A program made the translations under genes and the position numbers. Shown piece by piece: positions 1 through 64,000 of a stretch of 64,000 bases of DNA; position 1 is the stretch's first letter, and the number at the start of each line of letters is the position of its first letter. Source of the DNA: Haloterrigena sp. KLK7 (GTDB lineage Archaea > Halobacteriota > Halobacteria > Halobacteriales > Natrialbaceae); contig NZ_CP149787.1 of the NCBI RefSeq assembly GCF_037914945.1, positions 1,922,001 to 1,986,000 on the forward strand, read 5' to 3'. The notes under the pieces were generated by a model, which made no database searches, was not told the origin of the DNA, and saw nothing but the letters and a program-made list of their open reading frames with translations.

Positions 1-79
1 ATGAAGGGAAGGCCACCAGCCCGGAGTATGCAGGTGGTACACGTTATTGAAACACGTTCCAGTCGCCGATATTCTCCCT

Positions 80-96
80 CGAGAGAGCCTCTCTCG
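80..96. repeat. Short perfect palindrome upstream of the sulfatase gene
   Basis: Eight bases (cgagagag) are mirrored by their complement around a single central C. The palindrome lies about 50 bases before the first gene, near a weak TATA-like atcatta around position 110-117. It could be an operator or chance; no function can be assigned. Confidence 0.4.
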
Positions 97-145
97 GACG
101 GTCGGGTCCAAATCATTACTCCCCTCGTCGCCGTAGACGGCGGCC

Positions 146-1555
146 ATGCCACCGCATATCGTGATGGTTCACTGCCACGATCTGGGGAAGTACGTCGGGT
201 GTTACGGTGCGGCCGTCGACACCCCCAGAATCGACGCCCTCGCGGCCGACGGCGTTCGATTCGATCGCCACTTCGTGACGGCGCCGCAGTGCTCGCCGAG
301 TCGCTCGAGTCTGATGACCGGCCGTCACCCCCACCAGAACGGGATGCTCGGACTCGCCCACGGCAACTGGGAGGTCGGCCCCCACGAGCGGTTTCTGCCG
401 GAGTTACTCGGCGAGGCCGGCTACGAGACGCACCGCTTCGGGCTCCAGCACGTCACCGAGTACCCCGAGCGACTCGGCTACGATCTGACGCACAACGAGG
501 AGTCCCTGACGAGCGAAACCCCGACGTCGGTCCACGAGGGCGCCCGCGCACGCACCGTCGCCGGCGACGTCGCGACGTTCCTCGAGTCGGGAGACCGCGA
601 CGACCCGCTCTTCGCCTCGGTCGGCTTCTTCGAACTCCACCGCGTCGCGGAGGACGGCGGCTTCGGATTCGAGGGCGAGCGGTACGATGCACCCGACCCG
701 GACGACGTCGATCCGCTCGAGTTCCTCCCCGACCGGCCCGGCATTCGGTCGGATATCGCCGAGATGAACGGCATGGTCCGGGCGATCGACGACGGCGTCG
801 GGACGATCGCCGACGCCCTCGAGAACGCGGGACTGGCCGAGGACACCCTCCTCGTCTTCACGACCGAGCACGGGCTGGCGATGCCGCGCGCGAAGGGCAC
901 CTGTTTCGACGCCGGCATCGAGGCGGCGCTCCTGATGGCCCAACCGGGAACCCTCGAGGCGGGTCGGGTCGTCGACGACCTCGTGAGCAACGTCGACGTC
1001 TTCGCGACGCTGCTCGATGTCGCGGACGCGCCGGTTCCCGGTGTCGACACCGACGGCGACGGCATCGCCGGGCGGAGTTTCGCGCCGCTGTTGTTCGACG
1101 GCGAGAACGGGTTCGACGGGAGAGCCGCGTACGAGCCGCGCGATCGGCTCTTCTCGGGCATGACCTGGCACGATCGATACAATCCGATTCGGTCGATCCG
1201 AACGGATCGCTGGAAGTACATCCGGAACTTCTGGCACCTCCCCGTCGTCTACATGACGACGGACGTCTTCTGCAGCGACGCTGGCCGCGAGGTCCACGAG
1301 GAGTACTACGGCGAACAGCGACCCTACGAGGAACTGTACGACCTCGAGGCCGACCCGCTCGAGCGGGAGAACCTCGCGGCGGGGGACGACCCGGACGATC
1401 CGGCGACCGAGACCGTTCGCGATGAGCTTCGAACGGACCTGCTCGAGTGGATGGACGCGACCGGCGACCCGCTGCTCGAGGGTCCCGTGCTGCCGAACAA
1501 CTGGGAGACGGTCCACCCGCGGCTGGAGGACGACCGCGACGACATCCGGCGGTAA
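146..1555 (+). CDS. Sulfatase family hydrolase
   Basis: Predicted arylsulfatase-type hydrolase of the alkaline phosphatase superfamily, 469 residues, no signal peptide, so probably cytoplasmic. The sulfatase signature C-x-P-x-R is complete: Cys49-Ser-Pro51-Ser-Arg53, followed by SLMTGR. In this family the Cys is converted to formylglycine by a separate enzyme, none of which is seen in the window. The N-terminal metal-binding region reads HCHDLGKY, with one Asp where many sulfatases have two. The late metal-binding block reads FTTEHGLAMPRAKG, with Glu where TSDHG is usual. The substrate cannot be read from sequence; haloarchaeal relatives may act on sulfated glycans or other sulfate esters. 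A PfkB-type sugar kinase follows 42 bases downstream on the same strand, which hints at a carbohydrate role. Confidence 0.87.
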   Translation: MPPHIVMVHCHDLGKYVGCYGAAVDTPRIDALAADGVRFDRHFVTAPQCSPSRSSLMTGRHPHQNGMLGLAHGNWEVGPHERFLPELLGEAGYETHRFGLQHVTEYPERLGYDLTHNEESLTSETPTSVHEGARARTVAGDVATFLESGDRDDPLFASVGFFELHRVAEDGGFGFEGERYDAPDPDDVDPLEFLPDRPGIRSDIAEMNGMVRAIDDGVGTIADALENAGLAEDTLLVFTTEHGLAMPRAKGTCFDAGIEAALLMAQPGTLEAGRVVDDLVSNVDVFATLLDVADAPVPGVDTDGDGIAGRSFAPLLFDGENGFDGRAAYEPRDRLFSGMTWHDRYNPIRSIRTDRWKYIRNFWHLPVVYMTTDVFCSDAGREVHEEYYGEQRPYEELYDLEADPLERENLAAGDDPDDPATETVRDELRTDLLEWMDATGDPLLEGPVLPNNWETVHPRLEDDRDDIRR

Positions 1556-1597
1556 TCCCGACCGATATTTCTCCCTCGCGGACGAATTCGAACGCGA

Positions 1598-2566
1598 ATG
1601 CCCGACGTCGTGTGTCTCGGCAGCGTCAACCTCGACCGGACGTGGTACCTGCCGGCCGAACGGATCCGGGACCTCGAGGCCCGCTACGACTGGTTTCCGG
1701 CGGCCGGGGAGACCGTCCGCATCGAGGGGAGTCCCGACCTTCCCGCCGGCGTCCTCGAGGACGCCCAGTACCGAACCGCCGTCGGCGGCAAGGGGTCGAA
1801 TCAGGCCGTCGCGGCGGCCCGCGCTGGAGCCGACGCCGCGTTTCTCGGCTGCGTCGGGCGCGACGCGGACGAGTACGGCGTCCGCGAGACCCTCGCCGAC
1901 CGCGGGGTCGCCGTCGACGGCGTGACGACCGTCGGTCGCGAGACGGGGAAGGCGTACGTCTTCGTCGACGAGGGCGGCGAATCGTGGATCGCGATCGTCG
2001 GCGGCGCCAACGACGCGGTCGACGAGGGGTACGTGGATCAGGTCCTCGAGCGGGTGCTCTCCGCCGACGCCGTGCTCCTCCAGAACGAGATTCCCGTTTC
2101 GACGGCGAACGGCCTGCTCGAGCGCCTCGAGACCGACGAAAACGCGTCCGGGCGGCCGACGGTGGTCCTCAATCCGGCCCCGGCCGACGGCGCGGATCCG
2201 CTGGTCGACCGTGCGGCCGTCGACGTCATCGTCGTCAACGAGGCCGAGCACGCGGCGCTCGAGGACTGCCTCGCCACCGTCGACGCGACGGTCGTCCGAA
2301 CGCGCGGTGCCGACGACGTGATCGTCAGCGACGGCGATGCCGGGAACGTCGACTACCGCATTACGCCGCCGACCGTCGACGCAGTTGACGCGACCGGCGC
2401 CGGCGACGCCTTCTGTGGCTACCTCGCGGCGCTTCTCGGCGAGGGCGAGGGACTCGAGCGAGCCGTCGAAGCCGCGACCGTCGCGGGCTCGCTCGCGACC
2501 GAGACCGAAGGAGTCCAGAACGCGATTCTCGACCGCGAAACGGTCGAACGAGAGCGAAACTGCTGA
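1598..2566 (+). CDS. PfkB family carbohydrate kinase (ribokinase-like)
   Basis: ATP-dependent sugar or nucleoside kinase of the ribokinase/PfkB family, 322 residues, a normal length. Visible motifs are the N-terminal CLGSVNLDRTWYLP strand, the substrate-binding GGKGSNQAVAAARAGA motif near residue 66, and the C-terminal signature DATGAGDAFCGY, with catalytic base Asp270. The GGKG(S/A)NQA motif is typical of ribokinases rather than fructose kinases, but the true substrate may be ribose, deoxyribose, a nucleoside or another pentose. It lies in tandem with the sulfatase and ends before a repeat-filled intergenic region. A nucleoside hydrolase on the opposite strand beyond that region would release ribose, making a salvage link possible but unproven. 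Confidence 0.88.
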   Translation: MPDVVCLGSVNLDRTWYLPAERIRDLEARYDWFPAAGETVRIEGSPDLPAGVLEDAQYRTAVGGKGSNQAVAAARAGADAAFLGCVGRDADEYGVRETLADRGVAVDGVTTVGRETGKAYVFVDEGGESWIAIVGGANDAVDEGYVDQVLERVLSADAVLLQNEIPVSTANGLLERLETDENASGRPTVVLNPAPADGADPLVDRAAVDVIVVNEAEHAALEDCLATVDATVVRTRGADDVIVSDGDAGNVDYRITPPTVDAVDATGAGDAFCGYLAALLGEGEGLERAVEAATVAGSLATETEGVQNAILDRETVERERNC

Positions 2567-2688
2567 CCGCGGGATAGACGTACCGTCATCGTGAGCGGCG
2601 ATCGACCTGAGCGGCGTTCCGAATCCGTGACCAGTGCGCCGTCGATATCTTCGCCAGTCAATCCAGCCGAACGCGCAGTACCCGTGAG

Positions 2689-2881
2689 GTAACCGGCGTA
2701 CGGTGGCGCGCGCTGGCGCCCAGTCGAGTGACAACGAGACTTGGCGTCAAAACCGTGCGAGGTCTTCGCGAGTATCACGAGCAAATGGCTTGGAAGACGC
2801 GAAGCGTCTTCCAGTGGATGAGTGAGTGAACGAAGTGAGCGGGCGAATCGGCTGGGGAGGGCGTGGCGATTCCTCGTTGCC
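2689..2881 (-). repeat. Dispersed intergenic repeat, copy 1 (inverted relative to copy 2)
   Basis: Read on the minus strand it begins ggcaac..gaatcgccacgccctcccc, contains the tract cgctcacttcgttcactc, and ends cagcgcgcgccaccgtacgccggtt. The same head and tail recur at 3001-3129, 12842-13050 and 30517-30687. Inside it, 2791-2813 forms a perfect 10-bp hairpin with loop GAA. Copies differ mainly in the middle, where hairpins vary. Ends are estimated by eye. Confidence 0.72.
2791..2813. repeat. 10-bp hairpin with GAA loop inside repeat copy 1
   Basis: The arms tggaagacgc and gcgtcttcca are perfectly complementary and separated by GAA. It matches the three-base-loop hairpins at 11390-11473, 46672-46827 and 50884-50934. 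Confidence 0.8.
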
Positions 2882-3000
2882 AGATCGAGCAGGGCGCTTC
2901 TTTTCACCACCGTACGTGTCGAGTGCCCTGTTCACTTCGTTCGTAGATTCATCGACGTGTTCGAAAAAATCCGTAATGAAGCGCCGCGTTCTGCTATCGT

Positions 3001-3129
3001 AGCAACGGGGAGTTCCACACCCTCCCCAGCCGATTCGCTCACTTCGTTCGCTCATCCCTCGCGCGGTTTTGCCGAGCAGCCTCGCTACTGCTCGGCTGCT
3101 CGACAGCGCACGCCACTGCACGCCGGTCC
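3001..3129 (+). repeat. Dispersed intergenic repeat, copy 2
   Basis: Shares the head ccacaccctccccagccgat, the tract tcgctcacttcgttcgctca, and the tail cagcgcacgccactgcacgc with the other copies. It contains a 9-bp hairpin at 3071-3096 (gccgagcag / ctgctcggc). It stands head to head with copy 1 across a spacer of about 120 bases. No convincing gene lies between 2567 and 3197; short ORFs there read through the repeats. Confidence 0.72.
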
Positions 3130-3197
3130 TTCGATCAGCGGCGGCGAAGGATGTCCACTGAGCAACGAGTACCTCGAGAGACGCGCTCCGTCGAGAA

Positions 3198-4157
3198 TCA
3201 GTCGCTCATTTCCGGTTCGGTCCGCTCGAGCACGCGCTCGAGCGATTCACTCACTACCTCCCGATACCGCTCGTAGTCGGCCTCGAGCGCCACCTCGCCG
3301 GTGGCCGACGCCCCGGTCACGCCGTTCTCGTCGACGACCAGCGCGCCCCGCGCGAGGTCGCCGTCCGCACCGACCTCCATGGGATAGCTCGCGGTCTCGA
3401 GCACGCCGTCGTCGATCAGTTCGGCGAGCACGAGCGCGTCGTGGATCGCCGCGGACTCGATGCCGTAGCGCTCGAGGCGGTCGGCGTCGTAGTAGGTGAG
3501 CCACTCGTGGAGCGATCGTTCCAGTGCCGTGTCCCCAGTGAGCCCGTCGACCCGCTCGGGCGGGACCGCGGCCCGCGTCGTCACGTCCAGTCCGACGGCC
3601 GTCGGCTCGCAGTCCCGAACGACGCGGCGGGCGGCGTGGGGATCGGTGTGGAAGTTGGCCTCCGCCAGCGGCGTGACGTTGCCCGACGCGAAGGCGGCTC
3701 CGCCCATGACGACGAGTTCGTCGAGCAGTTCGGGGAGTTCGGGCTCCATCGCGTGGGCGAGCGCGACGTTCGTCAGCGGGCCGATCGCCGCGAGCGCGAG
3801 GTCGCCGTCGTGTGCGCGGGCCCGCTCGACGATGTGCCGTGCGGCGTGGCCGTCGACGGGCTCGGTCGCCGGCCCCGGATCCGGGAGGTCGCCGCGGAGT
3901 CCGCCCTCGCCGTGGATCTCCTCGCTCGTCTCGAGGTCGACGAGCAGCGGCCGGTCCGCGCCCCTCGCGACGGGGACGTCCGTCCGGTCGACCGCCTCGA
4001 GGATCGCGCGGGCGTTTCGCGTCGTGTCGTCGACCGGCGCGTTCCCGTGGACGGTCGTCAGCCCGACGACCTCGAGGGACGCGTGCTCGAGGGCGGCCAG
4101 GAGCGCCACGGCGTCGTCGCAACCCGGATCCGTATCGATCAGCACGGGGCGGCTCAT
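3198..4157 (-). CDS. Inosine/uridine-preferring nucleoside hydrolase
   Basis: Hydrolyses the N-glycosidic bond of nucleosides to free base and ribose; 319 residues, typical for the IunH/IunU family. The calcium-binding DTDPGCDD motif is intact (Asp8, Asp10, Asp14, Asp15). Further family signatures are the TVHGNAPVDDTTRNA stretch and PLTNVALA near residue 125. The ATG at 4157 was chosen because the family begins directly before the DTDPG motif; upstream codons read as intergenic sequence. Purine or pyrimidine preference cannot be told. It is transcribed away from the CMD-family gene at 4309 and points towards the repeat-containing region. Confidence 0.88.
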   Translation of the reverse strand: MSRPVLIDTDPGCDDAVALLAALEHASLEVVGLTTVHGNAPVDDTTRNARAILEAVDRTDVPVARGADRPLLVDLETSEEIHGEGGLRGDLPDPGPATEPVDGHAARHIVERARAHDGDLALAAIGPLTNVALAHAMEPELPELLDELVVMGGAAFASGNVTPLAEANFHTDPHAARRVVRDCEPTAVGLDVTTRAAVPPERVDGLTGDTALERSLHEWLTYYDADRLERYGIESAAIHDALVLAELIDDGVLETASYPMEVGADGDLARGALVVDENGVTGASATGEVALEADYERYREVVSESLERVLERTEPEMSD

Positions 4158-4308
4158 ACGGGATGTGTCCGGGCTTCCGGCGGATAAGCGGCCGGATCGC
4201 AGTCGCCGGCGTGGTCGGCGACCGGCGAGCGATCCCGTCGGTCCGCGGAACCGCCCGGAGACGTTCCGCCCAACCATTAACGGTGTCGGTGATGACGGGA
4301 CGCACGTC

Positions 4309-4662
4309 ATGTCCGATGCCGTAGACGAAGTCGAGAATCCAGCTGAGGAACTGCCGTCGACCGCCGGCGAGTTCGCCGAGGAGTTCCCCGAGGTCTGGGA
4401 GCAGTACTCCGAGCTGGGCGAAGCCTGCGCCGCTGCGGGCCCGATCGACGACGAGACGAAACGGCTGGTCAAACTCGGGACGGCCGTCGCCGCCCAGTCG
4501 GAGGGGGCCGTTCACTCTCACGTCCGCCGCGGACTCGACGAGGGTCACGACCCGGAGGCGCTCGAGCAGGTGGCCGTCCTCTCGATCCCGACGGTCGGCT
4601 TCCCGCAGGCGATGGCAGCGCTGAGCTGGATCACGGATATCACGCGCGACGACGGAACGTAG
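4309..4662 (+). CDS. Carboxymuconolactone decarboxylase (CMD/AhpD) family protein
   Basis: A 117-residue alpha-helical protein of the CMD fold. The core AAQSEGAVHSHVRRGLDEGHDPEALEQVAVL matches the helix pair of the family. The AhpD peroxidase motif CxxC is absent: the equivalent positions carry Val and His, although the following His is retained. A peroxiredoxin-like disulfide role is therefore unlikely, and a binding or lyase role remains open. The ATG at 4309 gives a family-length protein. It diverges from the nucleoside hydrolase gene, sharing the short gap at 4158-4308. Confidence 0.8.
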   Translation: MSDAVDEVENPAEELPSTAGEFAEEFPEVWEQYSELGEACAAAGPIDDETKRLVKLGTAVAAQSEGAVHSHVRRGLDEGHDPEALEQVAVLSIPTVGFPQAMAALSWITDITRDDGT

Positions 4663-4744
4663 CGGTCCGACCGTCAGCCACCGGCGGAGTCCCCACGGAC
4701 GGCGGTCGACGGCCCTAACACGCTGGCCGCCCACCCTCGAGTCG

Positions 4745-5632
4745 ATGCCGACTCGCGCGTTCCGGATCGCCTACGACGGTACCGGCTACCACGGCTTCCA
4801 GCGCCAGCCCGACGTTCCCACCGTCGAGGACGCGATCTTCGACGCTCTGCGCGAACTCGGCGTCCTCGCTGCGGACGCCGACAGGCCCGACGGCTACGCC
4901 GCCGCGGGCCGCACCGACGCCGGTGTCTCCGCGCTCGCCCAGACGATCGCTCTCGAGGCGCCCGACTGGCTGACCCCACGAGCCCTGAACGCGGAACTTC
5001 CCGCCGATATCCGCGCGTGGGCCGCCGCTGACACATCTCCGGAGTTCCACGCGACCCACCACGCCCGGCGCCGCGAATACACCTATCACCTGTACGCGCC
5101 GCTGGCGGACTCGAGTCGGCGCGAGCGATCCGAGGCGATGACCGAGCGCGCCAGCGCTCGAGGCTCTCTCGAACAAAACGCCGTCGACGACGACCGCGTT
5201 CGAGCCGCCTGCGATGCCCTCTCGGGAAGCCACGATTTCCACAACCTCACGCCGGACGATCGCAACACCGAGCGCTCGCCGACCCTCGAGGCGACCCGCG
5301 ACGGCGACTTCCTCGTCGTGACCGTCACCGCCGGCGGCTTCGCCCGCGAACTCGTTCGCCGCCTCGTCTCGCTCGCTCGTGCGGTCGGAATCGGTGACGC
5401 GCCCCTCGAGAAGGTCGATCGCGCGCTCGACGCCGACCCCCTGCCCGGTCACGAGGGCGTCGCGCCGGCGCCGCCGGAGCCGCTCGTGCTGACCGCCGTC
5501 GACTATCCGAATCTCGCGTTCGAGATCGACGAGGTAGCGGCTGCGAGCGCGCACGAGATCTTCCGCGAGCGCCGGATCGAGCGCCGGACGGGGGCTCGAG
5601 TCGCGGGCCAGATAACGGACGGCGTCCGGTGA
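4745..5632 (+). CDS. truA: tRNA pseudouridine(38-40) synthase TruA
   Basis: Isomerises uridines 38-40 in the tRNA anticodon arm to pseudouridine. The 295-residue protein starts with the TruA strand TRAFRIAYDGTGYHGFQRQP and has the catalytic motif AAGRTDAGVSALAQ, with nucleophile Asp58. The ARRREYTYHLY and GSHDFHNLT motifs follow, and RELVRRLVSLARAVG marks the C-terminal domain. Archaeal relatives have the same length. It stands alone on the plus strand, 82 bases after the CMD gene, with a small membrane protein gene 54 bases downstream. Confidence 0.95.
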   Translation: MPTRAFRIAYDGTGYHGFQRQPDVPTVEDAIFDALRELGVLAADADRPDGYAAAGRTDAGVSALAQTIALEAPDWLTPRALNAELPADIRAWAAADTSPEFHATHHARRREYTYHLYAPLADSSRRERSEAMTERASARGSLEQNAVDDDRVRAACDALSGSHDFHNLTPDDRNTERSPTLEATRDGDFLVVTVTAGGFARELVRRLVSLARAVGIGDAPLEKVDRALDADPLPGHEGVAPAPPEPLVLTAVDYPNLAFEIDEVAAASAHEIFRERRIERRTGARVAGQITDGVR

Positions 5633-5686
5633 TCGGCGCGATCGGCGGACGGACGCTTTTCACGATCGAGGCCGACAGTTCGGCGT

Positions 5687-5929
5687 ATGGAACTGTCGCC
5701 CGAGGAGTACGGTGCCTACTGGCGGGGCTCGATCCGCGTCGCGGCGGGCGTCTGTATCGTCGTCTTCGGCTCGGAACTCGTCTCGCCGCTGCTGTCGGGG
5801 CCGACCGCCGGCGCGATCGGGCTCGCGGTCTTCCTGTTGGCCGCGCTGATCCTCGCGGGCTCGTTCGTCGCGATGCTCGGCGTCGCCCGCGTCGTCCGGA
5901 CCGCCGTCGACGCGGAGATGCGCGGTTGA
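5687..5929 (+). CDS. Small two-helix membrane protein
   Basis: An 80-residue protein with a polar N terminus (MELSPEEYGAYWRGSIR) and two hydrophobic helices, about residues 16-36 and 41-66, joined by a short Pro/Gly turn. Codon choice (GC-rich third positions) matches neighbouring genes, so it is likely real. It is probably of a haloarchaeal family of unknown function. It lies between truA and a NifU-like gene on the same strand; nothing in sequence or context suggests a specific job. Confidence 0.7.
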   Translation: MELSPEEYGAYWRGSIRVAAGVCIVVFGSELVSPLLSGPTAGAIGLAVFLLAALILAGSFVAMLGVARVVRTAVDAEMRG

Positions 5930-6052
5930 CGGTCCGGGCAGCCTCGAGTCGATGTAGCTCGACTCGAGGTGGTCCACCGATTCGCCTCGAGATCCACGCC
6001 GGTGAACCGGTCCGTGAACAGAGATATATCCCTCCGGTCCCTCGCCTCGGGT

Positions 6053-6367
6053 ATGAGCGAGTCCGCCCAGTCCCCGGAAGACGAGGTCCGCGAAGCAGTG
6101 TCGCTGTTCCTGCAGCGTAACTTCCCGCAGATTCAGGCCCACGGCGGCGATTCGTCGATCACCGCCGTCGACCTCGAGGAGGGGAGCGTCGAGATCAACC
6201 TGACCGGCGCCTGCAGCGGCTGCGGCGTCAGTCCGATGACGACTCAGGCGATCAAGCGTCGCCTCCCCGGCGAGGTCGACGAGATCGACGCCGTCTCGGT
6301 GACGACCGGCTTCGACGGGCTCACGGAGGGGACCTCGCGGGACATCTCCGACGACGTGCCGTTCTGA
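6053..6367 (+). CDS. NifU C-terminal domain (Nfu-type) Fe-S carrier protein
   Basis: A 104-residue stand-alone Nfu domain, expected to hold and transfer Fe-S clusters to client proteins. The family core is visible: FLQRNFPQIQAHGGD, a beta strand, then GACSGCGVSPMTTQAIKRRL, with cluster ligands Cys54 and Cys57. The start at 6053 is chosen over an earlier in-frame codon because the Nfu domain follows directly and the preceding gatatatc at about 6022 is a plausible TATA element for a leaderless message. The tail is acidic. It converges on the M28 peptidase gene. Confidence 0.9.
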   Translation: MSESAQSPEDEVREAVSLFLQRNFPQIQAHGGDSSITAVDLEEGSVEINLTGACSGCGVSPMTTQAIKRRLPGEVDEIDAVSVTTGFDGLTEGTSRDISDDVPF

Positions 6368-6400
6368 TCCTCGCGGTTCCGCCTCGGAGCCCCGTTTCGG

Positions 6401-7789
6401 TCAGTCCCACGAATCGGGCCAGATCTCGGCGGCGCGCATCCCCGGTTCGTACTCTTGTTCTCGCAGTCGCTCTTGGAGCACCGTCGCGTCGACCCGCGGC
6501 ACCTCGGTCTGGGTGAGCGCTCGGACTAGCAGCGCCGTCAGCACGGCGTGCTCGCGCAGGTTTCGGCGGTCCACCTTATCGCGCGTGTCGGCCGTCGTGT
6601 GCCCCCAGCCGCGGCCGCGCTCGCCGCCCTCCGGCGGCTCGCTGTGGAGTTGTAGCGCCGGCACGCCCGCCCGCAGGAACGGCCAGTGATCGCTGAACGG
6701 GTGAGGGTCCGGCTCGTGGACGATCGGCTGGCCCGCCGCCGTCGTCACGTCTTCGGCCAGTTCCTCGAGCGGCTCCGACCCGTGGGAGAGCGCCCGCAGG
6801 TTTCGGAACCGGCCCGCGCCGTCGACGTTGACCACCGCGCGGACCGACTCGAGGGCCAGTTCGTCGGCCATCGCCTCGGCGCCCAGCAGGCCGATCTCCT
6901 CGCAGCCGACGCCCGCGATCCGGACCCGACAGTCGAGGTCGGCCTCGAGGGCCGAGAGGACCGCCGTCGCGCCGGCGACGGTCGCGATCCCACAGCCGTT
7001 GTCCAGCGCCCCTTCCGTGATGTCGTGGGCGTCGTAGTGGGCGACGACGAGCACCTCGTCGTCGGTGTCCGGGCCAAGGGTGCCGTGAACGTTCTGACTC
7101 GAGCCGTCTTCCGTCGACGCGTCGACGCGGATCCGGGCGCGAGCCCCCCGCTCGGCGTAGTCGGTCAGCCAGTCGTGCGTTTCGGCGCTGACGCCGACGC
7201 CGGGGACGGCCGCCTCGGCGTCGAACTTCAGCGCCCCCGTCGGGGGCAGCTGTCCGGGGATATGATTGGCGAAGACGAAGGCCTCCGCGCCCGCGGCGAC
7301 GGCGTGGCCGAACTTCTCCATCCGGTGGACGAACCGCTGCCCCCGCGGCGTCGTGGTGCTGGCGACCGCGATCGCCCCCTGCAGGTCGGCCTCGGCGAGT
7401 TCCTCGGGCGTCCCGTAGCCGACGTCGACCAGCGGCCCCTCGACGTCGCCGGCCGGCGAGTACGGGAGCGCGATCGCCTCGAACGACCGCTGCGGGGTCG
7501 TCTCGGCGTTCGATCCGTCGTCCGCCTCGCTCTCCGCCGGCAGCACCGCGAACTCCGTCGTCCCCCGCTCCCAGTACTGCATCGGAAACTCCTGGATCGA
7601 CACGCCCTCGAGGCCCGCGTCGGACAGCGTTTCGCGGACGATCTCGGCGGCCCGGCGCTCGCCGGACGAGCCGCCCATGCGGTGGGGGAGCTCGGTCAAC
7701 CGCGTCACCAGCTCCCAGCCTCGGTCGTCGGTCCAGGCGCGACCGAGCGCCCGCTCGAGTCGCTCGTCGATGTCGATTCCCGCCTCCAT
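6401..7789 (-). CDS. M28 family zinc metallopeptidase
   Basis: Aminopeptidase-type di-zinc hydrolase, 462 residues, with no signal peptide, so likely intracellular. The metal ligands of the M28 catalytic domain are visible: His251 in AHYDAHD, Asp263 in GALDNGCG, GCEEIGLLG (general base Glu then ligand Glu), Asp in NVDGAG, and a final His in PALQLHSEP. A protease-associated-like segment lies before it around residues 100-220. An in-frame GTG two codons upstream of the ATG is an alternative start. It diverges from the pepF gene across about 170 bases and may share peptide turnover with it. Confidence 0.88.
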   Translation of the reverse strand: MEAGIDIDERLERALGRAWTDDRGWELVTRLTELPHRMGGSSGERRAAEIVRETLSDAGLEGVSIQEFPMQYWERGTTEFAVLPAESEADDGSNAETTPQRSFEAIALPYSPAGDVEGPLVDVGYGTPEELAEADLQGAIAVASTTTPRGQRFVHRMEKFGHAVAAGAEAFVFANHIPGQLPPTGALKFDAEAAVPGVGVSAETHDWLTDYAERGARARIRVDASTEDGSSQNVHGTLGPDTDDEVLVVAHYDAHDITEGALDNGCGIATVAGATAVLSALEADLDCRVRIAGVGCEEIGLLGAEAMADELALESVRAVVNVDGAGRFRNLRALSHGSEPLEELAEDVTTAAGQPIVHEPDPHPFSDHWPFLRAGVPALQLHSEPPEGGERGRGWGHTTADTRDKVDRRNLREHAVLTALLVRALTQTEVPRVDATVLQERLREQEYEPGMRAAEIWPDSWD

Positions 7790-7961
7790 GGCCACGGATT
7801 TTCGCTCGAACGGGATAGGTGTCCGGGCGGCGATACACGGGCGGAGACGGCGCGTGGCGGCTGTTCGACTCGCCCGACGGCTCTCGCCCGATCGCGACCC
7901 CGCGACTGCCGGCGGTTCGCCGTCCGATACGCTTTACCACCTACGTTCCGAAACGCGTCGT

Positions 7962-9773
7962 ATGAGTTCCGTTCCCGAACGCTCCGAGGTCGACGAGGAA
8001 TATACGTGGGACCTCGAGAGCATCTACGCGACCGACGACGACTGGGAGGCCGCCTACGAGGCGGTCGCCGAGCGCGTCGACGAACTCGCGGCCTACGAGG
8101 GGCAGGTCACCGACGACGCCGAGACGCTCCTCGACGTCCTCCAGTTGCGCGACGAGATCATGCGCGAGGTATCGACCGTCGCCGCCTACGCCCGCATGCG
8201 CCGCGACGAGGACACGACCAACCAGCAGTACCAGGCGCTGACGGCCCGGGCACAGTCGCTGGCCGCCGACGCCCAGTCCGCGGCGTCGTTCATCGATCCC
8301 GAACTGCAGGAACTGACCCGCGAGGAGTTCGAGGCGATGGTCGACGAGGAGTCCGACCTCGAGACCTACGACCACTACGTCGACGACGTCCTCCGGATGA
8401 AACCCCACACCCGCTCGGCGGAGGTCGAGGAACTGCTCGCCGACCTGAGCGAGGTCACGGGGGCGACGGGCGAGGTCTACAACATGCTCGCGAACGCGGA
8501 CATGGAGTTCCCCACCGTCGAGGATCCCGACGGCGAGGCCGTCGAGATCACCCAGAGCAACTTCGTCAACCTGCTCAAGCGGCCCGACCGCGAGTTCCGG
8601 CAGACGGTCCACGAGGAGTACTACGACGAGTGGTCGGCCATGCGAAACACCGTCGCCTCGGCCTACAAGAACAGCGTCAAGGCCGACGTGAAGACCGCGC
8701 GGGCCCGAAACTACGACACGGCTCGCGAGGCGGCTCTCGACGGCCCGAACGTGCCGGTCGACGTCTACGACACGCTCGTCGACACCGTCCACGACAACAT
8801 CGATAAACTCCACCGCCACGCCGAACTGAAGGAGCGAGCGCTGGACGTCGACGACCTGCAGATGTGGGACGTCTACATGCCCCTGACGGGCGACGAGGGG
8901 CCCGACCTCGACTACGACCAGGCCACCGAGTACGTCGTCGAGTCGCTGGCCCCGCTGGGCGAGGACTACCAGTCGCGAGTCGCCGAGGGACTCGAGTCCC
9001 GCTGGGTCGATGTCTACGAGAACGAGGGCAAGCAGTCGGGGGCCTACTCCGGCGGCACCTACGACACCCAGCCGTTCATCCTGATGAACTATCAGGACGA
9101 CATCTCCTCGATGTACACGCTGGCCCACGAACTCGGCCACTCGATGCACTCCGAGCTCACCAAGGAGGAACAGCCGTTCGTCTACTCGAGCTACGAGATC
9201 TTCGTGGCGGAGGTCGCGAGTACGGTCAACGAGGCCCTGCTGACGAGCCACCTCCTCGAGACCGTCGACGATCCCGAGTTCAAGAAACACGTCTTGAACG
9301 AGTTCTTGGAGCGCGTGCGCTCGACGCTCTACCGCCAGACGCTGTTCGCGGAGTTCGAACACGAGACACACCGTCTCGAGGAGGACGGCGAGCCGCTGAC
9401 GGCCGACCGACTCGACGAACTCTACCGCGGCCTGAAGGAAGACTACTACGAGCCCGCGGTCGTCGACGACCGCATCGCCCGCGAGTGGATGCGCATCCCC
9501 CACTTCTACCGGGCCTTCTACGTCTACCAGTACGCGACCGGCATCTCCGCGGCGCTGGCCATCGTCGACAACGTGCTCCCCGACGGCGCCGGCGGCGAAC
9601 CGAATCGGGAGGCCGCCGAGGACTACCTCGAGTTCCTCCGGCGGGGCTCCCGCGAGTACCCGCTCGAACTGCTGCGGATCGCCGACGTCGACATGAGTAC
9701 GTCTGATCCGATCGACCGGGCACTGGAGACGTACGGCCGGCGACTCGAGGAGATGGAAGCGCTGATGGAGTAA
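7962..9773 (+). CDS. pepF: Oligoendopeptidase F (M3B metallopeptidase)
   Basis: Cytoplasmic zinc peptidase that cleaves short peptides. 603 residues, the usual PepF length, with an all-helical N-terminal half and the active site HELGHSMHSE (His389, Glu390, His393). The third ligand is Glu417 in IFVAEVASTVNE. The C-terminal HFYRAFYVYQYATG motif, which contacts substrate in M3B enzymes, is present. The ATG at 7962 fits the family N terminus (YTWDLESIY soon after) and is preceded by a ctttacc element about 28 bases upstream. PAN, the proteasome ATPase, follows; PepF may degrade the peptides the proteasome releases, which is an inference from family roles. Confidence 0.94.
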   Translation: MSSVPERSEVDEEYTWDLESIYATDDDWEAAYEAVAERVDELAAYEGQVTDDAETLLDVLQLRDEIMREVSTVAAYARMRRDEDTTNQQYQALTARAQSLAADAQSAASFIDPELQELTREEFEAMVDEESDLETYDHYVDDVLRMKPHTRSAEVEELLADLSEVTGATGEVYNMLANADMEFPTVEDPDGEAVEITQSNFVNLLKRPDREFRQTVHEEYYDEWSAMRNTVASAYKNSVKADVKTARARNYDTAREAALDGPNVPVDVYDTLVDTVHDNIDKLHRHAELKERALDVDDLQMWDVYMPLTGDEGPDLDYDQATEYVVESLAPLGEDYQSRVAEGLESRWVDVYENEGKQSGAYSGGTYDTQPFILMNYQDDISSMYTLAHELGHSMHSELTKEEQPFVYSSYEIFVAEVASTVNEALLTSHLLETVDDPEFKKHVLNEFLERVRSTLYRQTLFAEFEHETHRLEEDGEPLTADRLDELYRGLKEDYYEPAVVDDRIAREWMRIPHFYRAFYVYQYATGISAALAIVDNVLPDGAGGEPNREAAEDYLEFLRRGSREYPLELLRIADVDMSTSDPIDRALETYGRRLEEMEALME

Positions 9774-9923
9774 CTCGAGTTGGCCGGCGACTCGAGCAGT
9801 CGATCCGCGCTCTCCTCCGCCCTCGGTTCCGTCTCGCTTTTTCCGGCGCGTCTCTCGTACCGCCGCGCTATCGGCCGTTTCGAGCGGTGCGCGACGGCCT
9901 GACGGTCCGGATACTTCCGACGG

Positions 9924-9967
9924 ATGCCGCTTCGCCCGATTCCTCGCTCTCGAGCGAAGCGGCATCG
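9924..9967. repeat. Perfect 13-bp inverted repeat upstream of pan
   Basis: The arms gatgccgcttcgc and gcgaagcggcatc are perfectly complementary across an 18-base loop. It lies about 175 bases before the pan start, beyond the expected core promoter. It may be a terminator stem for pepF, a regulator site or a member of the local hairpin class. Confidence 0.75.
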
Positions 9968-10104
9968 AACCGTCCGGTTTCGAGTCGACTCGAGACGCCC
10001 GCTCGAGTCGCCGTCGTCGCTCGTGTGTCCAGTTCTGAGACACCGCATATCGCAGGGTTGAGCCAGCGTTCGCGGGATTCGAAAAGCATCCGGGACCCAA
10101 AGGC

Positions 10105-10113
10105 ACATTTATC
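10105..10113 (+). promoter_or_regulatory. TATA element of pan
   Basis: The sequence acatttatc is centred about 31 bases before the pan ATG, the spacing expected for a haloarchaeal promoter giving a leaderless or nearly leaderless transcript. Confidence 0.6.
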
Positions 10114-10140
10114 GTCGGGGACTTACCAGCGTACGTCAGG

Positions 10141-11373
10141 ATGTCTCGAAGCCCGTCTATCCCCGACCGACCTCACCGCGATATCGATCCGGATCTCCCC
10201 GACGACGAGCGGCTCGAGGCGCTCCGCGATCACTATCAGGATCTCGTGGACGTCAACGAACAGCTTTCCGAACAGCTGGACGACGCCGACGAGCGCCGGG
10301 AACAACTCCGCGAGCGCGTCGACCGCATCGAGCGCGAAAACGAGACGCTCAAGAGCTCCTCGCTGTACATCGCCACCGTCGAGGACGTCCTCGAGAACGA
10401 GGAGGTTATCGTCAAACAGCACGGGAACAACCAGGAGGTGCTGACCGACGTCTCGCCGCGGATCGTCGAGCAGATCGAGCCCGGCGACCGCGTCGCCGTC
10501 AACGACTCCTTCGCGATTCAGACGGTGCTCAACGCCGAGACCGACGCGCGGGCCCAGTCGATGGAGATCACCGAGCGGCCCGAGGTCACCTACGCCGATA
10601 TCGGCGGGATCGACGAGCAGGTTCGGGAGGTCCGCGAGGCCGTCGAACAGCCGCTGGCCGAACCCGAACTGTTCGACGAGGTCGGTATCGAACCGCCCAG
10701 CGGCGTCCTGCTCTACGGCCCGCCGGGGACGGGCAAGACGATGCTCGCCAAAGCGGTCGCCAACGAGACCGACGCCACCTTCATCAAGATGGCCGGCTCC
10801 GAGCTCGTCCGCAAGTTCATCGGGGAAGGCTCGCGGCTCGTCCGCGACCTCTTCGAGATGGCCCGCGAGCGCGAACCCGCCATCATCTTCATCGACGAGA
10901 TCGACGCCATCGCGACCCGCCGCTCCGAGTCCAAGACCTCCGGCGACGCCGAGGTCCAGCGGACGATGATGCAACTGCTCTCGGAGATGGACGGCTTCGA
11001 GGCCCGCGGCGAGATCCGCATCATCGCCGCCACCAACCGCTTCGACATGCTCGACCGCGCCATCCTCCGGCCCGGCCGGTTCGACCGCCTCATCGAGGTG
11101 CCCGAACCCGACCGCGACGGCCGCGAGCAGATCCTCGAGATCCACACCCGCGGCATGAACGTCGCCGACGACGTCGACTTCGCCGCCCTCGCGGACGACA
11201 CCGAGGGCTACTCCGGCGCCGAAATCGAGAGCCTCTCCACCGAGGCCGGCATGTTCGCTATCCGTAACGACCGCAATCAGGTCACCCACCAGGACTTCGT
11301 GGAGGCCCTCGAGAAGATCGAAGAGGACGACTCGAGCGACGTCATTTCGTCGCCCGGGTACTTCTACCAGTAA
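10141..11373 (+). CDS. pan: Proteasome-activating nucleotidase PAN
   Basis: Hexameric AAA+ ATPase that unfolds proteins and feeds them to the archaeal 20S proteasome. 410 residues in family order: N-terminal coiled coil (about 25-70), OB-fold ring (about 75-140), AAA+ domain with Walker A GPPGTGKT at 193-200, Walker B with Asp252-Glu253, second region of homology with RPGRFDR, and a helical C-domain. The protein ends Phe408-Tyr409-Gln410, fitting the HbYX motif that docks into the proteasome alpha ring. No proteasome subunit gene is in the window. A run of three hairpins begins 16 bases after the stop codon. Confidence 0.96.
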   Translation: MSRSPSIPDRPHRDIDPDLPDDERLEALRDHYQDLVDVNEQLSEQLDDADERREQLRERVDRIERENETLKSSSLYIATVEDVLENEEVIVKQHGNNQEVLTDVSPRIVEQIEPGDRVAVNDSFAIQTVLNAETDARAQSMEITERPEVTYADIGGIDEQVREVREAVEQPLAEPELFDEVGIEPPSGVLLYGPPGTGKTMLAKAVANETDATFIKMAGSELVRKFIGEGSRLVRDLFEMAREREPAIIFIDEIDAIATRRSESKTSGDAEVQRTMMQLLSEMDGFEARGEIRIIAATNRFDMLDRAILRPGRFDRLIEVPEPDRDGREQILEIHTRGMNVADDVDFAALADDTEGYSGAEIESLSTEAGMFAIRNDRNQVTHQDFVEALEKIEEDDSSDVISSPGYFYQ

Positions 11374-11389
11374 CGAACTTTTGCTCTGC

Positions 11390-11473
11390 GGGTGCGCCTG
11401 CGGCGCACCCTCGGGAAAATCTTCAAAAGAGCGCGAAGCGCTCTTTTGGACCTCGCGGGATCTTTGATCCCGC
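11390..11473. repeat. Three tandem perfect hairpins with three-base loops, 3' of pan
   Basis: Stem 1, 11390-11410, has 9 bp (gggtgcgcc / ggcgcaccc) and loop TGC. Stem 2, 11424-11448, has 11 bp (caaaagagcgc / gcgctcttttg) and loop GAA. Stem 3, 11455-11473, has 8 bp (gcgggatc / gatcccgc) and loop TTT. All are perfect. They begin 16 bases after the pan stop codon and could act as a 3' end structure of the pan message or as mobile mini-palindromes. The rest of 11374-11726 holds no gene that I can support. Confidence 0.85.
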
Positions 11474-11726
11474 TTAGCTTCGATGAAAAGCACTCCTTCC
11501 TCCGTTCGCTCCTTACAGTCGCTCACATCGGTCGTCGGCCCGCTCGCTCGGCCTTCGGTCTCGCTCGCGGTGGATAACGGTGTGATCGCCTGCCCTCCCC
11601 CGACTCGCGGCGCCCTCAGTTCTTCGGGCGCCGCTCGTGGCCACTGACTCCGTTCTCGTCACTTCGAGTTCTCTCGAGTCACTCCCGGATCGCAACGCCT
11701 TACGCCGTCCGGCCCCGAGGTCGGGT

Positions 11727-12203
11727 ATGAGCACGATTCGAGTCGTCTGGGGGTCCGCGTCGGCGCCGACAGCGATGGCCTCCTACGACGCCGCGCTCGC
11801 CGACGCCGGCGTCGAGAACTACAATCTGGTCGCCGTCTCCTCGGTGATCCCGGCCGACGTCGACGTCGAGGCCGTCGGAACGGCGCCCGACCTCGGCCCC
11901 GTCGGCGACCGACTGACCGTCGTCGAGGCTCGAGCCACTACCGCGGGGCCGGGACGGGTCAGCGCGGCGCTGGCGTGGGCCCGATCGGCCGAGGGTCCGG
12001 GGCTGTTCTACGAGACGGCCGGCGAGACGGATCGGGACGACGTCGAACGCCGCGTCCGCGAGGGACTGGCTGCCGGGCAGGAACTCCGGGACTGGCAGTT
12101 CGCCGACCCGCAGGTGGCCGTCGAGAGCCAGCAGGCCGAGTCGGGGGCGCACACGACCGCCGTCGTTCTCGCGGTCTACGGCGAGAGCGAGCCGATCTGT
12201 TGA
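11727..12203 (+). CDS. pdaD: Pyruvoyl-dependent arginine decarboxylase
   Basis: Decarboxylates arginine to agmatine, which archaea use for polyamines and for agmatidine in tRNA(Ile). 158 residues, typical. The self-cleavage site is VAVSSVIPADV: in the characterised Methanocaldococcus enzyme the equivalent Ser-Ser bond is cut and the second Ser becomes the pyruvoyl group, so cleavage is predicted between Ser38 and Ser39. The ETAGETDRDDVERRVREGL helix and the C-terminal beta strand with AVVLAVYGES fit the family. The ATG at 11727 gives the family start (IRVVWGSASAPTAMASYDAAL). A 132-residue haloarchaeal protein gene follows 71 bases downstream. Confidence 0.9.
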   Translation: MSTIRVVWGSASAPTAMASYDAALADAGVENYNLVAVSSVIPADVDVEAVGTAPDLGPVGDRLTVVEARATTAGPGRVSAALAWARSAEGPGLFYETAGETDRDDVERRVREGLAAGQELRDWQFADPQVAVESQQAESGAHTTAVVLAVYGESEPIC

Positions 12204-12274
12204 CGCATTGTCGGGATTTCCCGAAAGCGAATCCTTTTGATGCGTCGGTGCGTTGCTACCAGTACACACTTCTC

Positions 12275-12673
12275 ATGAACGGAAATACGCCGTACGCCGG
12301 GCTGCCGGGAGAAACGGGTGCTGGTCAGCGTGCCGCGGCGGACGTTCCGGACCTCTCGCGGACGCAGAAACGCTCCCTCCACCGCGACGTCTCCCGAATT
12401 GCCGCTCGAACCCGCGACTTCCTCCCCGACGAATACGTCGTCGACTCCGAGGTCTCCCAGAGTATGACCGGCCCGCAGGTCACCGTCGCCGTGCGTCCGC
12501 CGATCGGGCACGCCGTCAGCGCCGGCTTCACGCCCGACCTCGAGGAGGTCGCGGCCGGCGACGCGGTGATCTCCGCCGACGAACGCGACGAAGTGGCCCG
12601 GGGACTGGCCGCCAGCGCCGCCCTACAGGTCAAGCAGGCGATCAGCGACAACGTGACGCCGACCGCGAAGTAG
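12275..12673 (+). CDS. Conserved haloarchaeal protein of unknown function (DUF5811-like)
   Basis: A 132-residue soluble protein. It has a Gly-rich N terminus (MNGNTPYAGLPGE), a helical middle starting LSRTQKRSLHRDVSRIAARTRDFL, a beta-rich segment containing TGPQVTVAVRPPIGHAVSAGF, and a C-terminal helix. From memory this resembles the haloarchaeal DUF5811 family; I cannot check this. There are no Cys residues or catalytic motifs. It follows pdaD closely on the same strand and may be co-transcribed, but no functional link is known. Confidence 0.7.
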   Translation: MNGNTPYAGLPGETGAGQRAAADVPDLSRTQKRSLHRDVSRIAARTRDFLPDEYVVDSEVSQSMTGPQVTVAVRPPIGHAVSAGFTPDLEEVAAGDAVISADERDEVARGLAASAALQVKQAISDNVTPTAK

Positions 12674-13158
12674 CCGTCTAGCGTCGTCGCCGCTTCTCGA
12701 GGAACCGGACGCGAGTAGTCGCCACTCCCGCGATCGGGATCACCAGTGGTTCGACCGTGAGTTCCCTTCGAGGTACTCTCCCGAGGGACGAAGAGATCGG
12801 TAGCGCCGAGCGCACCGAGGACGGAACGACTGCTTCAGCGTGGCAACTGGGAATCGCCTCCTCCTCCCCAACCGATTCGCTCACTTCGTTTCACTCCGTT
12901 CACTCATCCCTCGCGCAGTGTCGTCGCCCGGTCCTCGTTTTCGTTCACGGCTCACGCTGTTCGCCGTTCACTTTCGAGGTGCTCACTTCGTTCGCACCTC
13001 GCTTTCCTCGGACACGGTCGACAGCGCGCGCCACCGCACGCCTGCTTCCCGTCGGAGTGATCTGTAGTCGCAAACCCTCTCGGATCTGGGCTGCTATCGA
13101 ACGGCGAACTCCGAACACTACCGAACGAATCGGAACCGCGGCGTGGAGTTACGGACGA
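12674..13158. other. Repeat-containing intergenic region
   Basis: About 210 of these 485 bases are repeat copy 3. On the minus strand, 12678 up to about 12810 reads as a protein-like tail (see findings) that runs into the repeat. No complete gene is supported. Confidence 0.6.
12842..13050 (+). repeat. Dispersed intergenic repeat, copy 3
   Basis: Begins ggcaactgggaatcgcc, runs through tccccaaccgattcgctcac, contains an internal gaggtgc / gcacctc hairpin around 12976-13000, and ends cagcgcgcgccaccgcacgc. It is the longest copy. Its head matches copy 4 at 30517 over 17 bases without mismatch. Confidence 0.75.
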
Positions 13159-13554
13159 TCAGTACAACAGTTGCTCGAGCTGGTGTCGCCGCCGCTCGAG
13201 GTCGATGTACGGCTCGACGTCGGGATCGTCGAGCAGTCGATCGAGTACGAGCAGGGGATCGGTTCCCGCGCGTTCGACGGCCTCGAGGAGGTCCTCGATC
13301 GCGGCTCGGTTCGTCGCGAGCGACGAACACAGGTCCACGGCGAGCGCGAACGGGACCGCGGCGTCGGGGTCGGTGGGGTACGCGTCGCTGACCCGCGTGA
13401 AGTCCGGTTCCTCGAGGGGGCCGGCGCCTTCGGGATCGACGTTCAAACAGCGGGTACAGAGCGTCCCGGCCGGCGACTCACCCGGCGCGTGCTCGCGGTA
13501 CTCCTCGGGAATCGAAAAGACGACCGTCGGTGAGCTACATGCCGTACAGGCCAT
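13159..13554 (-). CDS. Small zinc-binding haloarchaeal protein (DUF6276-like)
   Basis: 131 residues with two CxxC pairs (Cys3/Cys6 and Cys33/Cys36) that should bind one zinc, followed by an acidic helical part ending in HQLEQLLY. The pattern resembles a haloarchaeal family I remember as DUF6276; the name is uncertain. No enzymatic motif is seen. It lies 30 bases downstream of ATP synthase subunit D on the same strand and could be read from the same transcript. Confidence 0.7.
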   Translation of the reverse strand: MACTACSSPTVVFSIPEEYREHAPGESPAGTLCTRCLNVDPEGAGPLEEPDFTRVSDAYPTDPDAAVPFALAVDLCSSLATNRAAIEDLLEAVERAGTDPLLVLDRLLDDPDVEPYIDLERRRHQLEQLLY

Positions 13555-13584
13555 GGTCGTATCGGATTCGCGGACCGAGTGCGA

Positions 13585-14337
13585 TCAGTCGCCGCCCGGA
13601 ACGCCGCCCGCGGTCGACTGCTCCATGTCGGGTTCGGCCGTGTCTCCGCCCTCGTCCTCGGGAGCCACTTCGTCTTCTGCTTCTTCCTCGGCCTCTCGCT
13701 CTTCCTTCTCGGCCTGCTCTTTCTTCTCCTTGATCTTCTTCAGGCGGAAGGTCTCCTCGCGTTCCTGCTCCTCGAGTTTCTGCTCGATGTACTCCTGGCC
13801 TTCGTAGAGGTCGGGCAGGAGTTTGAACTCGAGGGCGTTGACGCGGCGCTTGGTGGTCTCGATCTCCCGGAGCATCTTCTTCATCGCCGTCTCGACCTCG
13901 GCGGCGAGGATGATGCTCTCCAGCAGGTCCTCGTAGGCCTCGGCGGCCTCGTCGATGCGCGCGGAGGTCCCCATGATCCCGTAGCCGCGCTGATCTAAGC
14001 TCTTCGAGACGCGCGAGGACTCGATCTGGGGCACGACCACGCCCATGATGTTCTTCGATTCGGTGGTGATCTCGGGGTGTTCCTGGAGCGCGGCGGCGGC
14101 CCCGCGGACGGCGACGTCGCCCTCCATGGCTCGGGCCATGTTGATCTTCTTCTGGGCGTCCTCGTAGTCCTGTGCGAGGTCCCCGCGGACGTCCTGGGCC
14201 TTGTCCAGGATGTCCATGAACTCCATGATCAGCCCGTCCCGTTTCTTCTCGAGCGTCCCGTGTCCCCGCTCGGAGAGTTCGATCCGATCCTCGATCTCCA
14301 TCAGGTTCTTGCGGGTGGGCTTGACGTCCTTGGCCAT
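13585..14337 (-). CDS. atpD: A-type ATP synthase subunit D
   Basis: Central stalk subunit that couples the A1 catalytic hexamer to the membrane rotor. The 250-residue protein begins [34 protein letters not shown], the classic N-terminal helix of subunit D, and has the conserved [10 protein letters not shown]-like segment ([15 protein letters not shown]) near residue 165. Two long antiparallel coiled-coil helices are evident. An acidic tail of about 45 residues, with E-rich and Gly-rich parts, extends past the usual end. The gene lies 2.7 kb downstream of subunit B, separated by three unrelated genes, instead of directly after B as in the arrangement usual in relatives. Confidence 0.93.
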
Positions 14338-14483
14338 CTTGTGGAGGGTTTGCGCCCCCAGTCGGATAACTGTTTACAGTTTTGGCGGGTATCGGCCGAC
14401 GAGGCGCCCCTCGGTACGGGTCGGGTCCCGTCTGAGCCGGACGCCGAGACAAACCGAGGAACTCCTGACGGCACTCGAGAACA

Positions 14484-14687
14484 TCACCCGAGGAAGAGAT
14501 CGACCATGTTCCCCGACGTCTGGCCGCGGTAGAGTTCCGAGTAGCCACAGTCCGTACAGCTCACGACCATAAACTGCCGATTCTGTATGTCGAAGAGCTT
14601 CGACAGTCCCGTCCCGCTGGTCGCGATCTCGTCGATCTCCGTCTCGGTGTGGTCGCACTTGGGACAGCCGCGGTCGTCGCCTTTCAT
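14484..14687 (-). CDS. Zinc-ribbon protein (DUF2082-like)
   Basis: A 67-residue protein with two CxxC knuckles (Cys8/Cys11, Cys44/Cys47) flanking the conserved stretch TSGTGLSKLFDIQNRQFMVV. The form GCPKC...CTDCGYSELYRG is typical of the small zinc-ribbon nucleic-acid-binding protein family DUF2082. Its target is unknown. It sits 146 bases upstream of subunit D on the same strand and 62 bases from the divergent small membrane protein gene. Confidence 0.82.
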   Translation of the reverse strand: MKGDDRGCPKCDHTETEIDEIATSGTGLSKLFDIQNRQFMVVSCTDCGYSELYRGQTSGNMVDLFLG

Positions 14688-14749
14688 ACGTCCGCATTCG
14701 TGTTAGAGTCCAAATGTTTTGTGCTCGCGGCCCGTCGGATCGACCAGTG

Positions 14750-15073
14750 ATGTCCGGCGCCGTCGTCATCGTCTTCCTCCTGTTCGCGATCGCCGTCCCG
14801 CTGGCGCTCTGGGTCGCGATCGAGAACGAGACGACGGATCTGACCGTCGTCGACCGTGCGGAAGCCGAGCGGATCGCAAAAGAACGCGCTGGTCGGGGTC
14901 GGTCGCGAGCCGACTCGAGCGACGATCCAACTGCGAGCGCGAACACAGCTACCGACGACCGCGAGGAGGAACCCAACCGTCGGTCACGGACCGACGATCG
15001 ATCCTCGACGGAGCGAGACGAGCAGTGGGGAACCCGCTCGGACGAGTCAGATCGCGACGATCGGTGGCGGTAG
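14750..15073 (+). CDS. Single-span membrane protein with charged tail
   Basis: 107 residues: one N-terminal membrane helix (about residues 3-24, VVIVFLLFAIAVPLALWVAI) followed by a hydrophilic tail rich in Asp, Glu, Arg and Ser that looks disordered. The start at 14750 was chosen because it places the helix at the N terminus. No homologous family is recognised. It is divergent from the zinc-ribbon gene and convergent with the acyl-CoA ligase gene. The low-complexity tail makes the reading frame less certain than that of its neighbours. Confidence 0.55.
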   Translation: MSGAVVIVFLLFAIAVPLALWVAIENETTDLTVVDRAEAERIAKERAGRGRSRADSSDDPTASANTATDDREEEPNRRSRTDDRSSTERDEQWGTRSDESDRDDRWR

Positions 15074-15130
15074 TTAGTTCTGCGCGACTATTCCGGGTTC
15101 CCCCGGACGAATGGGGTGTGACCGAACCCG

Positions 15131-16744
15131 TTATCCCTGCCCGACCATCCGATCCTCGTCCTCCCACTCCTCCTGGCGGAGTTCGTACTTCTGGATCTTG
15201 CCGGTCGCCGTCGTCGGCAGTTCCTCGACGAACTCGACCTCGCGGACCACCTTGTAGCCCGCGAGATTGTCGCGCGTGTAGTCGACGAGTTCGTCGCGGG
15301 TCACGCTCGGATCGTCCGGATCGCCGTTGCCCGGCACGACGAAGGCCTTCGGCGTCTCACCCCACTCCTCGCTGGGGGCCGGAATGACGGCCACGTCCGA
15401 GACCTCGGGGTGGTCGAACAGCGTGTCCTCGAGTTCGATGCTCGAGATGTTTTCGCCCCCCGAGATGATGATGTCCTTCTTGCGGTCCTGGATCGAGATC
15501 ATCCCGTGCTCGTCGACGACGGCGAGGTCGCCGGTGTGGTAGTAGCCCTCGACGCGGTCGTTGAACGCCTCCTCGGTCTCCTCGGGCTTGTTCCAGTACT
15601 TCTCCATGACCTGGTTGCCGCGGACGACGATCTCGCCGATCGAGGCGTCGTCGCGCGGGACGTCGTTCCCGTCCTCGTCGACGACGCGGATCTCGGTGCC
15701 CAGATAGCCCAGTCCCTGGCGCTTCTTGATCGCGAACCGGTCCGAATCGTCGTCGTCGAACGTGCGCCGCGCGTCGGAAGTGGTGATCAGCGGTCCCGTC
15801 TCGGTCGCGCCGTAGACGTGTTTGAGGTACCAACCGAACTCGTCCTCGACGGTCCGAATCGTCGCTTCCGGCGGGGCCGACCCCGCAGTTGCGATGCGAA
15901 CGTCGTTGGCTCCGGTCGTCTCCGGATCGTGTTCCTCGTAGTAGTCGATCAGCAGGTTCAGCACCGTCGGCGCACCGCACATGTACGAAATGTCCTCCGT
16001 CTGCACCGCCTCGAAGATGTCCCCGGCGTCGACGCCGCGGGTGCAGACGTGTTTCGCGCCGATCCCCGTCACGGCGTAGATGTGGCCCCAGCCGTTGACG
16101 TGGAACATCGGTAGCGTCCAGAGATAGACGTCGTCGTCCCGCAGCTCCTGGTGGGCCGTGACCAGATAGGCGTGGAGCGTCTCCGAGCGGTGCGTTCGGC
16201 AGACTCCCTTCGGATCGCCCGTCGTCCCCGAGGTGTAGTTCATCGTGATGATCTCGTCCTCGTCCATCTCGGGGCGGTCGTACTCGGTGCCCGCGTCCTC
16301 GAGCACGTCGTCGAACTCCTCCCACTCCCCCTCGACGGCGTCGGCGTCGTTCGTGATGAACGTCTCCGTCGGCACCTCGTCGCGGATCGGCTCGATCTTG
16401 TCCGCGAAGTCGTAGTCGGCGTAGATGGCGTCGACCTCCGCGTCCTCGAGCATGTACGAGAAGTCCTCGGGCGTCAGCCGATAGTTCAGCGGCGTGTGCA
16501 CCGCGCCGAGTTGCATGCTCCCGTAGGCCGCCTCGAGGTGGTAGTGCGTGTTCGGGTCCAGCACCGCGACGCGGTCACCCTTCTCGATGCCCCGCTCCTG
16601 CAGCGCCGCCGAGAACCGGTCGGCGCGCTCCCCGAGTTCGTCGTAGGTGTACCGTTCCCCCGTGGTCGCGACGACCGCCTCCTCGTCTCCGTAGTGCGTG
16701 CGCGCCCGATCGAGGAAGTCCGTCACGAGCAGTGGCTTGTGCAT
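15131..16744 (-). CDS. Fatty acyl-CoA ligase (AMP-forming)
   Basis: Activates a carboxylic acid to its CoA thioester by an acyl-adenylate. 537 residues with the full ANL signatures: P-loop NYTSGTTGDPKG (about 170), HVYGATETGP, GYYHTGDLAVVDEHG, the hinge DRKKDIIISGGENIS, and the C-terminal catalytic Lys in PTTATGKIQKYELR. The absence of a signal or membrane helix, and the closeness to medium/long-chain ligases (LNYRLTPEDFSYML), suggest fatty acids; the chain length cannot be set. It is inserted between ATP synthase subunits B and D on the same strand, with its own promoter region at 16745-16993. Confidence 0.88.
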   Translation of the reverse strand: MHKPLLVTDFLDRARTHYGDEEAVVATTGERYTYDELGERADRFSAALQERGIEKGDRVAVLDPNTHYHLEAAYGSMQLGAVHTPLNYRLTPEDFSYMLEDAEVDAIYADYDFADKIEPIRDEVPTETFITNDADAVEGEWEEFDDVLEDAGTEYDRPEMDEDEIITMNYTSGTTGDPKGVCRTHRSETLHAYLVTAHQELRDDDVYLWTLPMFHVNGWGHIYAVTGIGAKHVCTRGVDAGDIFEAVQTEDISYMCGAPTVLNLLIDYYEEHDPETTGANDVRIATAGSAPPEATIRTVEDEFGWYLKHVYGATETGPLITTSDARRTFDDDDSDRFAIKKRQGLGYLGTEIRVVDEDGNDVPRDDASIGEIVVRGNQVMEKYWNKPEETEEAFNDRVEGYYHTGDLAVVDEHGMISIQDRKKDIIISGGENISSIELEDTLFDHPEVSDVAVIPAPSEEWGETPKAFVVPGNGDPDDPSVTRDELVDYTRDNLAGYKVVREVEFVEELPTTATGKIQKYELRQEEWEDEDRMVGQG

Positions 16745-16993
16745 ACGCGACGTACGACATTAACGATAATTAAGTTCATTTCGGTTCGTTCCGGACTGTG
16801 GCGTCGATCGATACGTTCGGAAGCGGCTTCGCTTCGGCTCGGGCGTCGCTCGGCTTCGTCGCTGGGTGAGCGGTCGACGCAGTGTCACACGCTCGAGTGG
16901 ATCAACGAGCGCGACTCGCATCCGTTCGTTCCGGTCGACGGACCGGCGGCTCGCGTCTCGAGCGACCGAAAAAACGAAACCGCAATCGAGGAC

Positions 16994-18406
16994 TCAGTCG
17001 GCCTGAACGGCTTCCGGCTCCTCTTCGCGGTAGTGCTCCTCGATGAGCTCCTCGTCGATCCGGTTGAGCTCCGCCTTCGGGAGCATCGAGAGCAGGTCCC
17101 AGCCGAGCTCGAGGGTCTCGTCGATCGAGCGGTTGGTGTCGTACCCCTGCTGGACGAACTCCTCCTCGAAGCGGTCGGCGAAGTCGAGGTACTTGTTGTC
17201 GCGCTCGGAGAGGGCTTCGCGACCGACGATGTTCACGAGGTCGCGCAGGTCCTCACCCTCCGCGTAGGCGGCGTACATCTGGTCGGAGACGTCGCCGTGG
17301 TCCGCGCGGGTCAGGCCCTCGCCGATCCCGTCGTCCATCAGCCGCGAGAGGCTGGGCAGGACGTTAACCGGCGGCTCGATCCCCTGACTGTTGAGGTCCC
17401 GATCCATCATGATCTGGCCCTCGGTGATGTAGCCGGTCAGGTCCGGAATCGGGTGGGTCTCGTCGTCGCCGGGCATCGTCAGGATCGGAATCTGGGTGAC
17501 CGACCCTTCCTTGCCCTCGATACGACCGGCGCGCTCGTAGAGCTGCGCCAGGTCGGTGTACATGTAGCCGGGGTAGCCACGTCGGCCCGGGACCTCCTCG
17601 CGTGCGGCGCCGATTTCGCGCAGCGCCTCACAGTAGTTGGTCATGTCCGTCAGGATGACCAGCACGTGGTAGTCCTTCTCGAAGGCCAGGTACTCGGCCG
17701 TGGTCAGGGCGAGTCGCGGCGTGACCTGCCGCTCGACTGCGGGGTCGTCCGCGAGGTTCATGAAGACGACCGAGCGCTCGAGCGCGCCCGTGCGCTCGAA
17801 GTCGTCCATGAACTCGTTGGCCTCTTCGGCGGTGATCCCCATCGCACCGAAGACGACGGCGAACTCGGAGCCGTCACCGTCGCCGCCCTCGTCCTCCTCG
17901 GGCACGGTGGCCTGTCGCGCGATCTGGAGCGCGAGTTCGTTGTGGGGCAGCCCCGACGCGGAGAAGATCGGCAGCTTCTGGCCGCGGACCAGCGTGTTCA
18001 TGCCGTCGATGGCTGAGACGCCGGTCTGGATGAACTCCTCGGGATACTCCCGGGAGTAGGGGTTGATCGCTTTGCCGACGATGTCGTGTCGTTCGTCGGG
18101 GACGATCTCCGGGCCGCCGTCGATCGGGTTCCCGGAGCCGTCGAGCACCCGCCCGAGCAGATCCTCGGTGACGGGCATCTTCATCGTCTCGCCCAAGAAG
18201 CGAACGGAGGCGTTGCGGTCGATCCCGCCCGTCCCTTCGAACACCTGGATCGAGACGAGCCCTTCGCTCGATTCCAGCACCTGGCCGCGCAGCGTCCGCC
18301 CGTCCTCGGTCTCGATCTCGACGATCTCGTCGTAACCGACCGGTTCGTCGACCTCGGCGAACACCAGCGGACCGCTGATTTCCGTGATTGTCTGGTACTC
18401 TTTCAT
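16994..18406 (-). CDS. atpB: A-type ATP synthase subunit B
   Basis: Regulatory nucleotide-binding subunit of the A1 hexamer, 470 residues. It begins [20 protein letters not shown], as haloarchaeal B subunits do, and has [29 protein letters not shown] in place of a canonical Walker A, the known feature of non-catalytic B subunits. [17 protein letters not shown] and [15 protein letters not shown] are also conserved. The start ATG lies 2 bases after the subunit A stop codon. It is the last gene of the main operon; 249 bases separate it from the acyl-CoA ligase gene. Confidence 0.96.
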
Positions 18407-18408
18407 TG

Positions 18409-20172
18409 TTAGTACAGTGCTCGCAGTTGTTCCTGGAGGTCGTTCTCGATTTCCTCGATGAACGACTCCCACTCCTCGGCGGTGCCCATCCGGTTGAGCC
18501 GCGGGGTGGCGTCGACGTCCGTGATCTCCTCGACCGGAACGCCGGCCTCCAGCGCCTCGAAGGCCTCGTCGTTGAACGTCTTGATGGCCTCGAGCATCCG
18601 GTAGGTCTTCTCGGGTTCGCAGTAGGTGTCGACGTCGTGGAGCGCGTTCTGCTGGAGCCACGCCTCACGCAGGAAGCGCGCGACCTCGAGGGTCAGCTGC
18701 TGGTCCTCCGGCAGCGCGTCCTTGCCGACGAGCTGAACGATCTCCTGGAGTTCGTCCTCTTCGTCGAGCACGTCGACCGCCCACTGGCGGATGTCCGACC
18801 AGTCGCTCGCGACGTTGCTCTCCCACCACGGGTCCAGCTGGTCCTTGTACAGCGAGTAGGACTCGTTCCAGTTAATCGAGGGGAAGTGTCGACGCTCCGC
18901 GAGGTCGGCGTCCAGCGCCCAGAACGTCTTGACGATACGCAGCGTGTTCTGGGTAACCGGCTCGGAGAAGTCGCCGCCGGGCGGCGAAACCGCGCCGACG
19001 ACCGAGATCGATCCCTCGTCACCGTTCATCAGCTGGAACTTGCCGGCGCGCTCGTAGAACTCCGAGAGCGACGCGGCGAGGTACGCGGGGTACCCCTCCT
19101 CGCCGGGCATCTCCTCGAGTCGGCTCGAAATCTCGCGCATGGCCTCTGCCCACCGGGAGGTGGAGTCGGCCATCAGCGCGACGTCGTAGCCCATGTCGCG
19201 GTAGTACTCCGCGATCGTGATGCCCGTGTAGATACACGACTCGCGGGCCGCGACGGGCATGTTCGACGTGTTGGCGATGAGGCAGGTTCGGGCCATCAGC
19301 GGGTTCCCGGTCTGCGGGTCGGGCAGTTCCGGGAAGTCCTCGATGACCTCGGTCATCTCGTTGCCGCGTTCGCCACAGCCGATGTAGACGACGATGTCCG
19401 CGTCGGACCACTTGGCGAGTTGCTGCTGGGTGACGGTCTTCCCGGAGCCGAAGGGTCCGGGAATCGCCGCCGTCCCGCCCTTCGCGAGCGGGAACAGGCC
19501 GTCCTGCACGCGCTGGCCCGTCACCAGCGGTTCGGTCGGCGTCTCCTTGTCACCGGCGGGCCGGGCTTCGCGGACCGGCCACTCCTGGTGCATCTGGATC
19601 TCCTCGCCGTTGTCGAGTTCGACGACGGTCTCCTCGACCGTGAACTCGCCGTCACCGACGGTGGTGACCTCGCCGCCCTCGTAGTCCGGCGGCACCATGA
19701 CCTTGTGGTCGATGGTGACGGTCTCCTCGACGACGCCGACGACGTCGCCGGGTTCGACCTCGTCACCGGGCTCGACCTCGGGAGTGAACTCCCACTGCTT
19801 CTCGAGGTCGATCCCCGGGGCGTCGACCCCGCGGTCGAGGAACGCCGTCCCCATCTTCCCCTCGAGGACGTCGAGCGGGCGCTGGACGCCGTCGTAGATG
19901 GAGTCCAGCATGCCGGGTCCGAGGTCGACGCTCAGGGGCTCGCCCGTGTTCTGGACGGGTTCGCCCGGGCCGACGCCGGAGGTTTCCTCGTAGACCTGAA
20001 TCGTGGTCAGGTTCCCTTCGATCTCGATGACCTCGCCCATCAGTCCTTCGTCGCCGACGTAGACGACGTCGTTCATCCGGGCGTCGAGGTCCGTGGCGGT
20101 CACGACCGGACCGCTCACGCTTTCGATTACACCGTCTTCGTCGACGGATTCGATGTCTTCTGCCTGGCTCAT
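18409..20172 (-). CDS. atpA: A-type ATP synthase catalytic subunit A
   Basis: Catalytic subunit; 587 residues, normal for archaea. Walker A is GPFGSGKT at residues 239-246, in the form GxxGxGKT/S of catalytic subunits. The GCGERGNEM and [32 protein letters not shown] stretches follow, and the A-specific non-homologous insertion lies around 110-200. No intein is present, unlike in some archaeal and fungal A subunits. The gene starts 3 bases after subunit F. Confidence 0.97.
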
Positions 20173-20175
20173 AGT

Positions 20176-20508
20176 TTACTGTTGTTCGTCCTCGTCCATC
20201 AGGTCGATCCCGATCGCGCGTTTGATCTGCTCGCGCAGTCCGCCGCCACCGGTTCCGCTCCCGATCGTGACGACGACCGGCTCGACGCTCGTCTCGACTT
20301 CCTGGCGCACGTTGCGCGACAGGTACTCGAGGTCGTCGTCGTGCATGACGACGATTCCGACGCCGTCGTCCTCGAGAACCGCCGTCGCCGCGTCGTCCAG
20401 TCGGTCGTCTTTCTCGTCGTCCGGGACGTTCTCGAACCGCCGGACTCCCGCGAGGCGAAAGCCGGTGGTGAACTCCGGACTGCCGACGACTGCGATTTCC
20501 TGACTCAT
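20176..20508 (-). CDS. atpF: A-type ATP synthase subunit F
   Basis: Central-stalk subunit F, 110 residues with the Rossmann-like pattern EIAVVGSPEFTTGFRLAGVRRFENVPDD at the N terminus and a mobile C-terminal helix that includes LREQIKRAIGIDLM. It contacts subunit D and modulates ATP hydrolysis in characterised A-type enzymes. Its ATG overlaps the subunit C stop codon in ATGA, indicating translational coupling. Confidence 0.93.
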   Translation of the reverse strand: MSQEIAVVGSPEFTTGFRLAGVRRFENVPDDEKDDRLDDAATAVLEDDGVGIVVMHDDDLEYLSRNVRQEVETSVEPVVVTIGSGTGGGGLREQIKRAIGIDLMDEDEQQ

Positions 20509-21557
20509 AGGATCACCAGCTCCTCTTCGATCTCGGTTTCGTCGAGGCCGACCTCGCGACCGCGCGCGATCGCGCGGATGTTCTCGACCTCGCGCTCCTT
20601 CGCGAGGATGTACGAGAGCACGGCCGAAACGGACACCGGGTGGATACTCGAGAGGGTGTCCGCGTACTCGAGCAACGCAGCGTCTAGTGCGTGCTCGAAC
20701 TGGATAAGGCTGTCAGCCTCCCGCAGGCGAGAGAGCGCCTCCGAGAGCCGGTCGCCGTAGCGGCGGTTGTCGGCGATGTGGTCGACGAGCCCGTCGTAAT
20801 CGCCGACGAGCCGGTTCAGATCCGAGCGGTCGAACAGCACGCCGCCCTCGATGTAGTAGGTCGCGGGGTCGAGGTCGGCGCCGCTGCGTGCGAGTCGCAA
20901 CGCGTTGCGAGCGTTCCGGAAGTCGATCTCGGCCTCGAGGAACTCGACGTACTTCGCTTCCGGTCCTTCGCTCGGTTCTCCGAGATCTGCGAGCAGGTTC
21001 TCGTAGAACGCCCTGTCCAGGGCGTTCTCGAGGGGAACGAGCGCGCCGCTCTCCTCGAACTCATCGTAGGCCACCGAGAGGGGCTCGTCGTAGATCGTCC
21101 CCGACAGCACCTTGATGGCGTCCTCGATCGTGTCGACCTCGAGGAGCCGTTCGATCGTTCGATCCTCGAGTTCGCCGGCGCGGATGAGGTCCGTCCGGAT
21201 CTCCTCGGGATCGGTATCGGTGTAGATCCCGCGGATGATCGTCTTGAGGTTCCAGACGTCGAACTTCCGGAGGTATCGAGCGATCAGGTCGTAGAGTCGC
21301 CCCTCCGACCAGTCGAGCAGGTCGTCGAAGTGTTTGGCGAGATTGCGGTTCAGGGCGAACTCGATCAGATCGACGCCCGAGAACCGCGTTCCGAGCTCGT
21401 TGATCTCGCGTTCGTATTCGGTCTCCTCCATGAACCGCGCGATCTCGCTCGGCCCCATCCGGATCAGCTTGCGGTAGTCTTCGTCCGCGAACAGCGACGC
21501 TCGCCGCGATCGCACGCGAGCGTTCACGTATTCCGGATTCGAGGCACCTGCGCTCAT
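20505..21557 (-). CDS. atpC: A-type ATP synthase subunit C
   Basis: Funnel-shaped subunit that joins the central stalk to the proteolipid ring. 350 residues, all helical, with the family N terminus NPEYVNARVRSRRASLF and repeated (R/Y)LRKFDVWNLKTIIRGIY-like segments typical of subunit C/AC39. The ATG at 21557 overlaps the subunit E stop codon by 4 bases (ATGA), which supports this start over an upstream in-frame codon. Ends overlapping the start of subunit F. Confidence 0.92.
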   Translation of the reverse strand: MSAGASNPEYVNARVRSRRASLFADEDYRKLIRMGPSEIARFMEETEYEREINELGTRFSGVDLIEFALNRNLAKHFDDLLDWSEGRLYDLIARYLRKFDVWNLKTIIRGIYTDTDPEEIRTDLIRAGELEDRTIERLLEVDTIEDAIKVLSGTIYDEPLSVAYDEFEESGALVPLENALDRAFYENLLADLGEPSEGPEAKYVEFLEAEIDFRNARNALRLARSGADLDPATYYIEGGVLFDRSDLNRLVGDYDGLVDHIADNRRYGDRLSEALSRLREADSLIQFEHALDAALLEYADTLSSIHPVSVSAVLSYILAKEREVENIRAIARGREVGLDETEIEEELVIL

Positions 21558-22135
21558 TGTTCGAAGAGTCGGTTGCTGATATCCCGGAGGTTGTCTTCCC
21601 ACACGTCCTCGAGCACCGAGTCGAACGTGTTGTTGACCCGGACTCGCGACTGGTCGCTCTCGACGACGACGCCGCCGAGACACTCGTACTCGCCGGCGTA
21701 CTCGTAGCCGTCGTAGTCGTCGACGATCGACTCGAGGAGCGCTCGGTCGTCGGCACGACCGTAGACGTTGACGTCGTCGCCCTCGTCGAACTCGTCGCTG
21801 GCGGCCTCGAGCAGGTCGCGGGTGAGCTCCTCGCGCTCCTCGCCCTCGAGGCCGGCGAGTTCGTCCTCGACCTGCTCGCGGACGTCGCCGAGCACGTCGC
21901 GTCGGGCCTCCAGGCGCTTCTGTTTCGCCTCCAGCTTCGCACTGGAGAGGCGCTGTTCGCGAAGCTGCTCGATCTCGCGCTCGACCTCCGCTTCGGCCTC
22001 CGTACGGAGCTCCTCCGCGTCCTCCTCGGCGGCCGATTCGATCTCCTCGGCGCGCGCTTCGCCCTCGGCGCGGATGTCCTCCGCACGCGCGTGGGCCTCT
22101 TCTCGAATGTCTTCTACGACTGTGTCCAAACTCAT
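21554..22135 (-). CDS. atpE: A-type ATP synthase subunit E
   Basis: Peripheral stalk subunit, 193 residues. The first 90 or so form a highly charged coiled coil rich in Glu, Ala and Arg; the C-terminal globular part contains ECLGGVVVESDQSRVRVNNTFDSVLED, the hallmark of E subunits. It pairs with subunit H to form the stator. The start codon lies 23 bases beyond the subunit K stop, within one operon. Confidence 0.94.
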   Translation of the reverse strand: MSLDTVVEDIREEAHARAEDIRAEGEARAEEIESAAEEDAEELRTEAEAEVEREIEQLREQRLSSAKLEAKQKRLEARRDVLGDVREQVEDELAGLEGEEREELTRDLLEAASDEFDEGDDVNVYGRADDRALLESIVDDYDGYEYAGEYECLGGVVVESDQSRVRVNNTFDSVLEDVWEDNLRDISNRLFEQ

Positions 22136-22158
22136 TGTGAAAGAAGGGGTGAATGCGG

Positions 22159-22428
22159 TTACGCGCCGACGATGAAGACGACGACCAGCGCCAGGATCAC
22201 GAGCGTCTCGGGAAGGACGGTCATGATCAGGCCCGGAACGAACAGGTCGTCGTCCTCGGCGAGCGCTCCGACGGCGGCAGCGCCGATACCGCGCTCCGCG
22301 TAGCCCGATGCGAGCGCGGCGAGTCCGACGGCGAGCGCGGCCGCACCCGCGTCGGTCAGGAACGGACTTTCTTCGACGGTACCATTCTGCAGGACGATGT
22401 TTGCGGCGTCTGCGGCGTTTTCGATCAT
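22159..22428 (-). CDS. atpK: A-type ATP synthase subunit K (proteolipid c)
   Basis: Rotor-ring subunit that carries the translocated ion. An 89-residue, two-helix protein: helix 1 is Gly/Ala rich (AAALAVGLAALASGYAERGIGAA), then a polar loop, and helix 2 contains the ion-binding Glu in VLPETLVILALVV. The short hydrophilic N-terminal stretch could be a leader; many haloarchaeal K subunits have one. No tandem duplication is present, so one hairpin per subunit is expected. Confidence 0.94.
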   Translation of the reverse strand: MIENAADAANIVLQNGTVEESPFLTDAGAAALAVGLAALASGYAERGIGAAAVGALAEDDDLFVPGLIMTVLPETLVILALVVVFIVGA

Positions 22429-22449
22429 GGTTAGTGTTTTGTAGGTTCG

Positions 22450-24699
22450 TTAGTTTCCGCTGTAGTTTCGATCGTGTCCGAACGGTTCGTAGTTCTCCCC
22501 ACCGCCATCATAAAACTTGTTAAAGAACTCGACGTACTCCAGGCGTACGGCCTGTAAGCCGGCGCTTGTCACGCCAAGCGCTAGCACGACGAGATGGCCG
22601 ACGATGAGGATGACGAGGCCGCCGATGAGTGCTGCGGTCCCGGAGTGCATGAGACCGTTGAAGATCACTTCGGCGCCCTCGCCGTAGTGTTCGCTGACGT
22701 AACTCGGTTCGTGGGTCCGCAGGAAGTGGAACGCGCCGTCCGGATCCCGGTACGCGCCGAAGAACAGCAGGTTGACCACGAACGCCATTCCGGCCTTCGC
22801 GAGCAACACTGCGCCCATTCGGGTGTACGAGAAGACGTTGACGACGACGTCGAGGAACTCGACTGCCTCGACCGGTTCGCTGACGATCAGCAGAGCGAAG
22901 CCGATCAGGAAGACGAGGAGCGGTGCCGTAAGCGGGAACTCGGCGAATCCCAGCGGGATCGTTACGAGTTCCCACGCCGGGAATCCGGTGAAGCCGATCG
23001 GGAACGGCCCGTCGCTGGCGAACGTCGTGAACAGGAAGTCCGGCTTCATGCCTTCGGCTTGCGCCGAGAAGATCCAGATCCAGACGCCGTTGAGCATCAG
23101 GATCCACGAACCGCTGTGGAAGACGGCGTCTTTGAAGCCGTGGCTCAGGTTCTCGTAGAAGTCCAGGATGTACCCGATGTTCAGGTGGACGAGCCCGGCC
23201 AGCACGCTGACGACCATCCAGCCGAGCGCGAAGTCAGCGGCCGCCGGCTCGAGCCCCTTGTTGAGCGGCAGGAGTTCCGAGTGGAACACGTCGTGCCAGA
23301 GGACTTCGCCGAGGATGTGCAGTCCGAATATCTCGCCGTAGATGACGCCGAAGAGGACCGTGAACGCGCCGGCCCAGATGGCAACGCCACCGAGGCTGGT
23401 GATCCCCTGGCTGTCGAACTGCGTGGCCATGTAGGCCCCGATGGCCATGTACATGATCCCGTACCCGACGTCGCCGATCATGAAGCCGAAGAAGGCCGGG
23501 AACGTCAGGAACAGGAAGATCGTCGGATCCAGTTCGCTGTACTTCGGTCGGTTGACCGCCTGTACCAGCACCTCGAACGGTTTGGCCAGCGAGGGGTTGT
23601 TCTGAATGACCGGCGGTTCGTCGCCCATCGTGACCGCCGAGCCGCCGTCGGTCACCGCCTTCTGCGGTTCCTCGTCGGCATCGGCGGCGGTCTCGTCGTC
23701 CTCGTCGGCCGCGGACGGCGCTCCCTTCTGGACCTCTTCCGTGTGGGAGTGTGCGCCGTGGCGGTCGTAGTCCGCTCGCTCTAACTCTTCGACCTCGACG
23801 CTATCGCCGACGGCGTCGGAGAGCGACGCGACGAGTCGGTCGTACTCCGCGGTCGGGATCCAGCCCTCGGCGATGAACGCGCGGTCCGTCGTCGCGAACT
23901 GCAGCGGCGCTTCCGCCTGCTGGACCTCGATCGTCAGCTTCTCTTCGACCCGCAGGAGGAAGCTTCCCTCCTCGGCTCGGATCTCCTCGAGGTCCGCTTC
24001 GATCTCCTCGCGTTCGTACTCGAGTTCCTCCTTGCGTTCCTCGAGGTCGGCGACGTACGCGCTCGGACTCTGGTCGGTCTCGGGCACCTCGTGGCGGGTG
24101 AACTCGACGCCGACGAGCGCGTCGTCGATCGGGTTCTCGTCTGCGTCCTCGGTGGGTGCGGCCACGACGGCCACCACGTCGCCACCGGTGAACGTCTCGA
24201 AAGCCCGGATGTCGTCGGACGCGGCGACGGCCGCCTCGATATCGTCGACCGGCCCCTCGCCGACGACGACGTCGACCGTCTCGTACCCCGCCAGGAGATC
24301 GAGGTCGATCCCCAGTTCCGCGAAGGGGGCGATGCGGTCGATCCGCTCCTCGATCTGCCGGAGTTCGTCGGTGACCTCGCTTCGACGGTCGTCGAGGTCG
24401 TTGATGCGCGTCCGAATCTCCTCGAGCCGGTCCTCCCAGTCGTCGCCGAGCCGTCCCGCTTCGGGCTCGACGTCGGACTCGGACAGCTCGAGGGCGCTCT
24501 CGAGCGCTCGGACGGTCACCAGTTTCTCGGAGGCGTTCTCGGCGCCCTCGATCGGGTCGCCGTTGTCGAACCCCTCCCACGAGCCGTCGTAGTCCGAGAG
24601 GTGGACCAGGCTGAGCTCGTGAACCGTCTCGATGACCGCGGGCATGACGCCCTTGGAACCGGTCACCGAGACCTTGCTCATCCGTTCAGGTCTGAGCAT
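22450..24699 (-). CDS. atpI: A-type ATP synthase subunit I (a)
   Basis: Membrane stator subunit that forms the ion half-channels. 749 residues: N-terminal cytoplasmic half with two long coiled-coil segments (about 85-130 and 215-260) and an acidic insertion around residues 330-375 (ADEDDETAADADEEPQ), then a C-terminal membrane domain with seven or eight helices, including FFGFMIGDVGYGIMYM and MGAVLLAKAGMAFVVNLLF. The haloarchaeal start MLRPERMSKVSV is followed; Met7 is an alternative. The gene overlaps subunit H by 14 bases. Confidence 0.95.
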   Translation of the reverse strand: MLRPERMSKVSVTGSKGVMPAVIETVHELSLVHLSDYDGSWEGFDNGDPIEGAENASEKLVTVRALESALELSESDVEPEAGRLGDDWEDRLEEIRTRINDLDDRRSEVTDELRQIEERIDRIAPFAELGIDLDLLAGYETVDVVVGEGPVDDIEAAVAASDDIRAFETFTGGDVVAVVAAPTEDADENPIDDALVGVEFTRHEVPETDQSPSAYVADLEERKEELEYEREEIEADLEEIRAEEGSFLLRVEEKLTIEVQQAEAPLQFATTDRAFIAEGWIPTAEYDRLVASLSDAVGDSVEVEELERADYDRHGAHSHTEEVQKGAPSAADEDDETAADADEEPQKAVTDGGSAVTMGDEPPVIQNNPSLAKPFEVLVQAVNRPKYSELDPTIFLFLTFPAFFGFMIGDVGYGIMYMAIGAYMATQFDSQGITSLGGVAIWAGAFTVLFGVIYGEIFGLHILGEVLWHDVFHSELLPLNKGLEPAAADFALGWMVVSVLAGLVHLNIGYILDFYENLSHGFKDAVFHSGSWILMLNGVWIWIFSAQAEGMKPDFLFTTFASDGPFPIGFTGFPAWELVTIPLGFAEFPLTAPLLVFLIGFALLIVSEPVEAVEFLDVVVNVFSYTRMGAVLLAKAGMAFVVNLLFFGAYRDPDGAFHFLRTHEPSYVSEHYGEGAEVIFNGLMHSGTAALIGGLVILIVGHLVVLALGVTSAGLQAVRLEYVEFFNKFYDGGGENYEPFGHDRNYSGN

Positions 24700-25018
24700 G
24701 AATGTCCTCCTGGAACAGTTCGACGACGTGATCGGTCACTTCGTCGACCCGCTCTTGGGCGTGCTCGGCGAGCGCCTCTCGCTCCTGCTCGCCCTCCTCG
24801 AGGACTCGTTCACACTCGGCGTCGATCTCCTCGCGTGCCTCCTCGAGGCGACGCTCTTTGAGCTCTTGCGCCTCCCGTTCCGCTTCCGAGCGAATTTCCT
24901 CGGCTCGTTTCCGGGCCTCGGCGATTCGCTCGTCGCGGTCGTTCTCTGCCAATGCGACGATCTCGTCGGCCTCTTCCTCCGCCGACTGTATTCGTTCGAG
25001 AACCTCTGGCCTCGGCAT
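24686..25018 (-). CDS. atpH: A-type ATP synthase subunit H
   Basis: Peripheral stalk partner of subunit E. The 110-residue protein is almost a continuous charged coiled coil (RPEVLERIQSAEEEADEIVALAENDRDERI onward), rich in Glu, Ala and Arg, as in AhaH. It is the first gene of the operon H-I-K-E-C-F-A-B, and its last 14 bases overlap subunit I. Assignment rests on position and coiled-coil form rather than on a catalytic motif. Confidence 0.88.
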   Translation of the reverse strand: MPRPEVLERIQSAEEEADEIVALAENDRDERIAEARKRAEEIRSEAEREAQELKERRLEEAREEIDAECERVLEEGEQEREALAEHAQERVDEVTDHVVELFQEDIHAQT

Positions 25019-25049
25019 ACTCTAAGCGCTTGGAAGTTTGCGAGAGCGC

Positions 25050-25060
25050 GTATATGGTAG
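25050..25060 (-). promoter_or_regulatory. Probable promoter of the ATP synthase operon
   Basis: On the minus strand the sequence accatatacgc is centred about 36 bases before the atpH start codon, leaving room for a very short leader. It is the best TATA candidate between atpH and the divergent methyltransferase gene. Confidence 0.5.
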
Positions 25061-25175
25061 TTGCGAAAGAGAGCCAGCCGTTGTTCGGGTTCGATCGGCC
25101 GAAGCTATCGATTACTCGACCGCGACGACCGGCCGAACAGTAGACATATCCCGGTCGGTGCGAAAGCAGCCGTTA

Positions 25176-25799
25176 ATGGGAATCCTCGAGAACAAGACCC
25201 GGGCTCGACTGTTCTACAAGTACCTCTCGAAGGTCTACGACCAGGTCAATCCCTTCATCTGGAACGAGGAGATGCGCACCGCGGCGCTCGATCTGCTGGA
25301 CCTCGAGTCCGAGACGACGGTGTTGGACGTCGGCTGTGGCACCGGCTTCGCGACCGAGGGGCTGCTCGAGCGCGTCGACGAGGTGTACGCGCTCGACCAG
25401 AGCGACCACCAGCTCGAGCAGGCCTACGAGAAGTTCGGGAAACGCGCCCCGCCGGTCCACTTCCACCGCGGCGACGCCGAACGCCTCCCCTTCGCGACCG
25501 ACACGTTCGACGTCGTCTGGTCGTCGGGCTCGATCGAGTACTGGCCGAACCCGATCCTCGCGCTGCGGGAATTCCGCCGCGTGCTGAAACCCGGCGGCCA
25601 GGTGCTCGTCGTCGGGCCGAACTATCCCGACACCGTCCTCGCACAGAAACTGGCCGACTCGATCATGCTCTTTTACGACGAGTACGAAGCCGACCGGATG
25701 TTCAAACGGGCCGGCTTCGAGGACGTCAAACACGCCTTCCTGGGGCCGTCGTACAACCCCGAGGTCGCGATCACGACGATCGGTCGCGCGCCCGAGTGA
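25176..25799 (+). CDS. Class I SAM-dependent methyltransferase (UbiE/MPBQ methyltransferase-like)
   Basis: A 207-residue methyltransferase. Motif I is VLDVGCGTGFATEGLL (Asp51 to Gly56), the acidic end of strand 2 is ALDQSDHQL, and the post-motif region VVWSSGSIEYWPNPILALREFRRVLKPGG is typical of UbiE-type enzymes. The N-terminal YKYLSKVYDQVNPFIWNEEMR resembles prenylquinone methyltransferases, so a menaquinone ring or a related lipid is a reasonable substrate guess. The ATG at 25176 has acatatcc about 30 bases upstream, as for a leaderless gene. It diverges from the ATP synthase operon. Confidence 0.85.
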   Translation: MGILENKTRARLFYKYLSKVYDQVNPFIWNEEMRTAALDLLDLESETTVLDVGCGTGFATEGLLERVDEVYALDQSDHQLEQAYEKFGKRAPPVHFHRGDAERLPFATDTFDVVWSSGSIEYWPNPILALREFRRVLKPGGQVLVVGPNYPDTVLAQKLADSIMLFYDEYEADRMFKRAGFEDVKHAFLGPSYNPEVAITTIGRAPE

Positions 25800-25844
25800 G
25801 ATCTCTCGTCGGGCGGATCGACCGAGTCTGATATCTCTGCGCTT

Positions 25845-26339
25845 TCAGTCCGCCGTCGCCTCGAGTCGCGTCACAGTCGTCCCGTCGACGACGACGGTGA
25901 CCGACACCGTATCGCCCGATCGAATCGCCGGGTCGTTCGTTCCGGCAACGCGAAGCGTCGCCGTCTCGCCGACCCGCCACTCCGAATCGGTTTCGGGGTT
26001 GAACGGCCCGCTGGGCGCACCCCGGTATCCGTCGGCGCCGACGAACGGCACCGGCGGCTGGTGCTCGAGTCGATCGCCGTTCACTGCGATCTTCAGGTCG
26101 AGTTCCGTGACGGTGATCGACTCGCCGCCGACGTGCTCGAAGGTCAGTTCCGACCGATCGGCGTCGGCCTCGAGGTCGAACGCGGCGTTGGGGCCGGACT
26201 CGAGCACGGCGGTCCCGGCGAACCCCATCCCGACGGCGACGGTGGCCGCCAGCGCGACCGTGATCGCGAGGAGCGCGAGGACGCCGACGACGGGTGCAAC
26301 GGCGCGGGTGGGTGACTCGAGCGAGGATTCGGCGGGCAC
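25845..26339 (-). CDS. Archaeal pilin-like secreted protein
   Basis: A 164-residue protein with a short leader then the type IV pilin-like N terminus TRAVAPVVGVLALLAITVALAATVAVGM; haloarchaeal pilins commonly show RAV(S/A)PVIGV here and are cut by the prepilin peptidase just before the hydrophobic helix. The rest is a small beta-rich domain with SITVTELDLKIAVNG, as in adaptor pilins of the DUF1628 type. A GTG at 26339 is chosen: a TATA-like tagataaagg (26363-26371, read as ctttatcta on the minus strand) lies 28 bases upstream. An earlier GTG at 26375 would include the TATA element. Confidence 0.75.
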   Translation of the reverse strand: MPAESSLESPTRAVAPVVGVLALLAITVALAATVAVGMGFAGTAVLESGPNAAFDLEADADRSELTFEHVGGESITVTELDLKIAVNGDRLEHQPPVPFVGADGYRGAPSGPFNPETDSEWRVGETATLRVAGTNDPAIRSGDTVSVTVVVDGTTVTRLEATAD

Positions 26340-27440
26340 GCCACGGGTTCGCCGCGTGCTGGTAGATAAAGGCACGGACGGGCGTACTGATCAGAGGGGC
26401 TGCTTAGTCGAGGCCGTTCCCTCGAGGATGGCCCAACAGTGGACCGGACATCGCCACTCGCCAGTCCACTTCTATCGATCCGTTCGGGGCGGCTCGAGGC
26501 CGGTCTCAGGAGTCCGACAGCACAGGGCGAGGTCCGGTGGATGGGGAGACTGGCGTGACGGCGATGACGGGCCGTCCACAGCGCGGGTACGCGACGCGTG
26601 ACTGAGTACCGCTCGCGACTCGAGTCGCAGCAGTCCCATCGTCGATGTCCCGTCCTGGAACGGGAGTACCCTGTGACGGCTCCGCTCGAGTGAGACTGGT
26701 AGCGAGACGATCGTCGTGCGAGGCCTGTCTGCCTCGAGGGGTCCGATATCCGTGTGTTTCAGTGCGTTCCTCTCGCGGTCGATTTCGGACCCTCTGCCGA
26801 GTACTATGGACTTGCTAGCTCCGTATCGCTACTCGGGAGTGGCGCGAATCGCATCGTGGCATTCGATCGCGGTCCCCGCCCTTCGAATCGCGGCTCACGT
26901 CTCGGACTCGAGTCGGGCGTGTGCGCGCTCGAGCAGCACGGCGGTCAGTGCGCCGATGGCCGTCGAGGGTTGCCGACGATTATTGGGCTTCTAATACGCC
27001 CGCGCGTAGACCACTAAGCTCGACTGACTGATCCAATAGATTAGGGCTCGCAGTTCGTCTCGAGAGTGCTACTAATCATTTCCCGATACTTATATTGTAA
27101 ATTTAGTTTCACCGAAGCTGAGACACTCGGATTACCATCCGAATAACCCCGCGTTCACCAATCTCTTTTTTATATAACTACCCTCGAGTATCACCCAATT
27201 ATCGGAAGTTACTCGATCTCGTTAACACGGCTAAACGCCGTCCGGAAGCGGTGTAATGCTCGGTTACGGTTCCGGTATCTGACGTGGAATGACCAGAAAG
27301 CTTATTATAAACACCTCTTAATGGTGAACTACCCCTACCCATCCGGGGTAAGCTCCGATTACGGCTGCACACTCGTGCCGCGATCGGGCTTCCCCGACGA
27401 ATCGCACGCAAAACAGCAGACAACGAACATAACAAACTAA
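26340..27440. other. Long intergenic region before the S-layer gene
   Basis: About 1.1 kb with no supported gene. The left two thirds is GC-rich without codon-like order. From about 27010 it becomes AT-rich and holds three TATA-like elements: ttatattgtaaattta (27089-27104), cttttttatataact (27163-27177) and ttattataaa (27302-27311). The S-layer gene starts at 27441. Confidence 0.65.
27302..27311 (+). promoter_or_regulatory. Proximal promoter of the S-layer gene
   Basis: The element ttattataaa would direct a start near 27335, giving a leader of roughly 105 bases, long for a haloarchaeon. The leader contains a small stem tacccc / ggggta around 27334-27352 and an A-rich end just before the ATG. 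Confidence 0.6.
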
Positions 27441-29801
27441 ATGACACGCAACAACGAACCATCATATCGCGAAAAGGGACGCTCGCTGTTCCTGGCCGCG
27501 CTTATGGTGATGTCGGTTTTCGCCATGTCCGCAGCGTTCGCGGGCGGGGCGGCCGCGGCAGAAGACGAACCGGATGCGAAGTACACTTCCCTTAGCGACC
27601 TTGACAACTCACTCGTTTACGCTGGTCAGACCGTTCAGGTCGACCTCTCTGATGAAAACGTCACAGAGGGCGACGATGTCCAGATCCGCGTCAAGGACGG
27701 TAGCCCGGTGGTCCTTGAGACGGCCGACGGGAACTCGACCATCACGTTCGACACGGCAGATCTCGACACCGGTGAATACGAACTGACCGGTGACAACATC
27801 TCGACGGACAACTCCTTCGAGGTTGTCGTCCAGAACGTTGACGCCAGCTTCAGCGGAGACACCATCACGAACGGTGACAGCGACTCGCTCGATCTGAATA
27901 TTGAATCCAGCCTCCGCAACCAGTACAACGTCACGGTCAACGCTGATGGTCTCAACCACGGCGAACTCGCGACGCTCTTCAACGTCTCTGAGGATCCTGA
28001 CGCTAGCGATGACGACCCGGTCGTCATCCCGGATGCAGAGAACACTGAAACGCTCGAGGACCTCACGTTCGAGAACGTCGAGACCGGAGACTACACGTTC
28101 GACATCAATGTTGTCGACACGACCGCATCGGACACCGCTACGGTGTCTGTCGCGGAAAAGGGCTCCGTTAACGTCGACTTCGAGAATTCCGTCACTTCGG
28201 TCAACGAAGGCGATAAAGTTGACCTCAAGATCAACTTCCAGAACACCGCTGACGACGCAGAGCTCGTCCTCGGTGGCGAGGATGTTGGTTTCGAAGTGAA
28301 CGCAACTGTTCTCAACCCTGAAAACAGCAACACCGCTACCGTGACGGTCGATACGTCCGCACCTGGTTCGAACACCAGCGATGTTCTCAGCGGTGATGTT
28401 GAGAACGTCAATGTGAGTCAGGATATCGCTCGTGACAAACTCGCGACGGGCGAGTACGGCATGGAACTCGACCTCACTACCGGCATCGCGTCGGCTATCG
28501 GCACGCTCGACGTGAACTCTCACGAAGAGCCTTCGCTTGAAGGTACGTACGTAACTGGCGACTCCTTCACCGCTGGTAGCACCAGCCCTGACGACGTCCG
28601 AACGACGAGCGGAAGCGTGGTCGCGGAAGGCGATACGATCATCGCCGTCTACGAGGGCGTTGGCTTTAACGGCGATTACGCCGACAACGATTCGAACGAC
28701 TCCGACAATGGTTGGAGCGCAATCATTGAGGAGAGCGAAGCGGCCCTGAACCAAGAGCCCATGACGCTGGACGAGAGTGACAGCGGCATTAGCATGGAAT
28801 GGGACGAGGACGCAGGTACGTACACGATCGCTATCGACACGTCTAACGCAAACGTCAGTGTCAACGAGGCCTACGATATTTCGCTCCGCCTTGATGCGAG
28901 CGAGAACAAGTACTTCGACGCCGAGGACTACGAGAACGACTACGTCTTTGATGTCGGAACGCAGTTCGAAGTGACTGACCGCACGGTCGACTTCGCTCAC
29001 GAAGCGAACGCGGACGGTCAATTCGAGATCGAACAGCAGGACGACGGTACGGTCACCATCATGGGTGAGGGTACCGCTGCAGACGGTGCGGAGTACACTG
29101 TTTCCCTCCGTAGCGACGAAGCCAACGAGCTCCTGACGCAGCAGGTCGAACTCGAGAACGGCGAATTCGCCGCCGAGTTTAACCTGAGCGAATACGAGTC
29201 TGGCTTCGAATTCACGCTCGACATCCAAGGTAGCGACTACGACGGCGAACGTCGGAACGCTGTCCTCGTCGCAGGCGACGAGCCTGCAGAGGCTTCGTTC
29301 GAAACCACGGATGTCAGTGCACCTGACAACGTCACCGTTGGCGACGACGCCACCCTCGACGTCACCGTCGAGAACGTCGGTGACGCCGCAGGTAACACCA
29401 CGGTCACCGCCACGATCGGTGGCGAAGAGGTCTCCCAGGACGTCTCGCTTGACGCTGGCGCCTCCCAGACCGTCTCCTTCGACTTCGACACCAGCGAAGC
29501 GGGCGACATCGAGTGGTCCGTCGGTGACGAAACCGGTACGCTGACCGTCGAAGAGCAGACTGACGACTCGGACAACTCGGACGACTCCGACGACTCGGAC
29601 GACTCCGACAACTCGGACAACTCGGACGACTCCGACAACTCGGACGACTCCGACAGCTCGGACGACTCCGACAGCTCCGACAGCTCGGACGACTCCGACA
29701 GCTCCGACAGCGAGGACGACGGCACGCCCGGCTTCGGCGTCGCTGTCGCCGCTATCGCGCTGCTCGCCGCCGCCATGCTCGCACTCCGACGCGAGAACTA
29801 A
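27441..29801 (+). CDS. csg: S-layer glycoprotein with PGF-CTERM anchor
   Basis: Major cell-surface protein, 786 residues. A Sec signal peptide (about 1-40: basic MTRNNEPSYREKGR, hydrophobic LFLAALMVMSVFAMSAAFA, then GGAAAA) precedes a very acidic beta-rich ectodomain. More than ten N-x-S/T sequons are visible, suited to N-glycosylation. A CARDB-like Ig domain lies near 625-705, followed by a D/S/N spacer of about 50 residues and the C-terminal tripartite signal: Pro763-Gly-Phe765, hydrophobic helix, basic end. In Haloferax this signal is processed by archaeosortase ArtA with lipid attachment. Codon use is less GC-biased than its neighbours (many gct, tct, gtt), as may occur in a highly expressed gene. 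Confidence 0.9.
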   Translation: MTRNNEPSYREKGRSLFLAALMVMSVFAMSAAFAGGAAAAEDEPDAKYTSLSDLDNSLVYAGQTVQVDLSDENVTEGDDVQIRVKDGSPVVLETADGNSTITFDTADLDTGEYELTGDNISTDNSFEVVVQNVDASFSGDTITNGDSDSLDLNIESSLRNQYNVTVNADGLNHGELATLFNVSEDPDASDDDPVVIPDAENTETLEDLTFENVETGDYTFDINVVDTTASDTATVSVAEKGSVNVDFENSVTSVNEGDKVDLKINFQNTADDAELVLGGEDVGFEVNATVLNPENSNTATVTVDTSAPGSNTSDVLSGDVENVNVSQDIARDKLATGEYGMELDLTTGIASAIGTLDVNSHEEPSLEGTYVTGDSFTAGSTSPDDVRTTSGSVVAEGDTIIAVYEGVGFNGDYADNDSNDSDNGWSAIIEESEAALNQEPMTLDESDSGISMEWDEDAGTYTIAIDTSNANVSVNEAYDISLRLDASENKYFDAEDYENDYVFDVGTQFEVTDRTVDFAHEANADGQFEIEQQDDGTVTIMGEGTAADGAEYTVSLRSDEANELLTQQVELENGEFAAEFNLSEYESGFEFTLDIQGSDYDGERRNAVLVAGDEPAEASFETTDVSAPDNVTVGDDATLDVTVENVGDAAGNTTVTATIGGEEVSQDVSLDAGASQTVSFDFDTSEAGDIEWSVGDETGTLTVEEQTDDSDNSDDSDDSDDSDNSDNSDDSDNSDDSDSSDDSDSSDSSDDSDSSDSEDDGTPGFGVAVAAIALLAAAMLALRREN
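29563..29722 (+). repeat. Simple-sequence tract coding the Asp/Ser/Asn spacer of the S-layer protein
   Basis: About 50 codons built almost only from gac, tcg/tcc and aac, as irregular 6- and 9-base units such as gactcggac and gactccgac. It encodes the membrane-proximal spacer. Such tracts can change length by slippage or recombination. Confidence 0.85.
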
Positions 29802-29825
29802 GGCTGCGACGCACTCGTTTGAACC

Positions 29826-29871
29826 ACCGACCTCGCGGTGAGGTCGACCCTGCGGTACGCTGATTTTTTCT
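29826..29871 (+). terminator. Probable terminator of the S-layer gene
   Basis: A short stem gacctc / gaggtc lies about 28 bases after the stop codon, and is followed by a T-run (gattttttctt, about 29861-29871). A T-rich tract is the main archaeal termination signal. Confidence 0.5.
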
Positions 29872-30796
29872 TGAACGCTACACCCCAAGCGATAGCGCCG
29901 TCCACAACCCGTCGTGGACGCACTCTTTTCGCGATCGGTGCCGTCACCGTGACGGCGACCGATTCCGTGCCGACTGCTCGAGGCCTCGCCATCGATAGCC
30001 CCGACAGTCGACGACTCGCTTTGCACCACTTCGGATACGCTCACTGACCCGGCCTCGAGTCCAGCACACTAGCAGTAGCCGGACCGAAGGGACAGCGCAC
30101 TGCGTCGGTAGCCACGAGCGCTGACCGAGCGCTCTGCGGAGAGGCGTCCCGATCCCTTCCGTTACCGGCCAGTACGCTTACTTTCCGATAGCCGAATGTG
30201 CTATCCGGCGAGGTACGGCTCGCTGTCGTTGTCAACGGAAGCCGACGCACTGAGGCAACTGCCTCGCCACGGATCGAGATCGGCCGACCGTCTATTCGGC
30301 ACCGGTTCGATTCCGATCGTCGATCTGGCGACACACTAGCGTGCGGATGGGGGACTCCACGACAGCAGCCACCGGCTGCTGTTTTCACGCGTCGGCGATC
30401 GCTTCTCGAGATGTATCTGCATTTCCTACACGAGTACAGAGAATCGAGACTGTTCAGCCGATATGGGGATGAATCGGTGGACCCGAACTGGTACGGGGAC
30501 ACGTTCTGTACATCCGGGCAACTGGGAATCGCCACACCCTCCCTAACTGACTCGCGCAGAGTTGTGCCGCGGTTCGGTGTCGGCTCACGGGTCGCTTCGC
30601 TTCCCGTTCGCCTCGTCGAGGTCCTCACTTCCTTCAGACCTCGCACTCCTCGCCGCGACACAGCGCGGCCACCGTACGCCGGTTTCCCGTTCAGAGCGAG
30701 ACATCGCGGCACGTGCCCAGCAGTTGCTACCGGAGTCGATTCGCTCAGTCGAACCGGTATCCTCAGAAAATTTCGCTCTATCCTCAGAAAACGAAG
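29872..30796. other. Intergenic region between S-layer gene and subtilase gene
   Basis: No gene is supported in about 920 bases. Repeat copy 4 occupies 30517-30687. A protein-like stretch begins at ATG 30411 but soon runs into the repeat and is not called. The two flanking genes converge here, so no promoter is expected. Confidence 0.6.
30517..30687 (+). repeat. Dispersed intergenic repeat, copy 4
   Basis: Begins ggcaactgggaatcgcc followed by acaccctccc, holds an internal gaggtc / gacctc stem near 30625-30645, and ends cagcgcggccaccgtacgcc followed by ggtttcc. The tail matches copies 1 and 3 closely; the middle differs. Confidence 0.73.
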
Positions 30797-33748
30797 CTAT
30801 CTCCGCGTACGCGTGACACCGACGGCGAGCGTCGCCAGCACCGCAATCATACCCATTGTGACTCCAAACCCGGGAACGCCGTCGTCGGCCGCCGACATCG
30901 TCACGGTGACGGACTCGTTTGCCTCACTCGAGACCGACCCCGTCGTCACGGTCTCCGACTCGTAGCCCTCCGCGTCAACGCCCACCGTGTATTCCATCCC
31001 GGTTCCGGGAACGGTCACCTCGAGCGTCCCATCTGAATCCGTCTCAGTGGCGACCGCGAACGAGGTACCGTCCGGGCGTTCGATCGTGACGGTCGCGCCG
31101 TCGATCGGCTCACCGTCCTCGTCGACGACGGACACCGACAGCGTCGCGTCGCCCTCGAGAATCGCCCGTTCGGTCGCCGTTTCGTTCGAGTCGCTCTCCA
31201 TCGAGAGCGTCTCGCTGACGTAGCCCGCCGCGGACACGTTCACCGCGTACTCGTCGCCGCCGGGGAGGGGAGCGATGCGGTACGTTCCCTGGTTCGTGTG
31301 AACGCCCGAATACGTCCCCCGTCGACCGGTCGCTTCGATGGTCGCGTCCGAGATCCCGTCGCCGAACTGCGCGTCCTCGAGGGCCACCTCGAGCGCACCG
31401 TCTCCGTCGAGTGGGACCTCGACGACCGCCGTCTCTTCGCTCGAGACCGTACTCGACTCGGTCTCCGACTCGTATCCCTCGGCCTCGGCGCAAACGGTAT
31501 ACTCCTCGTCGGTTCCCGGCACCGTGACCGCGATCGTCCCATTACTGTCCGTCGGTTCGGCGACATCCAACGAGGCGCCGTCCGAGCGTTCGATGGTGAC
31601 GGTCGCGTTGGAGATTGCCGTTCCCGTCACCGCGTCTTTCGTTGCAATCTCGAGCGTCGCGTCACCCGATAGCTGGAGCCGCTCGGTGACGCGTCGCCCC
31701 GGTTTCGTCATCGTCACGTCGCGCTGGCGGTCGTGGTATCCCGGAGCGGTCGCGGTCAGCGTGTACTCGCCTCGAGTGGGAACGTTCCCGGCGACGTAGG
31801 TCCCGTCGCCCTGGTGGCTCACCGGATACGTACCGTCCCAGGTAGTCGCTTCGACGGTCGCGTTCGCGATGCCGCCGCCGAACTGCGCGTCGTCGAGAGT
31901 CACCTCGAGTTCCCCGTCACCGGCGAGCGACACGTCGACCGTCGTCGTCTCGTCGGCCGGAACGAACGACGTCTGGGCGGTCGTCTCGTAGCCGTTGGCG
32001 GCGACGGTCAGCGTGTACTCGCGGTCGCCGGTGATCCCCTCGAGTTCGTACCGGCCGGACAGATCGGTCGTCGTCTCGGAAACGGCCCCGTCGGCGCTCT
32101 CGAGAGTGACGGTCGCCTCCGCGATCGGCTCGTCCGTCACCGTATCGGTCACCGTCCCCTCCACGGTCGCGAACGAGCCGGCCTCCTCGAGGGCGGCGAC
32201 CGCGTCGACGATTCCGTGGCCGTATCGGGTGTCCTGATCGTCGGACCCGCTCCTCGGCTTCGTGGCCGTCTCCGTCAGTGCCGCCCTGATCTCGGCGGGC
32301 TCGAGGTGTCGGTCGGTCGCTCCCTGCACCAGTGCGACTACGCCCGCGACGTGGGGCGTGGCCATGCTGGTCCCGCTCTTTCGAACGTAGCCGCCGTCTG
32401 GGGACGCGCTGAGGACGCGTTCGCCGGGCGCCGTAACCGTCGGAACGACGTAGCTGCTGGGCCACTCGGACGGCGCGTGCCAGCCCCACGCGTCGCGGGT
32501 ATCGACGACCGCGCCGCTCGAGAAGTCGGCGACGCGTTCGTTCTCGTCGGTGGCGCCGACGCTGATGGCGTCGTAGACGTTCCCCGGCGACGAGGAGACG
32601 CCGTCGCCGCCGTTTCCGGCCCCGGCGACGACGACGGTGCCGCTGGCTTCCGCGTTCCGAACCGCACGAACGTACGTGCTGGTGTACCCTTCGGAACCGA
32701 GGCTCAAACTGATGACGTCGGCCCCGTTCTCGATCGCCCACTCCATGCCGTCGATCACGTCGGACGTGTAGCCGACGCAGCTCCCGCCGGTACAGTCGGT
32801 CAGGACGGCGCCGGCGAGCAGGTCCGCCTCGGGCGCGACGCCGATCTGCGTTCCGCTCGCGTCGCCGCCGACGATCGTCCCGGCGACGTGGGTCCCGTGG
32901 TCGTTGTAATCCATCGGCGTCGACGATCCGCCGGAGAAGTCCCGCCACGCGTCGACCGTCACATCGGGATGGGAGTCATCGACGCCCGTATCGAGGACGG
33001 CGACCGTCGCTCCGTCTCCGCGGGCGCCGTACCTCTCTCGTGTCGCGGGCACAGAGAGCCGCTCGAGGCCGTAGGTGTATTCGTTGCCGAATCCCACCGT
33101 CGCCGTAGTCGTCGGGTCGGCCGGTGATGACCCATTTGTCGCCGGCTCAGCTGTCGACGACGCGTTCGAAGCTGTTGACAATGCGTTCGCGCTCGTCTCG
33201 ATTCCCGGGCTCGCCGTCGCGTTACTCGATCCGTCAGTCGCCGCCCCCGATGCGAGTTCCACGGCGGCGTCAGCGTGGATCTCGACGACACCGTCGATCG
33301 CACCGACCGTCTCTAACGACACGCGATCAGTGTCGACCGACACCAGCGCAGCGTTTGCGAGCCAGAACTGTCGCTCGATATCGAGTCCCGCCGTCGTCTC
33401 GGCCGCGTGCTCGAGAGAACTCTGCGTCCCGTCTGTAGCGGCCTGTAACGTCGTCGGTTTCACTTCACCAGATACCGTCGTGGCCGTTCGGCTACTCTCG
33501 AGTCGGACGATTACCTCCACGACACCGTCGGCGTCCTCGAGTGTCGGATCGATACGTGCCGGCTCCGATCGTTCGACCGAAGTCGTGCCGTTGATCGGCG
33601 GCTGGGTGTTCGCATCATCCGTCGCGGTTACGCCCTCGATTGGAGCGGCTCCAGCCGCCAAACCGATTGGAAACAGCAGCGAAGTACAGAGAAGCGCCAC
33701 CAGAGAGAGCACGAGAAGCCGGCGGCAGCCTATCGAAAAACCATACAT
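30797..33748 (-). CDS. Secreted subtilisin-like protease (S8) with repeat domains and PGF-CTERM anchor
   Basis: A 983-residue surface protease. A signal peptide (about 1-32) is followed by an inhibitor-I9-like propeptide region (about 60-165), a Ser/Thr/Asn-rich linker, and a complete subtilase domain with catalytic Asp253 (AVLDTGVDDSHPDV), His284 (DHGTHVAGT) and Ser461 (SGTSMATPHVAG). Next come five carboxypeptidase-regulatory-like beta domains; four of them form two tandem copies of a module of about 168 residues. The protein ends with DDGVPGFGVTMG, a hydrophobic helix and TRTRR, a PGF-CTERM signal for archaeosortase processing. A substrate among surface proteins, for instance the adjacent S-layer protein, is only an inference. 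The gene converges on the S-layer gene. Confidence 0.93.
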   Translation of the reverse strand: MYGFSIGCRRLLVLSLVALLCTSLLFPIGLAAGAAPIEGVTATDDANTQPPINGTTSVERSEPARIDPTLEDADGVVEVIVRLESSRTATTVSGEVKPTTLQAATDGTQSSLEHAAETTAGLDIERQFWLANAALVSVDTDRVSLETVGAIDGVVEIHADAAVELASGAATDGSSNATASPGIETSANALSTASNASSTAEPATNGSSPADPTTTATVGFGNEYTYGLERLSVPATRERYGARGDGATVAVLDTGVDDSHPDVTVDAWRDFSGGSSTPMDYNDHGTHVAGTIVGGDASGTQIGVAPEADLLAGAVLTDCTGGSCVGYTSDVIDGMEWAIENGADVISLSLGSEGYTSTYVRAVRNAEASGTVVVAGAGNGGDGVSSSPGNVYDAISVGATDENERVADFSSGAVVDTRDAWGWHAPSEWPSSYVVPTVTAPGERVLSASPDGGYVRKSGTSMATPHVAGVVALVQGATDRHLEPAEIRAALTETATKPRSGSDDQDTRYGHGIVDAVAALEEAGSFATVEGTVTDTVTDEPIAEATVTLESADGAVSETTTDLSGRYELEGITGDREYTLTVAANGYETTAQTSFVPADETTTVDVSLAGDGELEVTLDDAQFGGGIANATVEATTWDGTYPVSHQGDGTYVAGNVPTRGEYTLTATAPGYHDRQRDVTMTKPGRRVTERLQLSGDATLEIATKDAVTGTAISNATVTIERSDGASLDVAEPTDSNGTIAVTVPGTDEEYTVCAEAEGYESETESSTVSSEETAVVEVPLDGDGALEVALEDAQFGDGISDATIEATGRRGTYSGVHTNQGTYRIAPLPGGDEYAVNVSAAGYVSETLSMESDSNETATERAILEGDATLSVSVVDEDGEPIDGATVTIERPDGTSFAVATETDSDGTLEVTVPGTGMEYTVGVDAEGYESETVTTGSVSSEANESVTVTMSAADDGVPGFGVTMGMIAVLATLAVGVTRTRR

Positions 33749-33770
33749 TAAGCACTAACAGAGAGTCACG

Positions 33771-33781
33771 CGATATAAGCA
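33771..33781 (-). promoter_or_regulatory. TATA element of the subtilase gene
   Basis: On the minus strand tgcttatatcg is centred about 28 bases before the ATG at 33748, so the transcript is probably leaderless. The gene therefore need not be co-transcribed with the upstream gene at 33911-35173. Confidence 0.6.
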
Positions 33782-33910
33782 ATCTGGCTACTGACCCTCG
33801 CACCGATCTCACTGGTTCAACGAAATCCAGCGTCGATTATCCGAGCTCAGCCCTATCTACGCCAGTAAACCATTATCTGGAGAACAACGGAAGGCCTGAC
33901 AGTCACTCTG

Positions 33911-35173
33911 TTACCGTCTTGCAAATTCGATCGCTTTCAGCGACTCTGATTCTGTTCGGACGGTTAACTCGAACCCGTCAGTCGGTGGCACCAACCAGAG
34001 TTCGCCGTTCGCATCGGTCTCGCCGATGACGGTACCATCGACGACGATCGTCGCGTCGACTGGTGCCCCATCGTCCGACTCGGTAACGGTAATCTTCGCC
34101 GGTGCGGTATCCGGTGTTCGCTCGAATGTCGCAGTCAGATTGGCAGTGGACATCGAGTCGGCAGACTCGATCGGGATTGAATCGAGATCGAGCGTCTGTC
34201 GCTCGTGGTAGACGGCATTTGCACCGCCGCCAAAGTAAACCGTGAGATGCCCTTGATCGTGGGACATTGCCTGGACCTGATAGAGTTTGTTCGTTTCGTG
34301 TTTGATCGTGTAGGTTCCGGACGTCGTCTCAAATGCCCACGGATACAGTTCCTGTGCGGTCCTCCGTGCCTTGTCCATCGTCCCGATCTGGTCGGGTCGG
34401 TCCCGCACACGATTGTCGTACCGAGTCGTCTCTCGAATGTACGTGTCGCCGTCGAGCGTCGAAAGCGTTAGTCCATTCGACGCGGACTCGAGTAGTATCA
34501 TCGGAGTGGCGTCTGCTGACTCGTCTGATTCGTCGACGCCGCGAAGCGAACTCTCGATATCCGTACGAATTGGACTGCGATACACCTCGAGTTCGGCAGC
34601 GAACGCTTCGACTGAGTCTGATATATCGACAATTCCATTGGACTGTCTGTCGAGATCATCCAACGCCTGCTGTAGAACCCGTGCCTCGTAGTGATTTCGC
34701 GCAAGGGTTCGCAGCACCTCATCCTCGCTGGCCTCGCCAGCGGCGTGAGCCGTGACTATTTCCCGTTCGCGCTCACGGAGGTCTTCGATGCGCTCTTCGA
34801 TACGTTTGAGTTCTGCATTGATGGCTTCAGTACGATTTTCGTTGCCTTCGATATCCGTTAAGGACGTCTCTAGCGCGTACATCCGGTGATCAGTGCGGAT
34901 CGATTCGTCGTGGCTCGCGACCATGAGGCCGAAATCGAGCGTTAGATTAGCGTACGTTGTCTCCCCGTCTCCCTGAAGGACGAGCCTGTTCGGCGTTCCT
35001 TCGAGTTGGGCGTGGTCGCCTTCGACCGAGACGGCCGAGTTCTGAAACCGGAACGTCGTCTCGTTGTCATCGGCATTAGTTGCGATGCTGGACGATCCAG
35101 CGGTTCCAACTGCCGAAACCGGAAGTGAGAGGGCGAGGAGCACGGCGAGAGCGATCGGAACCGTGTGTCTCAT
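33911..35173 (-). CDS. Secreted coiled-coil protein with C-terminal Ig-like domain (DUF7096-like)
   Basis: 420 residues with a Sec signal peptide (MRHTVPIALAVLLALSLPVSAVG). A beta-rich N-terminal part is followed by a charged coiled coil (about 110-165, with NAELKRIEERIEDLREREREI), a mixed middle domain, and a C-terminal carboxypeptidase-regulatory-like domain holding ATIVVDGTVIGETDANGELWL. No membrane anchor, lipobox or PGF-CTERM is visible, so it is either released or held by a partner. I recall this architecture as haloarchaeal DUF7096; the name is uncertain. It is divergent from the membrane-bound winged-helix gene, across 159 bases. Confidence 0.75.
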   Translation of the reverse strand: MRHTVPIALAVLLALSLPVSAVGTAGSSSIATNADDNETTFRFQNSAVSVEGDHAQLEGTPNRLVLQGDGETTYANLTLDFGLMVASHDESIRTDHRMYALETSLTDIEGNENRTEAINAELKRIEERIEDLREREREIVTAHAAGEASEDEVLRTLARNHYEARVLQQALDDLDRQSNGIVDISDSVEAFAAELEVYRSPIRTDIESSLRGVDESDESADATPMILLESASNGLTLSTLDGDTYIRETTRYDNRVRDRPDQIGTMDKARRTAQELYPWAFETTSGTYTIKHETNKLYQVQAMSHDQGHLTVYFGGGANAVYHERQTLDLDSIPIESADSMSTANLTATFERTPDTAPAKITVTESDDGAPVDATIVVDGTVIGETDANGELWLVPPTDGFELTVRTESESLKAIEFARR

Positions 35174-35332
35174 TGGGACTGTCTTTTTTCCCGATGTACA
35201 AAAAGGAGTCGCCCGATCGTCCGGGTCAGTAACCCATACTTACGTCGACTCGAGACCGTTCGGAGACCGTAGTAACGTACCATTGTTTGGATGGAAAGGG
35301 TTTTTTCCCCTGCGGTTAACCAGTTGGTACGT
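35174..35332. promoter_or_regulatory. Shared divergent promoter region
   Basis: The 159 bases between two divergent genes hold a minus-strand candidate (cctttttgtaca, about 35196-35207) and a plus-strand T-rich element (ggttttttcccc, about 35299-35310) about 28 bases before the ATG at 35333. Joint control of both genes from this region is plausible. Confidence 0.45.
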
Positions 35333-36640
35333 ATGCGGTTATCATCCGCTGTTGCCCTCGCCCTGGCGTTCCTCCTTGCTGCGCTCACCGTCGGGACGGT
35401 CGTCGTCGCTCCGGTGACGGCTGCAGCCCCTAGCACAGACGGATCTTCCGCTTCTTTCCAGTCCCAACCCACCGCGTCTGCCCTCGAGTCGTCGGTACAA
35501 GACGGCAATGAGTACAATCCGGAACGAGCCGATACCTGGCAGGTAATCCGTCTCAATGTGACTGAAAGCGGTGACGTCCGCTGGACGATCGAGAGTCGAT
35601 TCTATCTCTCGGCCAACGAAACCGACGCCTTCGAACAGTACGCCGAGGCCGTTTCGAACGGCGACCGCGGTGGTGGTTATGACGTCGATCAATATGACCA
35701 GTTCCGTGTCGATGCCGAACGCTCTACCGGTCGCGAGATGGCTTTCGAGAACGAACGTTGGAATGAGCCGCGGACGGAGCCCCTCGTTAGCGAGGGTTCG
35801 GGCAGCGACGACCGGAAACTGGGTATTATTTCCTACTCGTTCACTTGGACGAACTTCGCAACCGTTGACGACCAGCGGATCCACTTCGGCGACGCGTTCG
35901 TGACCGACAACGGCGTTTGGCTCCCCTTCCTCGATGACGGTCAGCGATTGGTCATCGAGTCGCCAGCTAACTACGGCATCGACACTGCACCTGCGGAGGT
36001 CCAGAACGGGGCCGTCGTTTACGATGGCTACCTGAATTTCAGTAAAGCGGACTTCCAGATGGTGTTCCTTCGGAGTTCCAGTACGTCGACTCCCGGGGCC
36101 AGTCCCGGACCCGAACCACCCAGCGAGTCAGCGTCGTTCGTCACGGTAGAGCGCGTCGCCGCCGCGTTCGGCGGTTTCGTCCTGGTGATCGTGGTGGCGT
36201 CGCTGGCTATCAGTCGCTACCAGCGGTCGGCGTGGTTCGACGACGCGTCGGCCACCGGCAAGTCTCCCGCCGGTACTGCGCGTCCCCGGTCGACCGAGAC
36301 CGACGGGTCGGGCACTGCCGCCGTCGCGAGGAGGGATGATCCGGCGGGTATCGAACACGAGTTCGACGAAACCGAAGCCGTCAACGACGGCCCCGCCGCG
36401 GATGGTGACGGGTCGATCGACGACGAACTCCTGAGCGACGACGAGCGGGTGCGGCGACTGCTCGAGCGAAACGGCGGGCGGATGAAACAGGCGACGATCG
36501 TCAAGGAGACCGGCTGGTCCGACGCGAAAGTCTCGCAACTCCTCTCGGAGATGGACGACGACGACCGGATCCAGAAGCTTCGGATCGGTCGCGAGAACCT
36601 CATCACCCTTCCGGACGTCGATCCGACCGAGGTCGACTGA
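35333..36640 (+). CDS. Membrane-anchored winged-helix regulator with extracellular domain (DUF7345/DUF7343-like)
   Basis: 435 residues. A signal peptide or first helix (MRLSSAVALALAFLLAALTVGTV) leads to an extracellular beta-rich domain (about 40-270) with WTIESRFYLSANETDAFEQ and FGDAFVTDNGVWLPFLDDGQ. One membrane helix lies near 278-298 (AAAFGGFVLVIVVASLAI). A disordered acidic linker follows, and the cytoplasmic C terminus is a winged helix: DDERVRRLLERNGGRMKQATIVKETGWSDAKVSQLLSEMDDDDRIQKLRIGRENLITLP. This layout fits a one-component membrane transcription regulator, as haloarchaeal families of this kind are usually annotated, though the DNA target is unknown. The ATG at 35333 starts directly at the signal peptide. 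Confidence 0.82.
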   Translation: MRLSSAVALALAFLLAALTVGTVVVAPVTAAAPSTDGSSASFQSQPTASALESSVQDGNEYNPERADTWQVIRLNVTESGDVRWTIESRFYLSANETDAFEQYAEAVSNGDRGGGYDVDQYDQFRVDAERSTGREMAFENERWNEPRTEPLVSEGSGSDDRKLGIISYSFTWTNFATVDDQRIHFGDAFVTDNGVWLPFLDDGQRLVIESPANYGIDTAPAEVQNGAVVYDGYLNFSKADFQMVFLRSSSTSTPGASPGPEPPSESASFVTVERVAAAFGGFVLVIVVASLAISRYQRSAWFDDASATGKSPAGTARPRSTETDGSGTAAVARRDDPAGIEHEFDETEAVNDGPAADGDGSIDDELLSDDERVRRLLERNGGRMKQATIVKETGWSDAKVSQLLSEMDDDDRIQKLRIGRENLITLPDVDPTEVD

Positions 36641-36701
36641 TCCCCGCCGGACCGACAGCGTGGTCGGTTACGACTAGTTGACGCTCGTCGTCGATTCGTT
36701 T

Positions 36702-37445
36702 TCAGTTGTTTCCGTCCGTTCCTGACTCGTTAGCGGAGGTACCGTCCGTCTCCGACTCGTCATCAGCGCTATCGTCCGTCCCCGGATCGAAATCGACCTC
36801 CGTCGAATCGGCGTCGTAGATGTCGTCCCAGTCCTTGTCCTCGTCCATCAGGAAGACCTCGACGGTCAGCGATCCCTCGCCGAACTCCTCGATTCCGGCC
36901 GGTCGGACGTCGATGTGGAACGTGCCGTTCTCTTCCATCCGGACCTCGCCCGTCCGCTCGACGATCTTCCGGTTATCCGGTCCCTCGTTGATCTTGACGA
37001 AGAAGTACGGCTCGCCGATCACGTCGCCGTGTTCGGGCGGATCGACGTTCTCCATACTCGTGTTGGCGACGACCTCGAGGTTGAAGTTCGAGTAGCCGTC
37101 ACCGTCTTCGGCGGGTTCCGTATCGACGACCGAGATGTCTTCGATCCGGTCTTCGCGCTTGTTCTCTAGCGGCCGGTTCGGCTCCTCCGGCGGCCGCCAC
37201 TCCGCGGTCGCCGTATCGTCTTCGTCGGCGGGGTCAGTCGCCTCGTCTTCGTCGGTGGTGTCCGTCACGTCCGTCCCGGTTCCGTTGCCATCTTGGGCGT
37301 TACCGTTCTCCGACGTGATGTTCGTCTCGTTCTCTGCGTTCGTCTCGTTGGGCGAGTCGTCGGTCGTTACCCCCTCGAGGGCGGCACACCCTGACAGGGC
37401 CACGAGCAACGCAACCGCAACGACAGCGAGCGTTCGGAATTGCAT
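36702..37445 (-). CDS. Secreted lipoprotein of unknown function
   Basis: 247 residues with a lipoprotein signal ending in VALSGC (lipid-modified Cys20). The next 80 residues are an acidic, Thr/Asn-rich linker with several sequons (NETNAENETN). A folded beta domain lies about 95-220 (EDISVVDTEPAEDGDGYSNFNLEVVANTSM onward), and an acidic tail ends the protein. The start at 37445 places the signal at the N terminus; an earlier in-frame codon adds ten unlikely residues. It converges on the membrane regulator gene with a 61-base gap. No family is recognised. Confidence 0.75.
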   Translation of the reverse strand: MQFRTLAVVAVALLVALSGCAALEGVTTDDSPNETNAENETNITSENGNAQDGNGTGTDVTDTTDEDEATDPADEDDTATAEWRPPEEPNRPLENKREDRIEDISVVDTEPAEDGDGYSNFNLEVVANTSMENVDPPEHGDVIGEPYFFVKINEGPDNRKIVERTGEVRMEENGTFHIDVRPAGIEEFGEGSLTVEVFLMDEDKDWDDIYDADSTEVDFDPGTDDSADDESETDGTSANESGTDGNN

Positions 37446-37758
37446 CGTGACCGGTCGTACCGAGGCGTGGCCCATTATTACAATCCCGATAAGTGTCGTT
37501 TTCCGAAACGAGGGATACTGTTGATTATACGCGCTCGAGCGGCTACTACGGAGTAATTGAACGCAGCGAAACGATCATTATGGGGTTCACAAGCGGCGCG
37601 AATCGGACGGCCGACGGGTCTTCGACGGGGTCGCTCGCTTCGCTTGCGAACCGCTCTTCAGAAACGCTCGGCCAAAACGGCCCCGCTCACTCGCTTCGCT
37701 CGCTGGCGAGACGCACACGAAAACGGGAGAACGCCGCGACGTCAGTCGTGCGGGGGCG
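37446..37758. other. Intergenic region with degenerate palindromes
   Basis: No gene is supported. The stretch 37605-37730 holds imperfect inverted words such as gtcgctcgcttcgcttgcga and cactcgcttcgctcgctggc, of the same style as the hairpin-rich middles of the dispersed repeats, but without their head or tail. Confidence 0.5.
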
Positions 37759-38754
37759 TTACGCCAACGGCGTCCGCTCGACGACCTGCCCGTCGTACGT
37801 CGGGTACTGCTCGACGATTTCGCCGTCCTCGAGGTCGCCCTCTTCGATCATCTCCTCCAAGAGCCACCAGGCGACCTCGACGTGGTTCGTTTTGACGGTG
37901 TAGAACTCCTCGGGCACGCCGAGGGCTTCGAACTCTTCTGGTTCGGCGCGGGTCTTACCGTAGACGAGCGTGCCGTCGTCGGTGATGTCGTCGAACTCGC
38001 GGCGGATGTTCCGCGCCATGCGTTTGAGTCGGCGGCGGTGCTGGGCCGCGTCCTTGAACACGGAGGTACAGAAGTAGACCTTCTCGTGGTCGCCCATCAC
38101 CTCGAGGATCTCCTCGCGGGAGCCCTCGACGGCGCTCATGTGGTCCTCCTTGAGCTCGAATCCCTGTTCCTGCATCCGACGGTAGTTCCCGTCGCTCATC
38201 TCGAACTCGTTGACGTTACAGAAGTCGGCGGCGCCCTCGTCTAAGAACTCGAGGAACTCCTCCTCGGCACGGATACCGGGGATTTCGAAGGCGGGGGTCA
38301 GCCCCTCCTCGCGAGCGACGTAGAGGATCTCCTCCCACTCGGTCCCGTGGAGGTCGCCCCACTGTTCGTACGGCGGGTGGAAGCGAATCTCGTCGAGGCC
38401 GGCCTCCGAGAGGCGGCGCATGTTCTCGCGGCCGCCGGTGATGCCCGTATAGAGGTGGGTGTGGTGGTCCTCGCCGAACTCGTCTTTCAGCAGTTCGAGG
38501 TAGTGGCAGGTCCGATCGAGGGCCTCCTGGGGCTCGCCGCCGGTGATCGACGTCCCCAGCGCGTCCATGCGCTTTGCCTCCGTGATGACGTCCTCGTCGT
38601 CCTCGACGAGGCGTTCGTTGGCGTAGACGTCGGTGACGTTCTTGCGGTTCTCGCCGAGGGGGCAGTAGAAGCAGTCACGCTGGTCGCAGTAGCCGTAGAC
38701 GAACAGCACCATCTTGCCGCCTTTCGCGCACTGCTCACAGCCCTTCGAGATCAT
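37759..38754 (-). CDS. Radical SAM protein related to pyruvate formate-lyase activating enzymes (COG2108-like)
   Basis: 331 residues. The N terminus carries GCEQC (Cys6, Cys9) and then the presumed cluster motif YCDQRDCFYCPLG: Cys23-x4-Cys28-x2-Cys31, one residue longer than the canonical CxxxCxxC. SAM-binding GGEP is present in SITGGEPQEALDRTC, and the barrel includes HLYTGITGG and GLDEIRFHPP. The reaction is unknown. The start at 38754 puts the Cys motifs near the N terminus and has a TATA-like element (minus strand gcttttgtg, 38778-38786) about 28 bases upstream. It is divergent from the DUF373 gene. Confidence 0.82.
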   Translation of the reverse strand: MISKGCEQCAKGGKMVLFVYGYCDQRDCFYCPLGENRKNVTDVYANERLVEDDEDVITEAKRMDALGTSITGGEPQEALDRTCHYLELLKDEFGEDHHTHLYTGITGGRENMRRLSEAGLDEIRFHPPYEQWGDLHGTEWEEILYVAREEGLTPAFEIPGIRAEEEFLEFLDEGAADFCNVNEFEMSDGNYRRMQEQGFELKEDHMSAVEGSREEILEVMGDHEKVYFCTSVFKDAAQHRRRLKRMARNIRREFDDITDDGTLVYGKTRAEPEEFEALGVPEEFYTVKTNHVEVAWWLLEEMIEEGDLEDGEIVEQYPTYDGQVVERTPLA

Positions 38755-38959
38755 TCGAGGAAACGTAATGGTCCGACTCACAAAAGCCGTGCGAAACGCG
38801 GTTCCCGCTCGTCTCGTCACCGTGGGCCGCTGTCCCGCGGCACGTGCCACCGCGATCGGCCCCGTCTCGAGAGCCGCTCGGTCTTCCCTCTCGAGGGTCG
38901 TCCGGGGAATTCTGTCGTCCCCAGAAGATGGAAATACCCCGCGGTCGAACGTTCGATAG

Positions 38960-40081
38960 ATGCTGCTTGTCCTCTGTGTCGACCTCGACGACGACCTCGG
39001 TCGCAAGACCGGCTTCTCGACGCCGGTGATCGGTCGCGACCCCGTCGAGGAGGCGGCCGTCGCGCTGGCGACCGAAGACCCGGAGGACTCCGACGTCAAC
39101 GTAATCTTCCAGGGGTTACACGTCTACGACGATCTCGCCGACCGCGACGAGAGCGTCGAGGTCGCCGTCGTCACCGGCAACGACGAGGGCGACGTGAAGG
39201 CCAACCGCGAGGTCGGCGACGAGGTCGATACGGTCCTCGCGAGTCTCTCGACGGCGGAGGACGTCACCGCGCTCGTGGTCACCGACGGCGCCCAAGACGA
39301 GTCCGTCATCCCGATCATCCGCTCGCGGGTCCCCATCGACGGCGTCCGTCGCGTCGTCGTTCGACAGGCCCAGAACTTGGAGTCGATGTACTACACGATC
39401 AAGCAGGTGCTGAACGATCCGGAGACGCGGGGGACGGTGTTGATCCCGCTCGGCATCCTCCTGTTGATCTACCCGCTCGCCCTCGTCGGGACCGTCCTCG
39501 ACATGCCCGGATTCGTGCTGGGGACGACCTCGGCGCTGCTGGGGCTGTATCTCATCTCCAGGGGACTCGGGCTGGGCGACCGCCTCGACGCCGCCGTCGA
39601 GCGCGCCCGCCGGTCGCTGTACGCCGGTCGGACGACCCTGCTCGCCTACGTCGTCGCCGCCGCCCTGTTCGCCCTCGGCGGCGTCAGCGGCCGGAACGAA
39701 CTCGAGGCCGTCCGCGAGGCGACGCCCGGTGAGGTCGGCGTTCCCGTGATGCTCTCCGCGCTCGTCTACGGGTCGATCCAGTGGATCGCCGCCGCGGGGG
39801 TCACCACCAGCCTCGGACAGATCACCGACGAGTACATCGCCGGCTCCCTCGAGTGGCGCTACCTCAACGCGCCCTTCTACGTGCTCTCGATCGCGATCGT
39901 CCTCTACGCGGTGAGCGCGTTCTTCCTCGGCGAGGTCGGGATCAGCTTCCTCGCGACGGCGCTGACAATCGGCACGCTCCTGGGAATCGCGAGCACCCTC
40001 GCCTTCGCCGTGGTCGAATCCCGGTACGCGGACGACGACGCCGAGGACGCGAGCGGGACGCGGTCGGCCGACCGCGTCTGA
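38960..40081 (+). CDS. DUF373 family membrane protein
   Basis: 373 residues. The N-terminal 150 or so form a soluble alpha/beta domain beginning MLLVLCVDLDDDLGRKTGF and containing VTGNDEGDVKANREV and ALVVTDGAQDESVIPII. About six membrane helices follow (near 155-176, 183-205, 222-240, 257-280, 295-315, 322-348). This is the archaeal DUF373 architecture; the function is unknown. The acidic C-terminal tail is short. It diverges from the radical SAM gene, and an alcohol dehydrogenase gene follows 94 bases downstream on the same strand. Confidence 0.88.
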   Translation: MLLVLCVDLDDDLGRKTGFSTPVIGRDPVEEAAVALATEDPEDSDVNVIFQGLHVYDDLADRDESVEVAVVTGNDEGDVKANREVGDEVDTVLASLSTAEDVTALVVTDGAQDESVIPIIRSRVPIDGVRRVVVRQAQNLESMYYTIKQVLNDPETRGTVLIPLGILLLIYPLALVGTVLDMPGFVLGTTSALLGLYLISRGLGLGDRLDAAVERARRSLYAGRTTLLAYVVAAALFALGGVSGRNELEAVREATPGEVGVPVMLSALVYGSIQWIAAAGVTTSLGQITDEYIAGSLEWRYLNAPFYVLSIAIVLYAVSAFFLGEVGISFLATALTIGTLLGIASTLAFAVVESRYADDDAEDASGTRSADRV

Positions 40082-40175
40082 CCCTCGCCATCGTCGTTCC
40101 GCTCGAGTCGGTCGGTCGCGTCACCGGTCGAGACACCCCAAAGCTTCATTCCTCCGGTCGGCCTCGGCTTCCCCC

Positions 40176-41294
40176 ATGGAGATCGATGCAGCGGTCGTCG
40201 AGGAGGAGGGCGGCTCGTTCGATATCGAGTCCGTCGAACTCGAGTCACCGCAGGACGACGAGGTACTGGTCCGCGTCGTCGGGGCCGGCGTCTGTCACAC
40301 CGACCTGATCGTCCGCGATCAGCTGTATCCGACGCCGTTGCCCGCGGTATTGGGTCACGAGGGGTCCGGCGTGGTCGAATCGGTCGGTTCGAACGTGAGC
40401 AGCGTCGAGTCCGGCGATCGCGTGGTGTTGAGTTTCGACTACGATGACGACTGTCACAGCTGTCGCGACGGCCATCCCGCCTACTGCGAGTCGTTCTTCG
40501 AGCACAACTTCGGCGGCCAGCGACCCGAAGACGGCACGTCGCCGCTCTCGCGGGACGGCGAGCGAATCAGCGGCCGATTCTTCGGGCAGTCGTCGTTCGC
40601 GACCCACGCCATCGCGACCGAGCGCAACGTGGTTCCGATCGAGGACGGCGGCGACGTCCCGCTGGAACTGCTCGGCCCGCTGGGCTGTGGGATTCAGACC
40701 GGCGCCGGCGCCGTCATCAACTCGCTGGATCCGCAGGCCGGATCGTCGATCGCGGTCTTCGGAGCCGGCTCCGTCGGCCTCTCGGCGGTCATGGCCGCGG
40801 ATCTGAAGGGCTGTACGGAAATCGTCTCGATCGATCTGAAGGAGAACCGGCTGGAGAAAGCCGCCGACCTCGGCGCGACCGAGACGATCGACCCCGGATC
40901 GGTCGACGACGTCGTCGCGACCGTCAGCGAACGCACCGACGGCGGTGCCGATTACGCGCTCGAGACGACCGGCGTCGCGGACGTCGCCGAACAGGCGGTG
41001 GCGACGCTCACGCAACGCGGGACGCTCGGTCTCGTCGGCGCGCCGCCGCTGGGGACCGAAGCGAGCTACGACGTCAACGACCTCATCCTCAACGGGCGCT
41101 CGATTACGGGGATCGTCGAAGGCGATTCGAACCCGCAGGAGTTCATTCCCGACCTCGTCGATCTCTACCGACAGGGTAAGTTCCCGTTCGACGAACTCGT
41201 CACCTACTACGACTTCGACGAGATCGAACAAGCCGTCGAGGACTCCGAGAGCGGCGAGACGATCAAGCCCGTGTTGCGGATGAGCGAGCCCTGA
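40176..41294 (+). CDS. Zinc-dependent alcohol dehydrogenase (aryl-alcohol type)
   Basis: NAD(P)-dependent medium-chain dehydrogenase, 372 residues. Catalytic zinc ligands are Cys40 (GVCHTDL), His61-Glu62 (GHEGSG) and a later Cys in GPLGCGIQTGAG. The Rossmann motif GAGSVGLSAVMAA and the acidic SIDLKENRL that follows suggest NAD rather than NADP. The structural-zinc lobe has Cys93, Cys96 and Cys104 only; the position of the first usual Cys is Asp90. The GxxxGAGAVxN arrangement and DPQAGSSIAVFG resemble benzyl-alcohol dehydrogenases, but the substrate is not certain. Confidence 0.88.
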   Translation: MEIDAAVVEEEGGSFDIESVELESPQDDEVLVRVVGAGVCHTDLIVRDQLYPTPLPAVLGHEGSGVVESVGSNVSSVESGDRVVLSFDYDDDCHSCRDGHPAYCESFFEHNFGGQRPEDGTSPLSRDGERISGRFFGQSSFATHAIATERNVVPIEDGGDVPLELLGPLGCGIQTGAGAVINSLDPQAGSSIAVFGAGSVGLSAVMAADLKGCTEIVSIDLKENRLEKAADLGATETIDPGSVDDVVATVSERTDGGADYALETTGVADVAEQAVATLTQRGTLGLVGAPPLGTEASYDVNDLILNGRSITGIVEGDSNPQEFIPDLVDLYRQGKFPFDELVTYYDFDEIEQAVEDSESGETIKPVLRMSEP

Positions 41295-41357
41295 TCGCTC
41301 GAGGGTCCCGCCTCCGTAGTGCCGATCGGTCGTGTCGACCGTAGCCGCTGCGTTCGG

Positions 41358-42200
41358 CTACTGTTCGCGCTCGACGACGAACTCCGCCAGTTCGACCAGA
41401 TAGTTTCGGGCCGTCGGGTCGGCGACCTCGACCCGATCGAGGGCCTCGATCGCTCGGTCCGATTCGGCTCGAGCGCGGGCGTTGGCCTCGTCGGGGGTGA
41501 GATCGGTCACCTGAACGACCGACGGTCGCTCGAGGGCGGCGTCGTGGCCGGTCGGCTTACCCAGTTCGTCGGGGTCGGCGACCGCGTCCAGGACGTCGTC
41601 GCGGATCTGAAAGGCGACCCCGACCCGTTCGGCGTACTCGCCGAGCGCTTCGACGGTGACCGCGTCCGATCCGGCGGCGATCGCCCCCAGTTCCGCGGCG
41701 GCGCGAAACAGCGCGCCGGTCTTCCGTCGCGCCAGGGTCATGTACTCGGCCTCGGTCTCGGGCTCGGCGGACAGCTCCGTCGCCTCGCCGATGCCGAGTT
41801 CGACCATCGCCTCGGCGACGACGCGGGTGGCGTCGGGATCGGACGAGAAGAGGGCGAAGGCCTCGCCGAGCAGGCCGTCGCTCGAGACGATCGCCGGGCC
41901 GTAGCCGAACTCGGCCCAGGCGCTGGTCGTCCCGCGGCGAAGCTCCGAGCGGTCGATGATGTCGTCGACGACCAGCGACGCGCTGTGAACGAGCTCGATG
42001 CCGACGCCGAAATCGATCGCCTCCTCGGCCCGGCCGCCGACGGTCTCACAGGCCAGCACGGTCACCATCGGACGGACGCGCTTGCCGCCGGCGAGCGCCG
42101 TGTGGCGCACTTCGTCTCTGAGCGCGTCCGGCTCGAGGCCGTCGACTACCTCGACGAGCCGCTCCTCGATCAGCGCCCGACGACGCTCCAGCAATTCCAT
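41358..42200 (-). CDS. Polyprenyl diphosphate synthase (short-chain isoprenyl)
   Basis: Condenses isopentenyl diphosphate with an allylic diphosphate; in archaea such enzymes feed membrane lipid and quinone synthesis. 280 residues, slightly short for the family. Motifs: GGKRVRP near residue 38, the first Asp-rich motif DDIIDRSELRRG, ARRKTGALFRAAAELGA, and the second motif FQIRDDVLD followed by GKPTGHD. The first motif is the archaeal DDxxD without extra residues. Chain length cannot be fixed from this. ATG 42200 is preferred to GTG 42203. It converges on the alcohol dehydrogenase gene. Confidence 0.88.
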   Translation of the reverse strand: MELLERRRALIEERLVEVVDGLEPDALRDEVRHTALAGGKRVRPMVTVLACETVGGRAEEAIDFGVGIELVHSASLVVDDIIDRSELRRGTTSAWAEFGYGPAIVSSDGLLGEAFALFSSDPDATRVVAEAMVELGIGEATELSAEPETEAEYMTLARRKTGALFRAAAELGAIAAGSDAVTVEALGEYAERVGVAFQIRDDVLDAVADPDELGKPTGHDAALERPSVVQVTDLTPDEANARARAESDRAIEALDRVEVADPTARNYLVELAEFVVEREQ

Positions 42201-42263
42201 CACACGCGCTTAGGACGGGGGTGAAAAGTACGTGACGGTTTAGCGGTGGAGTGGTTGGGCCGC

Positions 42264-44963
42264 TTACTCGTCCTCGAACTGGCTGAACGTGAACCCGTTC
42301 CCGCCGTCCGCCGACTCGTCACCGTCGTCTTCCGTGCCGTCGCGAGCCGACTCGGCGTCGGCTGTCGCGTCGGCTTCACTGCCGTCCGTTTCCGTCTCCA
42401 TGCCGGTCTCGGTCTCGGCCTCGGTAGCATCGATTTCGGCCACACCGGCTCGGTGGGACGTCTCGGTCGTCCCGTCGTCACGGTCGATCGGTCCGTTCGG
42501 AGCGTCACCGTCGGACGTCGAGTCGGCGTCTCGGTCGACGCCGCTCGTGTCCATGATCCCGCCGTTCGTCTCGGACGGGGCCACACCGGCACCGTCGTCG
42601 ACGTCCTCGCTCGCGGCGGTATCGACGTCGCCCGCAGCGTCGTCGGTGTCGTCGGTGTCGTCGGTGTCGTCGACGTCGATCTCGTCGAACGTGAGGGTCT
42701 CGGTATCGGTGTCGTACTCGTCGACGGAGGCGTCCGCCACCTCGTCGGTCTCGAAGTGATCGAGGGTCTCGCTCAGGTGGGCCGCCTGATCAGTGAGCGA
42801 ACTCGCGCTCTCGGAGACTTCCGAAAGGGCGGAGGTCTGTTCCTCCGCGGCCGCAGCGACGCGCTGGGCCTCGGCCGCCGTGGAATCGGAAATCTCGGTC
42901 GCCGACGAGACCATGGCGACGACCTCCTGCGTGGACGCCGCCTGCTCTTCGGTCGCGGCGGAGATCTCCTGTACGCCGTCGTTGGTCTGTTCGGCGTAGT
43001 CGGCGATCTCGTCGAGGGCCTCGGCGGCGTTTTCGACGGAGTCGACGTGTTCCGCGATTCGATCGGCGGTCTGCTGGACCTCCGCCGCGGTCTCCGAGGT
43101 CTGTTCGTCGATGCGCCCCAGCCGCTGCTCGATGTCCTCGGCGGTCGATTTCGTGTCCGCGGCCAGTTCCTTGACCTGTTCCGCGACGGCACCGAACCCG
43201 GAGCTCTCGCCGTCGCCGCCCCGCGAGGCCTCGATGTTCGCGTTCAGCGCGAGCATGTTCGTCTCGCGGGCGACCTCGCTGATGAACTCGACCAGTTCGT
43301 CGATCTGTGCCATCTCCGCCTCGAGTTCCTCGATAGCGTCGACGGCTTCGGTCGACTCCGATTCGATCTCGTGCATCCCGTCGATGGCCTCCTGGGCCGC
43401 CTCGCGACCGAGTCGACCGGTCTCGGCCGTTCGCTCGGCGATGTCGGCGACGGTGTTCGAGGAGGCGGCGATCTCTTCGGTCGTCGTCGAGAGCCCGCTC
43501 ATCTCCTGGTTGACCGACCGCAGGTTCTCGTTCTGTCGGTCGGCGCCGTCGGAAATCTCCTGGACCGACTCGGAGACCTGCTGGGAGGCCGAACGGACCT
43601 CCTCGCTGGAGGCGGTCACCTGTTCGCTGGCCGCCGCCACCTCGTTCGCGAAGGCCTTGACGTCGGCGGTCGTCCGTTCGAGGTCCGCGATCATCTCGTT
43701 GAACGCCTCGGCGATGTCGGTCATCGCCTCGCTCTCGCTCTCGGGATCGAGCCGTCGAGTCAGATCGCCGTCGGCGCAGTCGTCCATCACGGTGCTGAAC
43801 TCCGCGGCTTTCGCCTCGAGGTGCCGGTTTATCGACTCGGTCTCGGCGCGGGCCGCTTCGGCCTCCTCGCGGGCGGCTTCGGCGGCTTCGATCTGGTCGC
43901 GCAGCGAGTTCCGCATGCTGTCGAACCCGTCGTACAGTCGCCCGATCTCGTCGACGCGATTCGTCTCGAGATCGACGTCGAGGTTGCCGGCTTCCATCTC
44001 GGTCGTCCGGTCGCGCAGCCGGGCCAGCGGACCGACCGTCTGCCGGCCGAGAACGACGCCGACGGCGCCGAGCGCGATCAGGCTCGTCAACACCATCGCG
44101 ATGACGTTCGTCCCGACGTCGGAGGCGACGCCGTAGGCCTGATCGGTCGGAACGGTCGTGATAGCGACCCACTGCGTGTTCCCGACGGGGACGTACGCCC
44201 GCACGACGTCGTCGTCCTGAATGCGGGTCAGTCGCCCGCCGAGGGCGGCAGCCATCGCCTCGTCGTCGATCGAGCCGTCGTCGATCGACGCGGATTCGGC
44301 CTGGAAGACGGCCGATCCGTCGCTATCGATAATGGCCGTCGAAGCGGACGTGTTCTCCTGGTGGAGCTGCTCGACCTGGTACTCGAGCGTGCCGATGATG
44401 ACGACGGCCCGATCCTCGCGTTCGGTGACCGGGCTGGCGAAGGCCATCACCTGGTCGTCGAGGGTCGGCGATCGGTACGCTTGCTGGGAGTGCCAGACGG
44501 ACTCCTCGAGCCCGAGGTTGTCATCGAAGTCGTCGGTCGCCCACGGCTCCTCGAGGTCTTCGAACGACGCGCCGCGGTAGGCGGCGTTCGTGCTCGTGAC
44601 GATTTCGCCGTTCTCGGTGTCGACGTAGTGGATGGCCCGCACGTCGACGTCCATCCGGGCCTGCTCTTCGACGAGCTGGGCCTGAACCGCCTGTTGATCG
44701 CCCTCCTGAAGAATCCGCGAATCGGACGCGGTCCGCGTCTGAACCCGCATCGTCTCGACCCAGTTGCTGATCGCGTCGGCCTGCATCTCGGCGGTCGATT
44801 CGAGCTGTTCGTTCGAGTCCGCCCGAACCGTATTGTCGATATCGGCGTAGCTGACCGCTCCGACGGCGCCGATAACGAGCACGACTGCCAGAATCGACAC
44901 CACGAACTTCACGAGGTATCGCCGCCTGATGAACGACGGGACCAGGGATGCGAGCGACGCCAT
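42264..44963 (-). CDS. Halobacterial transducer (methyl-accepting chemotaxis protein)
   Basis: 899 residues. A membrane helix (about 17-40), an extracellular Cache-like sensor (about 45-275), a second helix (about 282-305) and HAMP domains are followed by the signalling domain. The hairpin tip reads ISEVARETNMLALNANIEASRG, equivalent to the CheA/CheW-binding tip of bacterial receptors. Gln/Glu-rich helices with Glu-Glu pairs could be methylation sites. An exceptional acidic tail of about 165 residues (DDTDDTDDTDDAAGD and onward) ends in FTFSQFEDE. Its start overlaps the stop of the binding-lipoprotein gene by one base (TGATG), so the two are co-translated, as in BasB/BasT and CosB/CosT of Halobacterium. 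Confidence 0.93.
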   Translation of the reverse strand: MASLASLVPSFIRRRYLVKFVVSILAVVLVIGAVGAVSYADIDNTVRADSNEQLESTAEMQADAISNWVETMRVQTRTASDSRILQEGDQQAVQAQLVEEQARMDVDVRAIHYVDTENGEIVTSTNAAYRGASFEDLEEPWATDDFDDNLGLEESVWHSQQAYRSPTLDDQVMAFASPVTEREDRAVVIIGTLEYQVEQLHQENTSASTAIIDSDGSAVFQAESASIDDGSIDDEAMAAALGGRLTRIQDDDVVRAYVPVGNTQWVAITTVPTDQAYGVASDVGTNVIAMVLTSLIALGAVGVVLGRQTVGPLARLRDRTTEMEAGNLDVDLETNRVDEIGRLYDGFDSMRNSLRDQIEAAEAAREEAEAARAETESINRHLEAKAAEFSTVMDDCADGDLTRRLDPESESEAMTDIAEAFNEMIADLERTTADVKAFANEVAAASEQVTASSEEVRSASQQVSESVQEISDGADRQNENLRSVNQEMSGLSTTTEEIAASSNTVADIAERTAETGRLGREAAQEAIDGMHEIESESTEAVDAIEELEAEMAQIDELVEFISEVARETNMLALNANIEASRGGDGESSGFGAVAEQVKELAADTKSTAEDIEQRLGRIDEQTSETAAEVQQTADRIAEHVDSVENAAEALDEIADYAEQTNDGVQEISAATEEQAASTQEVVAMVSSATEISDSTAAEAQRVAAAAEEQTSALSEVSESASSLTDQAAHLSETLDHFETDEVADASVDEYDTDTETLTFDEIDVDDTDDTDDTDDAAGDVDTAASEDVDDGAGVAPSETNGGIMDTSGVDRDADSTSDGDAPNGPIDRDDGTTETSHRAGVAEIDATEAETETGMETETDGSEADATADAESARDGTEDDGDESADGGNGFTFSQFEDE

Positions 44964-46231
44964 CAGGAACTCACCCGTTCCAGTTCGGCGATGCCGCCGG
45001 CGGCGCTCTCGTCGAACTCCCAGTACTCGAAGACCGCGTCGGTCACGTCACCGTTCTCGTCGAAGCTGACCGAACTCGAGGCCCCCTGATACGTGACGGC
45101 GTTACCTTCGGCCGCGAATTCGATCCCCTCGGCGAGCGTCTCGGGGGTGACCGCCTCGCCGTCGCCGGTGGTGACCGCTTGCATGGCGTTTCTGATAGCG
45201 GTTCCGTCGTTCTGTCCGGCGTAGGCGTTCGCGAGCAACAGGACGGCGCTCGCGTCGTAGGAGTGTGGCGTGAAGACGCCGGGTTCGGCGTCGTAGGCGT
45301 CCTGGAACAGCTCCGTGAACGTCTCGGTGCCCGGCCCGTCGACCAGCGGCGCGGTACCGCGGATGCCGTCGAGCGAGTAGTCGACCTCGTCGTGGAGATC
45401 GCCGTCCTGTAGGCCGTCGGTGACGAGGATGTCCTCCTCGGCGTCGGCACCCAGGTCGGCGAATACCTGCCCGCCGGTCTCCGGATAGCCGATCACGACG
45501 AGCAACTCGGGATCGTCGGTTCTGGCCCGCTCGATGGCCGCTTCGTAGGAGTCCTGGCCTTCCGTTAGCGGAACCTGCGTCGAAACCGTCCCGCCGTGAT
45601 CGCTCTGGAACGAGCGCGCGAACGCCTGGCTCAACTGCCAGCCGTAATCGTTGTTCACGTAGAGGGTCGCGGCGCTGTCGTGACCGAGATCGTTCGCCGC
45701 CCGGTCGGCCAGCACGACCGCCTGCAACGAGTCGGAGACCGCAGTCCGGAAGACCAGCCCGGCGTCGTTGAGCGACGTGATCGTCGGCGTCGTCGCGCCG
45801 GGCGAGCAGCAGACGGTTCGATACGGGATGAGGACCTGCTGAGTCGCCTGCAGCGTCACGTCGGACGACGCCGGCCCGTTGACCATGGGATACCCGTTGT
45901 CGACCAGCGCGGCCGCACCCTGAACGCCCGCGGAGGGCGAGGTCTCGGTATCGACGACTTCGTACTCGATGTCGAGCGAAATCTCGTCTTCGACCTGTCG
46001 GATGGGAAGCTCTGCGGCGTTTCGCATCGGTTTCCCGACCGTCTCGAGGCTGCCGCTCAGTGGTTGCATGATACCGAGTCTGAGCGTTCGATCGGTGCCA
46101 CCGACGTCGCTCCCGTCCTCGATATCGCTCGAGTCGAGTCCGGGAACCGAGCCGAGACAGCCGGCGAGACCACCGAGCCCGGCGGTGCAGAGTCCGGACA
46201 GTAGTTTTCGACGATTCAGTTGAACGGACAT
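44963..46231 (-). CDS. Substrate-binding lipoprotein paired with the transducer (amino-acid type)
   Basis: A 422-residue Tat-exported lipoprotein: the twin-arginine signal NRRKLL at 6-11 is followed by the lipobox GLAGC with Cys25. The mature protein is a type I periplasmic-binding fold of the Leu/Ile/Val-binding family (LRLGIMQPLSGSLETVGKPM, VNGPASSDVTLQATQQVLIP, TLYVNNDYGWQLSQAFARSF, PHSYDASAVLLLANAY). No permease or ATPase gene adjoins, and the next gene is a transducer, so the role is probably ligand sensing in chemotaxis. Halobacterium BasB/BasT senses branched-chain amino acids; the ligand here is unproven. The start at 46231 puts RR early. Confidence 0.92.
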   Translation of the reverse strand: MSVQLNRRKLLSGLCTAGLGGLAGCLGSVPGLDSSDIEDGSDVGGTDRTLRLGIMQPLSGSLETVGKPMRNAAELPIRQVEDEISLDIEYEVVDTETSPSAGVQGAAALVDNGYPMVNGPASSDVTLQATQQVLIPYRTVCCSPGATTPTITSLNDAGLVFRTAVSDSLQAVVLADRAANDLGHDSAATLYVNNDYGWQLSQAFARSFQSDHGGTVSTQVPLTEGQDSYEAAIERARTDDPELLVVIGYPETGGQVFADLGADAEEDILVTDGLQDGDLHDEVDYSLDGIRGTAPLVDGPGTETFTELFQDAYDAEPGVFTPHSYDASAVLLLANAYAGQNDGTAIRNAMQAVTTGDGEAVTPETLAEGIEFAAEGNAVTYQGASSSVSFDENGDVTDAVFEYWEFDESAAGGIAELERVSS

Positions 46232-46251
46232 ACCAGGATATTTCACTCATA

Positions 46252-46262
46252 CCATATAATCT
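46252..46262 (-). promoter_or_regulatory. TATA element of the lipoprotein-transducer operon
   Basis: On the minus strand gattatatgg is centred about 25 bases before the ATG at 46231, so the transcript should be leaderless. It lies at the edge of a wide AT-rich tract. Confidence 0.6.
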
Positions 46263-46974
46263 CACTGTCTCGTTTTCGAGACAACTCATAAATAAATCAC
46301 AACTCGATTTCGTATAATTCGTAATAATTGATCTACTAACATATTATACTACGTTAAAAGGCACTAACAAGCGATAATCCGTGCAAATAGAGACGAAGAT
46401 CGAACGGTGAGTTGTTCAATAAACCATAACGTAATGGAACAGCGAACAATAACACACAAAACATATACTTTTATTTGAATCGGTGTTCCGATCGCGCCGA
46501 TCGCCGGCTGAACGAAACACGGAGTTGCTCGTGCGGTCAACGGCGGCCAGCGAACGCTGTCGCTGTCACGGGACGCGACAAACGGGGCACCGAACCCACA
46601 GCGGAAGCGGACCGAGTGCCTCGAGGTCGTTCGAAACCCGAGAATGTTCGTGACCGATCGAATCGAAGCTACGCGGGAGCTTCGCTCCCGCGAGGCCAGC
46701 GAGACGTCCGTCTCGCCAGACTTCTCGAGGTCGTCGGCGTGGGCCGAAAATCGAAGAGTTTCGGCGTCACGAACGATTTTCGTCGTTCGAACGACTCCGC
46801 GCCGGCGACGAGACGCAAAGCGTCTCGAATCGCTCGATCTCGAGGCGGTTCACGAGGGGCCGCGATCGGTCGTCGTACGCGTGGGCGCGCAAAAGCAAAC
46901 TCCAGACGGTTCGGCCGGACAGACATCGTCGGCCGAAACCGGCCGCTCATCGCCGCCGATCGCTCGCGATCCGG
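46263..46974. other. Intergenic region: AT-rich tract and hairpin cluster
   Basis: From about 46240 to 46480 the sequence is strikingly AT-rich (for example cgtataattcgtaataattg). From 46640 to 46830 it holds a series of perfect inverted repeats. Frames that stay open across it have no sensible protein composition, so no gene is called. Confidence 0.65.
46672..46827. repeat. Cluster of perfect hairpins downstream of etfA
   Basis: Four stems: 46672-46692 (cgcgggagc / gctcccgcg, loop TTC), 46699-46716 (gcgagac / gtctcgc, loop of four), 46745-46782 (cgaaaatcg / cgattttcg, loop of 20) and 46809-46827 (cgagacgc / gcgtctcg, loop AAA). They lie beyond the etfA stop codon in the direction of its transcription. 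Confidence 0.8.
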
Positions 46975-47928
46975 TTACTGGAACTCCTCGGTGAGCGCCG
47001 GGACGACGTCGAAGAGGTCGTCGACGATGGCGTAATCGGCGATGTCCATGATCGGCGCGTTGGGATCCGTGTTGATCGCGACGATCGTATCGGAGCCCTT
47101 CATGCCGGCGACGTGCTGAACCGCGCCGGAGATACCGATCGCGATGTAGACGTCGGGCGTGACGACCTTTCCGGACTGGCCGACCTGCCGGTTCTTGGGC
47201 AGCCAGCCGTTGTCGACGATGGGCCGCGAGGACGACACCGTCGCGCCGAGCGCGTCCGCGAGCTCCTCGATGAGCGGGAGGTTGTCCTCCTCCTCGATCC
47301 CGCGACCGACGCTCACGAGGACGTCCGCTTCGCTGATGTCGACGTCGCCGCCGCCGACCTCCTCGAAGCCGTTGACGGTCGAGCCGATCGCGTCCTCGTC
47401 GATCGTCGCGTCGAAGGTCTCGATCGAAGCGTCGCCGGTGCCCTCGGCCTGTGGCCACTCGGCGCTGCGGATCGTCGCGACGGCGGGACCCTCGAGTTCG
47501 TTGGTGGTCTCGACCTTGCCGCCGTACATCTCGCGGGTGGCGATCAGCGTGTCGCCGTCGGTCTCGAGGCCGATCGTGTCGGTGACGATCGGCAGGTCGA
47601 GTTCGGTGGCGACGGCCGGCGCGTAGTCGAGGCCGTTGACGCTGTTCGGGGCGAGGACGTACTGCGGGGCGAGGTCGTCGTAGAGCTGCGTGATCGCCTG
47701 GGTGTAGACGTCGTGGTTGAACTCCTCGCCGTAGTCGACGGTGTGGATGGCGTCGACGCCCTCGCGGTTTACCTTCTCGGCGAAGTCGTCGACGGTGCCG
47801 CTGACGACCGCCAGATGCAGGTCGCCGCCGGTCTCGTCGGCCAGCTGGCGGCCCGCCGTGATGATCTCGTAGCTGACGTCGCGCAGCTCGCCGCGGCGGT
47901 GGTCCGTGACCGCGAGGACGTCCGTCAT
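46975..47928 (-). CDS. etfA: Electron transfer flavoprotein alpha subunit
   Basis: Binds FAD and passes electrons from dehydrogenases towards the quinone pool. 317 residues; the FAD domain signatures are VGRGIEEEDNLPLIEELADALGA, SSSRPIVDNGWLPKNRQVGQSGKVV and YIAIGISGAVQHVAGM, ending with NTDPNAPIMDIADYAIVDDLF. The start ATG overlaps the etfB stop in ATGA. Only alpha and beta are present here, without the FixC/FixX-type dehydrogenase genes that accompany them in some haloarchaea, so the electron donor and acceptor are not identified by context. Confidence 0.94.
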   Translation of the reverse strand: MTDVLAVTDHRRGELRDVSYEIITAGRQLADETGGDLHLAVVSGTVDDFAEKVNREGVDAIHTVDYGEEFNHDVYTQAITQLYDDLAPQYVLAPNSVNGLDYAPAVATELDLPIVTDTIGLETDGDTLIATREMYGGKVETTNELEGPAVATIRSAEWPQAEGTGDASIETFDATIDEDAIGSTVNGFEEVGGGDVDISEADVLVSVGRGIEEEDNLPLIEELADALGATVSSSRPIVDNGWLPKNRQVGQSGKVVTPDVYIAIGISGAVQHVAGMKGSDTIVAINTDPNAPIMDIADYAIVDDLFDVVPALTEEFQ

Positions 47929-48713
47929 GGTGCCACCCCCTTGTCGCGAAGGAGTTCAGCGAGCTCCCCGGCGGTCTCCTCGGCGCTGCCCTCCCAGGTC
48001 GTCACGTCGCTCTCGCTTTCTGGCTCGTACATGTCGCTCAGCTCGAGTTCGGACTCGATGGCGCTCTCGTCGACGTCGAGGTCGGCGAGCGCTTTCACGT
48101 CGAGTTCCTTGCGCTGGGCCTGGCGAATGCCGCGCAGGCTGGCGTAGCGGGGCTCGTTGATCCCCGTCTGGATCGTCAGCACGGCCGGGAGCTCGATCTC
48201 GGTCAGCTCCTCGACCCCGCCCTCGAGTTCGCGCCGCACCGAAGCGGCGTCCTCGAGGTCGTGCTCGAGGTGGTTGACGACGGCACCCCACTGGTAGCCG
48301 AGGTTCTCGGCGACGGAGACGCCCGTCGCGCCCCAGCTATCGTCGCCGGACTGGACGCCCGTCAGGACGAGATCGGGGTCCTCCTCCTCGACGACGGCAC
48401 TGAGAATCTCCGTCTTCGCGCCGACGTCCAGCAGATCGACGTCCTCGAGCGAGTCGTCCCAGACGCGGACGGCGCGGTCGGCGCCCTTCGCCAGCGCCTG
48501 TCGGATGGTCTGCTCGCACTCCTCCGGACCGATCGTGACCGTCACGACTTCGTCGGCGACACCCTCCTCCTGGAGCTGGACGGCCTCCTCGATGGCGTAG
48601 TCGTCCCACTCGTTGAGGTCGGCACCGAGGTACTGCTCGGCGATCGCAGTGCCCTCGATTTCGAACTCGTCTTCGACGGTCGCGACTTCTTTGACCGTAA
48701 CGAGGATTTTCAT
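47925..48713 (-). CDS. etfB: Electron transfer flavoprotein beta subunit
   Basis: AMP-binding partner of EtfA. 262 residues starting MKILVTVKEVATVEDEFEIEG, with LNEWDDYAIEEAVQLQE, the VLTGVQSGDDSWGATGVSVAE motif and a C-terminal RYASLRGIRQAQRKELD. Two ATG codons stand in tandem (48716 and 48713); the second is used. A TATA-like ggtttac (minus strand, about 48737-48744) lies 25-30 bases upstream, so the message is probably leaderless. Overlaps etfA by 4 bases. Confidence 0.93.
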   Translation of the reverse strand: MKILVTVKEVATVEDEFEIEGTAIAEQYLGADLNEWDDYAIEEAVQLQEEGVADEVVTVTIGPEECEQTIRQALAKGADRAVRVWDDSLEDVDLLDVGAKTEILSAVVEEEDPDLVLTGVQSGDDSWGATGVSVAENLGYQWGAVVNHLEHDLEDAASVRRELEGGVEELTEIELPAVLTIQTGINEPRYASLRGIRQAQRKELDVKALADLDVDESAIESELELSDMYEPESESDVTTWEGSAEETAGELAELLRDKGVAP

Positions 48714-48919
48714 CATTTATCACTGCCACGCCCGTACCGTAAACCTTTTCGAAACGCGCTTTCATATGGGTCCAGTTCATTTAACAATACCTATCGATAT
48801 CTCCGGTAGGGGTTACGATCTCTCCCAATACGGCGGAAACTGCTACCAGCGTTTCCCGCCGTGCCGCCCTCGATCCGCAAGACGGAAACGGTTTAACGAC
48901 GCCACTGGTAGTACGTACT

Positions 48920-49438
48920 ATGGCAGACTGTCCACTTGCCGACGACTGCCCGAGCTTTTCCGAACGGATCTCGGGAATGGGGTGTCAGCACTACGGCGAC
49001 CGCGGGGGCAAGGAATGGTGTAACCACTACAGCCAGCCCATCGAGGACCTGAAGACCCAGCCCGTCAAGGCGGGCGAGGAGATCGTCATCGACGTCGTCG
49101 ACATGCACGAGAGCGGTGCCGGCGTCGGTCGGACCGAGGACGGCTTCATCGTGATGGTCGACGGGATCCTGCCCGAGGCCCGCGCTCGCGTCCAAGTGAC
49201 GCAGGTTCACAGTAACCACGCTCGCGCGGAGGAACTCGAACTTCTCCCGATGGATCCCGACGAGGAGGAGTCGGGCGATGACGAGACAGTCTCGGACGAC
49301 GCGGATGCCGACGCCGAGGGCGACGATTCGGCGGCCGAGACGGACGACGAGAGCGACGAGGGCGACGAGAACGGCGGAAGCGCCAGTAAACCGGCCCGCG
49401 AGCGGCTGGGCAGTCGGGAGAACTTCTGGGGCTCGTAG
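48920..49438 (+). CDS. TRAM-domain protein with N-terminal cysteine motif
   Basis: 172 residues. An N-terminal segment has four Cys (4, 10, 22, 34) in CPLADDC...GMGCQHYGDRGGKEWC, possibly a zinc or Fe-S site. A TRAM RNA-binding domain follows (about 48-110: VKAGEEIVIDVVDMHESGAGVGRTEDGFIVMVDGILPEARARVQVTQV). The C-terminal 60 residues are an acidic, disordered tail. Stand-alone TRAM proteins are common in haloarchaea and may bind tRNA or other RNA. A TATA-like ggtttaac lies 27 bases before the ATG. Confidence 0.88.
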   Translation: MADCPLADDCPSFSERISGMGCQHYGDRGGKEWCNHYSQPIEDLKTQPVKAGEEIVIDVVDMHESGAGVGRTEDGFIVMVDGILPEARARVQVTQVHSNHARAEELELLPMDPDEEESGDDETVSDDADADAEGDDSAAETDDESDEGDENGGSASKPARERLGSRENFWGS

Positions 49439-49797
49439 TCGGACCTCCGCCGAGTGGACAGTCGTCGATCGATCCCGTTTTCGCGTATTTCAGCGGTTTC
49501 ACTGCTGTATGACGTACGTTTCTGTTGCGAAACCTGTTCGGCTACCGATGGCGGCCGGTTCGCGGAACGGACGACGGACACTGACGAGCGGTGCCGTTCC
49601 GCGTGCCGTCCCTGGGCTCGTCATCGGGCTCGTGCTCGCTCGGTGTTCTCCTCGATGGCCTTCGCTGCGGATCTCGAGGGGCCGCTCGTGCCCGTGCCGG
49701 TCGTGGAGCGCCCCACGGGACGTGGCGGTGTGAACCGTCGGGCGCGTTCCATGCCGCGACGCAAGGGTTTACCCCGCCGCTTGTGCCATACGCTGCC
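49439..49797. other. Intergenic region before the hydrolase gene
   Basis: No supported gene in 359 bases. A TATA-like gggtttacc (49766-49774) stands about 28 bases before the start at 49798. Nothing else of note is visible. Confidence 0.5.
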
Positions 49798-50790
49798 ATG
49801 GATCGGATTTCGCTGTCGAACTCGGCGTTCGAAGGCGACAACAACGCGTATCTCTTCGCGGACGGGACGGAGACGGTGCTGATCGACACCGGCGACGGGA
49901 CGGCGACGACCCGGGAGCAACTCGAGGACGCCCTCGCCGAACGGGGCCTCGCCTTCGCCGACGTCGACCGCATCTTCCTCACTCACTGGCACGGCGATCA
50001 CACCGGGCTGGCGGGCGCGATCCAGGCCGAGAGCGGCGCCGAGGTCTACGTCCACGAGGCCGACGCGCCGCTCGTCGAGGGCGACGAGGACGCGTGGGCG
50101 GCGATGTACGACCGCCAGGAGGAGTACTTCGAACGGTGGGGGATGCCCGAGGAGAAGCGCGCCGTCCTCCGCGAGCGGATGGCCGACGCCGAGACGGGCG
50201 CCGCGTCGCCGACCGTCGAGACGTTCGCGGGCGGCGAGACGTTCCCCGTTCCCGGCGGTGAACTCGAGGTCGTCCACGCGTCGGGCCACGCCGCGGGGTT
50301 GTGCATGTTCGAAACGACCCTCGAGGGCCGGCGGGAGGTCGTCTCCGGCGACGCGCTGTTGCCGGTCTACACGCCCAACGTCGGCGGCGCGGACGTCCGC
50401 GTCGATCGCCCGCTCGAGCGGTACCTCCGGGCGCTGCAGGGGATCGTCGACGCCGACTACGATCGCGCGTGGCCGGGCCACCGCGATCCGATCGACGACC
50501 CCGCCGGCCGCGCTCAGTACATCATCGATCACCACGCGGAACGCGCCTGGCGGGTCCTCGACGCGCTGGACCGGAAGGGACCCTGCGACACGTGGACCGT
50601 GAGCGCGGACCTCTTCGGCGACCTCGAGGGGATCCACGTCCTCCACGGGCCCGGAGAATCGTACGCGCACTTAGAGCACTTAGAGCGGGCCGGGACCGTC
50701 GTGCGGGAGGACGCCGAGTATCGGCTGGCCGACGGCGTCGCCGAAGTGCTCGCCGCGAAGGACGAACAGCGCTGGCACCTCGAGTACTGA
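49798..50790 (+). CDS. Metallo-beta-lactamase fold hydrolase
   Basis: 330 residues. The di-metal site motif is FLTHWHGDHTGL (His63, His65, Asp67, His68), a further His is in VVHASGHAAG, and Asp in VVSGDALLP. After the hydrolase domain the C-terminal 90 residues (GHRDPIDDPAGRAQYIIDHHAERAWRVLDALD) are the helical extension seen in the LACTB2/RNA- or thioester-hydrolase branch (DUF2090-like or winged-helix tail). The reaction is not clear; thioesterase or lactonase are options. The leaderless-type promoter supports the start. Confidence 0.87.
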   Translation: MDRISLSNSAFEGDNNAYLFADGTETVLIDTGDGTATTREQLEDALAERGLAFADVDRIFLTHWHGDHTGLAGAIQAESGAEVYVHEADAPLVEGDEDAWAAMYDRQEEYFERWGMPEEKRAVLRERMADAETGAASPTVETFAGGETFPVPGGELEVVHASGHAAGLCMFETTLEGRREVVSGDALLPVYTPNVGGADVRVDRPLERYLRALQGIVDADYDRAWPGHRDPIDDPAGRAQYIIDHHAERAWRVLDALDRKGPCDTWTVSADLFGDLEGIHVLHGPGESYAHLEHLERAGTVVREDAEYRLADGVAEVLAAKDEQRWHLEY

Positions 50791-51186
50791 CAGCGGTGTG
50801 ACCCGCGTCCCGTTCGGTCGCTCTTCTCGCGGGAGACCAGTCGCTCTCGCTCGAGACGGTGTAGTCGAGAACGCGGTAAAAGGCACCCCCCTGGGGTGAC
50901 TCGCTCCCCTCGCGGGAGCCGCGTGAGACGCGGCGAGGGACGGTGTCAGAGGCACGTATCTCGCCGTGGCGCAGTAACTGCGCAGTGAACAGTGGAACGT
51001 ACCGACTGATATTTCTACTGGCTAGTCCCCGCCGATGGACGGCTCGATGTCACTCGCTTCTCCGAGGGCGCTTCACCGTTCGGAAGGGGCTCTCCCGCTG
51101 GTCCGACCGTTGCCGTCGGACCGGGGAAGCTTTGACCCTGCCACCGACTTAGACGTGGATATGATCGGACTCGAGCGCGTGCGGGA
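50791..51186. other. Intergenic region with hairpins before the Tfx gene
   Basis: No gene is supported. Hairpins at 50884-50898 (cacccc / ggggtg, loop CCT) and 50918-50934 (gccgcgt / acgcggc, loop GAG) lie downstream of the hydrolase gene. A 15-base palindrome, gcgcagtaactgcgc, lies at 50969-50983. Confidence 0.6.
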
Positions 51187-51669
51187 GTGGAGGCGATCGC
51201 CGTGATCGACGAGATCGAGGGGCTGCTCGAGGAAATCGGGTTCGACGCCGGGACGAGCGTGTTGACCCACCGACAGGCGCAGGTGCTCGCGCTCCGCGAA
51301 CGCGGCGTCTCGCAGGCCGATATCGCCGACGCGCTGGGTACCTCGCGGGCGAACGTCTCCTCGATCGAGTCGAGCGCGCGCGAGAACCTCGAGAAGGCCC
51401 GCGAGACGGTCGCCTTCGCGGAGGCGCTGCGGGCGCCGGTCCGCGTCCGGGTCCCGGCGGGGACCGATCTCTACGACGTCCCGCAACTGGTCTACGACGC
51501 CTGCGACGAGAAGGGCGTCAAGGTCGATCACACCGCGCCGGACCTGATGAAGGTCGTCAGCGACGCCGCGGGATCGGCGGTGTCGGGACGCGAGGTCTCG
51601 ACGCCGCTGATCGTCGGCGTCACCTCCGAGGGGATGGTGCGGGTCCGCCATCAGGACCGTCAGGAGTGA
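51187..51669 (+). CDS. Tfx family DNA-binding regulator
   Basis: A 160-residue regulator with an N-terminal helix-turn-helix (LTHRQAQVLALRERGVSQADIADALGTSRANVSSIESSARENLEKARETVAF, about 25-76) and the Tfx C-terminal domain (PVRVRVPAGTDLYDVPQLVYDACDEKGVKVDHTAPDLM). Methanogen Tfx binds near the molybdenum formylmethanofuran dehydrogenase operon, but haloarchaeal targets are unknown. The start is uncertain: GTG at 51187 or GTG at 51202; a TATA-like cttagacg lies about 35 bases before the first. It is followed by an uncharacterised gene. Confidence 0.88.
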   Translation: MEAIAVIDEIEGLLEEIGFDAGTSVLTHRQAQVLALRERGVSQADIADALGTSRANVSSIESSARENLEKARETVAFAEALRAPVRVRVPAGTDLYDVPQLVYDACDEKGVKVDHTAPDLMKVVSDAAGSAVSGREVSTPLIVGVTSEGMVRVRHQDRQE

Positions 51670-51760
51670 TCGCCGTTCGGCGCCGCGACGCTCGGCTCTC
51701 GATTGCGGGCGGAGCCAGCAGCCCGAAGACCGAAAGGCGACGACCGTGTACGCGAAGGCG

Positions 51761-52453
51761 ATGACGTTTGATCTGCCGGACTCGGTAGCCGACTCGTGGC
51801 GACCGCTGGGGACGCGAACCGGCGAGACGAGCGCCATGCTCGCCTCGATCACCGCCGAGACGACGGTCTACGAGCGTATCGATCCCGCCGCCGGAGTCGA
51901 CGCCCTCGAGGCGAGCGACATTCCGGCCCGCTCGCTGTTCGCCGTCGACGTGACCGTCTCCCCCTCGCCGTCCGATCTCGGGATGTCGCCGAAATCCGTC
52001 TTCTCGAAGGCCGCACCGAAGGCGAGAGACCAGTTCGTCGACACCCTCGAGGACGAGGGGCTGGTCGTCGAGGGCACCCGAAACAGCCTCGAGTTCGAAG
52101 CGTCCAACGGTAACGAGGGCTCGTGGTACGTCCTCGACGTGGGGTATCCCGTCGACGCGGAGACGGAGGACGGGACGGGTCGGATCGACGCCGAGGCCCA
52201 CATCGCCGTCTGGCCGCTCGAGTCGACGTTCGGGATGGCCGGCGGGGTGCTCCCGCTCGAGGACGGTGTTCGCACTGCGGCCGCCGAGTCGGAGACGACG
52301 ACGGACGACGAACTGGAGCTCGATCCGGAGCGCGACCGCGAGACGATCGCGGAACTGATTCGGACGATCGATTTCGAGGGAGCCGACTCGTCGGACGCCG
52401 AAGACGATGACGCGTCGGACACTGCGGACGGAGATTCGTCGGACGCGTCGTGA
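51761..52453 (+). CDS. Conserved haloarchaeal protein of unknown function
   Basis: 230 residues, no signal peptide. The folded part (about 1-175) alternates strands and helices and includes SLFAVDVTVSPSPSDLGMSPKSVFSKAAPKARDQFVDTLEDEGL, and a Trp-rich stretch EGSWYVLDVGYPVDAET. The end is an acidic, disordered tail (GADSSDAEDDDASDTADGDSSD). The ATG at 51761 is preferred to a GTG five codons earlier. No family is recognised with confidence; it follows the Tfx gene by 91 bases. Confidence 0.72.
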   Translation: MTFDLPDSVADSWRPLGTRTGETSAMLASITAETTVYERIDPAAGVDALEASDIPARSLFAVDVTVSPSPSDLGMSPKSVFSKAAPKARDQFVDTLEDEGLVVEGTRNSLEFEASNGNEGSWYVLDVGYPVDAETEDGTGRIDAEAHIAVWPLESTFGMAGGVLPLEDGVRTAAAESETTTDDELELDPERDRETIAELIRTIDFEGADSSDAEDDDASDTADGDSSDAS

Positions 52454-52583
52454 ACGCTCGGCGCCTCGTCGCGTTCGTCCCGGGCGAACGTTCGAACGGT
52501 TTCGAGACGTTCCGCATTTCGTGACTGTACGCCCGAATTACGGATCCTAAAATTGATTGATCGTCCAGTTGGACCTCGAGACG

Positions 52584-53588
52584 ATGGATCTCGCCCCGGA
52601 ATCTTACACCCTCTCCAATTTTATCGAGGCGTGCAAGAACCCCGAGAAGTTCAAACACGAACTCAAAAAGCGGTACGGGGACGTCAACAAACGCCTCTTC
52701 TACCGCAAGTACGGGCGCCCGACGAACGTCATGGACGCGGACTGGGACAATCTCCTGCTCCTGGACGCCTGCCGATTCGACTACCTCTCGAAGTACAATT
52801 CGATCGGCGGAGAACTCGACGCCGCCGTCTCCGTCGCGTCGACGAGCAACGAGTTCATGGAGAAGACGTTCGCCGGGGAGACGTTCCACGACACCGTATA
52901 CGTCTCCGCGAACGGGTTCTCACACCAGCTGGAGGGGGGCACCTTCCACGAATTCGTGTCGACGTATCCCGAGTCCCAGCGGGACGTTCTCGATAGCGAA
53001 CTCTATCGGAACTACCGGCCGGGGATCGTCCGCGAGAAGGCCGTCGAGGCCTACGAACGCCATCCGGACAAGCGGTTGCTCGTCCACTTCATGCAGCCCC
53101 ACGGTCCCTACTTCGGTCCGAAAGCCGAGACGTTGCGGGAGCGCCTCCGGACGGACTACGGACTCGAGTTCTCCGCCTGGAAATCGGACGCCGACGTCAC
53201 CAGTCGCTCGGAGGGCATGGTGTACCTGATGGACGCTGCGGAGGCGGGATACGTCTCCACGGACGAACTGCAGGAGGTGTACGTCGAAAACCTGAAACTG
53301 GTCCTCGAGCACGTCGAGCGACTGCTGGAGCGACTCGACGGCAAGACCGTCATCACGTCCGACCACGGCGAACTGCTCGGCGAGACGACGAACCTGTATT
53401 CCAGGCTCACCGGCGACCGGTACGAACATCCGGGATACGTCTGGACGCCGGAACTCCGGCTCGTCCCCTGGCTCGTCGTCCCGTCTGAGCACAGGCGCGA
53501 CATCGTCGCGGAAGCCCCGGTCGACCGCGATGACGTCGACGAGGACGTCGTCGAAGACCATCTCCGGGCGCTGGGCTATCAGTCCTGA
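52584..53588 (+). CDS. Alkaline-phosphatase-fold (sulfatase-like) protein
   Basis: 334 residues. The metal site of the superfamily appears as LLLDACRFDYL at the start and VITSDHGELLGE near residue 258, and HFMQPHGPYFGP carries a further His. The formylglycine motif C-x-P-x-R of true sulfatases is absent; the probable nucleophile lies in VASTSNEFMEKTF. This matches haloarchaeal sulfatase-like proteins often found near glycan-synthesis genes, which may act as phosphodiesterases or transferases. An upstream in-frame TTG at 52557 is less likely than ATG 52584. Its GC content is slightly lower than its neighbours', though not strikingly so. Confidence 0.8.
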   Translation: MDLAPESYTLSNFIEACKNPEKFKHELKKRYGDVNKRLFYRKYGRPTNVMDADWDNLLLLDACRFDYLSKYNSIGGELDAAVSVASTSNEFMEKTFAGETFHDTVYVSANGFSHQLEGGTFHEFVSTYPESQRDVLDSELYRNYRPGIVREKAVEAYERHPDKRLLVHFMQPHGPYFGPKAETLRERLRTDYGLEFSAWKSDADVTSRSEGMVYLMDAAEAGYVSTDELQEVYVENLKLVLEHVERLLERLDGKTVITSDHGELLGETTNLYSRLTGDRYEHPGYVWTPELRLVPWLVVPSEHRRDIVAEAPVDRDDVDEDVVEDHLRALGYQS

Positions 53589-53810
53589 ACCGGCCGAGAC
53601 GGTCCGGTAGTGCGCGGCAATAGGCCGCGGAGAGCGACGGCGAACCCGGCGGTCGTTCCCGATCGCGACCGAGAAACGATCCGTGGGGCCGATTCGGACG
53701 ATCGAACTCGAGGCCGGCCCGACGTCCCGTCGTCGCTGATCGTCGGGACCGTTGCCCACACCGACGACGACGTACCGGGATTGATTACGTCGCCGTGCCA
53801 CCTACCGCGT

Positions 53811-54728
53811 ATGCAAACCCATATCGTTCCGGTCGGCTTCGACTACGACCGGCTGATCGCGCCGCTGGTACGCGATCAGATCGACGTCGACAGCGTCATT
53901 CTGCTCGAGGGCGCCGTCGGGAGCGAGGCCAACGTGGAGTACTCCCGCCACCTCTCGGACAAACTCGAGACGGACTTCAAGAACCTGCTGGGGGCGAGCA
54001 CCGAGCGGTTCGTTCTGGCGGACGTCTACGACTACGACGCGGCCTTCGAGCAGGCCTACGACCTCATCACCGCGGAGCTCGACGACGGCAACGAGGTCTG
54101 GGTCAACGTCGCCGCGATGCCCCGGACGGTCAGTTTCGCCTTCGCCAACGCCGCCCACTCCCTGATGGTCGAACGGCAGGAGGACCGCGAGGGGATTCAC
54201 ACCTACTACACCGCCCCCGAGAAGTACCTCGAGACGGAGCTGGCCGAGGAACTCCGCGAGCAGATCGAACTGCTCGAGGAACTGGACGCCGGGACGGGAG
54301 TAGACGGCGATGAGACGCTCGACGGCGATCGGATCGACGAACGCCTCGAGAGCGCCCGCGACCTCCTCTCGGAGTTCGACGAGCGCGGGACGACGATCGG
54401 CGCCAAGGAGATCGACGGCCGCCACATCGTCGAACTGCCCGTCGCCTCCTTCTCGAACGTCAAACCCTTCGAGGAGCTCATCCTGTTCAAGCTCGGCGAG
54501 GACGGCGAGTTCGATTCGGTCTCCGAACTCGCGGAGTCGCTGGCCCGCGAACTGAACGAGGAGTACACCGACAGCTTCCGGTCGAAGGTCATCTACAACG
54601 TCGACCGGCTCGGGCCCGGCGGCAAGGGGTACATCGAACGCGAGGAGCACGGTAAATCTTATCGAACCAGGCTCTCGCGGATCGGTGAGTTGTGGGTTCG
54701 GGCTCACTCGGACGACGAGTCGCGGTAG
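53811..54728 (+). CDS. CARF-like winged-helix regulator (HFX_2341/DUF6293-like)
   Basis: 305 residues. The N-terminal half (about 1-135) is a Rossmann-like domain with MQTHIVPVGFDYDRLIAPLV and EVWVNVAAMPRTVSFAFANAAHSLM, close to the CARF/DUF6293 pattern, in which related proteins bind nucleotides. A long helix with Glu-rich coiled coil (about 145-195) links it to a C-terminal winged helix (FEELILFKLGEDGEFDSVSELAESLARELNEEYTDSFRSKVIYNVDRLGPGGKGYI). Haloarchaeal proteins of this kind are annotated as transcription regulators. No CRISPR or cas genes are in the window. The start follows ctaccgcgt. Confidence 0.84.
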   Translation: MQTHIVPVGFDYDRLIAPLVRDQIDVDSVILLEGAVGSEANVEYSRHLSDKLETDFKNLLGASTERFVLADVYDYDAAFEQAYDLITAELDDGNEVWVNVAAMPRTVSFAFANAAHSLMVERQEDREGIHTYYTAPEKYLETELAEELREQIELLEELDAGTGVDGDETLDGDRIDERLESARDLLSEFDERGTTIGAKEIDGRHIVELPVASFSNVKPFEELILFKLGEDGEFDSVSELAESLARELNEEYTDSFRSKVIYNVDRLGPGGKGYIEREEHGKSYRTRLSRIGELWVRAHSDDESR

Positions 54729-54753
54729 CGGTCAGGTCGGTTTTCGTCCGCGA

Positions 54754-57369
54754 TCACGACGCTCGATCGAGCGACCGCTCCCGGAGCACGAGCAGACACG
54801 GGAGCACGGTGAGGCAGGCGACGAACGCGAAGACGATGCTCAGCCCCGTCACCAGTCCGAATCGCTGTAGTGGGGGCGCCAGCGCCAGCGCGAGGACGCC
54901 AAAGCCCGCCGCCGTCGTCGCCGCGCTCCCCAGCAGCGCTCCGCCGGTACCGGTGATCGTCGCCTCGAGGGCGTCCTCGAGCGATTCCCGTTCGCGTCGC
55001 TCCGCGACGAACCGCTCGCCGACGTGAATGCTGTAGTCGACGCCGAGCCCGATCGCGAGGCTCGTGATGACCGCCGTCTCGCTGTTGAACGGCAGGTCGA
55101 GCAGCGCCATCGTTCCGAGCAGCCACGCGAGCGCGGCGACGACGGGTGCGAGGGTCACCGCGCCCAGCGAGAGCGATCGGTGGCGGACCCAGTAGAGCGC
55201 CGTCAGGAAGCCCAGGACGACCACCAGCGTGACGACGAAGGCCTCGACGAGCGTCTCGAGCAGCGCGTCCTGAACGACCGCCGTGATCACCGGGCCGCCG
55301 GTCGCGACCGCGGAAACGGACTCGGCGTCGTCGACCGCGGCAGCGATATCGCGGCTGTCGTCGGCGACCGACTGCGCCGGAGCGTCGCCCTGCACGCTCA
55401 CGAGGAGGCGCGCGGACTCGTACTCGCCGCTATCGGTCCGATAGAGGACGTCCGATGCCCGGTCCGCATCGGCGTCGAACAGGACGTCATAGAAGCCGGC
55501 GACGTCCTCGTCGGGGAGCCCGTCGCCGTCCGTATCGCGCTCCTCGAGCGCGGCCGCGACGGTATCGTTGTCGCCGGCGATCTCGCGGATCACCGTCGGC
55601 GGCCCCTCGATGGCGGCCTCGCCGTCCGGCCGGAGAACGATCGTGTCGCCCTCGGAGACGCCGCTGCCGGCCTCGTCCATCGCCGCGAGCGCGTCGGGAT
55701 CGGTGACGGGTCCCCGTATCAGGACCTGCGTCTGACTCCCCTCGCCGCGCTCGGCGAAGTTCTCGCCGAGGTACGCGGCATCGTCGCTGATCGTGTACGT
55801 ACCGGGCGCCAGCGGCTCCGGCAGGGACGTGGCCCACTCGGGCGCGTCCTCGGGGAGGAAATCCGCTTGGTTGAATTCGGTGTCGATCCCCGTCGCGCCG
55901 TAGGCGCCGCCGACGGCCAGCAGGAGGGCGACGAGGACGACAGCCAGCGGCGCCCGCCGCGGAACGGCGACCACCCGCGAGAGGACCTGATTGGAGAGGC
56001 CCGTCTCCGACCCGAACGGCCGCTTCGCCCGATTTCGTCCGAACCGCGACTCGAGCCGTTCGTCGACCTCGACCTTCAGCGCCGGCACGAAGACGGCGAA
56101 GGCGACGAACGTCGCGAGGATGCCGCCCGCGCTGAGTACCGCGAAGTCCCGGACCGCTCCCAGCGGGCTGACGACGTTCGAGAGGAAGCCGACGCCCGTC
56201 GAGACCGTGGCGGCCCCGAGCGCGAGGGCGACGCCGGCGAGCCCGAGCGTCATGCCGGCTCGCGGGCCGACCGAGCCGCCGTTGGCGGTCGCACTCGCCG
56301 CTCGCTCCGGCGTCGCGACCGCCTCGAGTTCGCCGGCTCTGGCCTCCCGATACCGCATGACCACGTGCAGCGCGTAGTCGATGCTCAGTCCGATCAGCAG
56401 GAACGGGACGGCGATCAGTAGCTGGCTGGAGGGGATCTCGAGCCAACCCCGAACGCCGGCGAGCCACGCCATGACGACGCCGATCCCGACGAGAGCGAGC
56501 AGGACGTCGACGACGTCCCGATAGGTGAACGCGAGGACGCCCAGTACGAGCACGAGCGCGACGGGCGTGATGATCGCGAAGCTGTCGCCGACGGCGTTCG
56601 ACGACGCCTCGTCGACGACGCCCTGCCCGAAGAGGAACGCGTCGTCGAAGCGCTCGTCGACCTGGTCGGCGAGCTCGACCTGCGCGTCGTAGGCCGCCCG
56701 CGGGTCCTCGTCCGGACCGCCGTCGTCGACCTGGAAGACGAACGCGATCCGCGCGTCGGCCGTCGTCTCGCCCGGTTCGTAGTCGGACGGGAGGAAGTCG
56801 TAGGGGTCCGCCGCTTCCGATCCCGCCGACTGACCCTGCCGACCCTCGTCGCTCTCGGGATCGAGCACGTCCGCGAGCAGCGCCTCGACCTCCTCGTCCG
56901 AGCGCGACTCGAGGGCCGCGATCTGCTCCTCGAGCGTCGGCTCGCTTGTATCGGGCGAGCCGTTCGCCTCGGCGGCCCGATCCTCGACGACCGCGGCCGT
57001 TCCGACGACGTTCTCGAGACCGACGAACCCCCGCTCGTCGAGCGTCGCGTTCAGTTCCTCGTCCTCGCGGACGTCTCGCTGGAGTCGCAGTCCCTCGAGC
57101 AGCGAGTCGCGGGTGAGCACGTCACCGCCCTCGTCGCGGACGACGAGTTGGGCGACGACGGCGTCGTCGGTGCCGTAGGTCGCCTCGATCTCTTCGAGCG
57201 CCTCGGTCTCCTCGGAGTCGGTCTCGAACTGGCCGATATCGCCGTCTCCGGGGTCGCCGATCGCCGCGCCGGCGGCGACGACGGCGGTCAGGAGGAGCCC
57301 GAGCACGACGACGAGTCGGCTGTGCGAGACGATCCACTCCGCGTATCTGGTGGCGGGAGAGCCGCTCAT
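54754..57369 (-). CDS. RND superfamily exporter (MMPL/HAE3-like)
   Basis: 871 residues with the duplicated RND plan: helix 1 (about 18-38), large extracellular loop (40-265), five to six helices (268-430), second loop (475-670), then six helices to the end. The family signatures GLSIDYALHVVMRYREAR and GLGVDYSIHVGERFVAERR occur once in each half, with the typical acidic residue in the helix. It may export lipids or hydrophobic compounds, but the substrate is unknown. No adaptor or outer component is needed in archaea. Converges on the CARF-like gene with 25 bases between stops. Confidence 0.9.
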   Translation of the reverse strand: MSGSPATRYAEWIVSHSRLVVVLGLLLTAVVAAGAAIGDPGDGDIGQFETDSEETEALEEIEATYGTDDAVVAQLVVRDEGGDVLTRDSLLEGLRLQRDVREDEELNATLDERGFVGLENVVGTAAVVEDRAAEANGSPDTSEPTLEEQIAALESRSDEEVEALLADVLDPESDEGRQGQSAGSEAADPYDFLPSDYEPGETTADARIAFVFQVDDGGPDEDPRAAYDAQVELADQVDERFDDAFLFGQGVVDEASSNAVGDSFAIITPVALVLVLGVLAFTYRDVVDVLLALVGIGVVMAWLAGVRGWLEIPSSQLLIAVPFLLIGLSIDYALHVVMRYREARAGELEAVATPERAASATANGGSVGPRAGMTLGLAGVALALGAATVSTGVGFLSNVVSPLGAVRDFAVLSAGGILATFVAFAVFVPALKVEVDERLESRFGRNRAKRPFGSETGLSNQVLSRVVAVPRRAPLAVVLVALLLAVGGAYGATGIDTEFNQADFLPEDAPEWATSLPEPLAPGTYTISDDAAYLGENFAERGEGSQTQVLIRGPVTDPDALAAMDEAGSGVSEGDTIVLRPDGEAAIEGPPTVIREIAGDNDTVAAALEERDTDGDGLPDEDVAGFYDVLFDADADRASDVLYRTDSGEYESARLLVSVQGDAPAQSVADDSRDIAAAVDDAESVSAVATGGPVITAVVQDALLETLVEAFVVTLVVVLGFLTALYWVRHRSLSLGAVTLAPVVAALAWLLGTMALLDLPFNSETAVITSLAIGLGVDYSIHVGERFVAERRERESLEDALEATITGTGGALLGSAATTAAGFGVLALALAPPLQRFGLVTGLSIVFAFVACLTVLPCLLVLRERSLDRAS

Positions 57370-57462
57370 TCGTCACTCACGCTCGATCACTGTCTCCGGC
57401 TCCGACCGGATCGCTCATAACCGTTCGGATGGAAACCGATGTCGTATAACCGATCTCCGATT

Positions 57463-58101
57463 ATGAACACGGATACCGACCGCGAACGCGGCGTCTTGAG
57501 CCCCGCGGATCGCGCCTACTTGCTCGGCGACCGCGAGATGAGCCACGACCAGTCGAAACGGAACGCGGAGGCGCGGATCCGCCGACGGATCCGCGCCGCG
57601 GTGCTCGACTTCGACCTGTTCCTGCACACGCTGGCCGAGAAGGATCGCCGGCAGGTGTTCGAGGGCGCGGCGACCGACGAGGAGTTCCTCGCCGGGCTCC
57701 GGGCGATGATCGCGTTCACCTATCTGGGACTCGAGGAGGCGGGCACCGACTTCGAGGGCGTCCTCGAGCCGGCGGTCAGGAGCTGCGAGGAGTACCTCGC
57801 GGCCGACGGCGACGAGCGCGTCTCCGTCGACGTGACCTTCGACGTCGAGACGACCGTCGAGTCCTCGCTCTCGGACGTCGTCTCGCGGTTGAACGCCGGC
57901 GACCCGGTCACCCCGCGCGAACTGTTCGCCGTCGTCATGCGGGGCGACCACGATCCGGCGGCCCACGACCGGATCGCGCTCGCCAACGCGGACGCAGACG
58001 AACTCAGGGACGGGTTCCTCGAGCGGCTGGCGTCGTATCTCGAGGGCGACCTTCGATACGTGACCGATTCGCGGGCGATCATCGACCTCGAGGGCGAGTA
58101 A
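57463..58101 (+). CDS. Conserved haloarchaeal protein, LSPADRAYLLG type
   Basis: 212 residues, soluble. The N terminus LSPADRAYLLGDREMSHDQSKRNAEARIRRRIRAAVLDF is a conserved haloarchaeal motif that I recognise but cannot assign to a characterised function; its basic helix could contact nucleic acid. The remainder is helical with acidic patches. The ATG at 57463 starts just before the conserved block. It diverges from the RND exporter gene with 93 bases between, so joint control is possible. Confidence 0.75.
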   Translation: MNTDTDRERGVLSPADRAYLLGDREMSHDQSKRNAEARIRRRIRAAVLDFDLFLHTLAEKDRRQVFEGAATDEEFLAGLRAMIAFTYLGLEEAGTDFEGVLEPAVRSCEEYLAADGDERVSVDVTFDVETTVESSLSDVVSRLNAGDPVTPRELFAVVMRGDHDPAAHDRIALANADADELRDGFLERLASYLEGDLRYVTDSRAIIDLEGE

Positions 58102-58237
58102 TCCACACCGCTTCGACCGATCGGTCTCACCGTGACGAAAAACCTAACACCGTTCCCGGCGGTACGTCCACGTACCCGTATGTCTCGTTCAGTCGCGGCC
58201 CCGGTCGACGCCGACGGTCCGCGAGAGACGGTTTTCG

Positions 58238-58320
58238 TATCTGGGCGGGCGTAACGATTTACAGGGTTTCGACCGAACACGAGGTCGAAACCCTTCAATT
58301 GACTTACGCCCGCCCAGATA
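58238..58320. repeat. 83-bp nested palindromic element upstream of valS
   Basis: The outer arms tatctgggcgggcgtaa (58238-58254) and ttacgcccgcccagata (58304-58320) are perfect 17-base inverted repeats. Inside them, gggtttcgacc (58264-58274) and ggtcgaaaccc (58283-58293) are perfect 11-base inverted repeats around the loop gaacacga. There is no coding capacity. It may be a small palindromic mobile element or a regulatory structure of valS. Confidence 0.9.
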
Positions 58321-58473
58321 GGGGCCTCTTAGCCCCGAACCTCCCACCCCGTTTCGACGGATGTATTGTCGGCGACCAGCATTCACCGAGCAACGACCGG
58401 TATCAGCAATGAGTACGCACACCTTCGACGCCACGACGACGCACGGCCGACGCCCCCCGCGGGCGGTGAGAGC
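58321..58473. other. Leader region of valS
   Basis: 153 bases after the palindrome. A small stem ggggc / gccc lies directly after the element (58321-58336). A ribosome-binding sequence ggcggtgag lies just before the chosen ATG. A TATA element is not obvious here; it might be inside the palindrome. Confidence 0.5.
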
Positions 58474-61158
58474 ATGAGTATGGACGCGCCCGAATCCGAG
58501 ACGGAGAGCGATCCCGCGGATAGCGAGCCGACCCTCGAGGGCGGCTACGATCCCGAAGCGGTCGAGAACCGCTGGCAGCGGCGCTGGATCGACGAGGACG
58601 TCTACGCCTACGAGAGCGACGCCGAGCGAGATCCCAACACGGTCTACGCGATCGACACGCCGCCGCCGACGGTCTCCGGAAGCCTGCACATGGGCCACCT
58701 CTACGGCTCGACCCTGCAGGACTTCGCCGCGCGGTTCCAGCGGATGCACGACGGCGACGTGCTCTTCCCCTTCGGCTACGACGACAACGGGATCGCCAGC
58801 GAGCGGCTGACCGAGAAGGAACTCGACATCCGCCATCAGGACTACGAGCGCCGCGAGTTCCAGGAGCTCTGCCGCGAGGTCTGTACGGAGTACGAGGCCG
58901 AATTCACGGAGAAGATGCAGAACCTCGGCACCTCGATCGACTGGAACAACACCTACAAGACGATCGAGCCGCGCGTCCAGCGCGTCTCCCAGCTCTCGTT
59001 CCTCGACCTCTACGAGAAGGGCCGCGAGTACCGCAAGAAGGCGCCCGCGATCTGGTGTCCCGACTGCGAGACGGCCATCTCGCAGGTCGAGATGGAGGAC
59101 GACGAGCGGGGCTCGCACTTCAACGACATCGCGTTCGAACTAGTGGGCGACGACGCGCCGCGCGACGAGTTCGTCATCTCCACGACGCGACCGGAACTCA
59201 TTCCGGCCTGCGTCTCCGTCTTCGTCCACCCCGACGACGAGGAGAATCGGGATCTGGTCGGCGAGACCGCTCGCATCCCGCTCTTCGGTCACGAGGTGCC
59301 GATCATCGAGGACGAGCGCGTCGACATGGAGAAGGGCAGCGGCGTCGTGATGTGCTGTACCTTCGGCGACCAGAACGACATCGAGTGGTACCAGGCCCAC
59401 GACCTGCCGCTCCGCGTCGCGATCGACGAGTCCGCGACGATGACCGACCTCGCCGGCGACTACGAGGGCATGTCCACCGAGGAGGCCCGCGAGGCCATCG
59501 TCGAGGATCTCGACGACGAGGGCTACCTGCGCGACCGCTGGGAGATCACCCACGCGGTTCAGGTCCACGAGCGTTGCGACACGCCCGTCGAATACCGTGT
59601 CTCCAAGCAGTGGTACGTCGAAATTCTCGACCACAAGGAGGAGTACCTCGAGGCCGGCCGGGAGATGGACTGGTACCCCGAGAAGATGTTCAGCCGCTAC
59701 AAGCACTGGATCGAGGGCCTCGAGTGGGACTGGCTGATCTCCCGTCAGCGCGACTCGGGGATCCCGTTCCCGGTCTGGTACTGCGCGGACTGCGACCACG
59801 AGATCATGGCCGAGCGGGAGGAGCTCCCGGTCGACCCGCTCTCGGACGAGCCACCGGTCGACGAGTGTCCCCAGTGCGGGGCCGACGACTTCGTTCCGGA
59901 AGAGGACGTCTTCGACACGTGGGCCACCTCCTCGCTGACCCCGCTCATCAACGCGGGCTGGGACTGGGACGCGGACGCGGAGACGTTCACGATGGACAGT
60001 CCCGAACTGTACCCCTTCGACCTGCGGCCGCAGGGTCACGACATCATCTCGTTCTGGCTGTTCCACACCATCGTCAAGTGCTACGAGCACACCGGCGAGG
60101 TGCCCTTCGACGCGACGATGATCAACGGCCACGTGTTAGACGAGAACCGCGAGAAGATGTCCAAGTCCCGCGGTAACGTGGTCGAGCCCGACGAAGTGCT
60201 CGCGGACTTCCCCGTCGACGCCGTCCGCTTCTGGGCCGCGAGCGCGGCGGTCGGCGACGACTTCCCGTATCAGGAGAAAGACCTCACCGCGGGCGAGAAG
60301 CTCCTGCGCAAGCTCTGGAACGCCTCGAAGCTCGTCGACACGCTCGCGCCGCGAGACCCCGACGAGCCCGAAGACCTCGAGGCGATCGATCGCTGGCTGC
60401 TGGCGGAGCTCGACGACGCCGTCGACGACCTGACCGCCCACCTCGAGGAGTACGAGTTCGCGAAGGCCCGCGACCGACTGCGGACCTTCTTCTGGAACAC
60501 GTTCTGCGACGACTACCTCGAGATCGCCAAGACGCGCGAGGACGAGCCCTCGACGCAGTACGCGCTGCGGACCGCCCACCGCACGTTCCTCGAGCTGTGG
60601 GCGCCATTCCTCCCCCACGCGACCGAGGAGGTCTGGCAGGCCGTCTACGCGGACGACGGTAGCGACCTCGAGGACAGCAGCATCCACGTCCGCGACTGGC
60701 CCAGCCCGCAGGGCCACGCGGCCGACCTCGAGGCTGGCGAGGCCGCGATGGAGGTCATCTCGGCGCTGCGTCGCTACAAGAGCGAGAACCAGCTGCCGCT
60801 GAACGCCGACCTCGAGTCGGTGTCGGTCTACGGTCCCATCGAGGGCTTCGAGGACGCCATCCGGAACGTGATGCACGTGCAGTCGCTGACCGTCCTCGAG
60901 GAGGAACCCGAGGTGACGACCGAGATCGCGTCGATCGACCTCGACTACTCGACGCTCGGGCCGAAGTTCGGGTCGAAGGTCGGCGAAATCGACGCCGGTA
61001 TCGAGAGCGGAGAGTACGAGATCGACGAGAATGCGGGTGTGCTGCGAGTCGCCGGCGAGGAACTCGAGGCCGACCTCTTCGAGGTCGAACGCGAGCGCTC
61101 CTACTCGGGCGACGGCGAGATGATCGAGACCGAGTCGGCGGTCGTCATCCTCGAGTAG
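58474..61158 (+). CDS. valS: Valyl-tRNA synthetase
   Basis: Charges tRNA(Val). 894 residues with the class I motifs HMGH at 72-75 in PPTVSGSLHMGHLYGS and KMSKS at 561-565 in KMSKSRGNVVEPDEVL; both contexts are specific to ValRS. A zinc-ribbon pair (CADCDHEI, CPQCGADDF) lies near 435-480, and the editing domain carries the conserved TTRPELIPACVSVFVHP. The C-terminal anticodon-binding and coiled-coil parts follow. ATG 58474 has a Shine-Dalgarno-like ggtgag four bases upstream; an earlier in-frame ATG at 58366 would add 36 unusual residues and is less likely. Confidence 0.95.
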   Translation: MSMDAPESETESDPADSEPTLEGGYDPEAVENRWQRRWIDEDVYAYESDAERDPNTVYAIDTPPPTVSGSLHMGHLYGSTLQDFAARFQRMHDGDVLFPFGYDDNGIASERLTEKELDIRHQDYERREFQELCREVCTEYEAEFTEKMQNLGTSIDWNNTYKTIEPRVQRVSQLSFLDLYEKGREYRKKAPAIWCPDCETAISQVEMEDDERGSHFNDIAFELVGDDAPRDEFVISTTRPELIPACVSVFVHPDDEENRDLVGETARIPLFGHEVPIIEDERVDMEKGSGVVMCCTFGDQNDIEWYQAHDLPLRVAIDESATMTDLAGDYEGMSTEEAREAIVEDLDDEGYLRDRWEITHAVQVHERCDTPVEYRVSKQWYVEILDHKEEYLEAGREMDWYPEKMFSRYKHWIEGLEWDWLISRQRDSGIPFPVWYCADCDHEIMAEREELPVDPLSDEPPVDECPQCGADDFVPEEDVFDTWATSSLTPLINAGWDWDADAETFTMDSPELYPFDLRPQGHDIISFWLFHTIVKCYEHTGEVPFDATMINGHVLDENREKMSKSRGNVVEPDEVLADFPVDAVRFWAASAAVGDDFPYQEKDLTAGEKLLRKLWNASKLVDTLAPRDPDEPEDLEAIDRWLLAELDDAVDDLTAHLEEYEFAKARDRLRTFFWNTFCDDYLEIAKTREDEPSTQYALRTAHRTFLELWAPFLPHATEEVWQAVYADDGSDLEDSSIHVRDWPSPQGHAADLEAGEAAMEVISALRRYKSENQLPLNADLESVSVYGPIEGFEDAIRNVMHVQSLTVLEEEPEVTTEIASIDLDYSTLGPKFGSKVGEIDAGIESGEYEIDENAGVLRVAGEELEADLFEVERERSYSGDGEMIETESAVVILE

Positions 61159-61499
61159 TCACCTGACGCGGTCCGACGCCCGGGTTCGGTTTCGCGACTC
61201 GCGGTTCTCCGTTCGAAGCACTCGTCGCACGGTTCGGTTCCTCTTTTCGCGACTCGAGCGGTGCGTTTACTGGCGGCCACGGATCGACCGAGCGACCAGC
61301 GGGTCGGAAGACGGGACAGAATTTGGGATATTCCGTAAAACTGCCGTGATCACGTTCCATTACCCGAACCCTCTGGAAATCAGTACGGTGGTAAGGGAAC
61401 GTTTATCGCTCAGGTCGTCTATTCGTCATATGTGCTCTGCTGAAGTCGTTCGTCGCTGCCGAGTCGCCAGGAGCCGTGTAAGCCGAGTACAGAGCACTC
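61159..61499. other. Intergenic region with structured leader
   Basis: No gene is supported in 341 bases. The right end carries a TATA-like gtttatcg (61401-61408), an expected start near 61431, and an 8-base inverted repeat that closes the leader (61432-61439 gtgctctg with 61490-61497 cagagcac) two bases before the ATG. Confidence 0.6.
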
Positions 61500-61877
61500 A
61501 TGACGACAGAGACCTCGAACGTAGACCGTTCGGACCGCATCGCTTCCCTCTCAGTGGACACCGTCTTCGACCTCCTCCACTCGCGACAGCGTCGCGACGC
61601 CCTGACGTATCTCTCCCGGCACGTCGGCGCCGTCCCCCTCGACGAGCTCGTCGCGGGGATCGCGTCTCGGGAGGAGCTGACACCCGAAGCTCTCGAGTCG
61701 ATCGCGTCCGGGTTCCACCACGTACACCTGCCGAAACTGATCGAGACGGCCGTCGTCCGCTACGAGCCGACCACGCGGACGATCGAGCGCCGTCCCGCAG
61801 CGCGGTGTCTCGATCCCTTCCTCGACCTCGCGACCCTCGCCGAGGGCGACTCCGTCCCGCGATCGACGGAGACCTAG
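61500..61877 (+). CDS. DUF7344-like winged-helix protein
   Basis: A 125-residue protein with the haloarchaeal DUF7344 pattern: LSVDTVFDLLHSRQRRDALTYL, then PLDELVAGIASRE and SGFHHVHLPKLIETAVVRYEPTTRTIERR. This is a winged-helix fold and is probably a DNA-binding regulator with unknown target. The family name is from memory. Its stop codon TAG overlaps, in a shared CTAG, the stop of the convergent DUF1405 gene. Confidence 0.82.
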   Translation: MTTETSNVDRSDRIASLSVDTVFDLLHSRQRRDALTYLSRHVGAVPLDELVAGIASREELTPEALESIASGFHHVHLPKLIETAVVRYEPTTRTIERRPAARCLDPFLDLATLAEGDSVPRSTET

Positions 61878-62566
61878 GGCCGGCCGATCCGACCCGCCTC
61901 GCACTTTTTGACGCGGATCGCCATCGCCAGGAAGAGCGCCAGCAGCGCGAACGTCACCTCGCCCGCGGCGACGACGCCCAGCGCGTCCGCGCCGAGGTAC
62001 ATGGGCGTGTCGCGGGCGACCGGAATAATCGTGTGATGGGGTTCGCCGACGATCGGCACGAAGTAGTCGACGATCAGATTGCTCCCGTACCACAGCAGGG
62101 CGACACCGACGCTCCACACCGGGAAGTCCGAGATCCGGTGGAGCACGAGCGCCTGCACGACCATCGCGAGGTGGCTCCAGAAGAGGAACTGGTACATCAG
62201 CGGGTTGAGATAGCTGTAGGCGTCGGCGAACGCGAGCAGCGTGTACGGCGTCCACAGCCCCAGAATGACGTTGCCGAAGAAGGCCAGCGACGTCAGCCAC
62301 GGCTGTTCGTACCCCACCTTCCAGCAGGCGATCGCCAGCGCGATCAGCAGCGTCGCCATCGGGCTGTCGGGCACCCACGGCCACATCACCGCCGCCGTTT
62401 CGCCGAGCTGGGGGCCGTAGTACCAGAATCCGAATACCGTCCCCGCGAGGTTGATCGCGACGACGAGCCACGCGAACCGCAGTCCGAGGTCCTCGAGGGT
62501 CTTCGGAACGGGCGTGAGATAGGCCGGCAGCGGCTCCCGGTCGGGCAGCGTGGACGACGCGAACAT
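61874..62566 (-). CDS. DUF1405 family membrane protein
   Basis: 230 residues with six or so membrane helices. The DUF1405 features are the motif LVVAINLAGTVFGFWYYGPQLGETAAVMWPWVPDSPMATLL (about 33-75) and a repeated Trp/Tyr-rich pattern in later helices. Function is unknown; in Bacillus the family includes YpjA, next to respiratory genes. ATG 62566 is preferred to a codon 33 bases upstream because most relatives begin shortly before the DREPLPAYL segment, but this is not certain. It is divergent from the acetoacetate-decarboxylase-like gene. Confidence 0.85.
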   Translation of the reverse strand: MFASSTLPDREPLPAYLTPVPKTLEDLGLRFAWLVVAINLAGTVFGFWYYGPQLGETAAVMWPWVPDSPMATLLIALAIACWKVGYEQPWLTSLAFFGNVILGLWTPYTLLAFADAYSYLNPLMYQFLFWSHLAMVVQALVLHRISDFPVWSVGVALLWYGSNLIVDYFVPIVGEPHHTIIPVARDTPMYLGADALGVVAAGEVTFALLALFLAMAIRVKKCEAGRIGRP

Positions 62567-62673
62567 CGTTTCGTCCGGCCCGACGAACGGGGCTCGCAAA
62601 ACAGTAGCGGTTGCCGCCCGCCGCGTCTCGTTCGACCCCTGCTACTATTCGTGTCCGACCCGATGGGGCCCGT

Positions 62674-63459
62674 ATGCAACCCTCGTCCGAGGAACGGACC
62701 CGCGTCACCCTCTCGACCGGTCACGAGATCACCCTCCCACTGGAACTCGAGTTCGCGATGGGCGGCGTGACGGTCCTCGCGCGGCGAGACCGGCTCGAGG
62801 CGCTCCTGCCGGACGCGCTGTCCGCGCTCGGCGTCGCACCCGGGATCGGTTGCGTCACGTTCGTCGGGGTTCGGTATCACCGCGTCGGCGGTGAGAGGGG
62901 CGACGACACCGCCCTCGAGCCCTACGACGAGTTCGCGGTCATCGTTCCCGCGGTCCGCGAGGGCCGGGGCGATTCGTCGATCGGCAAACTCGTCGGCGGC
63001 GAAATCGGCGGCTACGTCCACTGGCTTCCCGTCACGACCGACGCGTCGGTCGCGCTCGGTCGCGAAATTTGGGGCTATCCCAAGGAGCGGGCCGGGATCG
63101 GGATCGACGACAGCGCGCTCGCGTTCCAGTGCGTTCTCGACGACGGCGACGTCGATTCCGATTCCGATACCGGGGTGCGCGAACGCGTCCGCCTCGAGGT
63201 CCCCCATCCTCGAACGCGGATCGGGAGCCGCGAGCGCGACTGGACGCTGTGGAGCTACACGACGAAAGACGGTGCCCTGCTGCGCTCGGAAGCCGAGATT
63301 CGCGGGGAGATCGCGCTCGGGACGCCCCTCGGCGCGAGGATCGAACTCGCGTCCGATCTGCGAGCGGACCTAGGCTGTTGGCCCCGGCCGCTCGCGCGCC
63401 TGTACGGGACCCGAGTTCGCGCGCGGTTGCATTCGGGCGAACCGGTCGGCGACGCGTGA
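62674..63459 (+). CDS. Acetoacetate decarboxylase (ADC) family protein
   Basis: 261 residues. The ADC fold signature is present: [13 protein letters not shown], with Lys137 in the position of the Schiff-base lysine, and [16 protein letters not shown] before it. Late strands are [20 protein letters not shown]. Many members of this family do not decarboxylate acetoacetate and act as hydratases or aldolases, so the reaction is open. The ATG at 62674 begins after a taata-free, GC-rich gap of 107 bases. It precedes the pdxS gene by 116 bases on the same strand. Confidence 0.83.
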
Positions 63460-63575
63460 GACGGCGCGTCCCCGGCGTCGCTGTTCTCTCCCGGCCGACG
63501 CGTCTCGATCCTGTCACGCGTGTGATTCGGACTCGAACGGACACGCGTAAGTGCGGTCGCTCACAACCGCGTACT

Positions 63576-64000
63576 ATGACTGACGAAACCGACACCGATC
63601 TCGAGGAACTCAGACGCGGGACCGACCTCGTCAAGCGCGGCTTCGCCCGGATGCAGAAGGGCGGCGTCATCATGGACGTCGTCAATAAGGAGCAGGCCCG
63701 GATCGCCGAAGACGCCGGCGCGGTCGCCGTGATGGCCCTCGAGGCCGTCCCCGCGGACATCCGCAAGCGGGGCGGCGTCGCCCGGATGGCCGACCCCGCG
63801 GACGTCGAGGCAATCGTCGAGGAGGTTTCGATCCCGGTGATGGGGAAGGCCCGCATCGGCCACACGAAGGAGGCCCAGATCCTCGAGGCCGTCGGCGTCG
63901 ACATGATCGACGAGTCCGAGGTCCTCACCCCCGCCGACGACGCCTACCACATCGACAAGCGCGACTTCACCGCGCCGTTCGTCTGCGGCGCGCGCGACCT
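63576..64000 (+). CDS. pdxS: Pyridoxal 5'-phosphate synthase lyase subunit PdxS (partial, runs off the window)
   Basis: The first 141 residues of PdxS, which builds PLP from ribose 5-phosphate, glyceraldehyde 3-phosphate and ammonia supplied by PdxT. Signatures: [58 protein letters not shown], with Asp34, and [42 protein letters not shown], with Lys91, the residue that bonds the pentose. The reading frame is open to the last base, so the rest lies outside the window; PdxT is not seen. Confidence 0.93.

Follow-up and report, generated by a model that had tools for sequence, protein, structure and literature searches.

The divergent gene pair analysed here is best read as encoding a transmembrane transcription regulator (REG) together with a dedicated secreted co-sensor (CC), in an arrangement resembling a 'co-component' system and extending over the whole class of the haloarchaea. 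We consider this reading fairly probable. As a near-universal but unstudied pair of regulator and partner in a whole archaeal class, REG and CC are a strong candidate for a core sensor of the envelope or membrane.

RESULTS

Organisation of the locus

The window, that is the whole stretch of 64,000 nucleotides that was analysed, covers positions 1,922,001-1,986,000 of contig NZ_CP149787.1 in a 4.64-Mb genome. The features of the pair, numbered from the start of the window, are listed here with the evidence for each.

35333..36640, + strand: REG gene, membrane-anchored winged-helix regulator, 435 aa (Pfam DUF7345 E 3e-35, DUF7343 E 4e-31; structure model)
33911..35173, - strand: CC gene, secreted partner protein, 420 aa (Pfam DUF7096/DUF7094/Fn3_arc E 9e-62/7e-34/4e-24; AlphaFold)
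35174..35332, no strand: divergent intergenic region, 159 bp (sequence; start codons via 57-locus comparison)
34529..35173, - strand: CC residues 1-215, signal peptide and DUF7096 helical bundle, helices 81-211 (Pfam, model)
34172..34492, - strand: CC residues 228-334, DUF7094 alpha/beta domain (Pfam, model)
33938..34159, - strand: CC residues 339-412, Ig-like archaeal Fn3 domain, Fn3_arc (Pfam, model)
35197..35204, - strand: CC core promoter, TATA-type TTTTTGTA, -31 to -24 from the CC ATG (59 orthologues)
35290..35304, + strand: REG promoter element GATGGAAAGGGTTTT (consensus GATRGAAAGNRTTTT), 43 nt before the REG ATG (genome pattern search, aligned upstream regions)
35552..35974, + strand: REG residues 74-214, DUF7345 ectodomain (Pfam, model; sequons at residues 75, 95 and 235)
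36149..36235, + strand: REG residues 273-301, membrane helix (model, charge statistics)
36236..36412, + strand: REG residues 302-360, disordered acidic linker, pLDDT about 40-50 (model)
36428..36613, + strand: REG residues 366-427, DUF7343 winged helix, near-invariant class-wide (alignment, fold comparison)

The open reading frame listed for REG opens at 35291, and an ATGCGG followed by a signal peptide is found at 35333. Judging from the sequence comparison, the true start is almost certainly 35333 rather than 35291, because the 42 bases between them are a conserved DNA element whose frame differs across genomes. A coding origin of this element (upstream ATG, MESVF...) was considered and rejected, as the frame varies by locus and many loci have ATA. 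With REG starting at 35333 and CC at 35173, the divergent pair and the gap of 159 bases given by an earlier reading of this DNA made from the letters alone (the sequence-only reading) are exact.

Topology and fold of REG

REG carries, in order, a signal peptide, the DUF7345 ectodomain, one membrane helix (about residues 273-301), a disordered linker and the winged helix (366-427). It scored 121.6 bits against DUF7345 and 107.1 bits against DUF7343, for which the curated Pfam cut-offs are 27.5 and 27.6 bits respectively. The ectodomain model is beta-rich, with the modelled region 70-250 at a pLDDT of about 95. Over 57 orthologues, 128 R/K residues were counted within 15 residues after the membrane helix as against 21 before it, and N-glycosylation sequons per 100 aa came to 1.36 in the ectodomain and 0.14 past the helix. 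With positive residues concentrated behind the membrane helix and a tenfold higher sequon density on the outer side, the winged helix is predicted to be cytoplasmic. The sequence-only reading had described an extracellular domain, a single membrane helix, an acidic linker and a cytoplasmic winged helix, and this description is supported by Pfam, by the model and by the topology statistics. A winged helix outside the cell, named beforehand as an outcome that would refute the reading, is contradicted by both the charge and the sequon counts. The proposal of an architecture leading from an envelope signal to transcription without a kinase is likewise supported by the domain make-up of REG.

Structure comparison placed the winged helix in the MarR/ArsR-type fold (Rv1404, Z 10.6, rmsd 1.1 over 60 residues; HsmR, rmsd 0.9 over 60 residues), and 29 of the 31 invariant columns of the REG alignment sit in this DUF7343 domain. 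For the ectodomain, the Foldseek structure search gave weak matches, and the VIA list for REG was filled by the winged helix.

Architecture of CC

Against Pfam cut-offs of 27 to 28.9 bits, CC scored 209 bits for DUF7096, 116.8 bits for DUF7094 and 84.9 bits for Fn3_arc. Its AlphaFold model (mean pLDDT 88) shows a bundle of 4-5 helices followed by alpha/beta and Ig-like domains, in that order. No credible second membrane helix, lipobox or PGF tail was found across 59 orthologues. The earlier picture of CC was of a secreted coiled-coil protein with an Ig-like end and no anchor; secretion and the Ig-like domain stood, the lack of an anchor held over these 59 orthologues, and the coiled coil stood only in part, as the helical bundle of the model. 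The fold search of CC with Foldseek gave no convincing match, TM being 0.15 or less over the model. STAT helical bundles, found with VIA at Z about 10, rmsd 4-5 and 6-10% identity, were discounted, this range being flagged by the method as common for helical bundles.

The Ig-like domain of CC had also been said to resemble those of the neighbouring surface protease. A similarity to the protease repeats was observed with BLASTP (30%, E 1e-4), but the best Pfam families are not the same, namely Fn3_arc for the CC domain and CarboxypepD_reg for the repeats.

Conservation of the pair across Halobacteria

DUF7096 was found above cut-off in 145/145 haloarchaeal genomes and 59/59 genera, mostly as a single strong copy. 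It is essentially restricted to haloarchaea, a phylum-wide draw giving three weak matches elsewhere. For the survey of the pair 60 regions were fetched, mostly one per genus; 56 of them have both genes in the divergent arrangement, or 56/58 of the informative ones, two regions (L079 and L108) being contig ends and hence counted as uninformative. Wherever it is intact in this survey the main pair is divergent. A sample of 80 named contigs, which overlaps the 60 regions, contains the pair in 78. Among these are contigs of three Haloferax species, where etfB and etfA adjoin it; GGPS was also seen in two of these contigs. Conservation of the pair together, for which the sequence-only reading had asked a neighbourhood search, is thus upheld by both samples and, additionally, by the paralogous pairs described below. 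In two genomes (G029 and G068) CC and REG are separated yet both kept (L052/L112 and L091/L146), and there REG (L112, L146) has been relocated in the genome with its promoter element retained. Among the papers searched, none names DUF7345, DUF7096 or DUF7094.

Mean evolutionary distances are 1.88 for CC, 1.44 for the REG ectodomain and 0.27 for the winged helix. In a mirror-tree analysis the partial correlation of CC with the ectodomain was 0.35-0.45, as against 0.10-0.21 in comparisons with other proteins, which suggests a modest correlation beyond that with other proteins. The test carries little weight: lineage rate effects are incompletely removed, and CC and the winged helix also give 0.39.

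Neighbouring genes

Oriented on CC, the class-wide gene order is ATP synthase genes, a menG-type methyltransferase, CC, REG, etfB, etfA and a prenyl-diphosphate synthase, and the ancestral neighbours of the pair include the A-type ATP synthase operon. The gene menG lies beside CC at 57/61 loci, and etfB is close downstream of REG on the same strand in many genomes. The block of etf and GGPS has been relocated in Natrialbaceae.

In the source genome a subtilase and an S-layer-like gene sit inserted between menG and CC. Among 61 regions, a subtilase is near the pair in one (that of this genome) and an S-layer-like gene in two, and the link of the pair with the surface protease and the S-layer gene drawn by the sequence-only reading therefore appears to be lineage-specific, these two genes being, from the comparison of gene orders, local insertions. 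A subtilase is close to the pair in 2/80 named contigs, that of Haloterrigena salina (L218), where it is on the other side of the pair, and that of Natronolimnohabitans innermongolicus (L186). The S-layer gene had been placed 4 kb away; the distance holds at 4.1 kb, but the NCBIfam S-layer model gave 46 bits, far below its cut-off of 1100. The product of this S-layer-like gene passes the models for a haloarchaeal signal peptide, a surface domain and PGF-CTERM.

The subtilase (30797-33748, - strand) is a secreted protein in which the CarboxypepD_reg repeat occurs five times and the tail is PGF-CTERM-like; its gene is in tandem with CC here and in L186. Downstream of REG, 36702-37475 (- strand) encodes a predicted secreted or lipoprotein-like acidic protein without a confident family, which occupies the same position in many Natrinema and Natrialba contigs.

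Paralogous loci

Adjacency at the main locus is weak evidence for a link between CC and REG because menG adjoins CC about as constantly as REG does. On the sequence comparisons, the argument for linkage would be carried by the paralogues rather than the main locus. The paralogue set comprises 19 secondary DUF7096 matches over cut-off, from 18 genomes. A DUF7345 gene lies within 2 kb of the paralogous DUF7096 gene at 16/19 loci, where by our own estimate about 0.07 would be expected from gene density, though the 16 loci are not 16 independent events because they may descend from a few duplications of the ancestral pair. The other three loci (G016:C17:70491, G029:C1:1250626 and G051:C69:407936) have no DUF7345 gene within 2 kb. 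The paralogous pairs are divergent at some loci and in the same direction at others; the linkage of CC and DUF7345 has outlived changes of orientation. Some DUF7345-DUF7343 regulators have no CC neighbour (L113, L114 and L150-L156), and therefore CC is not required by every such regulator.

A second, short DUF7345 gene is frequent at the paralogous loci, its product having a membrane helix at the C terminus but lacking a winged helix. Triads of a REG-type regulator, a CC-type protein and a short DUF7345 protein were observed at L138, L140, L141, L144, L148 and L149. The short protein is perhaps a decoy or a third subunit.

Promoter elements

The element GATRGAAAGNRTTTT starts 40-45 nt ahead of the REG ATG in 55/55 usable aligned upstream regions. 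Thirteen of its 15 columns are strongly conserved, with variable flanks, and it was recovered by an unbiased motif search. When the exact pattern was searched in 145 genomes, 93 of the 96 matches listed fell in the CC-REG gap on the REG strand, as against 3 matches for the reversed pattern used as a control. The element is thus present about once per genome, elsewhere than at the promoters of etfB, menG and GGPS. Another exact match was found in G129, and one extra exact match in the source genome lies ahead of a halocyanin-like gene (L110) and is probably due to chance. No second copy is present in the 64-kb window at up to 2 mismatches. At this tolerance the pattern gave 17-31 matches per genome versus 6-17 for the reversed pattern, and no conserved target was seen when a regulon was sought with it.

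The BRE/TATA of a leaderless promoter is expected at about -41. The information in the REG 15-mer, 18.8 bits, is the top clean promoter value among the neighbours compared, for which the elements near -41 gave 16.6 (GGPS), 16.0 (DUF373), 14.7 (menG), 13.5 (etfB) and 12.8 bits (CC). AtpI, at 19.5 bits, was left out since its peak is at -17 within an operon and is probably a ribosome-binding or coding signal. An initial view of the REG element as a private operator was lowered to that of a strongly conserved promoter element because the neighbouring promoters are also conserved at -41. Although the strongest of these elements, it is of the same kind as the others. Its sequence and position would suit the promoter alone or an operator that overlaps with it, and autoregulation of REG through its own divergent promoter is plausible. 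On the other side of the gap, the T-run of the CC promoter at -31 to -27 is conserved in 59 orthologues. The GGPS, DUF373 and menG promoters also keep a gene-specific -41 sequence class-wide that exceeds the plain needs of BRE/TATA.

A paralogous regulator clade (G000:C1:2818372-2819616, L113 and L266; orthologues L267-L293) matches at E 1e-40 or better in 37/69 genomes. It is without GATRGAAAGNRTTTT and has its own element, TTCACAAggaTTTTT, at about -40 (19.2 bits).

Orthologues in Haloferax volcanii

REG and CC almost certainly correspond to HVO_0306 and HVO_0307 of Haloferax volcanii because of the gene order between idsA2 (HVO_0303) and menG (HVO_0309), an orthology drawn from gene order in other Haloferax species rather than from comparison with the DS2 sequence. 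HVO_0307 is N-glycosylated at 3 sites (201 spectra), HVO_0306 is a likely O-glycoprotein candidate (13 spectra), and both are predicted Sec substrates (PMC8241124). They are annotated there as a 'conserved hypothetical protein' and a 'probable transmembrane glycoprotein/HTH domain protein', respectively. The literature on the two genes gave glycoproteomics, and no functional study was found. Another 'transmembrane glycoprotein/HTH domain protein', HVO_1944, is N-glycosylated and its number adjoins that of the secreted N-glycoprotein HVO_1945 (PMC8241124); a CdrS binding site lies upstream of HVO_1944 (PMC8406309). HVO_1944 and HVO_1945 are possibly a second such pair. Haloferax volcanii is open to genetic work, and the two proteins were detected there, which makes kinase-free signalling from the surface to transcription directly testable in archaea.

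DISCUSSION

The architecture, the topology, the near-universal conservation, the linkage including that of the paralogues and the conserved element were all obtained by computation, and from these we infer physical contact of CC with REG, a signal and autoregulation. The ectodomain of REG would face outward and its C-terminal MarR-type winged helix would act on DNA from the membrane. CC may bind the DUF7345 ectodomain or convey to it a signal from the cell wall, the membrane or salt, and in either way would change how active or how stable the winged helix is. REG would probably regulate its own promoter via the conserved element just upstream and perhaps the CC promoter too, across the shared 159-bp gap, and would act on other targets besides.

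Other explanations were weighed against this one. One is that REG works on its own as a conventional one-component regulator. CC would then be a secreted envelope protein with no relation to it, and the two genes would be neighbours only because the order menG-CC-REG-etf is old and changes slowly. The adjacency of menG and CC, about as conserved as that of CC and REG, would agree with this, as would the regulators without CC and the two genomes where CC and REG are apart and both persist. However, at 16/19 further loci a paralogous CC gene is linked to a DUF7345 gene, with changed orientations, and we regard this explanation as rather unlikely. Less likely again is that REG responds to the condition of the membrane or the respiratory chain, with CC as the outside sensor, and that it controls the genes of its old neighbourhood (ATP synthase, menG, etfBA and prenyl-diphosphate synthase). 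Bioenergetic and lipid genes are indeed the class-wide neighbours and etfB closely follows REG on the same strand in many genomes, but gene neighbourhood is weak evidence of regulation; etfB, menG and GGPS carry their own, different promoter elements, and the REG element is not at the neighbour promoters. A surface-sensing circuit controlling the adjacent protease and S-layer gene is very improbable. The gene order in the source genome, the similar Ig-like domains and the subtilase beside the pair in L186 and on the other side in L218 can be cited for it; against it are the rarity of both genes near the pair (1/61 and 2/61 regions) and the single copy of the REG element in the window even at 2 mismatches.

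Comparison with known systems

The regulator with a dedicated co-sensor, as preferred here, can be set beside three known kinds of system. Transmembrane transcription regulators (TTRs) are, like REG, single proteins that combine a DNA-binding domain with one or more membrane helices, and, in the part of the survey consulted, they are described as widespread, archaea included, with the single-pass form the commonest (PMC10269533). REG has a DNA-binding domain and a membrane helix on one chain and so, from its sequence and model, appears to fit the TTR definition by architecture. That part of the survey defines the class by architecture alone and does not mention the REG family or a dedicated secreted partner. 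ArnR and ArnR1 of Sulfolobus acidocaldarius, which control archaella and pili, are like REG archaeal membrane-bound one-component regulators (PMC6396743). They have an N-terminal HTH, a HAMP-like and a sensing domain and two C-terminal membrane helices, whereas the domain order of REG is the reverse, with a single membrane helix in addition to the signal peptide.

Like the archaeal pair, the bacterial co-component systems ToxR/ToxS and VtrA/VtrC have a membrane-tethered winged-helix regulator, an extracytoplasmic partner encoded by an adjacent gene and sensor parts that evolve fast, and they lack a kinase; in the bacterial systems the two outside domains form an obligate heterodimer (PMC9214523). 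Their regulators have an N-terminal CadC-like HTH, whereas the winged helix of REG is C-terminal and MarR-type, DUF7343 not being CadC-type. Their partner is a lipocalin-like beta barrel, unlike the helical bundle, alpha/beta and Ig-like domains of the CC model, and CC is secreted without the membrane helix of those partners. Their genes form one operon and often overlap, whereas those of CC and REG are divergent. By analogy, CC and REG would follow the co-component logic but are neither homologous to nor members of ToxRS/VtrAC, because the gene orientation, the type and position of the winged helix and the partner fold differ. A more far-reaching proposal, which we put forward tentatively, is that of an archaeal co-component system of an origin independent of ToxR/ToxS that nearly all Halobacteria possess. 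In it, a membrane-bound MarR-type regulator would have a soluble secreted glycoprotein as its co-sensor, and each paralogous regulator would control its own promoter via its own element at about -41. If this is true, the design of ToxR/ToxS, a regulator plus an outside partner, arose separately in archaea.
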